Origin: Tepidimonas sediminis
GTDB lineage: Bacteria; Pseudomonadota; Gammaproteobacteria; Burkholderiales; Burkholderiaceae_C
Length of the DNA stretch: 64,000 bases
Direction: 5' to 3'
Assembly (NCBI RefSeq): GCF_007556605.1
Contig: NZ_VJND01000008.1
Coordinates: 1-64,000, forward strand
Part shown: positions 1-64,000 of the stretch, piece after piece
Numbering within the stretch: position 1 is the first letter of the stretch
Layout: every line of letters begins with the position of its first letter
Program-made: the position numbers and the translations under genes
The notes under the pieces: model-generated
Databases searched by the model: none
Seen by the model: only the letters and a program-made list of their open reading frames with translations
Told to the model about the DNA's origin: nothing

Positions 1-316
1 AACAGTGGCGCGCCGCACTGGCCAGCGCGCGCACGATGGCGGCCATGCCTTCGGCGACGTTGCCGCGCGCGGCCTGCGCGGTCTCGATGTTGGCATACAG
101 CGCCCGGTAGCGCCCCTGCCGGTTCAGATGCTCCATCAGCGCCAGCAGCGCCGTGGTCTTGCCGGTCTGCCGCGGGGCGTGCAGCACGAAGTAGCGCTGC
201 GCCTCGATCAGCCCCAGGATCTCCTCCAGGTCGATGCGCTCGAGCGGATCGAGCACGTAGTGCAGCTCCGGCCTGCTCGGGCCGGCGGTGTTGAACTGCT
301 TTTCAGGCCCTGTCAT
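1..316 (-). CDS. AAA-type ATP-binding protein, N-terminal part (runs off the window)
   Basis: The frame opens with ATG at 316 and stays open to the window edge, giving about 105 residues. A GGAGG-like ribosome binding site lies about nine bases upstream. Around residues 47-54 there is a Walker A loop (APRQTGKTT), placed after a short N-terminal segment with a YVLDP-type stretch. This is the arrangement of the AAA-ATPase-like proteins often annotated simply as ATP-binding protein. Substrate and role cannot be read from this fragment, and the Walker B and C-terminal parts lie outside the window. It points away from the flagellar genes and shares no operon with them. The P-loop assignment is firm; the family name is an inference. 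Confidence 0.7.
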
Positions 317-504
317 GTCCGGCGCCCTCCAGGGCGGTGGCTCGACACCTCGGAACAGAGGAAGGGCAGCGGCAGGATCATGGCAGGCGACGAGAGGACA
401 AGACCAGCGCTGCGCCGGTGCACGGTGAAGCAACGGACTGCGCTACAGTTCCAACAATACCACCGGCGGGCGGCTGTTTGCGCGATCGGCCAGGCGGGAC
501 AGGC

Positions 505-531
505 TCAAGCGGAGTGCGCGATGACCGATAA
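505..531 (+). promoter_or_regulatory. FliA (sigma-28) promoter for fliST
   Basis: TCAA at 505-508, a 15-base spacer, then ACCGATAA at 524-531. This matches the sigma-28 pattern TAAA-N15-GCCGATAA at the spacing-critical positions and at seven of eight -10 bases. It lies 37 bases before the fliS start codon, as expected for a late flagellar gene. Confidence 0.75.
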
Positions 532-568
532 CAAGGGCAGAGATCAACCGACGACACGGAGTGACGCC

Positions 569-964
569 ATGTACACGGCCCCTGCCGCCCGCACCGCCAA
601 CGCCTATCTGCGCCAAGCTGCCGCCAGCCGCGTGGCCGCCGCCAGCCCGCACGAGCTGATCGCGATGCTGTTCGACGCCATCGACGAGCAGATCGGGCTG
701 GCCTTGGCCGCGATGGAGGCGCGCCAGACCGAGCAGCGCGGACGGGCGGTGAACAAGGCAATCCGACTGCTCAACGAAGGGCTGCGCGAAGGGCTCGACC
801 TCGAGAAGGGGGGCGAGCTTGCCGAACGGCTGGATGCGCTGTACGAATACTGCAGTGCGCGTCTGGCCGAGGCGCACGCCAAGCGCGATCGCGCCATGTT
901 CGAGGAGGTGCGCCAGCACCTGCGCAGCGTGGCCGACGCCTGGAACCAGATCCGCCCCCAGTGA
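569..964 (+). CDS. fliS: Flagellin export chaperone FliS
   Basis: 131 residues, the usual FliS length. The N-terminal MYTAPA..ANAYLRQAA segment and the following SPHELIAMLFDA motif are the FliS signature. FliS is a cytoplasmic helical-bundle chaperone that binds the C-terminal disorder of flagellin and keeps it unpolymerised until export. An open frame continues upstream to near the left window edge. The ATG at 569 was chosen because the protein family starts there, a GGAG ribosome site precedes it, and the FliA-type promoter at 505-531 lies just ahead. fliT follows 28 bases downstream. No flagellin or fliD gene is present in the window. Confidence 0.93.
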   Translation: MYTAPAARTANAYLRQAAASRVAAASPHELIAMLFDAIDEQIGLALAAMEARQTEQRGRAVNKAIRLLNEGLREGLDLEKGGELAERLDALYEYCSARLAEAHAKRDRAMFEEVRQHLRSVADAWNQIRPQ

Positions 965-992
965 CCCCGGCACGAGGAAGAGGAAGCGCATC

Positions 993-1307
993 ATGAGCAA
1001 CGCCGCCGCCATCGACGTGCTGGATTACTACCGCGCCTTGGAGCAGACCAGCGAGCGCATGCTGCAGGCCGCCGAGGCCGACGACTGGGAGCGCGTGGCC
1101 GAGCTGGAGGGCGCCTGCGCGGTGCTGATCGAGCGGCTGCGCGAGGTGGGCGAGCGCGCGCCGCTGAGCCCGGCACAGCGCGCCGAGAAGCACCGCATCA
1201 TGCTGGCCATCCTGCGCCACGACGCGCGCATCCGCGAGCTGGCCGAGCCGTGGCTGGACGCCTGGGAGGCCACGCCGCCGGGCAGCCGCTCGACGCTGCT
1301 GCACTGA
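993..1307 (+). CDS. fliT: FliT-like flagellar chaperone
   Basis: 104 residues, predicted almost entirely helical, with no signal peptide or membrane segment. The pattern of an aromatic N-terminus (DYYRALEQTS), a glutamate- and arginine-rich middle and a short C-terminal helix fits FliT, the export chaperone for the filament cap protein FliD. In enteric bacteria FliT is also an anti-FlhDC factor. FliT diverges quickly in sequence, so the call rests on size, helical make-up and position directly after fliS. An AGGAAG ribosome site lies close upstream of the ATG. The gene converges on fliE, leaving only 19 bases between the two stop codons. Confidence 0.75.
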   Translation: MSNAAAIDVLDYYRALEQTSERMLQAAEADDWERVAELEGACAVLIERLREVGERAPLSPAQRAEKHRIMLAILRHDARIRELAEPWLDAWEATPPGSRSTLLH

Positions 1308-1326
1308 CGCGGCGCGCGGCTCCGGC

Positions 1327-1707
1327 CTACACCTGCATGTTCATGACGTCGGTGTAGGCCTGCATCATGCGGTTGCGCACGTGCAGTGCGGCCTGAAAGC
1401 CGATCTGGGCCTTCTGCATCGCCACCATCGTCTCTTCGAGGCTGACGCTGCGGTCGCCCATCTGCACGCGGTTCTGCAGCTCGCTGGCGCGGTTTTGCGC
1501 CGCGCTCACCTCGCGCAGGGCGTTGCGCAGCGCCTCGCCGAAGCCGGCCTGCGGCACCGCCCGCGGTGCAGCGGCGGCGGGACCAGCCGGGTTGACGGCG
1601 GCGCCGGCGGCGGCCTTGGCGGCCAGAGCCTTCTGCGCGGCGCGCAGCGCGGCGGCCTGCGCAGGGCTGAGCGCGGCGCCGGCGGTGGGCAGCAGTCGCA
1701 GGTCCAT
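1327..1707 (-). CDS. fliE: Flagellar hook-basal body complex protein FliE
   Basis: 126 residues. The C-terminal half has the conserved FliE core: FGEALRNAL, then VSLEETMVAMQKAQIGF, then VRNRMMQAYTDVMNMQV at the very end. FliE joins the MS ring (FliF) to the proximal rod and is one of the first proteins exported. The N-terminal part is Ala/Pro-rich and poorly conserved. The start at 1707 has a perfect AGGAGG five bases ahead; the frame continues upstream, but without such a site. The gene stands alone on the minus strand, divergent from fliF, as in enteric bacteria. The roughly 186-base gap to fliF should hold both promoters, but I found no convincing consensus there. Confidence 0.93.
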   Translation of the reverse strand: MDLRLLPTAGAALSPAQAAALRAAQKALAAKAAAGAAVNPAGPAAAAPRAVPQAGFGEALRNALREVSAAQNRASELQNRVQMGDRSVSLEETMVAMQKAQIGFQAALHVRNRMMQAYTDVMNMQV

Positions 1708-1893
1708 GGCGGCCTCCTGGGGGCGGAGTTGGAGGAAGATCCGCAGCCGGCCCCTGATTCGCAGCAGGGTCGGCGCGGGGCCTGGCGGCAACTGTAGCGG
1801 CACGGCCGCAGCCGGCATAAGCGCAAACAGCGCCGCCGCCGCCGGTCTGTTCGCGCTTTAGCACCGGCGGCGCCGAGGCGAATAATCGCGCCC

Positions 1894-3636
1894 ATGGCGA
1901 CCACCACCCCTGCCCTCAACGATCCGGACCTGCTGCCCGCCGAGACCGGGGCCGCGCCCGCCCCCGCCTCGCCGCTGGTGGCGGGCTGGCAGCGGCTGCC
2001 CACGGTGCGCAAGGCGATGCTGGCCGCCGGCGCGCTGGCGGTGCTGGCGCTGCTGGCCGCGGCGTTCTACACGCTCAACAAGCCCGACTATCGCGTCCTC
2101 TACGCCAATCTGTCGGACAAGGACGGCGGCGCCATCCTGGCGCAGCTGTCGCAGATGAACGTGCCCTACAAGCACGCCGAAGGCGGGCGCGCGATCCTGG
2201 TGCCGGCCGACCGCGTCAACGACGTGCGCATGAAGCTGGCAAGCCAGGGCCTGCCGAAGGGCACGGTCGCCGGCTTCGAGCTGATGGACCAGACCAAGCT
2301 CGGCATGACGCAGTTCCAGGAGCGCGTCACTTTCCAGCGCAGCCTGGAGGGGGAGTTGACGCGCACCATCCTGTCGCTGAGCTCGGTGGCCGATGCGCGC
2401 GTGCACCTGGCGCTGCCGAACCAGAACGGCTTCTTCCGCGAGCAGCAGAAGCCCTCGGCTAGCGTGGTGGTGACGCTGCACCCCGGGCGCAGCCTGGACC
2501 GCACGCAGGTGGCCGGCATCGTGCACCTGGTGGCCAGTTCCGTGCCGGAACTCGACCCCAAGGCGGTCAGCGTCATCGACCAGAACGGCACGCTGCTGTC
2601 GCAGCGGCCGGAAGGCGACGGCGGCATCGACTCGCGTCAGCTGGAGTACGTGCGTACGCTGGAGCGCACGTATCAGCAGCGCATCCTGGATCTGCTGGAG
2701 CCGGTGGTCGGCCGCGACAACGTGCGCGCCACCGTGACGGCCGACATCGACTTCTCGCAGACCGAATCGACCACCGAGCAGCACCGTCCGAACCAGGGCG
2801 GCGAGCCGGCGGCGGTGCGCAGCTCCCAGACCATCGAGGAAAACGCCCCCGGGGCGGCGGGGCCGGCCGGCGTGCCAGGCGCGGCCACCAATGTCGCGCC
2901 CGGCGCCACCACCGCGCCGATCAACGGCCCGGGCGCGCCGGTGGGCGTCGTCGGCCAGGGCGCCACGGCCGTGGGCGATGCGCGCAGCCGCCGCGAGCAG
3001 GTGGTCAACTACGAGGTCGACAAGACGGTGTCGGTGACGCGCAACGCCACCGGGACGGTGCGGCGCCTGAGCGCGGCGGTGGTCATCAACCACACCACGG
3101 TCACCGACAAGAAGGGTGGCACCAGCACCGCGCCGCTGCCGCCGGAGCAGCTGCAGCAGATCCAGGCGCTGGTGCGCGAGGCCATCGGCTTCAACGGCGA
3201 GCGCGGCGACTCGGTCAACGTCGTCAACGCGCCGTTCAACCAACCCAAGACCGAACCGGTGCAGGTGCCGTGGTACCGCGACGCGGCGGTGCTGGACACC
3301 GCGCGCAGCCTGGCCGCACCGGTGGGGCTGCTGGTGGTGGCGCTGCTGGTGTGGCTGCTGATGGTGCGCCCGGCGCTGAAGATGATGCAGCCGGCACCGG
3401 CCGCGGCCGCCGGCGGCGAAGGTGCGGCGGCCGGCGCCCTGCCCGCCCCGGGCAGCCAGCTGGAAGCGCTGGTGGCCGAGGAGGTGGAGCGCCCCGGCCT
3501 GCCGCAGCCGGTGCACAATGAGCCCACCCCCGAAGAGCGCCAACTGGAGGACGCGCGCCGGCTGGCGCGTGAAAACCCGGTGGCGGTGGCCAACATCATC
3601 AAGGGCTGGATCAGCGGCGAGGGGGTGCCGGCCTGA
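1894..3636 (+). CDS. fliF: Flagellar MS-ring protein FliF
   Basis: 580 residues, typical FliF length. Transmembrane helices sit at about residues 41-60 and 476-492 and flank the large periplasmic part with its YscJ/FliF ring-building domains. A Gly/Ala/Pro-rich loop at about 319-360 interrupts the second half, a variable region in the family. The C-terminal segment NPVAVANIIKGWI (about 561-573) is the helix that binds FliG. FliF forms the MS ring on which the motor and export gate are assembled. It heads the run fliF-fliK, with fliG starting 30 bases downstream. Confidence 0.97.
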   Translation: MATTTPALNDPDLLPAETGAAPAPASPLVAGWQRLPTVRKAMLAAGALAVLALLAAAFYTLNKPDYRVLYANLSDKDGGAILAQLSQMNVPYKHAEGGRAILVPADRVNDVRMKLASQGLPKGTVAGFELMDQTKLGMTQFQERVTFQRSLEGELTRTILSLSSVADARVHLALPNQNGFFREQQKPSASVVVTLHPGRSLDRTQVAGIVHLVASSVPELDPKAVSVIDQNGTLLSQRPEGDGGIDSRQLEYVRTLERTYQQRILDLLEPVVGRDNVRATVTADIDFSQTESTTEQHRPNQGGEPAAVRSSQTIEENAPGAAGPAGVPGAATNVAPGATTAPINGPGAPVGVVGQGATAVGDARSRREQVVNYEVDKTVSVTRNATGTVRRLSAAVVINHTTVTDKKGGTSTAPLPPEQLQQIQALVREAIGFNGERGDSVNVVNAPFNQPKTEPVQVPWYRDAAVLDTARSLAAPVGLLVVALLVWLLMVRPALKMMQPAPAAAAGGEGAAAGALPAPGSQLEALVAEEVERPGLPQPVHNEPTPEERQLEDARRLARENPVAVANIIKGWISGEGVPA

Positions 3637-3666
3637 CCGGCCCGCGGCGAGCACGGGTGAACGGCG

Positions 3667-4668
3667 ATGGCGGACAGCGACGACGGACTGCAGGACGCGG
3701 CCATCTTCCTCATGTCGCTCGGCGAGGAAGAGGCGGCCGAGGTCTTCAAGCACTTCTCGCCCAAGGAGGTGCAGCGCCTGGGCGAGACGATCGCGCGCAT
3801 GCGCGCGGTGCCGAAGGAAAAGGTCAACGCGGTCATCGACCGCTTCATCCGTGAGGCGCAGTCGCAGAGCCTGCTGGTGTCGGACACCGACAACTACGTG
3901 CGCTCGGTGCTCAAGCGCGCCCTCGGCGAGGACAAGGCGGCGCTGCTGATCGACCGCATCCTGCAGGGCGGCGACGTCTCCGGCATCGAGAGCCTGAAGT
4001 GGATGGACCCGCTGTCGGTGGCCGAGCTGCTGCGCAACGAGCACCCGCAGATCCTGGCCGCCATCCTGGTGCATCTGGACCAGGATCATGCGGCCAACAT
4101 CCTGAAGCACTTCACCGAGCGCACGCGCAACGAGGTGATGCTGCGCATCGCCACGCTGGAGGGCATCCAGCCCACGGCGCTGAAGGACCTCAACGAGGCG
4201 CTCTATCAGGTGCTGGCCGGCGGCGACAAGATCCGCAAGAGCTCGCTGGGCGGCGTCAAGACCGCCGCCGAGATCATCAACCTGCTGGGCACGAGCCTGG
4301 AGGCCAGCGTCATCGACGCCATCCGCGAGCAGGATCCGGACCTGGCGCAGAAGATCATGGACAAGATGTTCACCTTCGAGGACCTGCTCAAGCTGGACAA
4401 CAAGGCGCTGCAGATGGTGCTGAAGGAGGTGTCGTCGGACCAGCTGGTGGTGGCGCTCAAGGGCGCCTCGCAGGAGCTGCGCGAGAAGATCCTGTCCAAC
4501 ATGTCCAGCCGCGCCGCCGAGGCGCTGAAGGAGGATCTGGAGTCGCGCGGGCCGGTGCGCCTGTCGGAGGTGGAGGCGCAGCAGAAGGAGATCCTGAAGA
4601 TCGTGCGCCGGCTGGCCGACGAGGGTCAGATCGTGCTGGGCGGAGGCGGCGAGGATGCGTTCGTCTAA
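3667..4668 (+). CDS. fliG: Flagellar motor switch protein FliG
   Basis: 333 residues, full length. The N-terminal domain binds FliF, the EHPQ motif is at 125-128 in the middle domain, a GG linker (GGDVSG) lies near 101-106, and the C-terminal domain carries the charged helix that works against MotA. FliG converts stator force into rotation and switches direction together with FliM and FliN. Its 3' end overlaps fliH by 14 bases, which suggests translational coupling. Confidence 0.97.
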   Translation: MADSDDGLQDAAIFLMSLGEEEAAEVFKHFSPKEVQRLGETIARMRAVPKEKVNAVIDRFIREAQSQSLLVSDTDNYVRSVLKRALGEDKAALLIDRILQGGDVSGIESLKWMDPLSVAELLRNEHPQILAAILVHLDQDHAANILKHFTERTRNEVMLRIATLEGIQPTALKDLNEALYQVLAGGDKIRKSSLGGVKTAAEIINLLGTSLEASVIDAIREQDPDLAQKIMDKMFTFEDLLKLDNKALQMVLKEVSSDQLVVALKGASQELREKILSNMSSRAAEALKEDLESRGPVRLSEVEAQQKEILKIVRRLADEGQIVLGGGGEDAFV

Positions 4669-5383
4669 CCGCGCCCACCCCTACCAGCGCTTCATCCCGC
4701 GCGAGGAGGTGCAGGCCGTGCAGGCCTGGACCTTCGCCCCGGTGGACGAGGCCACCCTGGCCGCGCAGCGCGCCGAGGCCGAGGCGCGCGAGCGCGCGGC
4801 GCGGGCCGCCACCGAGCAGCAGCTGCAGGAGGCGCAGGCGCGCGGCTACACCGAGGGCTTCGAGCAGGGGCGCCAGACCGGCGCGCAGGAGATGCGCGAG
4901 GCGCTGGAGGCGCCGCTGCGCGAACAGGCCGCCGAGCAGGCGCGCCGGCTGGCCGCCGTGCTGGCCAGCGCCGAGGCCGAACTGGAAAGCCTGCGCGCGC
5001 GGGTGGCCGACGAGCTGCTGGCGCTGGCCTGCGACCTGGCGCGTCAGGTGGTGCGCCGCGAGCTGGCGCAGCCGCTGGAGCCGCTGCGCGCGGCGGTGAC
5101 CGAGGCGCTGGGCGAACTGGGCGAAGAGGCCCAGCCGGCGACGCTGCGCCTGCACCCGGACGACCTGGCGCTGTTGCAGCCGGTGCTGGATGAGCTGCTG
5201 GCCGGGCGGCGCGTGCAGCCGGTGGCGGACGAACGCCTGAGCCGCGGCGGCTGCGTGCTGGAGTCGCCGCTCGGGGTGGTGGATGCGACGATCGAGCGGC
5301 GCTGGGCACGCGCGCTGGCGACGCTGGGCCGCAGCGAGCCCTGGCAGCCGGCCGCCGCGGGGCAGGAGACTGGCGATGGCTGA
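4655..5383 (+). CDS. fliH: Flagellar assembly protein FliH
   Basis: 242 residues. It begins with an aromatic-containing N-terminus ([18 protein letters not shown]) of the kind that contacts the export gate, followed by a long Ala/Glu/Arg/Gln coiled-coil region with [13 protein letters not shown] at about 65-77 (the G-x3-G pattern of FliH). A C-terminal domain (from about 130) binds FliI. FliH holds the export ATPase FliI in a 2:1 complex and regulates its activity. The start overlaps fliG and the end overlaps fliI by 8 bases. Confidence 0.93.
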
Positions 5384-6833
5384 GGCCCGAGCCGGCACCG
5401 ACCGCTGGCTGCACTTCCTGCAGGCGGCGCGTGCGCTGACGCAGCGGCCGCTGCCGCTTGATCGCGGCGGGCGTCTGACGCGCATGGCCGGCCTGGTGCT
5501 GGAGGCGCGCGGCCTGGACGTGCCGGTCGGCAGTCAGTGCCTGATCACCCCGCATCCGGACGCGCTGGCGCACGACGGCGGCGAACCGGTGCTGGCGGAG
5601 GTGGTGGGCTTTGCCGGCGAACGCGCCTTCCTGATGCCGGCCAGCCACACCGGCGGGTTGGCGCCGGGGGCGATCGTGCGGCCGCTGCCGCCCTACCGGC
5701 CGGCGCTGCGCTGGGGGGCCGAGGACGCGGCGCTGGCCGCCCCACCCGACGACCGCGGTGTGCTGCGCCTGCCGCTGGGCGAGGGGTTGCTCGGCCGCGT
5801 GGTGGACGCCTACGGCGCGCCGCTGGATGGCCTGGGGCCGCTGCACGCCGTGCAGGCCGAACCGATGCAGCCGCGGCCGATCAACGCGATGCACCGCGCC
5901 CCGATCCGCCAGCCGCTGGACACCGGCGTGCGCGCGATCAACGCGTTGCTGACCGTCGGGCGCGGCCAGCGCCTGGGGCTGTTCGCCGGCTCCGGCGTGG
6001 GAAAAAGCGTGCTGCTGGGCATGATGGCGCGCTTCACCGCCGCCGAGGTCATCGTCGTCGGCCTCATCGGCGAGCGCGGCCGCGAGGTCAAGGAGTTCAT
6101 CGAGGACATCCTGGCCGAGCGCGACCGCAGCCGTGCGGTCGTGGTGGCCGCCCCGGCGGATGCGCCGCCGCTGATGCGCCTGCAGGGCGCGCACTACGCC
6201 ACCGCGATCGCCGAGCACTTCCGCGACCAGGGCCGCCACGTGCTGCTGCTGATGGACTCGCTGACGCGCTACGCGATGGCGCAGCGCGAGATCGCGCTGG
6301 CCATCGGCGAGCCGCCCGCCACCAAGGGCTACCCGCCCAGCGCGTTCGCGCGCCTGCCGCAGCTGGTGGAGCGCTCCGGCAACGGGCCGGACGGCGGCGG
6401 CTCGATCACCGCGTTCTACACCGTGTTGTCCGAAGGCGACGACCAGCAGGACCCGATCGCCGACGCGGCGCGCGCGATCCTGGACGGCCACATCGTGCTG
6501 TCGCGCGCGCTGGCCGACGGCGGCCTGTACCCGGCCATCGACATCGAGGCTTCGGCCTCGCGCGTCATGCACAACGTCGTCAGCGCCGAGCACTGGGCGC
6601 TGGCGCGGCGCTTCCGCCAGCTGTGGTCACGCTACCAGAAGAGCCGCGACCTGATCCAGCTCGGCGCCTACGTGCCCGGCAGCGACCCCGACACCGATCT
6701 GGCGATCCAGCTGCACCCCGGCATGGTGGCGCTGCTGCAGCAGGACATGCGCGAGGGCGCGCCGTTCGAGGCCAGCGTGCAGCGGCTGGCCGAGCTGCTG
6801 GGCGGCGCCGGCAGCGCAGGAGGCCGCGCATGA
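5376..6833 (+). CDS. fliI: Flagellum-specific ATPase FliI
   Basis: 485 residues. This is the ATPase of the flagellar type III export apparatus, related to the F1 beta subunit. The Walker A loop AGSGVGKS is at 204-211 and is followed by [14 protein letters not shown]. The conserved [10 protein letters not shown] and [10 protein letters not shown] stretches follow. I chose the start at 5376, overlapping the fliH stop, because [11 protein letters not shown] is the expected beginning; the frame continues further upstream inside fliH but does not look like FliI. An ATGA overlap couples it to fliJ. Confidence 0.96.
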
Positions 6834-7282
6834 AACGCCCCGCCGACCTCGGCGCGCTGCTGGAGCTGCGTCAGCGCCAGCGCGATGATGCGCTCAAGGC
6901 GCTGGCCCAGGCCCGACGCGAGCGCCAGCTGGCCGAGCAGCAGCTGCAGCAGCTCGACACCTACGCGCGCGAAGCCGAGGCGCGCTGGACCGAGCGCGCG
7001 CGCGCCGGCGTCAGCCCCACCCTGCTGGCCACGCACCGCCACTTCATGGCGCGGCTGGAGCACGCCACCCAGCTGCAGCAGCAGACGCTGGCGCAGCAGG
7101 CGCAGCGCATCGCCCGCTGCGAGGCACAGCTGCTCGAGGCCGAGCGGGCGCTGGCCACGCTGCGCCGGCTGCAGGAGCGTCGCCAGCAGCAGTGGCAGCA
7201 GCACCTGGCGCGCCAGGAACAGAAGGCCAACGACGAGATGGCGCTGCAGCAGCACCGCCGCGTGCATCACCCCACCACGTGA
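6830..7282 (+). CDS. fliJ: Flagellar export protein FliJ
   Basis: 150 residues, almost wholly Gln/Arg/Leu/Ala coiled coil. FliJ forms the stalk in the centre of the FliI hexamer, contacts FlhA, and recycles chaperones. The sequence [21 protein letters not shown] and the repeated QQ-rich heptads fit the family. FliJ is poorly conserved, so position between fliI and fliK and the length carry much of the call. The ATG overlaps the fliI stop codon (ATGA). Confidence 0.9.
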
Positions 7283-7295
7283 AGGAGGACGCCCG

Positions 7296-8537
7296 ATGAG
7301 CACCGTCCACGCATCCGCCGCCCCGGCGCACGCCGCCGCCCAGGGCCACCCCGCGCGCTCGCCGGCCACGGCGGCCGCCGCGGCGCCGGACGACCTGTTC
7401 GCCCAGCTGCTCGCCGGGCTGCAGGCCGACGGCGAGCCGACCGCGGCCGTGACGACGCAGGAGCCGGCCACCGACGACGCGGCCACCCCGGAGGATCTCC
7501 CTCCGCGCGGGGATCCCGCCGCCGAGCCACCTCCTCTGCTGGCGCTGCTCGGGGTCGTCGCCGGCTCGCCTGCACCGGCGGCCCCCGACGGCAACGGGGC
7601 ATCCGCCGATCCGGCGGGCCCGGGAGAAGGATCTGGAGCACCCCTTAGCACGGCGGCCACTGCGAACGAGGACGGCGCCGGCCGGGCGCTCTCCCCTGCG
7701 GCCGATGCCGTTCAGGCCAATGACGGCGGTGTGGGCCGGGGCGAGGCGACGGCGCCCAGCCCGCGCGCCAAGGCCCGCGACAAGAGCGCCGCCCGCCCCG
7801 GCGGCACCGGATCGGCCGCCGCGGCCCTGCAGGCGCCGCGCAGCGAGGCGGCCTGGGCCGCGCTGCAGGAAGCGGCCGGCCATGCCGGCCAAGCGCATGG
7901 GCTGCGCGCGCTGGCCAGCGCCGCGCCGGCCGACACCTCCGCCGTGAACCCGGCGCCGGCCGCCCAGGGCGGTGCCACGCCGACGGTGGCAACGGACGCC
8001 GGCAGCGGCCAGCCCTCCTCCGGCGGGCAGGCGGGTCAGGCTGCCCTGCCCGCCAACGCCAGCTCCGAGCCCGCGGCCGCGGCGGCGGAAGCGGCCTTGG
8101 AGGCGGCCTTCGGCCAGCAGCTGCAGGAGGCCCTTCAGCAGACGCTGGACGGCTTGGGCGCCCAAGTGGCGCTGTGGCAGGCCGGACGCCAGCAGCGCGC
8201 CAGCCTCACCTTCGAGGACGGCTGGGACGAGCCGCTGGCGGTCGACCTCAACGTCGAGCAGGGGGTGGCACACCTGAGCTTCCGCACCGACGATGCCACG
8301 GCGCGCCAGCTGATCCAGACGCAGGCGCCGCAGGCGCTGGCCGAGGCGCTGGCGCGCGCCGGGCTCGCGCTCGGGCAGGTCGACGTCGGCGCGCGCGGCC
8401 AACAGGGCGATGCCCCCGCCGAGCCGCCGCGGCGCGCGCTGCGACTGGCCGCAGGCGTGGGGGCCGGCGTCGGCGGGGCCGCCGCGTCCAGGGCCGGGCA
8501 GCCCGCCGCCCGCGGGGTGCTGGATCTGTACGCCTGA
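7296..8537 (+). CDS. fliK: Flagellar hook-length control protein FliK
   Basis: 413 residues. About the first 260 are Ala/Pro/Gly/Thr-rich and look disordered, as expected of the exported molecular ruler. The C-terminal hook-length domain (about 265-350) contains LTFEDGWDEPLAVDLNVEQG and a VAHLSFRTDD stretch, the family pattern of a protein that changes export specificity from hook to filament. A strong GGAGG site stands ahead of the ATG at 7296. The frame can be read further upstream, but there it lies across fliJ and is not FliK-like. A 184-base gap follows before fliL. Confidence 0.92.
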   Translation: MSTVHASAAPAHAAAQGHPARSPATAAAAAPDDLFAQLLAGLQADGEPTAAVTTQEPATDDAATPEDLPPRGDPAAEPPPLLALLGVVAGSPAPAAPDGNGASADPAGPGEGSGAPLSTAATANEDGAGRALSPAADAVQANDGGVGRGEATAPSPRAKARDKSAARPGGTGSAAAALQAPRSEAAWAALQEAAGHAGQAHGLRALASAAPADTSAVNPAPAAQGGATPTVATDAGSGQPSSGGQAGQAALPANASSEPAAAAAEAALEAAFGQQLQEALQQTLDGLGAQVALWQAGRQQRASLTFEDGWDEPLAVDLNVEQGVAHLSFRTDDATARQLIQTQAPQALAEALARAGLALGQVDVGARGQQGDAPAEPPRRALRLAAGVGAGVGGAAASRAGQPAARGVLDLYA

Positions 8538-8721
8538 GGCCGTCGACACCGCGAAATGGGCCGCCGGCGCACGGCATTTCCGGCTCATGGGGGCAGCCCG
8601 GGCCGTGCAGAATGGCGCCGCAGGTTCGCCCAGCCTGCGCGCCGTGCCACAATAGGCCGGCCGCGACCGCCATCCGGAGCCGGCGCGGCGTGCATGGGCA
8701 ACCACGAGGTGACTGCAGACC
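8538..8721 (+). promoter_or_regulatory. fliK-fliL spacer, weak promoter candidate
   Basis: 184 bases without a convincing gene, the only sizeable gap in the fliF-fliR run. A weak sigma-70-like pair can be drawn: TTCGCC, 17 bases, then CACAAT near 8647-8652. There is no FliA or sigma-54 consensus. fliL-fliR may therefore have their own promoter, but the match is poor. Confidence 0.25.
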
Positions 8722-9258
8722 ATGGCCAAAGCCGAAGCCCCCGCCGCCGGCGCCGAGCCGGCACCGCCGAAGAGCAAGAAGCTGCTCATCATCATCCTTG
8801 CGCTGGTCGTGCTGCTGGCCGCCGGCGGCGCGGCCGCCTTCTTCCTGTTGATGGGCAAGTCGCACGAGGACGAGGACGGCGAGGCAGCGCCCGCCAAGGC
8901 CGAGAAGGCCAAGCCGAAGAAGAAGGAGGCTGCCACGCCCCCGACCTTCATGCCGCTGGAGGCCGTGGTGGTCAACCTGGCCGACCCCGGCTCGACGCGC
9001 TACGCGCAGGTCGGCATCACGCTGCAGGTGGAGGACGCCAAGACCGCCGACGAGGTCAAGAAGTTCATGCCGGCGATCCGCAACGGCATCCTGATGGCCA
9101 TCTCGCGCCGCACCGCCGAGGAGCTGCTCAGCGCGGAGGGCAAGGAAAAGCTCGCCGCCGAGATCCTGGATCTGGTGCAGAAGACCGCCGGCATGGAGCC
9201 CTACAAGGGCTACAGCCCGGTGGAAGCGGTGCTGTTCTCCAGCATCATCGTGCAGTGA
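8722..9258 (+). CDS. fliL: Flagellar basal body-associated protein FliL
   Basis: 178 residues. A short basic N-terminus (SKK) is followed by one transmembrane helix at about 19-45, a charged Glu/Lys linker, then the periplasmic FliL domain (TFMPLEAVVVNLADPGSTRY and VQKTAGMEPYKGYSPVEAVLFSSIIVQ at the end). FliL surrounds the stator units and increases their torque or stability. It begins the second flagellar run (fliL-fliR). Confidence 0.95.
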   Translation: MAKAEAPAAGAEPAPPKSKKLLIIILALVVLLAAGGAAAFFLLMGKSHEDEDGEAAPAKAEKAKPKKKEAATPPTFMPLEAVVVNLADPGSTRYAQVGITLQVEDAKTADEVKKFMPAIRNGILMAISRRTAEELLSAEGKEKLAAEILDLVQKTAGMEPYKGYSPVEAVLFSSIIVQ

Positions 9259-9298
9259 AGCCGCGCGGCGGGCCGGCGCCAACCGACGGGACGACACC

Positions 9299-10312
9299 AT
9301 GAGCGACGCGTTTCTCTCCCAGGACGAGATCGACGCCCTGCTCGAGGGCGTCACCGGCGAAAGCCAGAAGCTGGCCAAGGAGGAAGTCCAGACCGGCGGC
9401 ATCCGCCAGTACGACCTGTCGCGGCAGGAGCGCATCGTGCGTGGGCGCATGCCCACGATGGAGGTGATCAACGAGCGCTTCGCCCGCAACCTGCGCGTGG
9501 GCCTGTTCAACTTCATCCGCCGCAGCCCCGAGATCTCGGTGGGCCCGGTGCAGGTGCAAAAGTACAGCATGTTCCTGCGCGACCTGGTGGTGCCGACCAA
9601 CTTCAACATCATGGCGGTGCGGCCGCTGCGCGGCAGCGGACTGGTGGTGTGCGAGCCCACGCTGCTGTTCGGCGTCATCGACAGCCTGTTCGGCGGCACC
9701 GGCAAGTTCCACACCCGCATCGAGGGGCGGGATTTCTCCCCCACCGAGCAGCGCGTCATCAACCGCATGGTCGACGTGGTCGCGGAGGAATACAAGAAGG
9801 CGTGGAAGGGCATCTACCCGCTGGAGCTGGTGTACCAGCGCTCCGAGATGCAGCCGCAGTTCGCCAACATCGCCACCCCGAGCGAGATCGTCGTTTCCAC
9901 CAGCTTCACGCTGGAGATCGGCGACATCACCGGCGCGCTGCACATCTGCATCCCGTACTCGACGCTGGAGCCGATCCGCGACCTGCTGTACTCCAACACG
10001 CAGGGCGACTCGATGGAGGTCGACCGGCGCTGGGTCAAGCTGCTGAGCCAGGAAATCCAGGCCGCCGAGGTCGAGCTGGTGGCCGAACTCGCCACCGCCG
10101 ACGCCACGGTGGAGCAGCTGCTGGCGATGAAGCCGGGCGACTTCATCGAACTGGAACGCCAGCGCATCATCCAGGCCAAGGTGGACGGCGTGCCGGTGCT
10201 GGAGTGCGAGTACGGCACCCACAACGGCAAGTACGCGCTGAAGGTGGTGCGCACGCTGCGCAGCTCCGACGCGACCTGGCACGCCCACGGAGGGATGAAC
10301 TATGACAAGTGA
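9299..10312 (+). CDS. fliM: Flagellar motor switch protein FliM
   Basis: 337 residues. The N-terminal LSQDEIDALL peptide (residues 6-15) is the docking site for phosphorylated CheY. The middle domain contains the GGTGKFHTRIEGRDFS and IGDITGALHICIPYS stretches, and the C-terminal domain pairs with FliN. FliM is the C-ring subunit that receives the chemotaxis signal. Its last 11 bases overlap fliN. Confidence 0.97.
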   Translation: MSDAFLSQDEIDALLEGVTGESQKLAKEEVQTGGIRQYDLSRQERIVRGRMPTMEVINERFARNLRVGLFNFIRRSPEISVGPVQVQKYSMFLRDLVVPTNFNIMAVRPLRGSGLVVCEPTLLFGVIDSLFGGTGKFHTRIEGRDFSPTEQRVINRMVDVVAEEYKKAWKGIYPLELVYQRSEMQPQFANIATPSEIVVSTSFTLEIGDITGALHICIPYSTLEPIRDLLYSNTQGDSMEVDRRWVKLLSQEIQAAEVELVAELATADATVEQLLAMKPGDFIELERQRIIQAKVDGVPVLECEYGTHNGKYALKVVRTLRSSDATWHAHGGMNYDK

Positions 10313-10736
10313 CGCCAACGAGCCGGCCGCCGCGCCGGTGGACGAGCAGGCCCTGGCCGACGAGTGGGCGCAGGCGCTGCAGGAGCAGGCCGGCGCCACG
10401 GCAGGCCGGACCGACGACCCGTTTGCCGGGGCGCCCAGCTTCGACGGCGCGCCGCCGGCCCCGGCGGCCAACAACGACATCAGCATGGTGCTGGACATCC
10501 CGGTAACGCTGTCGGTGGAGCTGGGCCGCACCAAGGTGCCGATCAAGTACATCCTGCAGCTGGCGCAGGGCTCCATCGTCGAGCTCGACGCGCTGGCCGG
10601 TGAGCCGATGGACGTGCTGGTCAACGGCTACCTGATCGCACAGGGCGAGGTGGTGGTGGTCAACGAGAAGTTCGGCATCCGCCTCACCGACATCGTCACG
10701 CCCTCGGAGCGGTTGCGCCGCCTGAGCAAGCACTGA
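10302..10736 (+). CDS. fliN: Flagellar motor switch protein FliN
   Basis: 144 residues. The N-terminal half is Ala/Pro/Asp-rich. The C-terminal SpoA domain (about 60-140) has VTLSVELGRTKVPIKYIL, then VVVNEKFGIRLTDIV, the FliN core. FliN forms the lower C-ring and binds FliH to bring export substrates to the gate. The start overlaps fliM and fliO follows after 21 bases. Confidence 0.96.
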   Translation: MTSDANEPAAAPVDEQALADEWAQALQEQAGATAGRTDDPFAGAPSFDGAPPAPAANNDISMVLDIPVTLSVELGRTKVPIKYILQLAQGSIVELDALAGEPMDVLVNGYLIAQGEVVVVNEKFGIRLTDIVTPSERLRRLSKH

Positions 10737-10757
10737 GGACCGGGGCGGACGCGCACG

Positions 10758-11120
10758 ATGGCGACGCAGTGGACCGCCTGGCTGCCGGCGCTGGGGCTGC
10801 TGGCCGCGCTGGCACTGCTGGCCTGGGGCGTGCAGTGGCTGCGCCGGCGCCAGCTGGCCACGGGCGGCGGTGCCGGCGCGGCGCTGCGCGTGACGGCGCA
10901 GCTGATGGTGGGGCCCCAGCAGCGGGTGGTGGTGGTGGAGCTGGACGGGCCGGGCGGTGCGGTGCAGCTGACGCTCGGGGTGACGCCCCAGCACGTACGC
11001 ACCCTGCACGTGGCGCCGCTGGGACGCACGGCCGCCGCGCCGACGCCAGCCACCCCACGCTACGCGGAGGTGGCGCGCGCGCTGGCCGATGCCGGGACGC
11101 GAAGGGAGCCCAGGGCATGA
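10758..11120 (+). CDS. fliO: Flagellar biosynthetic protein FliO
   Basis: 120 residues. One transmembrane helix at about 8-30 ends in a basic WLRRR stop, followed by a small cytoplasmic domain with VGPQQRVVVVEL and LTLGVTPQHVRTLH. FliO is a membrane protein that helps assemble the FliP pore. The family is weakly conserved, but position and topology are right. The stop codon overlaps the fliP start (ATGA). Confidence 0.9.
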   Translation: MATQWTAWLPALGLLAALALLAWGVQWLRRRQLATGGGAGAALRVTAQLMVGPQQRVVVVELDGPGGAVQLTLGVTPQHVRTLHVAPLGRTAAAPTPATPRYAEVARALADAGTRREPRA

Positions 11121-11884
11121 GCACGGTGGCCGCGCGCCTAAGCCGTATGCTGCTGCCGCTGGCCCTGATGCTGGCGGCGCCGCTGGCGGCGGCCCAGGGC
11201 ACCCCGCCCGGGCAGCTGCCGCTCGTCATCGCCCAGGGGCCGCAGGGCACCAGCTACTCGGTGCCGGTTCAGACGCTGCTCTTCTTCACCGCGCTGTCGT
11301 TCCTGCCGGCGGTGCTGCTGATGATGACGGCCTTCACCCGCGTCATCATCGTGCTGTCGCTGCTGCGCCAGGCGCTGGGCACGCAGGCCTCGCCGCCCAA
11401 CCAGGTGCTCATCGGCCTGTCGCTGTTCCTGACGCTGTTCATCATGGGCCCGACACTGGATCGCGTCTATGAGGATGCGTACAAGCCCTACAGCGAGGGG
11501 CGCGCCAGCTTCGAGCAGGCGCTGGCCGCCGCCGAGGCACCGATGCGCACCTTCATGAAGGCGCAGACGCGGCAGGCCGACTTCCAGCTGTTCGCCAACC
11601 TGGCCAAGCTGCCGCCGGGCACCACGGTGGACGAGGCGCCGCTGCGGGTGCTGGTGCCGGCCTTCGTCATCAGCGAGCTCAAGACGGCGTTCCAGATCGG
11701 CTTCATGGTCTTCATCCCGTTCCTGGTCATCGACATGATCGTGGCCAGCGTGCTGATGTCGCTGGGCATGATGATGCTCTCGCCGGTGCTGGTGGCGCTG
11801 CCGTTCAAGCTGATGCTGTTCGTGCTGGCCGACGGCTGGAACCTTCTGATCGGCTCGCTGGCCGCGAGCTTCCTGCCGGCATAG
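11117..11884 (+). CDS. fliP: Flagellar export gate protein FliP
   Basis: 255 residues. Cleavable signal peptide at 1-26 (cut after AAA), then the FliP core with the first helix (LSFLPAVLLMMTAFTRVIIVLSLLRQALG), the extracytoplasmic loop, and the closing MMMLSPVLVALPFKLMLFVLADGW. FliP forms the pentameric core of the export gate with FliQ and FliR. The ATG at 11117 overlaps the fliO stop; the upstream extension of the frame lies inside fliO. Confidence 0.96.
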   Translation: MSTVAARLSRMLLPLALMLAAPLAAAQGTPPGQLPLVIAQGPQGTSYSVPVQTLLFFTALSFLPAVLLMMTAFTRVIIVLSLLRQALGTQASPPNQVLIGLSLFLTLFIMGPTLDRVYEDAYKPYSEGRASFEQALAAAEAPMRTFMKAQTRQADFQLFANLAKLPPGTTVDEAPLRVLVPAFVISELKTAFQIGFMVFIPFLVIDMIVASVLMSLGMMMLSPVLVALPFKLMLFVLADGWNLLIGSLAASFLPA

Positions 11885-11902
11885 CGGCGCGGTGCCCACC
11901 CC

Positions 11903-12172
11903 ATGGATCCTCAGGCCGTCCTCACGCTGGCGCAGCAGGCGATGTTCACGCTGCTGGCAGTGGCTGCACCGGTGCTCGGCGCGGTGCTGCTGGTGGGCCT
12001 GCTGGTCAGCCTGTTCCAGGCGCTGACGCAGATCAACGAGGCCACGCTGTCCTTCGTGCCCAAGCTGATCGCGGCGGTGGCGGTGCTGGTGCTGGTGGGG
12101 CCGTGGATGCTGACGACGCTGGTGGAGTTCATCCGCCGCGTGCTGCTGGCGCTGCCGAGCTACGCGGTCTGA
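11903..12172 (+). CDS. fliQ: Flagellar export gate protein FliQ
   Basis: 89 residues with two transmembrane helices (about 16-40 and 53-76). FQALTQINEATLSFVPKL between them is the family signature. FliQ is a small subunit packed around FliP and FliR in the export gate. It sits between fliP and fliR. Confidence 0.96.
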   Translation: MDPQAVLTLAQQAMFTLLAVAAPVLGAVLLVGLLVSLFQALTQINEATLSFVPKLIAAVAVLVLVGPWMLTTLVEFIRRVLLALPSYAV

Positions 12173-12199
12173 CCCCGGCCCGTCCGTGGCGCGCGCACC

Positions 12200-12967
12200 A
12201 TGATCACCTTCACCGAGGCGCAGCTGATGGGGTGGCTGACGCCGCTGTTCTGGCCGTTCCTGCGCATCCTGGGCGTGCTGGCCGCCGCGCCGGTGTTTTC
12301 GGCGCGCTCGGTGCCGATGCGCACGCGCATCGGGCTGGCGCTGGTCCTTGCGGTGTGCCTGCATCCGGCGCTGCCCGAGCCGCCGGCGCTGCCGCTCGAC
12401 GACCCTGGAGCCTTGGGCGCGGTGGTGCAGCAGCTGGCCATCGGGCTGTCGATCGGCCTGGCCGCGCGCATCGTCTTCGCCGCGGTGGAGATGGCCGGCG
12501 AGATCATCGGGCTGCAGATGGGGCTGAACTTCGCCGGCTTCTTCGACCCCGCCACGGGAGGGCAGGCCAGCACCGTCGGGCGCTTCTACGGCAACGCGGT
12601 GATGCTGCTGTTCATCGTGCTCAACGGTCACCTGCTGCTGATCGAGGCGCTGGCGGCCAGCTTCACGACACTGCCGGTGGGCGATGCCACCTGGGCGGCG
12701 CTGCGCCGCATGCCGCTGCACGAGCTCGGGGGCCTGGTGTTCGGCTACGGCCTGTGGATCGCGCTGCCGCTGGTGGTGCTGCTGCTGTTCGTCAACGTGG
12801 TGCTGGGCATCATCTCGCGCATCGCGCCGCAGATGAACGTGTTCGCGATCGGCTTTCCCCTGACGCTGTCGGTGGGGCTGCTGGGGATCGCGGCCACCCT
12901 GCCGCTGCTGACCGAGCCGGTGCGGCTGCTGATGCAGCGGCTGGCCGCCCTTTACGGCGTGGGCTGA
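12200..12967 (+). CDS. fliR: Flagellar export gate protein FliR
   Basis: 255 residues, about six hydrophobic segments. Recognisable stretches are RILGVLAAAPVFSARSVPMRTRIGLAL, GLQMGLNFAGFFDP and RIAPQMNVFAIGFPLTL. FliR completes the FliPQR export gate and neighbours FlhB, whose gene is not in this window. It is the last gene of the fliL-fliR run and converges on the response regulator gene, whose stop codon lies 23 bases away. Confidence 0.96.
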   Translation: MITFTEAQLMGWLTPLFWPFLRILGVLAAAPVFSARSVPMRTRIGLALVLAVCLHPALPEPPALPLDDPGALGAVVQQLAIGLSIGLAARIVFAAVEMAGEIIGLQMGLNFAGFFDPATGGQASTVGRFYGNAVMLLFIVLNGHLLLIEALAASFTTLPVGDATWAALRRMPLHELGGLVFGYGLWIALPLVVLLLFVNVVLGIISRIAPQMNVFAIGFPLTLSVGLLGIAATLPLLTEPVRLLMQRLAALYGVG

Positions 12968-12970
12968 AGC

Positions 12971-12990
12971 GGCCGCTGCGGCGCGCGGCC
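12971..12990. terminator. Possible hairpin between convergent fliR and response regulator gene
   Basis: GGCCGC at 12971-12976 and GCGGCC at 12985-12990 can pair around an 8-base loop exactly between the two convergent stop codons. There is no T-run on either side, so it is at best a GC-rich hairpin and may reflect base composition. Confidence 0.3.
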
Positions 12991-13619
12991 TAGACCAGCT
13001 TGTTGCGGATCGCGTAGACGGTCAGCTCCGCGTTGTTCGACAGCCCCAGCTTTTCCAGCACGCGCGCGCGGTAGACGCTGACGGTCTTCGGGCTGATCAT
13101 CAGCGCCTCGGCGATCTGCGACAGCTTCTTGCCGGAGGCGATGAGCCTGAGTGTCTGCAGCTCGCGCTCCGACAGCGCGTCGTGCGGCTCGCCGCCCTCG
13201 GGCGCCTGCAGGTGGTTGGCCAGCAGCTCGGCGATCTCGGGCGTGATGTACTTGCGCCCCTGCGCCACCGAGCGCACCGCGGCGATGAGGGCCTGCGGGT
13301 CGCCGCCCTTGTTGAGATAGCCCATCGCACCGGCGCGCAGGCAGCGGATCGCGTACTGGTCCTCGGGGTACATGCTGACGATGATGGTGCGCACCGGGCT
13401 GCCCTCGTCGTGCAGCACCGACAGGATCTCCAGCCCGCTGCGGCCCGGCAGATCGACGTCCAGCAGCAGCACGTCGGGCTGCTCGCGTCGCAGCGCCTCG
13501 CGCAGCTCCGGGTAGCTGCCGGCTTCGGCCACGACGCGGATGTCGGTGGCCTCCTGCAGCGTGTCGCGAATGCCGCGGCGCACCACGGCATGGTCGTCGC
13601 ACAGCACCACACGGATCAT
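12990..13619 (-). CDS. LuxR/NarL-family response regulator, GacA/UvrY-like
   Basis: 209 residues. The receiver domain has acidic residues D8/D9 and phospho-acceptor D54 (LLLDVDLPG), with the lysine in GYLNKGG. The C-terminal LuxR-type helix-turn-helix reads LSERELQTLRLIASGKKLSQIAEALMISPKTVSVYRARVLEKL when taken in parts. The spacing and the YITPEIAE linker resemble GacA/UvrY/SirA. It is a DNA-binding transcription regulator. The partner is probably the histidine kinase immediately upstream, only 4 bases away on the same strand. Its place between fliR and the che operon suggests control of motility or a lifestyle switch; that role is inferred. Confidence 0.85.
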   Translation of the reverse strand: MIRVVLCDDHAVVRRGIRDTLQEATDIRVVAEAGSYPELREALRREQPDVLLLDVDLPGRSGLEILSVLHDEGSPVRTIIVSMYPEDQYAIRCLRAGAMGYLNKGGDPQALIAAVRSVAQGRKYITPEIAELLANHLQAPEGGEPHDALSERELQTLRLIASGKKLSQIAEALMISPKTVSVYRARVLEKLGLSNNAELTVYAIRNKLV

Positions 13620-13623
13620 CGGC

Positions 13624-14757
13624 TCAGTCCTCCTCGACGGCGGTCTGCTGGCGCGCCGCCTCGCTCAGCGGAATGGACAGGATCAGGGTCATGCCCTGCC
13701 CCGGCGCGGTGACCACGTCGAGCCAGCCGCCGACCGACTGCGCGCGCTCGCGCAGGCCGAGCAGCCCGAACGAGCGCTCCTTGCGCAGCTCCTCGGGCGC
13801 GGCGCCGCGGCCGTCGTCGGCCACCTCGATCGTCAGATGGTCCTCCAGGTCGCTGACCTCCACCCGCACGCGCCGCGCCTGCGCGTGCTTGAGCACATTG
13901 GTCAGTGCCTCCTGCACGGTGCGGTAGGCCGCCATCTCCACGCGCGCCGGCAGCGCCGTGGCGGTGCGCAGCGCGCCGTGCAGCGTCACCTCCAGCCCGG
14001 TGCGCTCGGCAAAGGTACGCGTCAGCCACTGCAGCGCCGCCATCAGCCCCTGGTCCAGCACCGCCGGGCGCAGGTTGCGCATGATGCGCTGGCTGGCGCC
14101 CAGCGCCTGCTCGGTCATCGTCAGCGCCGAGGCCACGTGCGCCAGCGCCTCGGCGTCGGCGAGGCGGCGCTGCAGCCACGCCAGGTCGAGCTTGACCGCC
14201 GCCAGCGCGCCGCCGATGTCGTCGTGGATCTCGCGCGCGATGTCGGCACGCTCCCGGTCGATGCTGGTCTGCAGGTGCTCGGTCAGCTCCAGCAGGCTCT
14301 GGCGTGACTGCGCCAGCGCCCGCGCGGCCTCGGCCTCGCGGCGGCGCGTGGCGTGCAGCTCCAGCGCGCGCTGCAGCACGTGCGGCAGCCGCCCGAGGTG
14401 CTGCTTGTCGACGTAGTCGCTCACGCCGCGCACCATGGCGTCGGCCACCGTCGCCTCGCCGATGGCGCCGGAGACGAGGATGAACGGCAGATCCAGACCC
14501 TGCGCGCGCATCCACGTCCAGGCCTCCAGCCCGGAAAAACCCGCCAGGTGGTAGTCGGCCAGCACCGCGTCGACCCGCGCCGGCCCGGTCAGGGCCTCCC
14601 GGAACCCCTCCAGCGTGTCCACCAGCTGCACCTCGGCCTCCAGCTCGGCGCGGCGCAGCGCGCGCACCACCAGGCCGTGGTCCACGGGGTTGTCCTCCAG
14701 ATGCACGAGGCGCAGCGCGGGGTCGGAAGGGGCATCCACGGTGACGTCGGTGCGCAA
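13624..14757 (-). CDS. Soluble histidine kinase with N-terminal receiver domain
   Basis: 377 residues from the TTG at 14757. The start is uncertain: a GTG six codons later is the alternative and neither has a clear ribosome site. The order is receiver domain (about 14-130, acceptor D68, conserved lysine K118 in DYVDK), a coiled linker, HisKA_3 dimerisation box with H178 (AREIHDDIGGAL), then a HATPase domain (NVLKHAQA, DDGRGA, GLLGLRERA). No transmembrane or secretion signal is visible, so it is cytosolic and probably receives its signal by phosphotransfer or protein contact at its own receiver. HisKA_3 kinases pair with NarL/LuxR-type regulators, matching the gene just downstream. Confidence 0.85.
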   Translation of the reverse strand: MRTDVTVDAPSDPALRLVHLEDNPVDHGLVVRALRRAELEAEVQLVDTLEGFREALTGPARVDAVLADYHLAGFSGLEAWTWMRAQGLDLPFILVSGAIGEATVADAMVRGVSDYVDKQHLGRLPHVLQRALELHATRRREAEAARALAQSRQSLLELTEHLQTSIDRERADIAREIHDDIGGALAAVKLDLAWLQRRLADAEALAHVASALTMTEQALGASQRIMRNLRPAVLDQGLMAALQWLTRTFAERTGLEVTLHGALRTATALPARVEMAAYRTVQEALTNVLKHAQARRVRVEVSDLEDHLTIEVADDGRGAAPEELRKERSFGLLGLRERAQSVGGWLDVVTAPGQGMTLILSIPLSEAARQQTAVEED

Positions 14758-14846
14758 TCAGGGTTGTCGGCCATGCAGGCCGGCTCAGGGAGCCAGTATA
14801 TTTAGGAACCGGACACTCGAAGCGGGCCCGCCGGCCCCTCATCACC
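14758..14846. promoter_or_regulatory. Divergent spacer with AT-rich TATATTTA tract
   Basis: 89 bases between the minus-strand kinase and the plus-strand cheZ-like gene. The most AT-rich tract nearby, TATATTTA at 14797-14804, would serve as a -10 for the che operon, but no well-spaced -35 is visible. No FliA consensus is present. Confidence 0.35.
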
Positions 14847-15368
14847 ATGGCCGCTTCGCAACCGACCCCACCGTCCCCGCAGCGCCGCCGCTGGCCGCGC
14901 GAGGAGGTCACCGTGATCGAGCCGCGTCCGCCGGCGCCGCCGGAGGACGAGCCGACCGTGCCGGTGCGGCTGGCCGCGGTGGCCGATCTGCAGGATTCGC
15001 TGCTGGTGGCGATGAACGACCTCAAGCGGCTGGAGGGCCTGCTGGACCACGCCACCAGCAACCTGCTGGACCGGCTCAACCGTGCCGTCGCCGCCGCTGA
15101 CGAGCTGCCGGCCGACGTGGCGCCGGCCACCGTGGCCGAGCTGCGCGAGTCGGTGCGCATGGCGCTGCTGGAGCTGCAGTTCCACGACATGTCCACTCAG
15201 CTGCTGGTGCACGTGGGCAAGGTGCTGCGCGGCTGCGCCTACATGCTGGCCGAGCAGGTCATGGAGCCCGAGGAGGACGAGGTCGGCATGGTGGTCACGC
15301 ACCTGCCTCAAAATCCCAACCCGGTCACGCAAGGCGAGATGGACGCCGGATCCATCGAACTGTTCTGA
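14847..15368 (+). CDS. cheZ: Short CheZ-like CheY-P phosphatase
   Basis: 173 residues, shorter than the roughly 210 of enteric CheZ. The helical part ends in LQFHDMSTQLL (110-120), which aligns with the CheZ active helix DFQDLTGQ and keeps the catalytic pair as D114 and Q118. The C-terminus (TQGEMDAGSIELF, 161-173) resembles the short acidic tail that docks CheZ to CheY. CheZ speeds dephosphorylation of CheY-P. The gene directly precedes cheY. The N-terminal 40 residues are Pro/Arg-rich and probably disordered. The family assignment rests on these two motifs and on context; many annotations would call it hypothetical. Confidence 0.62.
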   Translation: MAASQPTPPSPQRRRWPREEVTVIEPRPPAPPEDEPTVPVRLAAVADLQDSLLVAMNDLKRLEGLLDHATSNLLDRLNRAVAAADELPADVAPATVAELRESVRMALLELQFHDMSTQLLVHVGKVLRGCAYMLAEQVMEPEEDEVGMVVTHLPQNPNPVTQGEMDAGSIELF

Positions 15369-15391
15369 AGTCCGCCCTACAAGGTCTGCCC

Positions 15392-15754
15392 ATGCACACG
15401 ATCCTGGCCGTCGACGACTCCGCGTCCATGCGCAAGATGGTTTCCTTCACTTTGGTCGGCGCGGGGTTCCAGGTGGTGGAGGCGGTCGACGGCGTCGACG
15501 CCTTCGAGAAGGCGCAGAAACAGCGCTTCGACCTCGTCCTCACCGACCAGAACATGCCGCGGCTGGACGGCATCGGGCTGGTGCGCAAGCTGCGCGAGCA
15601 GCCCGCCTACGCCCACACGCCGATCCTGATCCTGACCACCGAGTCCAGCGACCAGATGAAGCAGGCAGGACGTGCCGCCGGTGCCACCGGCTGGCTGGTC
15701 AAGCCGTTCGACCCCAACCGGCTCATCGAGGTCATCCGCAAGGTGATCCGCTGA
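15392..15754 (+). CDS. cheY: Chemotaxis response regulator CheY
   Basis: 120 residues, a single receiver domain. D8/D9 bind magnesium, D52 is the phospho-acceptor (TDQNMP), T82 and K104 (LVKPF) are the switch residues. There is no output domain. Phosphorylated by CheA, it binds FliM at the motor. It stands 23 bases after the cheZ-like gene and 31 before cheA. Confidence 0.95.
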   Translation: MHTILAVDDSASMRKMVSFTLVGAGFQVVEAVDGVDAFEKAQKQRFDLVLTDQNMPRLDGIGLVRKLREQPAYAHTPILILTTESSDQMKQAGRAAGATGWLVKPFDPNRLIEVIRKVIR

Positions 15755-15785
15755 TCGTCCCACCCTCACGCCCGGCAGCAAGACC

Positions 15786-18056
15786 ATGGCTGACACCGCC
15801 ACCGACGGCTTCGACCTGACCCAGTTCTATCAGATCTTCTTCGAGGAGGCCGGCGAGAACCTCGAGCAGATGGAGCAGCTGCTGCTCAACCTCGACGTGG
15901 AGACGGTCGACGACGAGACGCTCAACGCGATCTTCCGCTGCGCGCACTCGATCAAGGGCGGCGCGGCCACGTTCGGCTTCGAGGACGTGGCCGAGCTGAC
16001 CCACCAGATGGAATCGCTGCTGGACAAGCTGCGCCGCCACGAGCTCAAGGCCACCGTGCCGATGGTGGACGTGCTGCTGGAATCGAGCGATGCGCTCAAG
16101 GGCCTGCTGGCGCGCCACCAGGGGCTGGGCGGCGAGCCGCCCGAGACCGCGGGCCTGGTGGCGCGCATCCGGGCGCTGGCCAGCGGCCAGGCGGAACCCT
16201 CCCCGGCGCCGCCCCCCGCTCCGGCTCCGGCTCCGGCACCGACACCGGCACCGCTGGGCGCAGGCGGCATGCCCGCTGCAAGCCCGCCGGGCGCACCGCG
16301 GCGCCTGCGTGCGGTCATCGGCCCGCTGGACCGGCTGGAACTGGCCGACCCGATCAAGGACCTGTTCCGCGACATCGCCGGCCTAGGCAGCATCACCGGC
16401 GAGCGCACCGAGGGCCAGCTGCGCATCTACGAAATCGACACCACCAGCAGCGACGACGAGCTGCTCGACCTGTTCTCGTTCCACGTCGCGCGCGAGCAGA
16501 TCCGGCTGGAGCCGCTCGATGGCGCGGCGGCTCCGGCGGCAGCCGCCCCCGCGATGGCGACGCCGAACGAGACGCCGGAGCACAGCCGCGACGTCATCGA
16601 GGAGGGTTACGGCCTGTTCGCCGGCGCGCCCGGCAGCCCGGTGGCGGCCACGCGGCCGGACGCCAGCGGTGCCCCTGCCCCGGCCCCCGACGAGGTGCAC
16701 GGTTATGGCCTGTTCCCGGGCGCACCGGGCAACCCGGTGACGCCGTCGGAGCACGCCGCCGCGCTGCAGGCCGAGGCGCAGGCGCTGGCCACCGCGCAGC
16801 AGCAGGGTCAGCCAGCCTCCGCCGCCGCCAGTGCCGACGCCCGCGCGCGCGAGGCGGCCAAGCAGGCGCGCCAGGCCGCCAACGCGCAGCTGGAGACCAC
16901 CACGCTGCGCGTCTCGGTCAGCAAGATCGACCAGCTGATCAACCAGGTCGGCGAGCTCGTCATCACGCAGGCGATGCTGGCGCAGTACAGCCGCGACCTC
17001 GACGCCACGCTGCACCAGCAGCTGCTGGCGGGCCTGGCGGATCTGGAGCGCAACACCCGGGATCTGCAGGAATCGGTGATGTCGATCCGCATGATCCCGA
17101 TGTCGGTCGTCTTCAGCCGTTTCCCGCGCATGCTGCGCGATCTGGCCACCAAGCTCGGCAAGAAGGTCGAGCTGGTCACGCACGGCGAAGCCACCGAACT
17201 CGACAAGGGCCTGATCGAGAAGATCACCGATCCGCTGACGCACCTGGTGCGCAACAGCTGCGACCACGGCATCGAGCCGCCCGCCGAACGCATCGCCAAG
17301 GGCAAGCCGGAGGTGGGCACGATCACGCTGTCGGCGGCGCACCAGGGCGGCTCGATCCTGATCGAGGTGCGCGACGACGGCCGCGGCCTGTCGCGCGAGA
17401 AGCTGCTGCGCAAGGCGCGCGAGAAGGGCATCCCCTGCTCCGACGACATGAGCGACCAGGAGGTCTGGCAGCTGATCTTCGCGCCGGGCTTTTCCACCGC
17501 CGAGGTGGTCACCGACGTGTCGGGTCGCGGCGTCGGCATGGACGTCGTCAAGAAGAACATCGCCGCGCTGGGCGGCACGGTGGAGATCGACTCGGCCGAG
17601 GGCTACGGCATGAGCGTCAAGGTGCGCCTGCCGCTGACGCTGGCCATCATGGACGGCATGACCGTGCGCGTGGCCGACGAGGTCTACATCCTGCCGCTGT
17701 CGTCGGTGGTCGAGTCGTTCCAGGTCGAATCCACCAGCATCAACACCGTGGCGCAAAGCGCCCAGCTGGTCAAGGTGCGCGACGAGTACATGCCGGTCAT
17801 CGCGCTGGACGAGCTGTTCCAGGTGCCGCGCAAGACCAGCGACGGGGCCAACGGCATCATGGTCGTGATCGAGTCCGACGGGGCGCGCGTGGCGCTGATG
17901 GTCGACGAGCTGCTCGGCCAGCAGCAGGTGGTCATCAAGAACCTGGAGGCCAATTACCGCAAGGTGCCCAACGTCTCCGGCGCCACCATCCTGGGCGACG
18001 GCAGCGTCTCGCTGATCCTGGACACCTCGGCCCTGGTGCGGCGCGTGCGCACATGA
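15786..18056 (+). CDS. cheA: Chemotaxis histidine kinase CheA
   Basis: 756 residues. Order: HPt domain with phosphorylated H54 (RCAHSIKGGAATFGF); a Pro/Ala linker at about 138-172; a CheY-binding-like domain at about 176-245 (LRAVIGPLDRLELADPIKDLF); a long low-complexity linker with two copies of a GYGLF.GAPG.PV motif; dimerisation domain (about 370-430); HATPase domain (HLVRNSCDHGIE, DDGRGL, GRGVGMDVV); and the C-terminal CheW-like domain. CheA autophosphorylates in response to receptors and feeds CheY and CheB. No cheW or receptor gene is present nearby, so those are encoded elsewhere. The stop overlaps the cheR start (ATGA). Confidence 0.96.
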   Translation: MADTATDGFDLTQFYQIFFEEAGENLEQMEQLLLNLDVETVDDETLNAIFRCAHSIKGGAATFGFEDVAELTHQMESLLDKLRRHELKATVPMVDVLLESSDALKGLLARHQGLGGEPPETAGLVARIRALASGQAEPSPAPPPAPAPAPAPTPAPLGAGGMPAASPPGAPRRLRAVIGPLDRLELADPIKDLFRDIAGLGSITGERTEGQLRIYEIDTTSSDDELLDLFSFHVAREQIRLEPLDGAAAPAAAAPAMATPNETPEHSRDVIEEGYGLFAGAPGSPVAATRPDASGAPAPAPDEVHGYGLFPGAPGNPVTPSEHAAALQAEAQALATAQQQGQPASAAASADARAREAAKQARQAANAQLETTTLRVSVSKIDQLINQVGELVITQAMLAQYSRDLDATLHQQLLAGLADLERNTRDLQESVMSIRMIPMSVVFSRFPRMLRDLATKLGKKVELVTHGEATELDKGLIEKITDPLTHLVRNSCDHGIEPPAERIAKGKPEVGTITLSAAHQGGSILIEVRDDGRGLSREKLLRKAREKGIPCSDDMSDQEVWQLIFAPGFSTAEVVTDVSGRGVGMDVVKKNIAALGGTVEIDSAEGYGMSVKVRLPLTLAIMDGMTVRVADEVYILPLSSVVESFQVESTSINTVAQSAQLVKVRDEYMPVIALDELFQVPRKTSDGANGIMVVIESDGARVALMVDELLGQQQVVIKNLEANYRKVPNVSGATILGDGSVSLILDTSALVRRVRT
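16605..16739 (+). repeat. Two copies of a 13-residue motif inside the CheA linker
   Basis: Codons at 16605-16643 encode GYGLFAGAPGSPV and codons at 16701-16739 encode GYGLFPGAPGNPV. The two copies differ at two residues and are separated by 57 bases of Ala/Pro/Asp-rich linker. They lie between the CheY-binding-like domain and the dimerisation domain. Confidence 0.8.
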
Positions 18057-18889
18057 AGCCGGAGGCCGCCGCCCAGCTGCAGGCGCGCGAATTCGCGTGG
18101 ACGCCGGCGGACTTCGAGCGCATCCGCCAGCTGATCTACCGTCACGCCGGCATCAGCCTGCACGAGGGCAAGCAGGCCATGGTCTACAGCCGCGTCTCGC
18201 GCCGCCTGCGCGAGACCGGCCACGACAGCTTCCGCGCCTACCTCGACTGGCTGGAAAGCAGCGGCGACGCGCAGGAGTGGCAGGAGTTCGTCAACGCGCT
18301 GACCACCAACCTGACCTCGTTCTTCCGCGAGAACCACCACTTCGTCGAGCTGGCGCGGCTGGCGCGCGAGCAGCCGGGCCTGGACTGGAAGATCTGGTGC
18401 GCCGCCGCCTCCACCGGCGAGGAGCCGTATTCGATCGCCATCACGATGGCCGATGTCCTCGGCGTGGGCGGGCGCTTCCGCATCTGGGCCAGCGACATCG
18501 ACACGCGCGTGCTGCAGACCGCGCAGCGCGGCGTCTACAAGCTCGAGCAGCTCAAGCCCCTGACGCCCGAGCAGCTGCGCCGCTATTTCCTGCGCGGCAA
18601 GGGCGCCAACGAGGGGCTGGCGCGCGTCAAGCCCGAGCTGCAGCGACATCTGCAGTTCTTCACGCTCAACCTGGTCGACGAGCACTGGCCGCTGCAGGAG
18701 ACATTCGACGCCGTCTTCTGCCGCAACGTGATGATCTATTTCGATCACGCCACGCAGCGGCGCGTGCTGGCGCGCATCCACCGCGTGCTCAAGCCCCACG
18801 GCACGCTGTTCGTCGGCCATGCCGAGAACTTCTCCGACGCGCGCGACCTGTTCCGCCTGCGCGGCAAGACCATCTACGAAAGACTATGA
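18053..18889 (+). CDS. cheR: Chemotaxis receptor methyltransferase CheR
   Basis: 278 residues. The N-terminal helical domain is followed by the methyltransferase domain with the S-adenosylmethionine loop (AAASTGEEPYSIA), the ASDID motif and CRNVMIYF. CheR methylates glutamates of the chemoreceptors and so sets adaptation. It overlaps cheA by ATGA at its start and cheD by ATGA at its end, indicating coupled translation. Confidence 0.96.
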   Translation: MKPEAAAQLQAREFAWTPADFERIRQLIYRHAGISLHEGKQAMVYSRVSRRLRETGHDSFRAYLDWLESSGDAQEWQEFVNALTTNLTSFFRENHHFVELARLAREQPGLDWKIWCAAASTGEEPYSIAITMADVLGVGGRFRIWASDIDTRVLQTAQRGVYKLEQLKPLTPEQLRRYFLRGKGANEGLARVKPELQRHLQFFTLNLVDEHWPLQETFDAVFCRNVMIYFDHATQRRVLARIHRVLKPHGTLFVGHAENFSDARDLFRLRGKTIYERL

Positions 18890-19521
18890 CGTCGTCGGTG
18901 CACTCCCCCGCGCACGTGCAGGTGCTCAAGTCCCGTCCGCGCAAGCCGGGCGAGGCCTCGTTCTTCTTCTACGACCAGCACTTCCGCTACGCCGCCGCCA
19001 AGGTGCTGCCGGGCGAGTACTACGTCACGGACGAGGACATTCTCATCATGACGGTGCTGGGCTCGTGCATCGCGGCCTGCATCTGGGATTCGCGGCTGCG
19101 CATCGGCGGCATGAACCACTTCATGCTGCCCGAGGGCGGCGCCGACACCTCCGGGCGCTACGGTTCCTACGCCATGGAGCTGCTGATCAACGAGCTGATC
19201 AAGCGCGGCTCCACGCGCGAGTACATGCAGGCCAAGGTGTTCGGCGGCGGCGCCGTGATCGCCGGCATGACGTCGATGAACGTCGGCGAGCGCAACACGC
19301 TGTTCGTGCTGGACTACCTGGCCACCGAGCGCATCCCGGTGGTGTCCAAGGACGTCATGGACATCTACCCGCGCAAGGTGGTGTTCTTCCCCGTCACCGG
19401 CAAGGCCATGGTCAAGCGCCTGGCGCACGCCCACCCCGACGTGCTGGAGCAGCAGGAGCGTCAGGGCACCGCCACGCGGCTGGCGCAGGCGCGCGCCGGC
19501 GGCACGGTGGATCTGTTCTGA
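18886..19521 (+). CDS. cheD: Chemoreceptor glutamine deamidase CheD
   Basis: 211 residues. The catalytic cysteine lies in VLGSCIAACIWD and the catalytic histidine in GGMNHFMLP; FGGGAVI is also conserved. CheD deamidates receptor glutamines. The longer upstream frame lies across cheR; I chose the ATG at 18886, which overlaps the cheR stop. cheB begins 21 bases downstream. Confidence 0.95.
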   Translation: MTSSVHSPAHVQVLKSRPRKPGEASFFFYDQHFRYAAAKVLPGEYYVTDEDILIMTVLGSCIAACIWDSRLRIGGMNHFMLPEGGADTSGRYGSYAMELLINELIKRGSTREYMQAKVFGGGAVIAGMTSMNVGERNTLFVLDYLATERIPVVSKDVMDIYPRKVVFFPVTGKAMVKRLAHAHPDVLEQQERQGTATRLAQARAGGTVDLF

Positions 19522-19542
19522 AACTGCGCTATCCTCCCCGCC

Positions 19543-20652
19543 ATGCCGAAGATCAAGGTGGTCGTGGTCGACGACTCGGCGCTGGTGCGCAGCCTGCTGG
19601 CCGAGATCATCAACAGGCAGCCGGACATGGAGTGCGTCGGCACCGCCGCCGACCCGCTGCAGGCGCGCGAGATCATCCGCGAGCGCAACCCGGACGTCAT
19701 CACGCTCGACGTCGAGATGCCGAAGATGGACGGGCTGGAGTTCCTGGCGCGCCTGATGCGGCTGCGCCCCACCCCGGTGGTCATGGTCTCGACGCTGACC
19801 GAGCAGGGCGCGGAGACGACGCTCAAGGCCCTGGAGCTGGGCGCGGTGGACTTCGTCGCCAAGCCCCGCATCGGCGTCACCGCCGGGCTGCAGGAACTCG
19901 CGGACGACATCGTCGAGAAGATCCGCATCGCCGCCAAGGCGCACGTGCGCCGGCTGGTCAGTCCACCGCCGGCGGCGCCCACCGTGGCAGCCGCCCATGC
20001 GGGCACCGCCCTGACCGCCCCGCTGCCCCCCGCCGCCAGCCCGGCGCCGATCCGCCTGTCCACCGAGAAGGTGATCTGCATCGGCGCTTCCACCGGCGGC
20101 ACCGAGGCGATCAAGGAGATCCTGATGGAGCTGCCGGCCGACGCACCGGCGGTGGTCATCACCCAGCACATGCCGCCCGGCTTCACCGCCAGCTTCGCCG
20201 CGCGGCTCGACAGCCTGTGCCGCATCCGCGTCGCCGAGGCGCGCGATGGCGAGCGCATCCTGCCCGGCCACGCCTACATCGCCCCCGGCGGCAAGCAGTT
20301 CTCGATCGCGCGCAGCGGCGCCAACTACGTCGCCGTGGTCGACGACTCGCCGCCGGTCAACCGCCACAAGCCGTCGGTGGAGGTGCTGTTCCGCTCGTGC
20401 GCGCGCGTGCTCGGCCCCAACGCCATCGGCGTGATGCTGACCGGCATGGGTGGCGACGGCGCGCAGGCGATGAAGGAGATGCGCGACGCCGGCGCCTACA
20501 ACATCGCGCAGGACGAAGCCAGCTGCGTCGTCTTCGGCATGCCGAAGATGGCCATCCAAGCCGGCGCGGTGCACGCCGTGCTGCCGCTCAAGCAGATCGC
20601 GCGCGCCATCATGGAGCGAGTGGCGGCCGCCGGCGTGCGCCACCGCATCTGA
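19543..20652 (+). CDS. cheB: Chemotaxis methylesterase/deamidase CheB
   Basis: 369 residues. The receiver domain has D10/D11 and acceptor D56 ([11 protein letters not shown]), followed by a Pro/Ala linker at about 145-170 and the methylesterase domain with the serine in [10 protein letters not shown], the histidine in QHMPPGFT and the aspartate in GMGGDGA. It removes receptor methyl groups when phosphorylated by CheA. It is the last gene of the che operon and converges on the minus-strand gene at 20683. Confidence 0.96.
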
Positions 20653-20682
20653 GCCCGCCGCTCCACCACAGGCGAGGGCGCT

Positions 20683-21423
20683 TCAGACCAGCCGGTCGAT
20701 GCGCGGGCCCGGCTTGGCATCGCGACCGGCACCGTCCGCCGCCACGCCATAGGACTGCTGCGGCTCACCCGGCGGCAGGCTGGCCAGCGGACGGGCGTTG
20801 AGGCGCTGGTGCAGCTCCTCCAGCTTCTGCGCGCGCTCGGCCGCCGCCTTGCGCGCCTCCTCGCCGATCACCATGTCGACCGCCGTGCGGCTGGCCTTCC
20901 AGAGGTTGGGCAGCAACTCCTTGATCTGCGTATCCAGCGCCTCCAGCGCCGGGTTCTTCACGGGCGGGTAGCCTTCGTCCTGGGCGTCGGACCGCTGCGC
21001 CGGCTCGCTGCGCTGCGCCTCCCCGCGAGCCTGGGCACGGCGCTCCTCGGCGCGGCGGCCGGCGTCCTCGGCGCGCGCGCGCTCCGCGCGGTCCTGCTGA
21101 GCCTGCTGCGCAGCGGCCTGGGCCTGCTCGCGCGGCCCCGGCTCCGGCCGCCCCTGCGCCGGCGGCAGGCCGGCGCGCTCCGGCGCGGCGGCGTTGACCT
21201 GCGGATCGGGTCGCTGGGTCTCCTGCGCAGGGGCCACGGGCGCCAGCGGCGGCGTCGCGGCCGCCTGCACCCGCCCCGCCTCGCCCTGCGGGGTGACCTG
21301 CGCCGGTGCGGCGGCGTCGCGGGCCACCGCGTTGCCGGGCCGTACCGGCGTGACCGGCTGCGCACGCACGACCGGCGTCGCCTGCGGCGACGGTGCTACG
21401 GCGATCGATGAGATGGTCAACAT
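20683..21423 (-). CDS. Unrecognised FliA-dependent protein of the motility locus
   Basis: 246 residues, no family recognised. About residues 1-140 are Ala/Pro/Gln-rich with a strongly charged Arg/Glu/Gln stretch that looks disordered or coiled. The C-terminal part (about 155-246) has an ordered-looking segment, NPALEALDTQIKELLPNLWK followed by ASRTAVDMVIGEEARKAAAE. There is no signal peptide and no strong membrane helix. The ATG at 21423 has GAGGA in front. A near-perfect FliA promoter (21483-21509) precedes it, so it should be expressed with late flagellar genes. Its function is unknown; a chaperone, export substrate or motor accessory are all possible. Confidence 0.7.
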   Translation of the reverse strand: MLTISSIAVAPSPQATPVVRAQPVTPVRPGNAVARDAAAPAQVTPQGEAGRVQAAATPPLAPVAPAQETQRPDPQVNAAAPERAGLPPAQGRPEPGPREQAQAAAQQAQQDRAERARAEDAGRRAEERRAQARGEAQRSEPAQRSDAQDEGYPPVKNPALEALDTQIKELLPNLWKASRTAVDMVIGEEARKAAAERAQKLEELHQRLNARPLASLPPGEPQQSYGVAADGAGRDAKPGPRIDRLV

Positions 21424-21482
21424 GGCGCATTCCTCGGCTTGACGAGCCCATCCGCAGGACCCACGCCCCGCGGTCCTCCCTG

Positions 21483-21509
21483 TTATCGGCCGGCTTGAGC
21501 CGGACTTTA
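21483..21509 (-). promoter_or_regulatory. FliA (sigma-28) promoter for the unrecognised motility gene
   Basis: Read on the minus strand: TAAA (21509-21506), exactly 15 bases, then GCCGATAA (21490-21483). All twelve key bases match the sigma-28 consensus. The spacer contains a CCGGCT..AGCCGG inverted repeat. The start codon is about 60 bases downstream. Confidence 0.88.
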
Positions 21510-21524
21510 GGGCCTTGTGGCACG

Positions 21525-21552
21525 TTTTTCAACCTCACGCTGGCCGTACAAT
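21525..21552 (+). promoter_or_regulatory. Candidate sigma-70 promoter for ilvE
   Basis: TTTTTC at 21525-21530, 16 bases, then TACAAT at 21547-21552. The -10 is good and the -35 weak. It lies 70 bases before the ilvE start and back to back with the FliA promoter on the other strand. Confidence 0.45.
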
Positions 21553-21621
21553 CGTCGCCATGCTTCCGGCGCGGGCGCCGAGATCTTCGGCCGCGCCCCT
21601 TCCCCATCGCAAGGATTCCGC

Positions 21622-22557
21622 ATGGCAACCCCGCTCCCGCTGCACGACCGCGACGGCAAGATCTGGATGGACGGCGAACTCGTCGACTGGCGCGACGCCA
21701 AGGTGCACGTGCTGACGCACACGTTGCACTACGGCTGCGGCGCCTTCGAGGGCGTGCGCGCCTACAGGACCGAGCGCGGCACGGCGATCTTCCGCCTGCA
21801 GGAGCACACCGAGCGCCTGTTCAACAGCGCCAAGATCCTGCGCATGCAGATCCCGTTCAGCATGGAGGAGGTCAACGAGGCGCAGCGCGCCGTCATCCGC
21901 GCCAACGGGCTGGAAAGCGGCTACATCCGTCCGCTGACCTGGATCGGGTCGGAAAAGCTCGGCGTCAGCCCCAAGGGCAACCGCGTGCACCTGATGGTGG
22001 CGGCCTGGGCCTGGGGCGCCTACCTCGGCGAAGAGGGCATGAAGCGCGGCATCCGCGTCAAGACCTCCAGCTACACGCGCCACCACGTCAACATCACGAT
22101 GACGCAGGCCAAGACGGTGTCCAACTACACCAACTCCATCCTGGCCAACATGGAGGCCACCGACGACGGCTACGACGAGGCGCTGCTGCTCGACCCGGCC
22201 GGCTTCGTCTCCGAAGGCGCCGGCGAAAACCTCTTCATCGTCAAGGGCGGCGTCATCTACACGCCGGACCTGTCGGCCGGCGCGCTCAACGGCATCACGC
22301 GCAACACCGTGCTGCACATCGCCAAGGACCTGGGCCTGGAGGTGGTGCAGAAGCGCATCACGCGCGACGAGGTCTACATCGCCGATGAGGCCTTCTTCAC
22401 CGGCACCGCCGCCGAGGTCACGCCGATCCGCGAACTCGACCGCATCCAGATCGGCGCCGGCCAGCGCGGCCCGATCACCGAGCGCATCCAGAGCGCCTTC
22501 TTCGACATCGTCAACGGCCGCAACCCGAAGTACGCGCACTGGCTTACGCCGGTGTGA
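21622..22557 (+). CDS. ilvE: Branched-chain amino acid aminotransferase
   Basis: 311 residues, a class IV pyridoxal-phosphate aminotransferase. THTLHYGCGAFEGVRAY near the N-terminus is the IlvE signature. K164 (QAKTVSNYTNS) is the expected cofactor lysine, and EGAGENLF and FFTGTAAEVTPI are conserved. It performs the last step of leucine, isoleucine and valine synthesis with glutamate as amino donor. The ATG at 21622 is preceded by AAGGA; a longer frame upstream adds 35 non-conserved residues. Confidence 0.96.
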   Translation: MATPLPLHDRDGKIWMDGELVDWRDAKVHVLTHTLHYGCGAFEGVRAYRTERGTAIFRLQEHTERLFNSAKILRMQIPFSMEEVNEAQRAVIRANGLESGYIRPLTWIGSEKLGVSPKGNRVHLMVAAWAWGAYLGEEGMKRGIRVKTSSYTRHHVNITMTQAKTVSNYTNSILANMEATDDGYDEALLLDPAGFVSEGAGENLFIVKGGVIYTPDLSAGALNGITRNTVLHIAKDLGLEVVQKRITRDEVYIADEAFFTGTAAEVTPIRELDRIQIGAGQRGPITERIQSAFFDIVNGRNPKYAHWLTPV

Positions 22558-22580
22558 AGTTCTTTTTCAGCCTGGTCACC

Positions 22581-22808
22581 ATGAGCGCCACCGCCACACA
22601 CGCCCCCGCGATCGTCGAGCTTACCGCCAGCGACCTCAATGCCCATGGCGGCATCCACTGCCCTCACCCCAAGGCCGGCATGGAGCTGTGGAACAGCCAC
22701 CCGCGCGTCTTCCTCGACGTCGCCAAGACCGGGGAGGCGCAGTGTCCTTATTGCGGGACGGTGTATCGGCTGCGTGAGACCGCGGGCGCTTCGGGATGGA
22801 GCCATTGA
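22581..22808 (+). CDS. zf-CHCC zinc-finger protein
   Basis: 75 residues from the ATG at 22581. A GTG at 22554, overlapping the ilvE stop, would add nine residues (VKFFFSLVT). The pattern HCPHPKAGMELWNSHPRVFL then CPYCGTVYRL gives the Cys/His/Cys/Cys ligands of the zf-CHCC family, which also contains the mitochondrial complex I subunit NDUFS6. In bacteria these are small cytoplasmic proteins of unknown role. In this order of bacteria it is commonly found next to ilvE, which supports it as a real gene. Confidence 0.88.
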   Translation: MSATATHAPAIVELTASDLNAHGGIHCPHPKAGMELWNSHPRVFLDVAKTGEAQCPYCGTVYRLRETAGASGWSH

Positions 22809-22848
22809 GCCGCCGCGGCGCGCGGTCGCGCCGCCCGCCAAGCGCCTG

Positions 22849-23775
22849 ATGCTTGCCGACGCCAGCCCCAAGCTCTCGCAGGTTACGGTCGTTGTCGTCA
22901 CGCACAACAGCCGTCATTGCCTGTCGGCGCAAAAGCCACTGTTGGACGCCTGTCCTCACGTGATCGTGGTTGACAACGCCAGCGAGGACGACACCGTGGA
23001 ACGGGCACGGGGCTTATGGCCGCACGCTCAGGTGCTGGCGCTGCCGCGCAACCTTGGTTTCGGCGCCGCCAACAACCGGGCGATGGAGCGCGTCCAAACC
23101 GAATGGGCGCTGTTGTTGAACCCCGATTGCACGCTGGAACCAGCCTGCCTTGAACGGCTGCTGCAATGGTCGCAGGTCTGGCCCGAAGTCGCTGTGCTGG
23201 CGCCCCAACTGGTGGACGCCCGCGGGCGGCCTCAGGTGAACTACCGCTGGGCGCCGCTGAGCTGGCCTGGCCGCGGCGGGCCGGCTGAAGGCCCCGTCTG
23301 CGTCGGGTTTGCGTGCGGCGCAGCGCTGCTGCTGCGCCGCTCGGCGGTGCCGCAGCCGCTGTTTGACGAACGCTTTTTTCTCTACTACGAAGACGACGAT
23401 CTGTGCCTGCGGCTGTTTCAACGGCGCTTGCCGATCATCGTCGTCCCTGACTGCCGCGCCCAGCACCGCTCGCGCGGCTCGGTGCGCACGCGCTGGCCGT
23501 GGCGGGCGGAAATGCGCCGCGGCTACCATCATGTTCAGTCCAAACTGACCTTCACCGCCAAACATCGCGGATTGGCTGCGGCCCGACGGGGACGCCGCAG
23601 GCTGCTGTTGGCGACAGTGCTAAGCCTGCCGCTGCGTTTGCTGTTGCTGCATCCTAAGGGGATGGCGCGAGCGTGGGGGCGGCTGCGTGGGCTTTGGCAG
23701 TGGCAACCTCATGACGACCTCCTCCACCCCAACCGGTCGGCCTACCTTGTGCGTGGCCGTGCTGACCCTCAATGA
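22849..23775 (+). CDS. Family 2 glycosyltransferase, rhamnosyltransferase-like
   Basis: 308 residues from the ATG at 22849. The N-terminal GT-A fold has VTVVVVTHN, IVVDNASEDDT, LPRNLGFGAANN and LLLNPDC, the pattern of rhamnosyl- and related transferases (RfbF/WbbL type). FFLYYEDDDLCLRL carries the acceptor-site acidic residues. A basic C-terminus (GRRRLLLATVLSLPLRLLLL in part) suggests membrane association. It likely adds a sugar to lipopolysaccharide or another surface glycan. It overlaps the next gene by 65 bases. Codon use is less GC-biased than in ilvE upstream. Confidence 0.85.
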   Translation: MLADASPKLSQVTVVVVTHNSRHCLSAQKPLLDACPHVIVVDNASEDDTVERARGLWPHAQVLALPRNLGFGAANNRAMERVQTEWALLLNPDCTLEPACLERLLQWSQVWPEVAVLAPQLVDARGRPQVNYRWAPLSWPGRGGPAEGPVCVGFACGAALLLRRSAVPQPLFDERFFLYYEDDDLCLRLFQRRLPIIVVPDCRAQHRSRGSVRTRWPWRAEMRRGYHHVQSKLTFTAKHRGLAAARRGRRRLLLATVLSLPLRLLLLHPKGMARAWGRLRGLWQWQPHDDLLHPNRSAYLVRGRADPQ

Positions 23776-24508
23776 GGCCGCGCGCATCGAGCGCTGTCTG
23801 CGCAGCGCCACTTTCGCCGATCAATGGCTGGTGGCCGACAGTGGCAGCACCGACGACACCTGCCAGCGTGCCGCCGCGCTGGGCGCAGATGTGCATGTGT
23901 TTGCCGACTGGCAAGGCTTTGCCCAGCAGCGCAACCGGCTGCTTCCCTTCATCCGCACCGATTACGTGCTGTGGCTTGACGCCGATGAAGTGATTCCTGA
24001 CTCGCTGCGGGATGAGATCCTGGCGTTGCTGCAAACCCGTCCAGAACCTTTTGTCGGACGCATCGCTTGGCTTGAACATGCGTTTGGGCGGCCCCTGACG
24101 CATTTTCAGCGCCGCGGACTGCCGCGGCTGTTTCCCGTCGCCGAACTGGTCGGATTCGAAGGGGTGGTGCACGAGGGCCCGCTGTTGAAGCGCCGGCTGC
24201 CGGTGGTGGAGCTGCGCGCCCCGCTGCACCACCACTCGCGCGAGACAGTCTACGACAGCCTGCGCAAGCTGGCGCAGTACACGCAACTGGGTGCCGCCAA
24301 GCGGGCCCAGCGCGGCCAACGCGGCGGGGTGCTGCGGGGTCTCGCTTCGGCCAGCGCGATGTTCATTCGCTTGTATGTGTTTCGGCGTGGCTTTACCGGA
24401 GGGGGGGCTGGCTTCTTGTTCTGCCTGCTGATCGCGCTGGAGTGCCTGTTCCGCTACGCTGCCCTGGCTTACGACCGTGATCACCTGGAAACGTTGGCCA
24501 AGCGCTGA
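23711..24508 (+). CDS. Family 2 glycosyltransferase, LPS-core WaaE/KdtX-like
   Basis: 265 residues. LCVAVLTLNEAARIERCL, VADSGSTDDT and the metal-binding LDADE (89-93) define a short family 2 glycosyltransferase. The HFQRRGLPRLFPV and HHHSRETVYDSLRKLAQYT parts resemble the beta-glucosyltransferases of the lipopolysaccharide inner core (WaaE/KdtX). A hydrophobic segment lies near the C-terminus. The ATG at 23711 was preferred to a GTG eight codons earlier. The gene overlaps its neighbours at both ends, so the three glycan genes are one transcription unit. Confidence 0.85.
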   Translation: MTTSSTPTGRPTLCVAVLTLNEAARIERCLRSATFADQWLVADSGSTDDTCQRAAALGADVHVFADWQGFAQQRNRLLPFIRTDYVLWLDADEVIPDSLRDEILALLQTRPEPFVGRIAWLEHAFGRPLTHFQRRGLPRLFPVAELVGFEGVVHEGPLLKRRLPVVELRAPLHHHSRETVYDSLRKLAQYTQLGAAKRAQRGQRGGVLRGLASASAMFIRLYVFRRGFTGGGAGFLFCLLIALECLFRYAALAYDRDHLETLAKR

Positions 24509-25775
24509 GGCGCTGCTGTGGCTGCCGCTGTTGACCGCCACCGCGCTGGCGCCTGCGGTGCCCAAGATGATGGGCTTGGCCTTGTTGCTGGCCTGGTTGC
24601 TGGCTTGGGTGCAAGCCAGGCGCCAGCCTGCGAGTTCCTCACTGCCTTCAGCCTGGCGACAGGCTTTGGCCGTAGCCGCCCTATTGATCGGACTGCGGTT
24701 GCTGGCGGCGGCCTGGCACGGCGATGGCTTGGCTGAGCGGCACTGGGAGCTGAAGTGGCTGATCACGTCGCTGGCCCTTGCGGTCGTGCTGCGCCGACCT
24801 GGCGGGCCCGAGTGGCTCTTGCGGCACGCCGCGACGCTTTGGGTCGGCACGCTGACCGCCATGGCGACGTTGGGCATGGCTGTGGCGCTGGTGGTGGAGC
24901 GAAAAGATTTGGTCACCAACGCCATTCCTTGGGCAAATGTGATGGGTCTGGTGACCTTGGCGTTGCTGGCCCAAGCGCTGCACAGCCCCACTTCACGCCT
25001 GCGCTGGTGCGCCGGATGGGGAGCCACTTGCGCCAGCGTCGCAATCATGGCTTCGCACACGCGAGGGGCTTACACAGCAGTGGTGCTGACACTGCTGGCC
25101 TGGAGCTGGCTGCTGTGGCAACGGGTCTTGCATCAGGCGCGTTGGGGGGCGCTGCTGGGGATTGCTGCTTTGGTTTTTGCGATGAGCTCAGCCCCATGGA
25201 TGCAAGAAGCCGTCCAGCACCGCTGGCTGCAAAGCGTCGAAGAATGGCGCGCCGTTCACCAGCAAGCTCCGACCGCCTCGGAAACCTCGGTGGGCGCGCG
25301 GGTGCTTCTATGGCAACACGCCTGGACGGCCGTCCAAAGCGAGCCTTGGAGGGGGGTCGGCATCGAAGGTCGGCGGGCCTTGATTCGCCAGTGGGCCGAT
25401 CTACATGACTCCGCCACGCTGCGCGCGCTGGGGCATGTGCATCATGAATACCTGCACGCCTGGCTCGACCACGGCCTGGCCGGACTCGGGGCGGCGTTGG
25501 CCATGGTGGCGGTGCCGCTGGCGTTGGCGTTCAGGAGCCGATCTATGGATCCAGCCACGCGCTGGACGCTTGTCGGCTGGGCCGTGGTGGTCGGCGTCAG
25601 CGGCCTGACCAATGTGAACACGGCCCACAACTACTACACCAGCGGAATATGCCTGCTATGGCTGCTGCTGGCGATGCTGCAGGTGCAACCCAACCTCGGG
25701 CGTTCAGCCGCGAGCCCCAGCCTCGCCGACGGTCAGCCACGCGCTGCCGCTGCGCCGCGTCACGACACGATGTAA
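24477..25775 (+). CDS. O-antigen ligase/polymerase-like membrane protein
   Basis: 432 residues from a GTG at 24477, with about ten hydrophobic helices and a periplasmic loop at about 240-325. SHTRGAYTA (R196) and HVHHEYLHAWLDHGLAGL (from H320) are the arginine and histidine motifs of the Wzy_C family, which contains the ligase WaaL and the polymerase Wzy. It probably transfers a lipid-linked glycan on the periplasmic side of the inner membrane. No wzx, wzz or further glycan genes are present. Its 3' end overlaps the convergent thioesterase gene by 16 bases. Confidence 0.82.
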   Translation: MITWKRWPSAEALLWLPLLTATALAPAVPKMMGLALLLAWLLAWVQARRQPASSSLPSAWRQALAVAALLIGLRLLAAAWHGDGLAERHWELKWLITSLALAVVLRRPGGPEWLLRHAATLWVGTLTAMATLGMAVALVVERKDLVTNAIPWANVMGLVTLALLAQALHSPTSRLRWCAGWGATCASVAIMASHTRGAYTAVVLTLLAWSWLLWQRVLHQARWGALLGIAALVFAMSSAPWMQEAVQHRWLQSVEEWRAVHQQAPTASETSVGARVLLWQHAWTAVQSEPWRGVGIEGRRALIRQWADLHDSATLRALGHVHHEYLHAWLDHGLAGLGAALAMVAVPLALAFRSRSMDPATRWTLVGWAVVVGVSGLTNVNTAHNYYTSGICLLWLLLAMLQVQPNLGRSAASPSLADGQPRAAAAPRHDTM

Positions 25776-26251
25776 GCCGCCGCCCCCGTCGCCAGCAGCC
25801 GGCCGTCCAGCCCCTGGAACGCCATGCGGGTGGAGGCCACGCGTGAGCCGAGGCGCAGCACCTCGGCCTCCAGCAGAAAGCCCTCGCCGATGGCCGGGCG
25901 CAGGTAGTCGATGCGCAGGTCGATGGTGCCGAGCTTGGCGAAGCGCTGCAGGCGCTGCGGCACCGGCTCGTCGAGGTGGCGTGCGCCGATCGCCGCCATC
26001 ACCGCCAGGCCCCCCATCGCGTCCAGCGCCGCGCTGATGACACCGCCGTGCAGGCGGTTGTAGGCGAAATGGCCGACCAGCTCCGGCCGCATCGCGATGC
26101 GGGCGGTGACGCGATCGGCCGCGATGCCGGTGACCTGCAGGCCCAGCACGCGGTTGAAGACGATGCGCTCCTCGAAGATCTCGCGCACGCCGGCGATGAA
26201 GTCCGGCTCGAACGTCACCGGCGTGCCCGGAGGATGGATGATGCGCGTCAT
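25760..26251 (-). CDS. Hotdog-fold acyl-CoA thioesterase (PaaI-like)
   Basis: 163 residues. The HFAYNRLHGGVISAALDAMGG stretch, taken as its HGG core at 68-70 plus the following helix, is the hotdog thioesterase motif. It hydrolyses acyl-CoA to free acid and CoA. The start at 26251 has GGAG nine bases ahead; a longer frame adds 23 basic residues without conservation. It is the last gene of the beta-oxidation unit, 98 bases after the enoyl-CoA hydratase. A role in releasing CoA from dead-end intermediates is an inference. Confidence 0.85.
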   Translation of the reverse strand: MTRIIHPPGTPVTFEPDFIAGVREIFEERIVFNRVLGLQVTGIAADRVTARIAMRPELVGHFAYNRLHGGVISAALDAMGGLAVMAAIGARHLDEPVPQRLQRFAKLGTIDLRIDYLRPAIGEGFLLEAEVLRLGSRVASTRMAFQGLDGRLLATGAAAYIVS

Positions 26252-26349
26252 GGGATCGGCTCCAAGTCGGGGGCGTCCCCGGCACTTGCGGTCCGTGCCG
26301 CCGCCCCGCGGCAGCGGCACCGGGCGCGACGGTCACGGGGGCGCCCGGG

Positions 26350-27123
26350 TCAGCAGCGGCTGAAGTCGGGGGTGCGCTTTTCGAGGAACGCCGCGAACGC
26401 CTCCCTGGCCGCCGGCTCGCGCAGCATGCGCGCGAAGACCGCTCCCTCCTCGGCCATGCGCTGCAGCACCGCCGGCTGCTGCGCCCCCTTCATCAGGCGC
26501 TTGGTCTCCACCAGCGAGGTGAGCGGCTTGGCCGCGAGCTTGCGCGCCACCTGCTGCGCGTGGGCATTGACCTCGCGCGGCGGCAGCACGCGGTTGACCA
26601 GCCCCAGCTCCAGCGCCGTCTCGGCGTAGATCGGTTCGCCCAGCAGCAGCGCCTCGGCGGCTCGGTGGTAGCCGAACATCTGCGGCGCCAGCAGGCTGGA
26701 GGCCCCTTCGGCGCACAGGCCAAGGTTGACGAACGGCATCGAAAACGCCGCGTTGTCGCCGGCGTAGACCAGGTCGCAGTGGAACAGCAGCGTGGTGCCG
26801 ATGCCGACCGCCGGGCCGCAGACCGCCGCCACGAGCGGCTTCGGGAACGTGGCGATCGCGCGCAGGAAGCGAAACACGGGGCTGTCGGTGCCCGCCGGCG
26901 GGGCCTGCAGGAACTCCTCGATGTCGTTGCCGGCGGAAAACATCCCCTCCTGGCCCTGGATCACCGCCACCCGCACGGCAGCGGCATCCACCGCGCGCTC
27001 CAGCGCGTCGGCCAGCGTCGCGTACATCGCGCTGGTCAGCGCGTTCTTGCGCTGCGGGCGGTTGAGCGTCAGCGTCAGCACCCCGTCCTCGGTGTGCTGC
27101 AGGATCTCGGCGTTGGCGTTCAT
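26350..27123 (-). CDS. Enoyl-CoA hydratase/isomerase family protein
   Basis: 257 residues with the crotonase fold: LTLNRPQRKNALT at the N-terminus, oxyanion-hole parts FSAGNDI and CGPAVGIGTTLLFHCDLV, and the acidic residue in NLGLCAEGASS. That last position is typical of delta3,delta2-enoyl-CoA isomerases, where the first hydratase glutamate is missing, so isomerase activity on unsaturated fatty acids is at least as likely as hydration. It lies 22 bases after the thiolase gene. Confidence 0.85.
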   Translation of the reverse strand: MNANAEILQHTEDGVLTLTLNRPQRKNALTSAMYATLADALERAVDAAAVRVAVIQGQEGMFSAGNDIEEFLQAPPAGTDSPVFRFLRAIATFPKPLVAAVCGPAVGIGTTLLFHCDLVYAGDNAAFSMPFVNLGLCAEGASSLLAPQMFGYHRAAEALLLGEPIYAETALELGLVNRVLPPREVNAHAQQVARKLAAKPLTSLVETKRLMKGAQQPAVLQRMAEEGAVFARMLREPAAREAFAAFLEKRTPDFSRC

Positions 27124-27145
27124 TGGCGCTCTCCTCGGCGCGCCA

Positions 27146-28381
27146 TCATACGCGCTCGAAGATGCCGGCCGCGCCCTGCCCCATGCCGACGCACATCGTC
27201 ACCATGCCGTAGCGCAGGTCGTGGCGGCGCAGCGCGTGCACGACGGTGGCGGAGCGGATCGCGCCGGTGGCGCCCAGCGGGTGGCCCAGCGCGATGGCGC
27301 CGCCCATCGGGTTGACCTTGGCCGGATCGAGCCCGAGCTGGTTCATCACCGCCAGCGACTGCGCGGCAAACGCCTCGTTGAGTTCGATCCAGTCGAGGTC
27401 GTCCTGCTTGAGGCCCGCGGCCTTGAGCGCCGCCGGGATGGCCTCGATCGGGCCGATGCCCATGATGTGCGGCGGCACCCCGCGGCTGGCGTAGGCGACG
27501 AAGCGCGCCAGCGGCTTGAGGCCGAAGCGCTGGATGGCCGCCTCGCTGGCCAGGATCAGCGCGCCGGCGCCGTCGGAGGTCTGCGAGCTGTTGCCGGCGG
27601 TGACGCTGCCCAGGCCCGTGGCGGTTCGGTCGGCGCGCCACGGCGTGGCAAACACCGGCTTGAGCTTGGCCAGCGCCTCCAGGCTCGTGTCGGCGCGCGG
27701 CCCCTCGTCGAGCTCGACGGTGCGGCGGCTGAGGCGCACCTCGCCGGTCTCGGGGTCGAAGCTGCGCTCCTCCACCTCCACCGGGGTGATCTCGTCGCGG
27801 AACTCGCCGGCCTGCTGCGCGCGGATGGCGCGCTGGTGCGACTGCAGCGCGAATTCGTCCTGCGCCTGGCGCGACACCTTCCACTGCTGCGCCACCTTCT
27901 CCGCGGTCAGGCCCATGCCGTAGGCGATGCCGTAGTCCTCGACGTTGCCGAGGTTGGCGAAGATGCGCGGGTTGAGGCTGGGCGTGTTGCCCATCATCGG
28001 CACCATGCTCATGCTCTCCACGCCGGCGGCGATCATCACGTCGGCCTCGCCGACGCGGATGCGGTCGGCCGCCATCTGCACCGCCGACAGGCCCGAGGCA
28101 CAGAAGCGGTTGACGGTGATGCCGCCCACGCTCTTGGGCAGGCCGGCCAGCACCGCGCCGACGCGCGCGACGTTCAAGCCCTGCTGCGCCTCGGGGATGG
28201 CGCAGCCGCAGATCACGTCCTCGATGGCGGCGGGGTCGAGCGAGGGCACCTGGACGAGTGCGGCGCGCAGCGCGTGCGCCAGCAGGTCGTCGGGCCGCGT
28301 CTGGCGAAAGCAGCCTTTGTGCGATTTGCCGATCGGCGTGCGCGTGGCCGCCACGATGTAGGCGTCTCGAAGGGTCTTCAT
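27146..28381 (-). CDS. fadA: Acetyl-CoA C-acyltransferase (3-ketoacyl-CoA thiolase)
   Basis: 411 residues. The nucleophilic cysteine is C94 in VNRFCASGLSA; GHPLGATGA holds the histidine and MCVGMGQGAAGIF the second cysteine. It cleaves 3-ketoacyl-CoA to acetyl-CoA and a chain two carbons shorter. It sits 18 bases downstream of the multifunctional dehydrogenase gene, the standard thiolase partner. The exact chain-length preference cannot be read. Confidence 0.93.
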   Translation of the reverse strand: MKTLRDAYIVAATRTPIGKSHKGCFRQTRPDDLLAHALRAALVQVPSLDPAAIEDVICGCAIPEAQQGLNVARVGAVLAGLPKSVGGITVNRFCASGLSAVQMAADRIRVGEADVMIAAGVESMSMVPMMGNTPSLNPRIFANLGNVEDYGIAYGMGLTAEKVAQQWKVSRQAQDEFALQSHQRAIRAQQAGEFRDEITPVEVEERSFDPETGEVRLSRRTVELDEGPRADTSLEALAKLKPVFATPWRADRTATGLGSVTAGNSSQTSDGAGALILASEAAIQRFGLKPLARFVAYASRGVPPHIMGIGPIEAIPAALKAAGLKQDDLDWIELNEAFAAQSLAVMNQLGLDPAKVNPMGGAIALGHPLGATGAIRSATVVHALRRHDLRYGMVTMCVGMGQGAAGIFERV

Positions 28382-28399
28382 GTCCGATCGTCTCCGCGG

Positions 28400-30811
28400 T
28401 CAGTTGCGCAGGGGCTTGCCGTCGTTGAGCAGCGCCAGGATGCGCGACTGCGTCTTGGGCTGCACGATGAGCGCGCAGAACGCCTCGCGCTCCAGTTTCA
28501 TCAGGTAATCCTCGGTCACGCGCGTGCCGGCCTCGACCTCGCCGCCGGTGACCACGTGAGCGATGCGCTGCGCGATCTCGAAGTCGTAGGCGGTGATGAA
28601 GCCGCCGTCGCGCAGGTTGACGAGCTGGCCGAGGATGGTGGCCTTGCCGCTGCGCCCCGCCACCGCGAACGGCTGCTTCAGCGGCGCCCGGTAGCCGGCC
28701 TCGTGCATCGCCTGCGCGGTGCGCAGCGCCACGAACAGCAGCTCGTCGCGGTGCGGCACGATGAGGTCGCTGTCCAGCAGGTAGCCGAGCTTGCGGCTTT
28801 CCAGCGCGCTGGTACCCACCGTGGCCATCGCCGCGGCCTTGAAGCCCTCGGTCAGGAACGGCAGCAGGTCGGTGCCGGTGCTGGCGCGGGCGTTTTCCGC
28901 CGCGCGGCGGGCGATGTAGGTGAGCCCCCCAGCCCCGGGGATCAGGCCCACGCCGACCTCCACCAGGCCCATGTAGCTTTCCATGTGCGCCACCCGGCGC
29001 GCGCAGTGCACCGCCAGCTCGCAGCCGCCGCCCAGCGCCATGCCGCGCACCGCGGCCACGGTGGGCACCTGGGCGTAGCGCAGCCGCAGCATGACGCGCT
29101 GCATCTCCGCCTCCACGGATTCGATCGCCTGCACGCCCATCGCGGCAAACGCCGGCAGCGTGGCCTGCAGGTCGGCGCCGACCGAAAACGGCTCGTCGCC
29201 CGACCACACCACCAGGCCCGCAAAGCGCGCCTCCGCTTCCTCGACCGCACGGTCCAGCCCCTCCACCACCGCCGGGCTGATGGCGTGCATCTTGGTCTTG
29301 AGGCTGGCGATCAGCACGTCGTCCAGCCCGGGGCGCGGCAGCGTCCACAGGCGGATCGCGTCGTCCTCGTAGATCGTCGCGCCGTCGGTGCGCCAGTCCG
29401 GCCCGCCTTCACCGAAGACGCGCTCGCGGTAGAGCTGGCGCGCGTGCACCGGCAGCGTGCGCGGCGGCTCGAAGCGGCCGGTGGCCGGGTTCCACGAGCC
29501 CTCCGGCTGGTGCACGCCGCCGCGTTCGGCCACCGGGCCTTCGAACACCCAAGCCGGCAGCGGCGCCGAGCACAGCGCGCGCCCGGCGTCGATGTCCTCC
29601 TGCACCATGCGCGCCACCTCCAGCCAGCCGGCCTGCTGCCACAGCTCGAACGGGCCCTGCTGCATGCCAAAGCCCCAGCGCATCGCCTGATCGACGTCGC
29701 GCGCCGTCTCGGCGATCGACTGCAGGTGCAGCGCCGCGTAGTGGAAGCCGTTGCGCAGGATCGCCCACAGGAAGCGCCCCTGCGGCCCCTCGGCGTGGCG
29801 CAGCAGCTTCAGCCGCTCGGGCGCGGGTTTCTTGAGCATGCGGCCGTAGACTTCGTCGGCCTTGGCCCCGGCGGGCACGTAGTCGCCGCTGGCCAGATCG
29901 AAGCGCAGCACGTCGCGCCCGACCTTCTTGTAGAAGCCCGCCTTGGTCTTCTGCCCCAGGTGACCCTTGTCGAGCAGCGCCTGCAGCACCCTGGGCGTCT
30001 CGAACGTCGGATAGAACGGATCCGTCTCGGGGCTGAGCTGGGTCTGCATCGTGCGGATGACGTGCGCCAGCGTGTCCAGCCCCACCACGTCGGCGGTGCG
30101 GAAGGTGCCGCTGGAGGCGCGCCCGAGCCGCTTGCCGGTCAGGTCATCGACGATGTCGAAGGTCAGGCCATGCCGCTCGGCCTCGATCATCGTCGACAGC
30201 ATCCCCGCAATCCCGATGCGGTTGGCGACGAAGTTGGGCGTGTCCTTGGCGCGCACGACGTTCTTGCCCAGCGTCGTCGTGACGAACGCCTCCAGCGCGT
30301 CGAGCACGTCGGCGCGCGTCTCGGGCGCGGCGATCAGCTCCACCAGCGGCATGTAGCGCGGCGGGTTGAAGAAGTGGATGCCGCAGAAGCGCGCCCGCAG
30401 CGCCGCCGGCAGCGGCTCGGCGAGCTGCCGGATCGGCAGGCCGGAGGTGTTGGTGGCCAGGATGGCGTGCGCGGCCAGGTGCGGCGCGATGCGCGCGTAG
30501 AGCTGGTGCTTCCAGTCCATGCGCTCGGCGATCGCCTCGATGACGAGGTCGCACTCCGCGAGCAGCCCCAGGTGCTCGTCGTAGTTGGCCGGCCGGATCA
30601 GGTCGGCCTCGTCGGCCACGCCCAGCGGGCTGGGCTTCATTTTCTTCAGGTTGGCAATCGCCTGGCGGGCGATCGCGCTCTTGTCGGCGCCGTCCTTGGG
30701 CAGGTCGAACAGCACCACCGGCACGCGCACGTTGACGAGATGGGCGGCGATCTGCGCACCCATGACGCCGGCGCCGAGCACGGCCACGCGTCGGATCAGG
30801 AATCGGGACAT
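28400..30811 (-). CDS. 3-hydroxyacyl-CoA dehydrogenase/enoyl-CoA hydratase, FadN-type order
   Basis: 803 residues. The NAD-binding 3-hydroxyacyl-CoA dehydrogenase half comes first (VAVLGAGVMGAQIAAHLVN at 9-27, then the FFNPPRYMPLVEL motif), and the crotonase half follows at about 485-690 (VRGMALGGGCELAVHCA, GLIPGAGGLTYIA). This is the reverse of FadB and the same as Bacillus FadN. It carries out hydration and oxidation in beta-oxidation. The ATG at 30811 starts exactly at the Rossmann fold; the frame extends upstream across the DUF2147 gene and is not conserved there. Confidence 0.92.
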   Translation of the reverse strand: MSRFLIRRVAVLGAGVMGAQIAAHLVNVRVPVVLFDLPKDGADKSAIARQAIANLKKMKPSPLGVADEADLIRPANYDEHLGLLAECDLVIEAIAERMDWKHQLYARIAPHLAAHAILATNTSGLPIRQLAEPLPAALRARFCGIHFFNPPRYMPLVELIAAPETRADVLDALEAFVTTTLGKNVVRAKDTPNFVANRIGIAGMLSTMIEAERHGLTFDIVDDLTGKRLGRASSGTFRTADVVGLDTLAHVIRTMQTQLSPETDPFYPTFETPRVLQALLDKGHLGQKTKAGFYKKVGRDVLRFDLASGDYVPAGAKADEVYGRMLKKPAPERLKLLRHAEGPQGRFLWAILRNGFHYAALHLQSIAETARDVDQAMRWGFGMQQGPFELWQQAGWLEVARMVQEDIDAGRALCSAPLPAWVFEGPVAERGGVHQPEGSWNPATGRFEPPRTLPVHARQLYRERVFGEGGPDWRTDGATIYEDDAIRLWTLPRPGLDDVLIASLKTKMHAISPAVVEGLDRAVEEAEARFAGLVVWSGDEPFSVGADLQATLPAFAAMGVQAIESVEAEMQRVMLRLRYAQVPTVAAVRGMALGGGCELAVHCARRVAHMESYMGLVEVGVGLIPGAGGLTYIARRAAENARASTGTDLLPFLTEGFKAAAMATVGTSALESRKLGYLLDSDLIVPHRDELLFVALRTAQAMHEAGYRAPLKQPFAVAGRSGKATILGQLVNLRDGGFITAYDFEIAQRIAHVVTGGEVEAGTRVTEDYLMKLEREAFCALIVQPKTQSRILALLNDGKPLRN

Positions 30812-30855
30812 GGTGGGTTTTCCCTCGCGGAATTCGGAAACGGGGTGAGGCGCGC

Positions 30856-31293
30856 TCAGGGCACGCGCACCCAGGTCTGCGTGCGACCGATGAACAGGAT
30901 GGAGCCGCGCACCTCCAGCTTGGCGCCGCCCTCCACCGGGGTCAGGCGCACGTGGTAGGTCTTGCCGCTTTCGGGGTCGAGGATGGTGCCACCCTCCCAG
31001 ACCGCCTTGCCCGGCACCTGCCGCACGCCGCGGATGATCTCCAGCCCGACGATCGGCAGATCCTTGCGGTCGTCGGTGCAGGCGGTGCAGCGGCGGTTGG
31101 GGTCGGCGCCCTTGCGCAGCAGCTTCTCCACGCGGCCCGTCAGCACGCCGTCCTGCTCGGTGATGACGACCTCGCTCTTGACCTCCTTGGTCTCGTCGTC
31201 GATGGTGTGCCAGCGGCCCACGGGGGTCATCTGGGCCCAGGCGGGCAGGACGGCGGCCAGCAGCGCGCTGGCCACGGCGGTGCGGATGGACAT
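30856..31293 (-). CDS. Secreted DUF2147 protein
   Basis: 145 residues. Signal peptide at about 1-20 (cut after PAWA), then the compact beta-rich DUF2147 domain beginning at GRWHTIDDETKEVKSEV and ending in GRTQTWVRV. CTACTDDRKDLPIVGL holds a Cys-x2-Cys pair that could form a disulphide. The start at 31293 has GAGGAG seven bases ahead; an ATG five codons earlier has none. Function is unknown, though the family is often found next to fatty-acid genes, as here between the acyl-CoA dehydrogenase and the dehydrogenase/hydratase. Confidence 0.87.
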   Translation of the reverse strand: MSIRTAVASALLAAVLPAWAQMTPVGRWHTIDDETKEVKSEVVITEQDGVLTGRVEKLLRKGADPNRRCTACTDDRKDLPIVGLEIIRGVRQVPGKAVWEGGTILDPESGKTYHVRLTPVEGGAKLEVRGSILFIGRTQTWVRVP

Positions 31294-31328
31294 CGGTCGT
31301 CTCCTCATCGTGACAGGCGCGGATCGCC

Positions 31329-33137
<1,809 letters not shown>

Positions 33138-33190
33138 CGCGGATCTCCTTGTGGCGAAACGGGGTCGGGACGAAAGACGGGCACGGCGCT

Positions 33191-33847
33191 TCAGGGCCGG
33201 GCCTGGTAGCGCGCGATCAGGTTGTCGAAACCGGTGCGGGCTCGCTGCAAGCTGTCGGGATGTCGCAAAAAACGCGCTTCGTAATGCAGCGCCAGGATCA
33301 GGCCGTGGATCTCGAAGGCCACCTGCGCCGGGTCGGCGTCGGCGCGCAGGTGGCCCTCGTCGATGGCCAGCTGCACCGCCTTGCGCACCGCGGCCTGCCA
33401 GGTGTTGACGGTGTCCACCAGCGCGTCGCGCACGGCGCCCGGGCGGTCGTCGAACTCCACCGCACCGCTGATGTAGATGCAGCCCGAGTCGATCTCCAGC
33501 GACGTCTGGCGCATCCAATGGTCGAACAGCGCGCGCAGCCGCGGCAGCCCGCGCGGCGCGCTCAACGCCGGACGGAACACGTCGCGCTCGAAGCGCGCGT
33601 GGTATTCGCGCACGACGGCGATCTGCAGCTCCTCGCGCGAGCCGAAGTGCGCGAAGACGCCGGACTTGCTCATGCCCATCAGCTCGGCGATGGCGCCGAT
33701 GCTCAGGCCCTCCAGCCCGACATGCGAGGCCAGCCCGAGCGCCGCGTCGATGATGGCGGCCTTGGTCTGCTGTCCCTTGTGCGGGGTGCGGCCGGCGCTG
33801 CGGCCGCGGGCGCGGACCACCGTGGGGGCAGAGTCGGTTTCGGCCAT
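33191..33847 (-). CDS. TetR-family regulator of the beta-oxidation operon
   Basis: 218 residues. The N-terminal helix-turn-helix covers about 44-74 (LSIGAIAELMGMSKSGVFAHF), and the C-terminal part is a helical ligand-binding domain. It heads the unit. A perfect 14-base palindrome lies between its promoter -10 and the start codon, so it should repress itself and all genes below. The ligand is probably an acyl-CoA; that is inferred from its neighbours. No second copy of the palindrome is seen before the acyl-CoA dehydrogenase gene, which argues for a single promoter. Confidence 0.92.
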   Translation of the reverse strand: MAETDSAPTVVRARGRSAGRTPHKGQQTKAAIIDAALGLASHVGLEGLSIGAIAELMGMSKSGVFAHFGSREELQIAVVREYHARFERDVFRPALSAPRGLPRLRALFDHWMRQTSLEIDSGCIYISGAVEFDDRPGAVRDALVDTVNTWQAAVRKAVQLAIDEGHLRADADPAQVAFEIHGLILALHYEARFLRHPDSLQRARTGFDNLIARYQARP

Positions 33848-33863
33848 GCAAGCCTCCAGAAAA

Positions 33864-33877
33864 AACGAACGTTCGTT
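33864..33877. promoter_or_regulatory. TetR operator palindrome
   Basis: AACGAACGTTCGTT, a perfect inverted repeat of 7+7 bases centred between 33870 and 33871. It starts 16 bases before the tetR start codon and covers the expected transcription start. Confidence 0.85.
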
Positions 33878-33879
33878 CT

Positions 33880-33907
33880 ATTCTAGAGGCGAAGCGGGCG
33901 CTGTCAA
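33880..33907 (-). promoter_or_regulatory. Sigma-70 promoter of the tetR/beta-oxidation operon
   Basis: On the minus strand TTGACA (33907-33902), 16 bases, then TAGAAT (33885-33880). The -35 is perfect and the -10 has five of six consensus bases. It is immediately followed by the operator, so a bound repressor would block it. Confidence 0.85.
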
Positions 33908-34005
33908 TCCCTGGCACTCAGGGATTACCCGTACCTCGACGTCGGGCCGGACAGGGAGCCATCGCGGCGACGGCCCGACACCTCGCGGCCGCACCGGCTG
34001 GCGCG

Positions 34006-34908
34006 TCAGTGCGAGCGGATCATCGTACCGAAGGGCTGGTCACCCAGCACCTCCAGCAGGATCGCGTGCGGCACGCGCCCGTCGATGATGTGCACGGCCT
34101 TGACGCCGCTCTTGGCCGCATCCAGCGCGCCGGCGATCTTGGGGATCATGCCGCCGCTGATGGTGCCGTCGGCCACCAGCTCGTCGATGCGCCGCGGGGT
34201 GAGCTCCGCCAGCAGCTGCCCCTCCTTGTCCAGCACGCCGCGGATGTTGGTCAGCATCAGCAGCTTTTCCGCCTGCAGCACGGTGGCGAGCTTGGCCGCC
34301 ACGACGTCGGCGTTGATGTTGTAGCTCTCGTTGTGCTCGCCAAAGCCGATCGGGCTGACCACCGGGATGAACTGATCCTCCTGCAGCGCGCGCACGACGC
34401 CGGGATCGATCGAGACGATATCACCGACCTGGCCGACGTCGTGCTCGACGCTGGGGTCGTTGAGATCGACCATGCGCAGCTTGCGCGCGCGGATCATCGC
34501 GCCGTCACGTCCGGTCAGTCCCACGGCCTTGCCGCCGGCGCGGTTGATCAGACCGACGATGTCCTGCTGCACCTCGCCCGCGAGCACCCACTCGACCACC
34601 TCCATCGTCTCGGCATCGGTCACACGCATGCCCTGCACGAAGCGGCCTTCCTTGCCCAGGCGCTTGAGCAGCGTCTCGATCTGCGGGCCGCCGCCGTGCA
34701 CCACCACGGGGTTGATGCCGACGAGCTTGAGCAGCACCACGTCCTCGGCGAACGCCGCCTGCAGCTCGGGGTCGGTCATCGCGTTGCCGCCGTACTTGAT
34801 GACCATCGTCTTGCCGTGGTAGCGGCGGATGTAGGGCAGCGCCTGCGCCAGCACTTCGGCGCGGTCGCGCGGCGCCAGGTGGGAAAGGTCGCGGGAAGTT
34901 GGGCTCAT
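34006..34908 (-). CDS. argB: Acetylglutamate kinase
   Basis: 300 residues, amino-acid kinase fold. KYGGNAM and [17 protein letters not shown] hold the ATP and substrate loops, and [12 protein letters not shown] and [11 protein letters not shown] the C-terminal part. It phosphorylates N-acetylglutamate in arginine synthesis. It stands alone with 98 bases to the tetR promoter downstream and a divergent CYTH-CHAD gene upstream (50 bases). No other arg gene is nearby. Confidence 0.96.
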
Positions 34909-34958
34909 GATGTTGGTTCGCGGTTAGGATCGCGGTCGGGCATTCGGCGGAGGTCATT

Positions 34959-36476
34959 GTGCCGCAAGAGATCGAGCTCAAGTACGCGCTGCCCGGACTG
35001 GACGGCGCCACGGCGCTGCAGCGGCTGCGGCGACATCCTTTGCTGCGGCGGCGCACGATGCAGCGGCTGCGCCTCATCAACCGCTACTTCGACACCCCGG
35101 ACGGCTGGCTGCGGCAGCAGCGCTGTGCGCTGCGGCTGCGCGCCACGCTGGATGTGGACGCCGATGGCCGGTCGCTGCCGGGCGGTGCGCGCTGGGAGCA
35201 GACGCTGAAGACCGCCGGCGAGGGCGGCGGCGCGCTGAGCGTGCGCGGCGAGTGGACCACGCCGCTGACGCGCCCGCGCCTGCAGTGGCAGGCCTTGCAG
35301 GCCACGCCGCTGGGGGCGCTGGAGCAGGCGCCGGCGCGCCTGCGCGAACTCGTGGCCGTCTCGGAGACGCGCTGCCTGCGCACGACGTGGGTGCTGCACC
35401 TGCGCGGCGGCGCGGTGGTGGAGGTGGCGCTGGACGAGGGCGAGCTGCGTGCCGGCCGGCGCCGCGCCCCGCTGCTGGAGCTGGAGCTGGAGCTGCTGCG
35501 TGGACAACCCGAGGCCCTGCTGGCCGTGGCGGATCAGCTGGCGCAGACGCTGCCGCTGCTGCCCGCGCGCGCCAGCAAGGCCGAGCAGGCGCAGCGCCTG
35601 GCTGACGGCACGCTGCTGGCGCCGGTGCGCGCCGCCGTGCCGCGCCTGCCGGCCGGTGCGACGCCGCTGCAGGTGGCGCATGCGGCGCTGGCCGACGCGC
35701 TGGGTCAGCTGTGCGACAACCTGGCCGCCGCGGCGCGCGCCGACGACCCCGAGCTGATCCACCAGGCGCGCGTGGGCTGGCGGCGCTGGCGCAGCGTGCT
35801 GCGGCTGGTGCGACCGTGGCTGCCCGCCACGCCGCCGGACACCGCCGCGCTGCACCCGCTGCTGGAGACGCTGGGCGCGCTGCGCGATCTGGACGTCGCG
35901 CGCACCGAAACGCTGCCGGCCTGGTGCGCCGCGTTCGTGGAGGACGCCGCCGTCCACCCGCAGCGCCAGCGCGCCGTCCGCACCGCCTCCCGCCGGCTGG
36001 AGGCGGCCGCGCGGCACGCGCGCGCCACCCTGCGGCAGCAGTTGGCCGAGCCAGCCATCGCCGGCGCGCTGCACGCGCTGGGGGCGTGGCTCGTCACCCT
36101 GCCGCCTCAGGGCGACGCGGTGGAAGCTGCATGGGCCTTCGAGCGACTGCAGCGCTGGCATGCGCGCCTGAAGCGCCAGCTCAGCCAGCACGCGGCCGCG
36201 CCGGCCGAGGCGATGCAGGCGCTGCACGCGGCGCGGCTGCTGGCCAAGCGGCTGCGCTACGCCACCGAGGCGGCCAGCGGCGCCCTGCCCGCGCGGGCGA
36301 TCGAGCGCGCACAGCGCTGGCAGCGGCGCGCGCGCGGCTGGCAGGAACGGCTCGGGCGCTGGCGCGACACCCTGCGCGCCGCCGAGCTGCTGCAGCAGCT
36401 GCGGGCCGATGCGGCGCTGGTGGGCTTCCTGCGCGGCGTGGCGGCGGCCACGCATCCGCTGCGGTCGATGGACTGA
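34959..36476 (+). CDS. CYTH and CHAD domain protein
   Basis: 505 residues from a GTG with GGAGG six bases ahead. The CYTH domain (1-200) starts with the ExExK motif as EIELK (4-8) and is rich in paired charged residues of the triphosphate tunnel. The CHAD domain (about 240-500) shows repeated His/Arg helices (IHQARVGWRRWRS, ARLLAKRLRYATEA). CYTH enzymes hydrolyse inorganic or organic triphosphates; CHAD domains bind polyphosphate. The fusion is widespread in beta-proteobacteria. A function in polyphosphate or triphosphate turnover is likely. Confidence 0.9.
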   Translation: MPQEIELKYALPGLDGATALQRLRRHPLLRRRTMQRLRLINRYFDTPDGWLRQQRCALRLRATLDVDADGRSLPGGARWEQTLKTAGEGGGALSVRGEWTTPLTRPRLQWQALQATPLGALEQAPARLRELVAVSETRCLRTTWVLHLRGGAVVEVALDEGELRAGRRRAPLLELELELLRGQPEALLAVADQLAQTLPLLPARASKAEQAQRLADGTLLAPVRAAVPRLPAGATPLQVAHAALADALGQLCDNLAAAARADDPELIHQARVGWRRWRSVLRLVRPWLPATPPDTAALHPLLETLGALRDLDVARTETLPAWCAAFVEDAAVHPQRQRAVRTASRRLEAAARHARATLRQQLAEPAIAGALHALGAWLVTLPPQGDAVEAAWAFERLQRWHARLKRQLSQHAAAPAEAMQALHAARLLAKRLRYATEAASGALPARAIERAQRWQRRARGWQERLGRWRDTLRAAELLQQLRADAALVGFLRGVAAATHPLRSMD

Positions 36477-36544
36477 CGGCGCCGCCGGCGCAGGAACCGC
36501 GCCCGCGACGGCGGGCTCCAACCCGTCAAACCCCTTTCCGCATC

Positions 36545-39271
36545 ATGGTCACTCCCCCCACCGGCCCCCATGCCGCTCCCACCCCACCCTGGCACGCGCA
36601 GGCGGCCGAGGAGGTGCTGGCCGCGCTGGCCAGCCAGCCGCGCGGGCTGACCACGGCCGAGGCGCAGGCGCGGCTGCAGCGCCATGGCCCCAACCGCCTG
36701 GCCGAGGCGCCTGCGGTGCCGCTTTGGCGCCGTCTCGTGCGCCAGTTCAACAACCTGCTGATCATCGTGCTGCTGGTGGCCGCCGCCATCACCGTCGCCC
36801 TTGGTCACGGCGTGGACGCGGCGGTCATCCTCGCGGTGGTCGTGCTCAACGTCACGATCGGCCTGGTGCAGGAGGGCAAGGCCGAGCGGGCGCTGGCGGC
36901 GATCCGGGCGCTGCTCGACCCGCATGCACAGGTCTGGCGCGACGGCCAGCTGGTCGAGACCGACGCGGCGCACCTCGTGCCGGGTGACGTCGTGCAGGTG
37001 GCGGCCGGCGATCGCGTGGCGGCCGATGTGCGCTGGTTGCGCGCGCACGATCTGCAGATCGACGAAGCCGCGCTGACCGGTGAATCGGTGCCGGTGACCA
37101 AGAGCGTGGAGGCGGTGGCGCCCACGGCCGAGCTGGGTGACCGCCACGGCATGGGCTACGCCGGCACGCTGGTGACGCGTGGCCAGGGCGTCGGCGTCGT
37201 CGTCGCCACCGGCATGCGCACCGAGATGGGCCGCATCGGCCGCCTGCTGCAGAGCGTCGGCGAGACCACCACACCGCTGGTGCGGCAGATGGCGCAGCTG
37301 GGGCGCTGGATCACGCTGGCGGTGCTGGCGGCAGCGGCCTTGCTGTTCGGCTTTGGCTGGGGCGTGCGCGGGCTGCCGGCCGTCGACACCTTCATGGCGG
37401 CGGTGGGGCTGGCGGTGGCGGCGATCCCGGAGGGGTTGCCGGCCATCCTGTCGGTGACGCTGGCCATCGGCGTGCAGCGCATGGCGCGGCGCCGCGCCAT
37501 CGTGCGCCAGCTGCCGGCGGTGGAGACGCTGGGCTGCGTCACGGTGATCGGCTCGGACAAGACGGGCACGCTGACACGCAACGAGATGACCGTGCAGGCC
37601 GTGGTGCTGGCCGGTGGCACGGTGCACGTGGAAGGCAGCGGCTACGCCCCGCAGGGAGCCCTGCTGCGCGACGGGGCGCCGCTGCAGCCGGCCGAACTCT
37701 GGCGCGAGGCACCGGCGCTGCTGGCGCTGGCGGAGGGGGCGGCGCTGTGCAACGACGCCGAGCTGGTGCCCACCGAGCAGGGTGACTGGCACCTGAGCGG
37801 CGACCCCACCGAGGGCGCGCTGCTGACGCTGGCGATGAAGGCCGGGCTGCAGCCGCGCCAGTTGCGCGAGGAGCGAGCGCGCGTGGCGGTGCTGCCGTTC
37901 GAATCCGAGCGCCGCCTGATGGCCACCGCGCACGCCGAGGGGGACGGTGCGGTGCGCGTCTGGGTCAAGGGCGCGCCGGAGGCGGTGCTGGCGCGCTGCA
38001 CGCACGTGATGGGGCCGCAGGGAGAGCCGGTGGCGCTGGATGCGGCCTGGTGGCAGGCCCAGGCCGAGGCGCAGGCGGCGCAGGGGCGGCGCGTGCTGGC
38101 GGTGGCCACCGCGACGTGGCCGGCCGCGCGTGCGCTGACGCATGAGGCGATCGACGGCGGCCTGGTGCTCGTGGGGCTGGTCGGCATCATCGATCCGCCG
38201 CGGCCGGAGGCGGTGACGGCCATCGAGCAGTGCCGCCAGGCCGGCATCCGCGTCATCATGATCACGGGCGATCACGTCGTGACCGCGCGGGCGATCGCCG
38301 CGCAGCTGGGCCTGGGCGCGCAGCCGCGCGCCTTGGCCGGACACGAGATCCAGGCGATGGACGAGACGGCGCTGCGCCGCGCGGTGCGCGAGGTGGACGT
38401 GTTCGCCCGCGCCGCCCCCGAACACAAGCTGCGCCTGGTGCGCGCCCTGCAGGCCGAGGGGCACGTGGTGGCGATGACCGGCGACGGCGTCAACGACGCC
38501 CCGGCGCTCAAAGCTGCCGACGTCGGCGTGGCCATGGGCCACAAGGGCACCGAGGCGGCCAAGCAGGCCGCCGCGATGGTGCTGACCGACGACAACTTCG
38601 CCACCATCGCGCACGCGGTGGAGGAAGGCCGCACCGTCTACGACAACCTGCGCAAGGTGGTGACCTTCCTGCTGCCGATCAACGGCGGCGAGTCGATCTC
38701 GCTGCTGATCGCGGTGCTGTTCGGGCTGGCGCTGCCGATCGCGCCGGTGCAGATCCTGTGGGTCAACATGGTCAGCTCGATCGCGCTGGCGATGGTGCTG
38801 GCGTTCGAGCCGACCGAAGCCGACGTGATGCGCCGTCCGCCGCGGCCGCCGCGCGAGCCGATACTGACCGGCTTCGTGCTGTGGCGCATCGGGCTGGTGT
38901 CGGCGCTGTTCGCCGCCGGGATCTTTGGCGTCTACAAGGGCGCGCTCCTGGCCGGGCACGAGCCGGCGCTGGCGCAGACGCTGGCGGTCAACACGCTGGT
39001 GGCGATGGAAGTGTTCTATCTGTTCAGCGTGCGCTACCTGAAGGCACCCTCCTTCAGCTGGATCGGCGTGCGCGGCACGCCGCGCGTGCTGGCCGCCGTC
39101 GGCACCGCCTGCGCGCTGCAACTGGCCTTCACCTACGCGCCGTTCATGCACACGTGGTTCGGCAGCGCGCCGCTGCCGCTGCCGTGGCTGGCGGTGAGCG
39201 CCGGCATCGGCCTGGCGGTGCTGCTGGTGCTGGAGCTGGAAAAGGCCGTGCTGCGGCGCCATCGGCGCTGA
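36545..39271 (+). CDS. P2-type cation-transporting ATPase
   Basis: 908 residues. Order: N-terminal cation ATPase domain, TGES at 178-181 in the actuator domain, IPEGLP at 294-299 in helix 4, phosphorylated D338 in SDKTGTLT, KGAPEAVL and MITGDH in the nucleotide-binding and P domains, TGDGVNDAPALK, then four or more C-terminal helices. Helix 6 reads VNMVSSIALAMVLAFEP: the SERCA calcium ligand aspartate is not present, as in CtpF/Pma1-like pumps, so the ion (calcium, sodium, potassium or other) is open. No operon partner. Confidence 0.9.
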   Translation: MVTPPTGPHAAPTPPWHAQAAEEVLAALASQPRGLTTAEAQARLQRHGPNRLAEAPAVPLWRRLVRQFNNLLIIVLLVAAAITVALGHGVDAAVILAVVVLNVTIGLVQEGKAERALAAIRALLDPHAQVWRDGQLVETDAAHLVPGDVVQVAAGDRVAADVRWLRAHDLQIDEAALTGESVPVTKSVEAVAPTAELGDRHGMGYAGTLVTRGQGVGVVVATGMRTEMGRIGRLLQSVGETTTPLVRQMAQLGRWITLAVLAAAALLFGFGWGVRGLPAVDTFMAAVGLAVAAIPEGLPAILSVTLAIGVQRMARRRAIVRQLPAVETLGCVTVIGSDKTGTLTRNEMTVQAVVLAGGTVHVEGSGYAPQGALLRDGAPLQPAELWREAPALLALAEGAALCNDAELVPTEQGDWHLSGDPTEGALLTLAMKAGLQPRQLREERARVAVLPFESERRLMATAHAEGDGAVRVWVKGAPEAVLARCTHVMGPQGEPVALDAAWWQAQAEAQAAQGRRVLAVATATWPAARALTHEAIDGGLVLVGLVGIIDPPRPEAVTAIEQCRQAGIRVIMITGDHVVTARAIAAQLGLGAQPRALAGHEIQAMDETALRRAVREVDVFARAAPEHKLRLVRALQAEGHVVAMTGDGVNDAPALKAADVGVAMGHKGTEAAKQAAAMVLTDDNFATIAHAVEEGRTVYDNLRKVVTFLLPINGGESISLLIAVLFGLALPIAPVQILWVNMVSSIALAMVLAFEPTEADVMRRPPRPPREPILTGFVLWRIGLVSALFAAGIFGVYKGALLAGHEPALAQTLAVNTLVAMEVFYLFSVRYLKAPSFSWIGVRGTPRVLAAVGTACALQLAFTYAPFMHTWFGSAPLPLPWLAVSAGIGLAVLLVLELEKAVLRRHRR

Positions 39272-39350
39272 GCGGCCAGTCCGGCCGGCGCGCCGACGCA
39301 GGAACCGTGCGCGGGCGCCTCGAGACGCCTGCCGGCAGGCTCGGCGCGTT

Positions 39351-39911
39351 TCAGAGCTCCACGTCGGCGTAGATCTCGTCCAGCGACAGCGTGCCGTCGA
39401 CGCACGGCAGCTCGATGGCGCCGTCGGCGTAGCCTTCCAGCACCCAGTCGCGGCTGCGCCGGTACGCCTCGACCCAGCGGCGGTCCTGCGCCACCACGAG
39501 GTAAAGTTCCATGCTCGGGACCCGCTGGTAGGCGAGCAGCTTTTCGCGCCGGTCGATGCGTTCGGTATGCTCCGACAGCACCTCGACGATCAGGCAGGGA
39601 CGGTCGACGTGGTAGTCGGCACGGTCACGAGGGTCGCACGCCACCATCACGTCGGGGTAGTAGTAGACCTCCTGCCCGCCGTAGTCGATCCGTACCTTCA
39701 TGTCGGCCACGAATACCTGACACCCGTGGCGGCGCGCCCGCGGCAGCAGGGCGTGCGCCGTGGCCATCGCGATGCGGTTGTGGGTGCGGCTCGCGCCCAC
39801 CATGGCATACACCCTTCCGGCCACGTATTCGTGGCGCACGTCGCTGACGAGCTCGCCCTGCAGATAGTCCTCGGGCGACAGCCAGGTTTCGGGGCGGGCC
39901 AGGGCGGTCAT
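39351..39911 (-). CDS. Uma2-family (PD-(D/E)XK fold) protein
   Basis: 186 residues. YYYPDVMVAC and CLIVEVLSEHTERIDRREKL hold the Asp and the Glu-x-Leu-Ser parts of the Uma2/DUF820 restriction-like fold, seen mostly in cyanobacteria and scattered in proteobacteria. The start at 39911 has GAGGAAAG ahead. Biological function is not known; a nuclease role is inferred from the fold. It is a singleton, convergent with the ATPase gene and divergent from miaB. Confidence 0.88.
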   Translation of the reverse strand: MTALARPETWLSPEDYLQGELVSDVRHEYVAGRVYAMVGASRTHNRIAMATAHALLPRARRHGCQVFVADMKVRIDYGGQEVYYYPDVMVACDPRDRADYHVDRPCLIVEVLSEHTERIDRREKLLAYQRVPSMELYLVVAQDRRWVEAYRRSRDWVLEGYADGAIELPCVDGTLSLDEIYADVEL

Positions 39912-39943
39912 CGGACACTTTCCTCGGGGTTGCGGCTGCAGGG

Positions 39944-39973
39944 ATGATAACGACAGCCCCAGCCGCTTACAAT
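39944..39973 (+). promoter_or_regulatory. Candidate sigma-70 promoter for miaB
   Basis: ATGATA at 39944-39949, 18 bases, TACAAT at 39968-39973. Four and five of six positions agree with consensus. The miaB start is 56 bases further on. Confidence 0.42.
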
Positions 39974-40028
39974 GCGGCGCTTTTGCCCAGCCTCTGGATC
40001 CACACCACGAACCGCTGCGAGCACCGCC

Positions 40029-41366
40029 ATGACGACGAAGAAGGTCTTCATCCGCACCTTCGGCTGCCAGATGAACGAGTACGACTCGGCCAAGATGGCC
40101 GACGTGCTGGCCGCCGCCGACGGCTACGAGCTCACCGACGACCCCGAGCAGGCCGACCTGATCCTCTTTAACACCTGCTCCGTGCGCGAGAAGGCGCAGG
40201 AAAAGGTCTTCTCCGATCTCGGGCGCGTCAAGCATCTGAAGAAGAAAGGCGTGCTGATCGGCGTCGGCGGCTGCGTCGCCAGCCAGGAGGGCGAGGCGAT
40301 CATCCAGCGCGCGCCCTACGTCGATGTGGTGTTCGGCCCGCAGACGCTGCACCGGCTGCCGGAGCTGCTGCGCCAGCGCCAGCGGCAGGCGCGCCCGCAG
40401 GTGGACGTGAGCTTTCCCGAGATCGAGAAGTTCGACCACCTGCCGCCGGCGCGCGTGGAGGGTGCCTCGGCCTTCGTCAGCATCATGGAGGGCTGCAGCA
40501 AGTACTGCAGCTACTGCGTGGTGCCGTACACGCGCGGCGAGGAGGTCTCGCGCCCGCTGCAGGATGTGCTGGTGGAGGTGGCGGGCCTGGCCGATCAGGG
40601 CGTCAAGGAGGTGACGCTGCTGGGCCAGAACGTCAACGCCTGGCGCGGCGAGGATGGCGAGGACTTCGCGCTGCTGCTGGAGTGCGTGGCCGAGATCCCC
40701 GGCATCGAGCGCATCCGCTACACCACCAGCCACCCGAACGAGTTCACGCCGCGCCTGATCGAGGCCTACGCCCGCATCCCGCAGCTCGTCAGCCACCTGC
40801 ACCTGCCGGTGCAGCACGGCAGCGACCGCATCCTGATGGCGATGAAGCGCGGCTACACCGCGATGGAATACAAGAGCACGGTGCGCAAGCTGCGCGCGGT
40901 GCGGCCGGACCTGAGCCTCTCCAGCGACTTCATCGTCGGCTTCCCCGGCGAGACGGAGGAGGACTTCGCCAAGCTGATGCGGCTGGTGGAGGACGTGGGC
41001 TTTGACGCGAGCTTCAGCTTCATCTTCAGCCCGCGGCCCGGCACGCCGGCGGCCAACCTGCCGGACGACACGCCGCACGACGTGAAGCTGAAACGCCTGC
41101 AGACGCTGCAGGCCGCGCTGCAGGCCAGCGCCGAGCGCATCAGCGCCAGCCGCGTCGGCACCGTGCAGCGCATCCTGGTCGAAGGCCCGTCGAAGAAGAA
41201 CGCGCAGGAGCTGATGGGCCGCACCGCCTGCAACCGCATCGTCAACTTCGACGGCGGCCCCCACGGCCAGCGCCTGATCGGCCAGATGATCGACGTGCGC
41301 ATCACGCAGGCGCTGCCGCACTCGCTGCGCGGCGAGGTGGTGGTGCGTGAGGCGGCCAGCGCCTGA
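40029..41366 (+). CDS. miaB: tRNA-2-methylthio-N6-dimethylallyladenosine synthase
   Basis: 445 residues. The N-terminal cluster cysteines are C13 (FGCQMN), C50 (NTCSVRE) and C82 (GGCVASQ). The radical-SAM cysteines are C156, C160 and C163 (GCSKYCSYC). A C-terminal TRAM domain ends in LRGEVVVRE. It adds the methylthio group to position 37 of tRNAs. The ATG at 40029 begins the family-typical [16 protein letters not shown]; a GTG/ATG further upstream lies before the promoter -10. Confidence 0.96.
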
Positions 41367-41470
41367 GCCGACGTCTGCCGCCGTCGCGACCCGCTTCGGC
41401 TCGGCGCGCCGGCGCCTTGCCGCCACCCCCGTGGTCGGAGCCCGCGCGGGCGCACGGGCAAGGTCGCCGT

Positions 41471-42424
41471 TCAGCCGGCCGGAGCGGTCGGCGCGGCCTT
41501 CAGCCCCTTCGGCAGCGGAAAGCGCATCGTCTCCACCGGCCCCTCCAGCCGCCGCACCGCCGTGGCGCCCAGCGCCTTGAGCCGCTGCACCACCCCCTGC
41601 ACCAGCGCCTCGGGCGCCGACGCGCCGGCGGTGACGCCGACCCGGCAGGCGCCGTCGAACCAGGCGTCCCGCAGGCCGTCGGCATCCTCCACCATGTGGG
41701 TGCACACGCCCAGCCGCTCGGCCAGCTCGCGCAGGCGGTTGGTGTTGGAGCTGCTCGGGCTGCCGACGACGATCACCACGTCGACCTCGCGCGCCAGCAG
41801 CTTGACGGCATCCTGCCGGTTCTGCGTCGCGTAGCAGATGTCCTGCTGCTTGGGCTCGCGCAGGTTCGGAAAGCGCCGCCTGAGCACCGCCACGATCGCG
41901 GCGGTGTCGTCGACGCTGAGCGTGGTCTGCGTCACCACCGCCAGCCGCTCGGTCTGCGCCGGCTGCACGCGCTCGGCGTCCTGCGGCGTCTCGATGAGAT
42001 GGATGCCGCCGTCGACCTGCCCCATCGTGCCCTCGACCTCGGGGTGCCCGGCGTGGCCGATCAGGAAGAACTCGTAGCCCTCACGGCGCAGCTTGGCCAC
42101 CTCGACGTGCACCTTGGTCACGAGCGGACACGTCGCATCGAAGATGCGCAGCCCGCGGCGCTGCGCCTCGGTCTGCACCGCGCGGCTGACGCCATGCGCG
42201 CTGAAGATCAGCACCGCGCCCGGCGGCACCGCGTCCAGCTCCTCCACGAACACCGCCCCGCGCTGGCGCAGATCCTCCACCACGTGGCGGTTGTGCACGA
42301 TCTCGTGCCGCACGTAGACCGGCGCCCCGAAGCGCGCCAGCGCCCGCTCCACGATCTCGATCGCGCGGTCGACCCCGGCGCAAAAGCCACGCGGCTCGGC
42401 CAGCACCACCTCCTGCAGCGCCAT
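41471..42424 (-). CDS. ispH: 4-hydroxy-3-methylbut-2-enyl diphosphate reductase
   Basis: 317 residues. The three cluster cysteines are C15 ([11 protein letters not shown]), C99 ([11 protein letters not shown]) and C197 ([10 protein letters not shown]), and substrate loops [11 protein letters not shown] and TAGASAPE are intact. It makes IPP and DMAPP in the last step of the non-mevalonate isoprenoid pathway. The start is 2 bases after the slpA stop, so the two are co-translated; the frame extends upstream but only across slpA. Confidence 0.96.
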
Positions 42425-42426
42425 CG

Positions 42427-42921
42427 TCACAGCACTCCGATGATGCGCACCGTCAGACGCACCGCCTGCCCGGCCAGCGGATGGTTGAAGTCGACGCACA
42501 CCGCACCATCGTCACGCAGCGCGCGCACGGTGCCGGCGTAACTGCCCTGCCCGTCCGGCGTCGGAAACTGCAGCACATCGCCGACCGCGAACGTCTGCCC
42601 CGCCGCGCCCAGCTCGTCGAGCAGCCGGCGCGCCACCCACTGCACACGGGCCTCGTCGCGCGGGCCGAACGCCTCGCCGGCGGCGAGCTCGAAGGTCGCC
42701 TCGGCCCCCTCCGGCAGGCCGAGCAGCCGCTGCTCCAGCGCCGGCGCCAGCTGCCCGTCGCCCAGCGAGAGCGTGGCCGGCTGGGCACCGAAGGTGTCGA
42801 TCAGCACGGTCCCGTCGGCTCCGGCGAGCCGGTAGTGCAGCGTGACGAACGCCCCGGGGCCGACGACGGCCGGGGAGGAGGACTCGGCGGCCGGGGCGGC
42901 CGCGGTAGACTCGTGCGACAT
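42427..42921 (-). CDS. slpA: FKBP-type peptidyl-prolyl isomerase SlpA-like
   Basis: 164 residues. [38 protein letters not shown] and the C-terminal [18 protein letters not shown] are the FKBP/SlyD-class landmarks. It lacks the His-rich tail of SlyD. It is a cytoplasmic prolyl isomerase and chaperone. slpA upstream of ispH is the same pairing as in E. coli. Divergent from radC across a 33-base spacer. Confidence 0.93.
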
Positions 42922-42954
42922 CGGCTTCGATTGTAGGACGAGGGAGGAGACCCC

Positions 42955-43626
42955 ATGGTGCGCGAACTGCCGCCGCCGGCACGCCCGCGCGAGAAGCTGC
43001 TCACCCGCGGTGCGCAGACGCTGGCTGACGAGGAGCTGCTGGCCCTGCTGCTGCGCACCGGGCTGCGCGGTCAGCCGGTGCTCGCGTTCGCGCAGGCGCT
43101 GCTGCAGCGCTTCGGCGGCCTGGCCGGCCTGCTGCAGGCCACGCCGACCCAGCTGGCCACCGTCAAGGGCCTGGGGCCGGCCAAGCGCGCCGAGCTGCTG
43201 GCGGTGTTCGAGCTGGCACGGCGCGCCTTGTCCGAGCGGCTGCGCGAGCGCCCGGTGCTGGAGTCGCCGCAGGCGGTGGCCGAGCTGCTGCGACTGCAGC
43301 TCGCCGACCGCGGTCACGAGGTGTTCGCGGTGCTCTTTCTCGACACCCAGCATCGCCTGATCGCGCTGGAGGAGCTGTTCCGCGGCACGCTGAATGAGAC
43401 CAGCGTCTATCCGCGCGAAGTGGCCCTGCGCGCGCTGCACCACGGGGCGGCCAGCGTCATCCTGGCGCACAACCACCCGAGCGGCGTGGCCGAACCTTCG
43501 GCCGCCGACGCCGCGCTGACGCAGCGCCTGCGCTCGGCGCTGGCGCTGCTGGACGTGCGCGTGCTCGACCACTTCGTCGTCACGCGCGGCGGCTGCACCT
43601 CGCTGGCGGCGCGCGGCCTGCTGTAA
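42955..43626 (+). CDS. radC: RadC family protein (JAB/MPN domain)
   Basis: 223 residues. A helix-hairpin-helix region ([14 protein letters not shown], about 70-84) precedes the JAB domain with the zinc site HNHPSG at 172-177 and the upstream glutamate in FRGTLNET. The original link to DNA repair is doubtful; the family is UPF0758 and the activity unproven. GGGAGGAG precedes the ATG. Confidence 0.93.
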
Positions 43627-43675
43627 GCCCGCCGGCCTGCGCCCGCCAGCGCGATGCCGTACGATGCGCGCCGCG

Positions 43676-44338
43676 ATGAAAGTGCACACGCTGGCCGACC
43701 TGAAGCAGCTGCGCCGCGAGATGCAGCGCCGCGCCGAACAGGAGGCTGCCGCGCGCGCGGCGGCGGAGGCGGCGCGCCGCGCCGCGCTGGAGCGCGCCGA
43801 GCACGAGCGGCGGCTGTTCGAGCGCGCCGTCGGCCCGGTGCAACGGCTGCGCCCGCACGGGCGGGTCGAACACGCGCCACCCCCGCCGCCGCCCTGGCCG
43901 CGCCAGCGCCAGCTGGACGAGCGCGCGGTGATGCGCGAGGCGCTCAGCGACGCCTTCGACGTCGAGACGCTGCTGCACACCGACGAGCACTTGAGCTTTC
44001 GCCGCCCCGGCCTGGGGCCGGACGTGGTGCGCCGGCTGCGCCGCGGCGACTGGGCCATCCAGGCCGAGCTGGATCTGCACGGCCTGCGCACCGACGAGGC
44101 GCGCGAGCGGCTGGGCGGCTTCATCCGCGACGCGCACCGGCAGGGCCTGCGCTGCGTGCGCGTGGTGCACGGCAAGGGCCTGGGCTCACCCGGCAAGACG
44201 CCGGTGCTCAAGGGCCGCGTGCACGGCTGGCTGGTGCAGAAGAGCGAGGTGCTGGCCTTCGTGCAGGCGCGCCCCGCCGACGGTGGCGCCGGCGCCCTGA
44301 TCGTGCTGCTGCGCGCCACCAGCCACGGCCGCGCCTGA
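43676..44338 (+). CDS. Smr-domain protein
   Basis: 220 residues from the ATG at 43676; an in-frame ATG four codons earlier is possible. A charged Arg/Glu/Ala coiled N-terminal half is followed by the Smr domain with ELDLHGLRTDEARERL and VVHGKGLGSPGKTPVLKG (D-x-H-G and H-G-x-G motifs). Smr domains act as nucleases on branched DNA or on ribosome-bound mRNA (SmrB). It follows radC by 49 bases and converges on the permease gene. Confidence 0.9.
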   Translation: MKVHTLADLKQLRREMQRRAEQEAAARAAAEAARRAALERAEHERRLFERAVGPVQRLRPHGRVEHAPPPPPPWPRQRQLDERAVMREALSDAFDVETLLHTDEHLSFRRPGLGPDVVRRLRRGDWAIQAELDLHGLRTDEARERLGGFIRDAHRQGLRCVRVVHGKGLGSPGKTPVLKGRVHGWLVQKSEVLAFVQARPADGGAGALIVLLRATSHGRA

Positions 44339-44355
44339 ACGAAGCCGCGCCGAGC

Positions 44356-46950
44356 TCAGGGCGGGGCCTCGCGCAGCGTGCGCACCACCGGCGTGTGCAG
44401 CACACCGCGCAACGTCCACCAGCCGGCCAGCAGCGCCAACCCCGCGCCAGCCAGCGTCCCGGCCGCAGGCAGCCACCACGCCGGCCGCCAGTCGAAGCGG
44501 AACACCCCGTACGCCAGCGCCGCGGCCAACGCCAGCGCCGCGCCGGCGGCCACCAGGCCCGCCAGCGCCCCCAGCCCGGCCAGCTCCGCGGTCTGCATGC
44601 GGCGCAGCAGCGCCGCATGCGCCCCCAGCGCCCGCAGCACCGCCACGTCACGCTGGCGCTGTGCGCGCGTGGCTCCCACGGTGGCCAGCAGCACCACCAG
44701 CCCAGCCGCCAGGCTGAACAGGAACAGGAACTCCACCGCCGCGATCACCTGCCCCAGCACCCGCTGCACCTGCGCGATCGCGGCGCTGGTGTCGACGCTG
44801 GTGACGTTGGGAAAGCGCGCCAGCAGCGCGCGGTCGAAGCCGGGCCGCGTCGGCGCCCGGAAGGCGGCGATGTGGGTGTACGGAACGTCCGACGGCAGCG
44901 CCGCCACCGGAAACAGCACGAAGAAGTTCACGTGCATGGAGGCCCAGTCCACGCGGCGCAGGCTGGTGATGCGGGCGCGGTGCACGGTGCCGGCGATGTC
45001 GAACGCCAGCTCGTCGCCCAGCCGCAACCCGAGCTCCTGCGCCAGCCCCGTCTCCACGCTGGCCGCGCCCGCCTCATCCTCCACCCAACGGCCGGCCGCC
45101 ACCGGGTTGTGCGGCGGCCGCTCGGCGCTGTAGGACAGGTTGAACTCCCGCTCCACCAGCCGCTGCGCGCGCGCGGCCGCGTAGTCCTCGGGCCGCACGG
45201 GCCGGCCGTTGACCTCGACCAGCCGGCCGCGCACCATCGGGTACCAGTCGTAGCGCTGCACGCCCGCCTGCGCCAGATGCGCGCGAAACGCCTCGGCCTG
45301 ATCCGGCTGGATGTTGATGACGAAGCGGTTCGGCGCATCCGGCGGCGTGGCCGCGCGCCAGCTGTCGATCAGGTCGGTACGCAGCAGCACCAGCAGCGCC
45401 AGCGCCATCAGGCCCACGGCCAGACTGGCCACCTGCACCATCACGTGACCCGGGCGGGCCACCAGCTGGCGCGTGGCCAGCCGCCACCATGCGGGGCCGG
45501 CGTCGCGCCGCAGCAGCCAGCGCAGCAGCGCCAGCGCCACCCACGCCGCCGCGGCGAACAGCAGCAGCGCCAATGCGAAGCCCGCCACCGCGATGCCGCC
45601 CAGCGCCACGTCACGGCTGGCCAGCAGCAGCAGCGCCGCCAGCCCGGCCGCCCCGGCCCCCACCACCGCCAACGCCGCCGGCCGCGGCGCACCGACGTCG
45701 CGCCGGATCACGCGCAGCGGCGGCACGCGCGCCAGCTGCAGCACCGGCGGCAGGCCGACGGTGAGCATGAGCGTCAGCCCCACGCCCAGGCCGAGCAGCA
45801 GCGGCAGCGGCCCGGGCGCCGGCAGCGCCACCTGCAGCAGCCCGCCCAGCCACCACGCGAACACGAAGTGCACCGCCCAACCGATCAGCAGCCCGGCCAG
45901 CGCCGCCGCCAGCCCCGCCAGCCCGAACGCCACCGCGTACGCGCGCGCCATGGTGCGCTGCGGCAGTCCGAGCACGCGCAGCAGTGCGCAGTCGTCCAGG
46001 TGCCGCAGCGCGTACTGGCGCGAGGCCACCGCCACCGCCACCGCCGCCAGCAGCGCCGCCAGCAGCGCCACCAGACGCAAAAACTGCTCGGCGCGCTCGA
46101 GCGTCTGCTGCAGCTCGGGTCGGCCCGACTCCAGGCTCTCGAGGCCGGCGCCGCGCTCGTCGGTGGTCTCCAGCCGCTGCTGCGCCCAGGCCTGGAAGCG
46201 GCGCACCGCGGCGTCATCGCCCGCCACCACGAGGCGATACTGGATGCGGCTGGCCGGCTGCACCAGGCCGGTGGCCGGCAGGTCGTCGGCACGGATCAAA
46301 ACCCGCGGCGCAAACGTCAGGAAACCGGCGCCGCGGTCAGGCTCGAACACCAGCAGCCGCGCCACCGTGAAGGCCCGCTCGCCGAGCCACAGCCGCTCGC
46401 CCAGACGCAGGCCCAGCACCTCCAGCAGCGCGACGTCCACCCACGCCTCGCCCGCGGCCGGCACGCCATCGGCCGGCGCGCCCTCCCCGTCGGCCGGGTC
46501 GGTGGACGTGCGCAGCTGCCCGCGCAACGGATAGCCCGGCTCCACCGCCTTCAGCGACACCAGCCGCACCTCGCCGCCCTGCGTCGCATCGGCGCGCGCC
46601 ATCGTCGGGAAGGTCAGATGCTGCGTCAGCGCCAGCCCCAGCGCGCGCGCCTGCTGCGCATACTCGGGTGGCAGCGGATGGTCGCTGCGCAGCACCAGGT
46701 CGCCGCCCAGCAGCTGGCGCGCGTCACGCTGCAGCCCGCCCTGCAGGCGGTCGGCGAAGAAGCCCACCGCCGACAGCGCCGCCACCGCCAGCGCGATGGC
46801 CAGCAGCAGCACCGTCAGCTCACCGGCACGCGCATCGCGCACCAGCGCGCGCCAGCCCAGCGCCCAGGCCGACGGCACGGTGCGGGCCGGAGCCGCCGGC
46901 GCGGCGGGCACGGCGCAGGGTTCCAGGGCGTCCCGGACGGAGGTCACCAC
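44356..46950 (-). CDS. FtsX-type ABC transporter permease (YbbP-like)
   Basis: About 864 residues from a GTG at 46950. Another GTG at 47007, inside upp, is possible and no ATG is available. Layout: one N-terminal membrane helix, a periplasmic domain, three helices, a central pair of helices, a second periplasmic domain (VINIQPDQAEAFRAHL), and three final helices. This is the duplicated MacB/FtsX fold of YbbP. Such permeases move lipophilic substrates or work in the periplasm with a separate ATPase, which is not encoded nearby. Same strand as upp, probably the end of the formate dehydrogenase transcript. Confidence 0.87.
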   Translation of the reverse strand: MVTSVRDALEPCAVPAAPAAPARTVPSAWALGWRALVRDARAGELTVLLLAIALAVAALSAVGFFADRLQGGLQRDARQLLGGDLVLRSDHPLPPEYAQQARALGLALTQHLTFPTMARADATQGGEVRLVSLKAVEPGYPLRGQLRTSTDPADGEGAPADGVPAAGEAWVDVALLEVLGLRLGERLWLGERAFTVARLLVFEPDRGAGFLTFAPRVLIRADDLPATGLVQPASRIQYRLVVAGDDAAVRRFQAWAQQRLETTDERGAGLESLESGRPELQQTLERAEQFLRLVALLAALLAAVAVAVASRQYALRHLDDCALLRVLGLPQRTMARAYAVAFGLAGLAAALAGLLIGWAVHFVFAWWLGGLLQVALPAPGPLPLLLGLGVGLTLMLTVGLPPVLQLARVPPLRVIRRDVGAPRPAALAVVGAGAAGLAALLLLASRDVALGGIAVAGFALALLLFAAAAWVALALLRWLLRRDAGPAWWRLATRQLVARPGHVMVQVASLAVGLMALALLVLLRTDLIDSWRAATPPDAPNRFVINIQPDQAEAFRAHLAQAGVQRYDWYPMVRGRLVEVNGRPVRPEDYAAARAQRLVEREFNLSYSAERPPHNPVAAGRWVEDEAGAASVETGLAQELGLRLGDELAFDIAGTVHRARITSLRRVDWASMHVNFFVLFPVAALPSDVPYTHIAAFRAPTRPGFDRALLARFPNVTSVDTSAAIAQVQRVLGQVIAAVEFLFLFSLAAGLVVLLATVGATRAQRQRDVAVLRALGAHAALLRRMQTAELAGLGALAGLVAAGAALALAAALAYGVFRFDWRPAWWLPAAGTLAGAGLALLAGWWTLRGVLHTPVVRTLREAPP

Positions 46951-46972
46951 GCCTGCCCGATCCGCCGTGCCG

Positions 46973-47620
46973 TCATTTGGTTCCGAAGATGCGATCGCCG
47001 GCGTCACCCAGGCCCGGCACGATGTAGCCGTGGTCGTTGAGGCCGCGGTCCACCGCCGGGGTGTAGATCGGCACGTCCGGGTGGTGGGCGTGGAAGTTGG
47101 CGATGCCCTCCGGGCACGCCACCAGGCAGACGAAGCGGATCGAGCGCGGGTTCAGGCGCTTGAGCAGATCCACCGCTGCCACCGCCGAGTTGCCCGTGGC
47201 CAGCATCGGGTCGAGCACGATGACGTCGCGCTCCTCCATGCCGGAGGGCATCTTGAAGTAGTACTCGACCGGCTTGAGCGTGACCGGGTCGCGGTACAGG
47301 CCGATGTGGCCGACACGGGCGCTGGGCAGCACCTCCAGCATGCCGTCCAGAAAACCGTTGCCCGCGCGCAGGATCGAGGCCAGCACGGTCTTCTTGCCGT
47401 CGATCATGCGGCCGGTGGTCTTCTCCAGCGGCGTCTCGATCTCGACCTCGTGCGTCGGCATGTCGCGCGTGACCTCGTAGGCCAGCAGCGCACTGAGTTC
47501 ATGGATCAGCTGCCGGAAGGTCTTGGTGCTGGTGTCCTTGCGCCGCATCAGCGTCAGCTTGTGCTGCACCAGCGGGTGGTCGATCAGATGGACGCGTCGC
47601 AAACCGGGATCTACGCTCAT
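46973..47620 (-). CDS. upp: Uracil phosphoribosyltransferase
   Basis: 215 residues. [18 protein letters not shown] at the N-terminus, the PRPP loop [15 protein letters not shown] and the uracil-binding C-terminus [17 protein letters not shown] are all intact. It salvages uracil to UMP. The ATG at 47620 overlaps the fdhD stop codon (ATGA); the frame upstream of it lies over fdhD and is not conserved. Confidence 0.96.
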
Positions 47621-48492
47621 GACGGCGGAGTATCCCACACGAGCCGCTGCGGGTGCGTGTAGCACAGGAAGCGCGTGTGCGTGGCGCGGCCGATGGCGCA
47701 CAGGCCCAGGCGCTCGGCCACCTCCAGCCCCATCTGCGTGATGCCGCTGCGCGACACGACGATCGGCACGCCCATCTGCGCGGCCTTCAGGATCATCTCG
47801 CTGGTCAGGCGCCCGGTGGTGTAGAAGACCTTGTCGTCGCCGCGCAACAGCGCGCCGCCCTGCAGCCAGGCCCAGCCGGCGATGGTGTCCACCGCGTTGT
47901 GGCGGCCGACGTCCTCGACGAAGATCAGCAGCTCCTCACCCCGGAACAGCGCGCAGCCGTGCACCGAGCCGGCGCGCTTGTAGACCGAGTCCTGCTCGCG
48001 CATCGTGCGCAGGATGGCGTACAGCTGCGACTGGCGCAGGCGCGCGCCCGGGTCGAGCCGGATGGCGTCGACCGCCTCCATGACGCTGGCGAACACGCTG
48101 CCCTGCCCGCAACCGGTGGTGACGATGCGCTGCGCGGTGCGCGCCTCGAGCTCGGGCAACCCGGCGCGCGTGCGCACTGCGGCGGCACCGACGTCCCAGT
48201 CGACGGTGATCGACTCCACCTGCTCCGCCGACTCGATCAGCCGCTGGTTGCGCAGGTAGCCCAGCACCAGCCACTCCGGATGCGCACCCAGCGTCATCAG
48301 CGTGACGAGTTCGCGCTTGTCGACGTAGACGGTGAGGTCGCGCTCGGCCGGGATCTGGATCGTGCGGCGCTGGCCGAATTCGTCGACCACCTCCACCGCC
48401 CGCGTCAGCGGCGCGGCGGCCGCCGACAGGCGCGGCGGGCACACCGCAGCCGGCAGCGGCGAACCGAACGAGGCCGGCTCAGTCAGCCACAT
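47617..48492 (-). CDS. fdhD: Formate dehydrogenase accessory sulfurtransferase FdhD
   Basis: 291 residues. [42 protein letters not shown] and [15 protein letters not shown] are characteristic. FdhD passes sulfur from IscS to the molybdenum cofactor of formate dehydrogenase. The usual Cys-x2-Cys pair is present only as a single cysteine, C128, in [10 protein letters not shown]. The ATG at 48492 lies 13 bases after the small secreted protein gene; the longer frame upstream overlaps that gene. Confidence 0.93.
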
Positions 48493-48505
48493 GGCGCGCG
48501 CCGCC

Positions 48506-48838
48506 TCAGGACTTCTTGGCCGACGCGGCGGCAGGAGCCGGCGCGGCCGCCGGCGCACCCGGCGCCGCAAACGGTCCCGGATCGGTGCAGGCCGGAGCAT
48601 TGGCCGGTCTGGCTGCCTGCGGATGCTGCTTGAAGTAGTGTTCGGCGGCGCGCTCGGCGGCCTTGCAGGTCTTGAAGGCGTCCACCTTGGCCTGGTGCGC
48701 CGCCTTGGCCCTGGCCAGCTCGGCGGCGGCCTTTTGCTCTTCGGTCAGCTGGGGTGCCGGCAGCTTGGCCCAGGCCCCCCCGGCCGCCAGCGCCGCCGCC
48801 AGCAGCGCAAGACGCCACGAACGGATCGCGTGCCTCAT
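48506..48838 (-). CDS. Small secreted protein of the formate dehydrogenase operon
   Basis: 110 residues. Signal peptide at 1-24 (cut after AWA), then a charged helical part rich in Ala, Lys and Glu with two cysteines (FKTCKAAE and APACTDPG) that could form one disulphide, and an Ala/Pro tail. No known domain. It lies between the cytochrome b subunit gene and fdhD, with gaps of 24 and 13 bases, so it is co-transcribed. It may assist the periplasmic enzyme; this is inference from position. Confidence 0.75.
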   Translation of the reverse strand: MRHAIRSWRLALLAAALAAGGAWAKLPAPQLTEEQKAAAELARAKAAHQAKVDAFKTCKAAERAAEHYFKQHPQAARPANAPACTDPGPFAAPGAPAAAPAPAAASAKKS

Positions 48839-48862
48839 GGTCGTGTTCCTCCTTGCGGATCT

Positions 48863-50017
48863 TCAGGTCGCGGCGCGCGCGGGCGCCACCGCCTGAGCCG
48901 GCGCGCTGCGCTCGGCCGGGATGCGGCCGGCCTGGATGTCCTCGTACCAGAGCTGATGGTGCTCGCGCGCCCAGGTCTCGTCGACGTAGCCGGTCTTCAT
49001 CGCCTGGTAGGCACCCTCGGTGCCGAGCGTGCCCATGTAGATGTGGCCGATGAAGAGAGCCACCATCAGCAGCGCGGCGCTGGCGTGGATCATGTGCGCC
49101 AGCTGCATCTGCGCGCGCAGGTACTCCAGCCCCGGCACCAGCTTGTCCAGCACCAGCCCCGACGCCACCACCGTCAGCCCCAGCACGAACACGCCCGCCC
49201 AGAAGACGATCTTCTCGCCGGCGTTGAAGCGGTGGGACGGCACCTCGCGGTCGCCGAACAGGCCACCGAAGCGCACCAGCCACGCCCAGTCCTCGCGCCG
49301 GGGCAGGTTGTCGCGCACGAAGGTGGCGATGACGATGACCAGCGACACCGCAAACAGCGGCCCGACGAAGTTGTGCACGTTCTTCAGCGCGTAGGTCAGC
49401 CAGCCGAACAGCGTGGCACCGATGACGGGCCGCAGCACGTACTGTCCGAGCGCCATGACCAGACCCGAGACCGCCAGCAGCACGAAGGCGGCCGCGTTGA
49501 CCCAGTGCGCCGCGCGCTCGAACGGGGTGAAGCGCTCGATCTTGCGCCCCGTCTCGGGCGCGTGCAGCTTCAGCGGCCCTTTGGTGAAGTAGAAGATCGC
49601 CACCGCCAGCAGCGCGATCAGCAGGAGCGCGCCGCCATAGGGCAGGATGACGCGGTTGCGCACCTGGCGCCAGGCCTCGCCGGCGTTGGTGGCGGCCACG
49701 CCAGGGTACTGCACGGTGGGCTGGATCAGAACGCCGTACTCGCGGTACGGGAAGTTGACCACGCCTTCGACGCCCTGCCCCACCTGACGCCACATCGGCG
49801 CGTTGTTGCCAGGCTGCACCTGGCCGCGCTCGGCGTTGCCCTGCGTGGCGTAGCCAGGCTGGCTGGCCGCATCCACCAGCGTGCGCGGCTCCCCCGCCGG
49901 GGCGGCGGGAACGGCCGGGGCCTGCTGCGCCAGCGCCGCAGCGGCCACCGTCAGCGACGCGGCCAGCGCCGCCAGGCGCGCCAGCGCGCGTGCGGCCTGG
50001 GTCGGGATCGTGCTCAT
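48863..50017 (-). CDS. fdhC: Formate dehydrogenase cytochrome b subunit
   Basis: 384 residues. An N-terminal signal-like segment (1-30) and a periplasmic stretch of about 85 residues come before the FdnI-like core of four helices. Histidines likely to bind two haem b groups lie in FERAAHWVNA, LKNVHNFVGP, LAHMIHASAA and ALFIGHIYMG. It takes electrons from the iron-sulfur subunit and gives them to quinone at the inner membrane. The N-terminal extension is typical of the beta-proteobacterial type and absent in E. coli FdnI. GGAGGTG precedes the ATG at 50017. Confidence 0.92.
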   Translation of the reverse strand: MSTIPTQAARALARLAALAASLTVAAAALAQQAPAVPAAPAGEPRTLVDAASQPGYATQGNAERGQVQPGNNAPMWRQVGQGVEGVVNFPYREYGVLIQPTVQYPGVAATNAGEAWRQVRNRVILPYGGALLLIALLAVAIFYFTKGPLKLHAPETGRKIERFTPFERAAHWVNAAAFVLLAVSGLVMALGQYVLRPVIGATLFGWLTYALKNVHNFVGPLFAVSLVIVIATFVRDNLPRREDWAWLVRFGGLFGDREVPSHRFNAGEKIVFWAGVFVLGLTVVASGLVLDKLVPGLEYLRAQMQLAHMIHASAALLMVALFIGHIYMGTLGTEGAYQAMKTGYVDETWAREHHQLWYEDIQAGRIPAERSAPAQAVAPARAAT

Positions 50018-50033
50018 GACCACACCTCCGGCT

Positions 50034-50285
50034 TCACTGGGCCGCGCCGCCCGGCGGGCGGCTGTATTCGTTCTGGCCGTACTGCGCGCGGGCACGCAGG
50101 TGCTGCGCCCACGCGTTGCGGTCGCCGGCCTGCCAGCCGGCGTCGGCGAACGCCGGCGCGGTGGAGCCGCGGTACGGCGGCTGGTCGGACTTGCTGCCGG
50201 TGGCGGTCTGCGGCCGCTCGCAGCCGGCCAGCACGGCCACGGCGAGCACGGCACCGACGGTGAGGGCGATGGGACGCGTGCGCAT
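50034..50285 (-). CDS. Small lipoprotein of the formate dehydrogenase operon
   Basis: 83 residues. Lipobox LAGC with C22 as the lipid-bearing cysteine, then a soluble Ala/Gly/Gln/Tyr-rich tail with no recognised domain. It lies 2 bases after fdhB and 16 before fdhC, so it is tightly placed inside the operon. A longer frame can be read upstream, but it lies within fdhB. The role is unknown; a structural or assembly part of the periplasmic enzyme is possible. Confidence 0.8.
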   Translation of the reverse strand: MRTRPIALTVGAVLAVAVLAGCERPQTATGSKSDQPPYRGSTAPAFADAGWQAGDRNAWAQHLRARAQYGQNEYSRPPGGAAQ

Positions 50286-50287
50286 GA

Positions 50288-50890
50288 TCAGGCCCCCGCC
50301 TTGGATTGCGTGCCGTAGGCCGTGCCCCAGCCCCACACTTCCGCACCCTTGCCGCGCTGCAGCACGCGAGTGCGGAAGATGTCGGCGATGACGTCGCCGT
50401 CGCCGGCCAGCAGCGCCTTGGTCGAGCACATCTCGGCACAGGCCGGCAGCTTGCCTTCCGCCAGGCGGTTGCGGCCGTACTTCTCGAATTCGGCCTGGCT
50501 GCCGTTGGGCTCGGGGCCGCCGGCGCAGAAGGTGCACTTGTCCATCTTGCCGCGCACGCCGAAGGTGCCCTGCCCCGGGAACTGCGGCGCCCCGAACGGG
50601 CAGGCGTAGCTGCAGTAGCCGCAGCCGATGCAGATGTCCTTGTCGTGCAGGACCACGCCCTCCTCGGTGCGGTAGAAGCACTGCACCGGGCAGACCGCCA
50701 TGCACGGCGCGTCCGAGCAATGCATGCAGGCCACGGAGATCGAGCGCTCGCCCGGCACCCCGTCGTTGATCGTGACGACGCGGCGCCGGTTGACGCCCCA
50801 GGGAACCTCGTGCTCGTTCTTGCACGCCGTCACGCAGCCGTTGCACTCGATGCAGCGCTCGGCGTCACAGATGAATTTCATGCGGGCCAT
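50288..50890 (-). CDS. fdhB: Formate dehydrogenase iron-sulfur subunit
   Basis: 200 residues. Four cluster groups can be followed: C13/C16/C19/C23, C55/C58/C63/C67, C87/C90/C93/C97 and C119/C122 with C151/C155. It carries electrons from the FdhA active site to the cytochrome b subunit. Unlike E. coli FdnH it has no C-terminal membrane helix, so the contact with the membrane must come from FdhC. The 10-base gap to fdhA and 2-base gap to the lipoprotein gene fix it within the operon. Confidence 0.95.
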   Translation of the reverse strand: MARMKFICDAERCIECNGCVTACKNEHEVPWGVNRRRVVTINDGVPGERSISVACMHCSDAPCMAVCPVQCFYRTEEGVVLHDKDICIGCGYCSYACPFGAPQFPGQGTFGVRGKMDKCTFCAGGPEPNGSQAEFEKYGRNRLAEGKLPACAEMCSTKALLAGDGDVIADIFRTRVLQRGKGAEVWGWGTAYGTQSKAGA

Positions 50891-50900
50891 GGTCTGCTCC

Positions 50901-53873
50901 TCAGGCGCGTTCCACGTTGCAGATCGTGGTCTTGGTTTCCTGCATCATCGTCACGATGTCATAGCCGTAGGTCGTGGCGGTGTTGACCGCCTCGCCGCGC
51001 ACCACCGGGGCGGCGCCCTGCGGGTAGTGCGCCAGCAGGTCCTGGCCCTGCCAGCGGCCCGAGAAGTGGAACGGCAGGAACACGTGATCCTCCGCGACGC
51101 GCGGCGTCACCAGCGCCTGCACGTTGATGCGCGCGCCGGTGGGCGTCGTCACCCAGACGCGGTCGCCGTTGCGGATGCCGCGCTGCGCGGCGGCGGCCGG
51201 GTGGATCTCGACGAACATCTCCTGCTGCAGCTCCGCCAGCCACGGGTTGGAGCGCGTCTCCTCGCCGCCGCCCTCGTACTCGACCAGCCGGCCCGAGGTC
51301 ATCACGAGCGGGAATTTCTCGTGCAGCCTGTCCTCGACGTTCTTCTGCTGCAGCGTCTTGTAGAGGATCGGCAGGCGCCAACGCGTCTTCTGGTCGTCGT
51401 GCGTCGGGTACTTGGCGATCAGGTCGGGGCGGTTGCCGTAGATCGGCTCGCGGTGCTGCGGGATCGGATCGGGGAAGTTCCACACCACCGCCCGCGCCTT
51501 GGCGTTGCCGAACGGGTGGCAGCCATGGTTCTTCATGAATACCCGGATCATCCCGCCGGAGAGGTCGGTCTTCCAGTTCTTGCCCTCGGCGGCCTTCTTC
51601 TCTTCCTCGGTCAGCTCGTCCCACCAGCCCAGCTTCTTGAGCAGGATGTGATCCAGCTCCGGGTAGCCGGTGGTGATGTCGGCGCCCTTGGAGTGCGAGC
51701 CGTCCTCGGCCAGGAGGCTCACGCCGTCGCGCTCGACGCCGAAGTTGGCGCGGAAGTTGCCGCCCCCCTCCATCACGTGCTTGGAGGTGTCGTACAGGTT
51801 GGGCGTACCCGGGTGCTTGAGCTCGGGCGTGCCGTAGCACGGCCATGGCAGGCCGAAGTAGTCGCCGGTCAGGTCGTAGCCGGTCTCCTTGTCGACCACC
51901 TTGCCCTTGCACTTGAGCGTCTTGACATCGAAGGCGTGCATGTTGCGCATGTGCGCCTTGATGCGCTCCGGGCTCTGGCCGGTGTAGCCGATGGTCCAGA
52001 CGCCACGGTTGATCTCGCGCAGGATGTCCTCGGGCACCGGCTCGTCCATGCCCTTGACCTTCTGCAGCTTGTAGTTCTTGCACAGCTCGTTGGCGAAGCC
52101 CAGGCGCTGCGCCAGCTGGTACATGATCATGTGGTCGCTGCGGCTTTCCCACAGCGGCTCGATGACTTTCTCGCGCCACTGGATCGAGCGGTTGGAGGCC
52201 GTGCACGAACCGCTGGTCTCGAACTGCGTGGCCGCCGGCAGCAGGTAGACGGCGCGGTTGGGGTTGAGGTCCTTCGGGTCACCCGGCATGGCCGCCATCG
52301 CCGCCGTGGCCGACGGATAGGGGTCGATGACCACCAGCAGGTCCAGCTTGTCCATGGCCTTCTTCATTTCCAGGCCACGGGTCTGGGAGTTGGGCGCATG
52401 CCCCCAGAAGAAGACGCCACGCAGGTTGGGCCCCTGGTCGATCAGCTCGTTCTTCTCCAGCACGCCGTCGATCCAGCGTGACACCGTGATGCCGGGCTTC
52501 TCCATCATGCCCTCGGCGTAGCGCGACTTGATCCACTCGTAGTCCACGCCCCAGACGGCGGCGAAATGCTTCCACGAGCCGGCCGCCAGCCCGTAGTAGC
52601 CGGGCAGCGAATCGGGGTTGGGCCCGACGTCGGTGGCGCCCTGCACGTTGTCGTGGCCGCGGAAGATGTTGGTGCCGCCGCCGCTGACGCCGACGTTGCC
52701 CAGCGCCAGCTGCAGGATGCAGCTGGCGCGCACCATCGCGTTGCCGATCGTGTGCTGCGTCTGGCCCATGCACCAGACGATGGTGCCGGGGCGGTTCTCG
52801 TGCAGCATGCGCGCCACGCGCAGCATCTGCTCCTCCTTGACGCCGCAGGCTTCCTCGACCTTGTCCGGCGTCCACTTGGCCATCACCTCCTCGCGCACCT
52901 TGTCCATGCCGTAGACGCGCGCCTGGATGTAGGCCTTGTCCTCCCAGCCGTTCTTGAAGATGTGGTACAGCAGCCCGAACAGGAACGGAATGTCGCTGCC
53001 GGAGCGGATGCGCACGTACTCATCGGCCTTGGCCGCCGTGCGCGTGAAGCGCGGGTCGACCACGATCATCTTGCAACCCAGCTCCTTGGCGTGCAGCATG
53101 TGCAGCATCGACACCGGGTGCGCCTCGGCGGCGTTGGAGCCGATGTAGAGCGCCACCTTGGCGTTCTGCATGTCGTTGTAGGAGTTGGTCATCGCGCCGT
53201 AGCCCCAGGTGTTGGCCACGCCGGCGACCGTGGTCGAGTGGCAGATGCGCGCCTGGTGATCGCAGTTGTTCGTGCCCCAGAAGCTGACGAACTTGCGCAG
53301 CAGATAGGCCTGCTCGTTGCTGTGCTTGGACGAGCCGATGAAGTACAGCGCGTCGGGGCCGCTTTCCTCGCGCAGCTGCTTCATGCGCGCGGCGATCTCA
53401 TCGAGCGCCTGGTCCCAGCTGATGCGCTGGTACTTGCCGTTGACCAGCTTCATTGGATAGCGCAGCCGGTACTCGCCGTGACCGTGCTCGCGCACCGAGG
53501 CACCCTTGGCGCAGTGCGCCCCGAGGTTGATCGGCGAGTCGAACACCGGCTCCTGCCGCACCCACACGCCGTTTTCGACCACGGCGTCGATCGCACAGCC
53601 CACCGAGCAGTGGGTGCAGACGGTGCGCTTGACCTCGACCTTGCCGGTGCCGACGCCGGCGGCGGCCTTGTCTGCCGCCTTGGCGCGCTGCACCAGTGTG
53701 AGCTGCGAGGCCGCCAGACCGACGCCCAGGCCCAGCCCCGAGCGACGCAGGAAGGTGCGGCGGTCCACGGTGGGCAACGCGCGCGCCAGCCCGTGGCGCA
53801 GGCGGTCGACGAAGGCGCCCTCGCCATGGGCGTGGGCGCCGCGGCGGGAAGCGGAAGTGCGGGTCAGCAGCAT
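50901..53873 (-). CDS. fdhA: Formate dehydrogenase catalytic subunit, cysteine type
   Basis: 990 residues. A twin-arginine signal with DRRTFLRRSG (37-46) and a following hydrophobic stretch exports the folded enzyme. The [4Fe-4S] cysteines are C86, C89, C93 and C121. The metal ligand is C211 in ARICHSTTVAG where E. coli FdnG has selenocysteine. The molybdopterin domains follow, ending in the dinucleotide-binding domain (LVMTSGRLVEYEGGG). It oxidises formate to CO2 on the periplasmic side. An extended N-terminus of about 36 residues precedes the Tat motif. Confidence 0.96.
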   Translation of the reverse strand: MLLTRTSASRRGAHAHGEGAFVDRLRHGLARALPTVDRRTFLRRSGLGLGVGLAASQLTLVQRAKAADKAAAGVGTGKVEVKRTVCTHCSVGCAIDAVVENGVWVRQEPVFDSPINLGAHCAKGASVREHGHGEYRLRYPMKLVNGKYQRISWDQALDEIAARMKQLREESGPDALYFIGSSKHSNEQAYLLRKFVSFWGTNNCDHQARICHSTTVAGVANTWGYGAMTNSYNDMQNAKVALYIGSNAAEAHPVSMLHMLHAKELGCKMIVVDPRFTRTAAKADEYVRIRSGSDIPFLFGLLYHIFKNGWEDKAYIQARVYGMDKVREEVMAKWTPDKVEEACGVKEEQMLRVARMLHENRPGTIVWCMGQTQHTIGNAMVRASCILQLALGNVGVSGGGTNIFRGHDNVQGATDVGPNPDSLPGYYGLAAGSWKHFAAVWGVDYEWIKSRYAEGMMEKPGITVSRWIDGVLEKNELIDQGPNLRGVFFWGHAPNSQTRGLEMKKAMDKLDLLVVIDPYPSATAAMAAMPGDPKDLNPNRAVYLLPAATQFETSGSCTASNRSIQWREKVIEPLWESRSDHMIMYQLAQRLGFANELCKNYKLQKVKGMDEPVPEDILREINRGVWTIGYTGQSPERIKAHMRNMHAFDVKTLKCKGKVVDKETGYDLTGDYFGLPWPCYGTPELKHPGTPNLYDTSKHVMEGGGNFRANFGVERDGVSLLAEDGSHSKGADITTGYPELDHILLKKLGWWDELTEEEKKAAEGKNWKTDLSGGMIRVFMKNHGCHPFGNAKARAVVWNFPDPIPQHREPIYGNRPDLIAKYPTHDDQKTRWRLPILYKTLQQKNVEDRLHEKFPLVMTSGRLVEYEGGGEETRSNPWLAELQQEMFVEIHPAAAAQRGIRNGDRVWVTTPTGARINVQALVTPRVAEDHVFLPFHFSGRWQGQDLLAHYPQGAAPVVRGEAVNTATTYGYDIVTMMQETKTTICNVERA

Positions 53874-53894
53874 GGCCGGTCTCCTGATGGACGG

Positions 53895-54110
53895 TCAGAC
53901 GCGCGTCGTTTCGTAGTAGCGCTGCACGTGGGCGCTGACGTGGTAACCACCGCCGCGGCGCGGTGGCGTGGGCGTCGCGTCGGCGCGCACGGTCGGCGCG
54001 CCGGGCGCCACGGGCAGGACGCTGGCCGCCGCGGCGGCCGCGCCCACGGCACCCGCCGCAGCGAACCAGCGCCGGCGGGCGGTCTGGACGGGGGTCGGCT
54101 CGTGTTTCAT
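53895..54110 (-). CDS. Formate dehydrogenase region Tat-target protein
   Basis: 71 residues. ARRRWFAAAGAVGAAAAAA (11-29) is a twin-arginine-type signal, followed by a short Pro/Arg-rich sequence ending in VQRYYETTRV. It matches the small family called formate dehydrogenase region Tat target (TIGR02811), which always precedes the catalytic subunit gene. Its function is unproven; help with export or assembly of FdhA is assumed. It is the first gene of the operon, 21 bases before fdhA. Confidence 0.88.
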   Translation of the reverse strand: MKHEPTPVQTARRRWFAAAGAVGAAAAAASVLPVAPGAPTVRADATPTPPRRGGGYHVSAHVQRYYETTRV

Positions 54111-54377
54111 GCGGGGTCTCCTCGGCAGAACGCGGATCGGGTCACGTGCCCGTTACGTTAGCGCGATCGCCGCCGCGGCACCAGAGGGCCGCGCCGCACC
54201 CCGTGGGCGCACCCGCCCCCCGGCGGCGGACGGGGTCGGAGGCCGCCGCGATCCAAGCAAAGTCCATTCCATCGCTGCATCAGCACACGCCAATGTTTGA
54301 TGCGCTGCACACGAGGAGGGACACGCTCCCGGCCGCGCGGAAAGGGGGACCGGCCGCTCGCCTCCGCGCCGATCTGT

Positions 54378-54394
54378 CGCGACAACTTGTCGCG
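54378..54394. promoter_or_regulatory. Inverted repeat, probable regulator binding site
   Basis: CGCGACAA-C-TTGTCGCG, a perfect repeat of 8-base arms around one base. It overlaps the palindrome TGTCGCGACA at 54375-54384. The pattern resembles the GCGNC..GNCGC sites of RegA/PrrA-type regulators with Fis-like helix-turn-helix domains. Confidence 0.6.
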
Positions 54395-54423
54395 TCGGCC
54401 AGCCTCCCGGTCCACGGACGCTT

Positions 54424-54439
54424 TGTCACGTTGGCGACA
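54424..54439. promoter_or_regulatory. Second, imperfect TGTC..GACA repeat
   Basis: TGTCACGTTGGCGACA, with outer four bases on each side perfectly paired and one inner mismatch. It lies 30 bases after the first repeat and just ahead of the response regulator promoter region. Confidence 0.4.
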
Positions 54440-54444
54440 TTAGT

Positions 54445-54472
54445 CGAGCGAAACGCTCGGCTTTCCTACAAT
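54445..54472 (+). promoter_or_regulatory. Hairpin and -10-like hexamer before the response regulator gene
   Basis: CGAGCG and CGCTCG (54445-54450 and 54454-54459) can pair around AAA, and TACAAT lies at 54467-54472. The -35 at 17 bases (TCGAGC) is poor, which would fit an activator-dependent promoter. Transcription would begin very close to the start codon. Confidence 0.35.
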
Positions 54473-54482
54473 GCCTGCCGTG

Positions 54483-55882
<1,400 letters not shown>

Positions 55883-55886
<4 letters not shown>

Positions 55887-57904
55887 ACGGCTGGCGCCGC
55901 TGGCGCGCGCGGTGGGGCAGCTCGGTGCGCAGCCGGGTGCTGGCCATTGCGCTGGCGCCCCTGCTGCTGGCGCTGCCGGTGCTGCTGCTGGCGCTGTCGG
56001 CGTGGACCGAGATCGCCTACGACCGCCTGCTGCGCACCAAGGTGCGCGCGGACCTGGCGGTGGCACACGGCTACTTCGAGCAGGTCATGCTGGAGGTGGG
56101 GGCCGGCACGCGCGGCGTGGCCGAGTCGTACGCCCTGCACCGCCAGCTGCAGCGTACCGGGACGCGCCGCACCGCGGCGTCGGCCGCGCCTGAGCTGCCG
56201 TCGGCCTGGCTGGAGCAGGAGCGCCAGCGCCTGGGGCTGGACGTGCTGGTGCTGCGGCCGCCGCACGACCCCGTGGCGCCGCCGGCGCAGTCGCGCGGCA
56301 GCGCAGCGCGGCTGGTGGTCTGGGAGCCGGCCCAGGTAGCCGCGCTGGCGCCCCACCTGCTGCCACGGCTGGGCATCCCCTTGGTGCCGACACGCAACGC
56401 CGCGCCGACCGCCCGCACGGCCGAGGAGCGCGCGCTGCTGATGCTGGCCAGCGCTCCGCTGCCCGACGACGCGCCGCTGCCGGGCTGGGTGCTGCACGGC
56501 GGGCTGCTGCTCAACCGCAATCTGGATCTCATCGACCACATCAACCGCATCGTCTACCCCGAGGAGGCGCTGCCGTTCGGCAGCCAGGGCACGGCCACGC
56601 TGTTCCTCGACGACGTGCGCATCAGCACCAACGTGCGCCTGTTCGGCAACGAGCGCGCCATCGGCACGCGCGTGTCGCGGGCGGTGCGCGACGCCGTGCT
56701 CGGCGAGGGCCGCACGTGGTTCGACCGCGCCTTCGTCGTCAACGACTGGTACGTCAGCGCCTACGAGCCGCTGACCGACAGCGCGGGCCGCCGCATCGGC
56801 ATGCTCTACGTCGGCTTTCTCGAGGCACCCTTGCGCTGGGTGAAGTGGGCGGTGCTGGGCGTGACGGTGGTGCTGTTCGGCTTGGTGATGGCGGCCACCG
56901 CCGCCTGGTCGCTGCGCTGGGCGCGCACGCTGGTGGAGCCGGTGGAGCGCATGCACGCCACGATGCGCCGCGTGGAGGACGGCGACGGTGGCGCGCGCGT
57001 CGGCCCGCTGGCCGCGCCGGACGAGCTGGGAGCGCTGGCGCGTCATCTGGACCGGCTGCTGGACGTCGTCGCCGAACAGACCGCGCATCTGCGCGCCTGG
57101 GCCGAGACGCTGGATCGCCGGGTGGCCGAGCGCACCCGCGAGCTGCAGGCCAGCCACGCGGCGCTGCGCCGCGCCCAGCAGCAGCTGATCAAGAGCGAAC
57201 GGCTGGCCACCATCGGGCAGCTGACCGCCAGCATCGCGCACGAGATCAACAACCCGATCGCCGTCATCCAGGGCAACCTGGATCTGGTGCGCGAAACGCT
57301 GGGGCCGGGCGCCGCGCCGGTGCAGGCCGAGCTGGCGCTGATCGACGCGCAGGTCGAACGGATGCGCCTGATCGTCACGCGGCTGCTGCAGCACGCACGC
57401 CCCACCGAGTTCGCCGGCTACGTCGAACCGCTGGCGCTGGCGGCGGTGGTCGACGACTGCGTGGTGCTGGTGCAGCGCCTGCTGCAGCAGCGCGCCATCA
57501 CGCTGCGGCGCGACGACCGCGCCAGCGCCCCGGTGGCCTGCAACCGCCAGGAGCTGCAGCAGGTCATCATCAACCTGCTGGTCAACGCCGTGCAGGCCAG
57601 CGCCGACGGCGCCTCCATCGAGGTGGCCAGCGGGGACTGGGTCGAGGACGGCGTGGTGGTGGGCGCATGGCTGGAGGTGCGCGATCACGGCCCGGGCCTG
57701 GCGCCCGAGGTGCGCGCGCGGCTGTTCACGCCGTTCTTCACCACCAAGCCCGACGGCAACGGGCTGGGCCTGTGGATCAGCCAGGGGCTGCTGGAGCGCT
57801 ACGGCGGCCGGCTGGAGGCCGACAACCGACCCGACGGACCGGGGGCGGTGTTTCGCGTGCGGCTCTACAGCGAGCCGCGTGAGCCGCAGGCGGCCAGCGC
57901 CTGA
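55883..57904 (+). CDS. Membrane-bound sensor histidine kinase
   Basis: 673 residues. One membrane helix at about 19-42, a periplasmic sensor domain of about 270 residues with a Cache-like end (TATLFLDDVRISTN, WYVSAYEPLTDSAGRRIGMLYVGF), a second helix at about 313-336, a HAMP segment, a coiled coil, the HisKA domain with SIAHEINNP, and the HATPase domain (IINLLVNAVQA, DHGPGL, GNGLGLWIS). It phosphorylates the response regulator encoded just before it. The signal is unknown; a small carboxylate such as formate would suit a Cache domain and the neighbours. Seven bases separate its stop from that of the convergent torD-like gene. Confidence 0.92.
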
Positions 57905-57911
57905 GCCGGCC

Positions 57912-58535
57912 TCACGCCATCTCGAAGGCCTGCGCCTCCACCTGCACGAAGGCGCGCAGCAGCTCCGCCAGCGCGGCGTAGAACTGCGCCGCCGGGTGCG
58001 CCTGCAGCGCATCGCACAGCGCCGGTACCCACGGGTGCAGGTGACGCGCGAAGAAGGCGTGCTGACGCGCCAGGTTGCACACCTCGGCGTCGTCGCCGGC
58101 GATCAGGAAGCGCATCACCTCGCACAGGAAGGCGAGGTGGTCCTCCGGCTCGCTGACGCCGTCGGCGCGCGCCAGGCCGAGCGTGGCCAGCTCCTCGCGC
58201 AGCGCCGCCAGCGGCTTGTCGTTCAGGAAGCCGCTCAGATAGTGCGAGGCGTACAGGTACACCTCGGGCTTGCCGACGCCGCCGAACAGCGCCTCGTACT
58301 CGTCGCGCACCTGCTCGGCCGACCGAGCCCGCGCCTGCGCCACCAGCGCCTGCCACGGCGCCTCCAGCACCCCGCCGGGGGCCGGCGCCTCGGTCACGGC
58401 GACGCGCAGGCGCGCCAGCAGCTCCTCCGCCGGCGGCGCGGCCAGCAGCGCGGCCACGAGGCCGTAGAGCTCGGCGCGCGCGGTCTCCTCATCGAAGCCG
58501 GCGCGGGTGGGAAACGGCAGGGCGGATTCGGCCAT
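57912..58535 (-). CDS. TorD/DmsD-family molecular chaperone
   Basis: 207 residues, all-helical. DEYEALFGGVGKPEVYLYASHYLSGFLNDKPL and EPEDHLAFLCEVMRFLI, quoted here in part, are the landmarks of TorD-type chaperones that hold molybdoenzymes until cofactor insertion and Tat export. The client is probably FdhA. The start at 58535 is 8 bases after the stop of the ferredoxin-like gene. A longer upstream reading lies over that gene. Confidence 0.9.
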   Translation of the reverse strand: MAESALPFPTRAGFDEETARAELYGLVAALLAAPPAEELLARLRVAVTEAPAPGGVLEAPWQALVAQARARSAEQVRDEYEALFGGVGKPEVYLYASHYLSGFLNDKPLAALREELATLGLARADGVSEPEDHLAFLCEVMRFLIAGDDAEVCNLARQHAFFARHLHPWVPALCDALQAHPAAQFYAALAELLRAFVQVEAQAFEMA

Positions 58536-58543
58536 GGCGCAGC

Positions 58544-60655
58544 TTACAGGTCGGTGATCTTGACTTCGTGGCTGGTGTGGATGTCGATGACGCGGCAGTC
58601 GCCGCACATCCTGAGCCGCTCGGCCGCCGCGCCCTGGAACATCGGGTGGGCGCTCAAGCGCGCCAGCATCGTCTCCACGCCCTTGAGCGTGCCGAACGGC
58701 TTGCCGCAACGGATGCAGTGAAACGGCGGCTGCTCGTGCAGCACGCGCGGCTCGCGCCGGCGCGCATCCAGCCACAGGCGCGGCTGCAGCGTGATGGCCT
58801 TCTCCGGACAGGTGCGCGCGCACAGGCCGCACTGCACGCAGTTCTTCTCGATGAAGCGCAACTGCGGCGCGGCCGGGTTGTCCTGCAGCGCGCCGGCCGG
58901 GCACGCGCCCACGCAGCTCATGCACAGCGTGCAGGCATCGGGGTTGACCTGCAGCGCCCCCAGCGGCGCACCGGTCGCGGGCAGCGGCACGACGTCATCG
59001 GCCGGGCGCTGCGGAGCCTGCGCGATCAGGTGATCCAGCGCCAGCTCCAGCGTGGCGCGCTTGTCGGCCAGCGCCGCAAACGTCGCCGGCTGCGCCACGC
59101 CCTGCGCCGGCGCCAGCGACCGCACCTCCGCGTCGAGCGCCGCCAGGTCGCGCGCATCGCGCGCCTGCAGCAGCCGCAGGTGCTCGCCGCGATAGCCCAG
59201 CCCGTGCAGGATGGCCTGCGCCACCGCCATCTGCGCCCGCAGCGCCTCGGCGTACTGCGGCGCCTCCTCGTCGGTCAGCAGCAGCCACACCTGGCTCGCG
59301 CCCCAGGCGATCGCCGCCAGCCACAGCTCCAGACCCGTGCTGGCGGTGTGCCACAGCGCCCACGGGATCACGCGCGCCGGCACGCCGTGCACGCCAGCAT
59401 CCAGCCGCGCGGCACGCCCCCAGTCCTCCAGCAGCCGCTGGCCGGCGCCTTGGCTGTGCAACAGCAGCGCGGTGTCGCGCCCGCCGGCAGCGCGGCAGGT
59501 GGCCAGCAGCGTCTTCAGCGCCCGGCCCTGGTGCGCCGCATCGGGGTAGGCGAACGTCAGCGCGCCGCTCGGGCACACCGTGCTGCAGGCGCCGCAGCCG
59601 ACGCACAGGTGCGGCTCGACGACGATGCGCTGGCGCTCGGCGTCGCCGCGGATGGCGCTGGCCGAGCACACCTCCACGCACGCCTGGCAGCCGACCTGCT
59701 CGTTGCGCGCATGCGCGCACAGCCGCTGCTGATAGCGGAAGAAGCGCGGCTTCTCGAACGTGCCGACCAGCTCGCGCAGCGCCCACAGGCGCGCGAGCCG
59801 CGCCTCGGCGTCCAGCCCCGGCGGCAGGTGCACGTAGCCCTGCGGCAGCGCGTGCTGCGTGAAGGCCGGCGCCGGCCGCAGGTCCAGCACGGCGTCGAAC
59901 TCGGCCTGCTGCGGCTCGGCCTCGCGCGCGAAGTCGATCGCCCCCGGCGCCTCGCAGACGCGCACGCAGTCGCGGTGCGCGCGGCAGGCCTGCAGGTCGA
60001 TCTGGTAGTCCAGCCCGATGGCGCCCTCCGGACAGGCGGCGATGCAGGCGTTGCAGCGCGTGCACAGGTCCAGCGCGATCGGGTTGTCGTCCACCCAGCG
60101 CAGCGTGAAGGCGCCCAGCCACCCGCTCAGACCCGTGATGCGCCCGGCCAGCACCGGGAAGCGGTGCGCCTGCGCCAGCGCCCCGCCGGTGCCCAGCAGC
60201 GTCACCTGCCAGACATCGGCCAGCCGCTCGGCCAGCGCCTGCGCCGCCTCCAGCGGGCCGATCACCAGCAGCCGCGCGCGGCTGCTGTCGTAGCGCACGG
60301 TGGGCACCGGCTCCGGATCGGGCAGACGCGCCGCGGCCAGCAGCGCCGCCATCTTGGGCGTGGCCGCGCGCGCGTCGCGCGACCAGCCGCCGGTCTCGCG
60401 CAGGTTGACGAAGCGGATCGGCCGCACGTCGGGCGGCGGCACCCCCTCGGTGGCCTCGGCCAGCTCGGCGAACAGCCGCTGCTCCTGCGTGCAGGCCACC
60501 GTCAGCGGCGCCTCGTCGCGTGCGGCGCGCTGGAACGCCGCCGCCTCGCGCCGGCACAGCGCGTGGTGCAGGGCCACCGGCTCGCCCAGCGCGCGCGCCA
60601 GGGCGGCCTCGTCGATCGGTTGCGTACGGTTGCAGGTGCAGGCCAGGATCGTCAT
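58544..60655 (-). CDS. Multi-cluster 4Fe-4S protein of the formate dehydrogenase accessory operon
   Basis: 703 residues. At least five ferredoxin-type motifs are visible: CTRCNACIAACPEGA (about 199), CQACVEVC, CVGCGACSTVCPSGA (about 350), CTLCMSCVGACPAGA and CVQCGLCARTCPEKA (both in the last 130 residues). A final CIRCGKPF..CGDCR pair could bind zinc or a further cluster. The remaining parts resemble the NAD/FAD-free domains seen in proteins annotated as 4Fe-4S ferredoxin near DUF3306. It is cytoplasmic and may feed electrons into enzyme maturation. It overlaps the DUF3306 gene by ATGA. Confidence 0.88.
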   Translation of the reverse strand: MTILACTCNRTQPIDEAALARALGEPVALHHALCRREAAAFQRAARDEAPLTVACTQEQRLFAELAEATEGVPPPDVRPIRFVNLRETGGWSRDARAATPKMAALLAAARLPDPEPVPTVRYDSSRARLLVIGPLEAAQALAERLADVWQVTLLGTGGALAQAHRFPVLAGRITGLSGWLGAFTLRWVDDNPIALDLCTRCNACIAACPEGAIGLDYQIDLQACRAHRDCVRVCEAPGAIDFAREAEPQQAEFDAVLDLRPAPAFTQHALPQGYVHLPPGLDAEARLARLWALRELVGTFEKPRFFRYQQRLCAHARNEQVGCQACVEVCSASAIRGDAERQRIVVEPHLCVGCGACSTVCPSGALTFAYPDAAHQGRALKTLLATCRAAGGRDTALLLHSQGAGQRLLEDWGRAARLDAGVHGVPARVIPWALWHTASTGLELWLAAIAWGASQVWLLLTDEEAPQYAEALRAQMAVAQAILHGLGYRGEHLRLLQARDARDLAALDAEVRSLAPAQGVAQPATFAALADKRATLELALDHLIAQAPQRPADDVVPLPATGAPLGALQVNPDACTLCMSCVGACPAGALQDNPAAPQLRFIEKNCVQCGLCARTCPEKAITLQPRLWLDARRREPRVLHEQPPFHCIRCGKPFGTLKGVETMLARLSAHPMFQGAAAERLRMCGDCRVIDIHTSHEVKITDL

Positions 60656-61341
60656 CGGGCAGGCTCGGACGGCAGGACCACGGCGGCCGTGGCGGTGACG
60701 GACGGCTCAGGAAGCGGCGACGCCGCGGCATCACGGGCGGTGGTGTCCGCTGCGCCCGCCGGCGGCAAGGGCGCCGCCTCGGCAGCGGCCGCGGCCGGCG
60801 CCGGGGCGGGTGCGGACGCGGCGGGCGGCGTCCCCGACACGGTCGCATCCGCCCTGGTCCGTGCGCAAGCGCCGGCCTCGTCCTGCCGCGGCTCGTCGAA
60901 CAGGCGCATGAACTGCGCCGCCACCATGCGCCGTGCCAGCTCCGCCGGCAGCGGGTCGGGCTTGGAGTAGTCGTCGATGTAGACGTCCAGCCCGTCCATC
61001 TGGTTGAAGTGCGGGTCGGAAAAGAGCTTGCGCAGCGCCGCGTTGCGCACCTCGGGCGGCACCTGCGGGCGCACGAACGGGCGGAAATCGGCATCAGGGG
61101 TGAGGCGCTGCACGTCCTCCAGCGTCGGCAGCGGCTCGGCCGTCTCGGCGGCGACGCGCGTCGGCTCGGCGGGCGCCGAAGGGGGCAAATCCTGCGCGGT
61201 GGCCGCCGGGCCGGCCGGCGCCGCGGGCCCGCCGGGCGCGGGCGCCGGCGGTTCCTGCGGCGGCAGCGGCGCGCCGGCGCGCGCCAGCGCCTTGCGGCGC
61301 GACCAGCGCGACAGGAAACCCTCGCCGTCCGTCGTGCTCAT
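60652..61341 (-). CDS. DUF3306 protein
   Basis: 229 residues. GFLSRWSRRKALA near the N-terminus and LPTLEDVQRLTPDADFRPFV with LFSDPHFNQMDGLDVYIDDYS are the DUF3306 landmarks. The last 70 residues are Ala/Pro-rich and disordered. The family is almost confined to formate dehydrogenase operons; its function is unknown. The ATG at 61341 overlaps the DUF3305 stop codon, and its own stop overlaps the ferredoxin-like gene. Confidence 0.9.
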   Translation of the reverse strand: MSTTDGEGFLSRWSRRKALARAGAPLPPQEPPAPAPGGPAAPAGPAATAQDLPPSAPAEPTRVAAETAEPLPTLEDVQRLTPDADFRPFVRPQVPPEVRNAALRKLFSDPHFNQMDGLDVYIDDYSKPDPLPAELARRMVAAQFMRLFDEPRQDEAGACARTRADATVSGTPPAASAPAPAPAAAAAEAAPLPPAGAADTTARDAAASPLPEPSVTATAAVVLPSEPAR

Positions 61342-61973
61342 GCCGGACCTCCGCGGCGCATCGCGCCGGTGCTGATGCGAGCCGGCTGACCGAAGCGGTC
61401 GGTCAGCGGCTGAAAGCTCGCCGGCCGGGCGCGGCGCTTGGGCTCCGGCCGGTGGTGGCGCCGGGCGTAGTCGGCCAGCCACGCCACCACGTCCGGCGGG
61501 GCCGGCACCTGGTCGACGCGCTCCTGCGCATCCAGCCAGCGGCCGGCGTCGTGGTAGCTGAGCGTCACGATGAGCGGCTGCGGCAGGCCATCGTCGGCCT
61601 CCGGCTCGCGCCACAGCACCCAGAAGCACGGCGCCGGCGCGGTGACGTTGAGCAGGTAGCCCTCGGCGTCCTCCGGGTGCAGCGTCACCGGCAAACCGCC
61701 GAAGCCCCAGTGCTGCGAGCCCTCGGGGGCCGACGTACCCGCCACCGGCTCCAGCGGCACCGGCCCCGCCTCGGTGGCCGGCGCCGGCCAGGCGGTCGTG
61801 GCCAGCCCGGGCGGCGCAGCCAGCACCTGCACGTCCGCCAGCACCCAGCGCCACGGCTGCCAGCGCGCCATCGGGCCGCGCACCGGCTCGCGGCGCATCA
61901 CCACGCCGGTGATCAGGCGCGGCCGCTCGGCGGCCGATGCGCTGGCGCTGACGGTCGTCGGGGTCGTCTCCAC
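61338..61973 (-). CDS. DUF3305 protein
   Basis: 211 residues from a GTG at 61973; a clear ribosome site is lacking. ITGVVMRREPVRGPMARWQPWRWVLADVQVL (quoted in part) begins the DUF3305 domain; the C-terminal region is basic. The protein is cytoplasmic and of unknown role, and it always accompanies DUF3306 in formate dehydrogenase clusters. It is the first gene of the accessory operon, 43 bases downstream of boxA on the same strand, and may be read through from the box genes. Confidence 0.82.
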   Translation of the reverse strand: METTPTTVSASASAAERPRLITGVVMRREPVRGPMARWQPWRWVLADVQVLAAPPGLATTAWPAPATEAGPVPLEPVAGTSAPEGSQHWGFGGLPVTLHPEDAEGYLLNVTAPAPCFWVLWREPEADDGLPQPLIVTLSYHDAGRWLDAQERVDQVPAPPDVVAWLADYARRHHRPEPKRRARPASFQPLTDRFGQPARISTGAMRRGGPA

Positions 61974-62016
61974 GCCGCGCACTGTAGCGCAAATCCCGCC
62001 CCCGACGCCGTCGCGG

Positions 62017-63306
62017 TCAATAGGTCTCCAGGTGCAGCCGGCCGTGCTCGCGCATCGAGGCGGCCAGCGTTTCCCAGTCCAACCCGGCGCCCGTGGCGAT
62101 GTCGCGCAGCGCCAGCAGCACGCCCTCCTCCATCGCGCGCAAGCCGCAGACGTAGAAAAACGCGTCCGGATCCTGCAGCAGCGGCGCCAGCTCCGCCGCC
62201 GCCTCGCGCATCGCGTCCTGCACGTAGCGCCTGGGCTGCCCCGGCACGCGGCTGAACGCGAAGTGGACGTCGATGAAGTCACGCGGCAGCTTCTGCAGCG
62301 GGCCGAAGTACGGCAGCTCCTGCGGCGTGCGCGCACCAAAGAACAGCAGCAGACGCCCCCCCTCGAACTTGCCGCTGGCGCGCAGGCGGCGGCGCCACTC
62401 GGTCATCGCCCGCATCGGCGCGCTGCCGGTGCCGGTGCAGATCATCACGAGGTGGCTCTTCGGGTGGTTGGGCATCAGGAAGGTGCTGCCGAACGGGCCG
62501 ATCACCTCCACCGTGTCGCCCACCTGCAGGTCGCACAGGTAGTTGGACGCGACGCCGCGCACCGGATTGCCCTGGTGGTCGGCCAGCACGCGCTTGACCG
62601 TCAGCGACACGTTGTTGCGCCCGGGACGTTCGCCGTTGCGGGGGCTGGCCACCGAGTACTGGCGCGGGTGATGCGGCCGGCCCTGCGCGTCGGTGCCGGG
62701 CGGGATGATGCCGATCGACTGCCCCTCCAGCACCGGAAACGGCAGCTCGCCGAAGTCCAGCACGATGTGGTGCGTGTCGTAGTCGGAGCCCACCTCGGTG
62801 ACGCGCAGGTTGCCGACGCAGGTGGCACGCACCGACTTGCGCGCCGCCCGCGGCCCATAGAGGTTGACGTAGGGATGCGCGGCCGACCACGGCGGCACGG
62901 TCGAGCCGTAGCGCGCCGCCGTCATCGCGGCCGGCTCCGGCTGCAGCGCCACCGAAGCCGCCGACGGCTGCACGGCCTGCGTCGAGCCGCCCGCCGCCGC
63001 GCCAGCCTCGGCCCCCAGCGCGGCCAGCGCCACTTCGTCCAGCGGCGGCGGCAGCTCGTCCCAGCCCAGCTGCTCGGCCAGCGTGTAGGGCCGCGCGCGC
63101 GGCACCAGACGCCAGTTGTCGATCGCCCCCGTCGGGCACGGCGGCACGCACGCCATGCAGGCGTTGCACTTGTCCGCGTCGACCACGTAGTTGCGGCTGT
63201 CGTGCGTGATCGCCCCGACCGGGCAGGTGGCCTCGCAGGTGTTGCAGCGGATGCAGATCTCGGGGTCGATCAGGTGCTGCTGCACGACGGTGGCGGGCGC
63301 GTCCAT
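62017..63306 (-). CDS. boxA: Benzoyl-CoA 2,3-epoxidase reductase component BoxA
   Basis: 429 residues. Two [4Fe-4S] clusters are bound by C18/C21/C24/C28 and C47/C50/C53/C57. A variable linker is followed by a ferredoxin-NADP reductase module with [12 protein letters not shown] for FAD and [12 protein letters not shown] for NADPH. It transfers electrons from NADPH to BoxB in aerobic benzoyl-CoA degradation. The ATG at 63306 starts the ferredoxin part directly; an upstream frame overlaps boxB. boxB lies 17 bases upstream. Confidence 0.94.
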
Positions 63307-63323
63307 GGCGCGGCGTCCCTCTC

Positions 63324-64000
63324 TCAGTTGAAGCGCACGTACTCGAAGTTGACCGGCTGGCGGTTGATGCCCATCACCGGCGGCGCGATCCAGTTGGCGA
63401 ACTTGCCCGGCTCCACCACGCGCCCCATCAGGCTGGCCACGAAGGCGCGGTCCTCCTCGGTGGGCAGCCACTCGCCGACGTGCGCATTCCATTCGGCGTC
63501 GCTGACCACGCGGCCGTCGGGGCTGACCTTGACGCCGGCCAGCGTGCCGATGCGGCGGTTGAACGCCTTGTGCGGCACCTGCAGCCGGAACGGGATGCCC
63601 GCCTTCTCGATGATGCGGTTCCAGCGCTCGACGCCCCCGATCGAATCCTTGATGTAGTCGTCGCGCAGCACCTCGTTGAGGGCGTTGAGCATCGGCACCT
63701 CCTTCTCCACCAGCCGCCCGTCGACGACGTCGAGGATGCGGTAGGTGTCGTGCTGCAGCCGGTGGTCGTCGTTGCGCTTGCCCTCCTCGAAGCGGCCTTT
63801 CAGCCCCGAGCTGTAGAAGGTGGCGGCGTTGCTCGACTGGTCGGCGCCGAACAGGTCGATCGTGACGCTGAAGTGGAAGTTGAGGTAGCGCTGGATGGTG
63901 GGCAGGTCGATCACCCCGGCGGCGCGCACCTTGTCGGGCTCGTCGGTCTTGAGCTGGTTCATCACCTCGCAGGTGCGCTGGATGACGCGCGCCACCCCCG
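63324..64000 (-). CDS. boxB: Benzoyl-CoA 2,3-epoxidase oxygenase component BoxB, C-terminal half
   Basis: About 225 residues of the C-terminal part; the gene starts outside the window. [36 protein letters not shown] and [34 protein letters not shown] (given here as landmarks) are highly conserved in BoxB, the di-iron enzyme that makes benzoyl-CoA 2,3-epoxide with O2. The family is about 470 residues long, so roughly half is missing here. It belongs with boxA immediately downstream. Confidence 0.94.

Follow-up and report, generated by a model that had tools for sequence, protein, structure and literature searches.

What might be the product of a gene that stands beside a chemotaxis operon, belongs to no named family and is preceded by a perfect match to the FliA-type (sigma-28) promoter? 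The gene, encoding a protein here called P0001, lies in a 64,000-nucleotide stretch of the Tepidimonas sediminis genome, the whole of which was analyzed and is referred to as the window (Table 1). An initial annotation, made from the sequence alone, had placed it at the end of the che operon. It does adjoin the operon, the P0001 and cheB open reading frames ending 30 bases apart (20683 versus 20652), but the two genes are convergent, and the P0001 gene is therefore a transcription unit of its own beside the operon rather than a member of it. The FliA-type site is intergenic, between the P0001 gene and the divergent aminotransferase gene.

Table 1. Features of the P0001 locus, in window coordinates
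Feature	Position	Strand	Remarks
ORF of the unnamed protein (P0001)	20683..21423	-	ATG start, 246 aa; orthologues and alignment A1
FliA-type (sigma-28) promoter, TAAA-N15-GCCGATAA	21483..21509	-	-35 at 21506-21509, -10 at 21483-21490
Stretch from -10 to start codon (leader and bases before transcript start)	21424..21482	-	length kept
Conserved N-terminal motif, residues 1-23	21355..21423	-	alignments A1 and A4
Conserved helical core, residues 155-190	20854..20961	-	W-x-A-S; W, A and S invariant in A4 and A8
C-terminal tail, residues 225-246	20686..20751	-	Tyr225 invariant in A4
cheB, convergent neighbor	19543..20652	+	Pfam CheB_methylest and Response_reg
Class IV aminotransferase gene, divergent neighbor	21625..22557	+	Pfam Aminotran_4
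cheY-cheA-cheR-cheD, the row that closes with cheB	15392..19521	+	Pfam; gene order conserved

Two other features of the region are recorded here. Between fliR and the che genes, on the opposite strand (12990–14757, minus), lie a response regulator and a sensor kinase, both recognized by eye. An ORF before cheY (14847–15368, plus) is kept in many che-type loci at 55–91% identity and has no Pfam match at E 0.001.

The FliA-type site stands before the unnamed ORF as the initial annotation described it: TAAA-N15-GCCGATAA agrees with the consensus at 12 of 12 key bases, without a mismatch, and is better than the site before fliS (505–531), which has two mismatches (10/12). In a genome-wide pattern search it is the sole 12/12 match in 2.53 Mb. 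Three sites have one mismatch, of which one precedes flgM (11/12), one precedes a repeat protein gene and one, with no plausible gene behind it, is apparently due to chance; the reversed FliA pattern, run on the same genome as a control, gives 1 match. Allowing up to three mismatches, the window holds eight FliA-type sites (the remaining six with three mismatches each) versus a mean of 4.2 in 100 shuffles, nine of which reach eight, so weak FliA-type sites are near chance. Among the sites listed for the two flagellin genes of the same genome, one gene has a 9/12 site and the other at most 8, and, with the spacer set at 15 bases, 7 of 14 flagellin upstream stretches reach 10/12 or better.

Flagellar class-3 genes form some of the best studied regulons, and this family is still without a Pfam or NCBIfam model. 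The earlier statement that the protein has no recognized family is borne out when the protein and six homologues are compared with Pfam and NCBIfam, and 11 core sequences with Pfam: nothing rises above cut-off. Weak matches to T4SS, BTH_I2711-like, MotB, NAM-associated and other families were discarded, being below cut-offs and mutually inconsistent. Two profile searches of solved structures give best E values of 1.1 or worse, and a literature search, judged from titles and the openings of abstracts, yields no report on the family. The available portion of one Acidovorax report mentions a hypothetical protein with an FlhDC box, which goes nameless in that text (PMC12888815).

Profile searches for homologues, which the initial annotation had suggested, reveal a family of two branches that has kept the FliA-type promoter. 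The gene is present in 10 of 10 congeners tested (11 of 60 genomes including its own; one copy is interrupted by contig ends). A core profile matches 23 of 399 family genomes, and a wider core profile (A3) matches 90 of the 399, comprising 25 strong (E < 1e-8) and 65 weak matches (E 5.5e-5 to 0.0932). Thirty of the weak matches, chosen by match strength and open-frame size, were retrieved, and all form one coherent second branch of 143–168 aa where complete; several of the other 35 are carriers in a later search with a second-branch profile. Members of the second branch follow the plan of the first: their start is conserved and their middle variable, followed by a helix reading MW[RK]AS...V[DE] or nearly so and a Tyr near the end. 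The profile of 23 second-branch members matches 55 of 250 genomes in 33 of 141 genera, or 53 genomes in 31 genera once first-branch G170 and G235 (two genera) are removed; these matches were not all viewed singly, and the weakest of them (E 6.3e-5 and 3.1e-6) are possibly unreliable. Those two aside, none of the 250 genomes appears in both branch lists. In a profile-profile comparison, 22 columns link the two branches (E 5.1e-6, probability 86), a score that is not independent because the second branch was found with the profile of the first. Order-wide searches give strong matches only within the same family (2 of 300 and 6 of 320 genomes), five further matches in the 320-genome search (E 0.014–0.047) being taken as chance without inspection, and a plasmid search gives no match. 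As far as searched, the family is limited to the Burkholderiales family containing Tepidimonas.

To score the promoter across homologues, we used a fixed consensus with a fixed 15-base spacer and took the highest-scoring site within 150 bases upstream of each start. Duplicate loci from one genome were counted once, and two genes cut by contig ends (L121 and L125) and a Tepidimonas gene in two pieces (G003) were left out of these and the cysteine counts; the start of L128 is placed one codon late. A site of at least 9/12 precedes 26 of the 28 genes in the first branch and 21 of the 28 in the second, which are related sequences and not independent observations; among the 150-base control windows, 63 of 3887 and 61 of 3980 (∼1.6%) reach this score. 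In 25 of the 28 first-branch genes the site lies at a shared position 79–87 bases before the start, and in the second branch it lies 80–96 bases before the ATG (79–96 for both together), such that site and position are kept at 9/12 or better in 46 of 56 diverged homologues. Both boxes and the distance between them are conserved, and the spacer sequence varies. The first-branch exceptions are L039 (T. thermarum), where a site of at least 9/12 exists but elsewhere, L062, which likewise has no site at the shared position, and L064, with a score of 8; seven of the 28 second-branch genes score 7 or 8. The L039 gene lies near a contig edge and is open, though the 154 bases before it lack the usual site; promoter loss or rearrangement is possible there. 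A pattern built from the second-branch promoter and run on six genomes recovers only the gene itself in five and nothing in the sixth, and so does not describe a promoter common to other genes there. For the second branch, we assign the site to the FliA type from its two spaced boxes and their position. Putative control by FliA is the best supported part of our interpretation and is well supported at the level of sequence, and expression of P0001 very probably depends on FliA in the cell.

The leaders themselves show no shared fold. RNAalifold, applied to 16 of 25 and 19 of 26 leaders, yields 4 pairs for one of the branches and no pairs for the other, and Rfam has no match to the leaders; a structured leader, seen in folds of single sequences, was dropped on these grounds. 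Many second-branch genes (L098–L126) share a TACGA word right after the −10 box, where single sequences fold into a hairpin.

The family tracks flagella. A flagellin-type N domain is encoded in 188 of 250 family genomes, including all 55 matched by the second-branch profile. Combining these 55 with 18 strong first-branch carriers, two of which are in both sets, gives 71 carriers, of which 70 have flagellin versus 118 of the 179 other genomes (Fisher p 1.1e-9, uncorrected for phylogeny); a genus-level test of second-branch profile matches against flagellin gives p 1.2e-5. The single carrier without flagellin (G090) is a 330-contig assembly that has che genes (L054). Homologues found only outside flagellated bacteria, which would have spoken against the initial annotation, are thus not what we see. 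No member was detected in 118 of the 188 flagellated genomes, so the protein is accessory or some members are too diverged to detect. The family is almost confined to flagellated relatives and carries a FliA-type switch; P0001 is therefore probably a flagellar accessory protein, and a role in the flagellar pathway is likely. With conserved members in about 40 of the 141 genera sampled from a single bacterial family, this protein family is a tangible candidate for a flagellar component or regulator peculiar to the lineage.

From its sequence, the product is predicted to be soluble, cysteine free and mostly disordered, with conserved ends. Homologues range from 143 to 308 aa, and none of the 56 has a membrane span (highest 19-residue Kyte-Doolittle mean 1.41). 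The AlphaFold2 model of P0001 is of low confidence and without a tertiary fold (mean pLDDT 62, pTM 0.25), with no confident structure for residues 1–90 and two separate helices, 97–139 and 158–210. A second-branch model, likewise of low confidence and without a tertiary fold (pTM 0.20), has one helix, 87–126. Alignments of homologues show conserved ends flanking a variable, disordered middle. The disordered arm and conserved helical C terminus first proposed for this protein are thus consistent with both models and alignments, except that helix 97–139 is not conserved beyond the genus; only helix 158–210 falls in the stretch that is. The core helix is amphipathic in the six sequences tested, with 0 to 3.3% of shuffles as strong.

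No cysteine occurs in the 10,918 residues of the 56 homologues, versus 451 in 64,114 residues of the che, aminotransferase and 14847-ORF stretches (related loci, duplicates kept). Cysteine is missing from flagellins and from most flagellar proteins that are exported, and it is generally scarce in disordered proteins. Because CheY and the FliF, FliG and FliN of the window are also free of cysteine, its absence is weak evidence, consistent with export.

Among known systems, P0001 most readily invites comparison with the anti-sigma-28 factor FlgM (PF04316), with which it shares a FliA-type promoter, a disordered Pro/Ala-rich start, a helical C-terminal region and, judging from the FlgM of the same genome, the lack of cysteine. 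Conserved ends and a variable disordered middle are also the layout of FlgM. In contrast to FlgM, however, the family is longer and has the W-x-A-S helix, which is not seen in the genome's own FlgM, and a separate, normal flgM with its own FliA-type site lies elsewhere in the genome. P0001 has no Pfam match to PF04316 at E up to 10 and no BLAST similarity to its own FlgM. The export chaperones FliS, FliT and FlgN share with P0001 a place in the flagellar gene set and a helical part, but its low-confidence models give separate helices and no bundle. The earlier suggestion of a chaperone finds no backing as regards a chaperone of this type: none of the three Pfam families is matched (E up to 10; homologues, E up to 1), FliS (by Pfam) and FlgM are encoded separately, and ORFs resembling FliT and FlgN are present by eye. 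FliK and other disordered export substrates have a similar Ala/Pro/Gln-rich composition; unlike FliK, P0001 has no FliK domain by Pfam, is much shorter and has a FliA-type promoter.

Starting from the gene, its conserved promoter, its conserved ends and its co-occurrence with flagellin, all of which are established at the level of sequence, we tentatively suggest that P0001 is a class-3 (sigma-28-dependent) flagellar accessory protein, perhaps an FlgM-like late export substrate or adaptor. P0001 would be made once completion of the hook sets FliA free. The N-terminal segment could direct the protein into late flagellar type III export, and the amphipathic W-x-A-S helix could bind a partner, be it a chaperone, FliA itself or some component of the export machinery or the motor; the protein would thereby work as an FlgM-like secreted or secretion-coupled regulator. 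The accessible part of one report describes FlgM as a late substrate, secreted when the hook-basal body is complete (PMC13344023). We rank this reading first because it agrees with the composition, the class-3 promoter and the arrangement of conserved ends around a disordered middle that varies; export or partner binding as the mode of action is itself a guarded proposal. The interpretation in the initial annotation is, overall, partly supported.

The surroundings of the gene bear on the main rival, a cytosolic adaptor serving chemotaxis or the switch/motor. In this view the W-x-A-S helix would bind a protein of the Che set or of the switch, with the disordered arms tethering or tuning it, and the adaptor would be produced together with the chemotaxis machinery. 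Of 28 first-branch genes, 25 are directly beside cheB and convergent with it, two (L063 and L128) are ∼3 kb from cheB, and one (L127) has no cheB within the 12 kb examined; this neighborhood makes the adaptor the main rival, and an amphipathic helix and FliA-type promoter would suit it. However, the neighborhood is not retained in the second branch, where none of 30 loci (4–12 kb each) has any of 13 window query proteins nearby at E 1e-8 (11 che and flagellar proteins, the aminotransferase and the 14847 ORF). Because of this, and because the gene is on the strand opposite cheB, the cheB neighborhood is weak evidence of function, and we regard an adaptor as rather unlikely. An internal regulator of FliA or FlhDC, that is, an additional anti-sigma factor or anti-activator feeding back on class 2 or 3 genes, would account for a promoter like that of flgM and for the FlgM-like layout, but the absence of FlgM profile and BLAST matches and the presence of a normal flgM argue against it, and we consider it unlikely.

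FliA regulons include non-flagellar genes, and P0001 could be a FliA-controlled protein of this kind, useful to swimming cells in surface behavior, matrix or metabolism. The second branch does lie among genes without a flagellar look; by eye, four of its loci contain what we take to be gspF-like genes (three) and a cyanophycin-synthetase-like gene (one). The near-universal presence of flagellin in carriers speaks against this explanation, as does the lack of an enzyme or surface domain by Pfam, and we think it improbable. A chance promoter match before a housekeeping or sigma-70-driven gene would be compatible with an overlapping sigma-70-like site, TTGAAA-N17-TAAAGT (9/12; 21504–21532, minus), which shares bases with the FliA −35 box; 1 such match is found versus a mean of 0.0 in 50 shuffles, and TTGAAA is present in several, though not all, congeners. 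According to the available part of an E. coli study, no more than 5 of the 30 FliA sites inside genes could be linked to changes in RNA (PMC4183435), so a FliA site is by itself no proof of control. Conservation of the site and its position across the diverged homologues, together with the flagellin co-occurrence, makes an accidental match very improbable.

A bolder version of the FlgM-like reading, which we offer as a long shot, is that P0001 provides a second, lineage-specific checkpoint in flagellar assembly. It would be made under FliA and exported through the finished hook like FlgM, its W-x-A-S helix informing a partner that is not FliA about the state of export, with the normal FlgM kept.

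Finally, the near-perfect FliA-type site elsewhere in the genome (G000:C23:193056-193082) precedes the repeat protein gene mentioned above (locus L132, gene from 1624). The encoded protein is at least 468 aa long, the locus ending there, starts with MSIISSLTPTQ and is built of LT-x-x-Q repeats; it is a candidate FliA-controlled surface or secreted protein.
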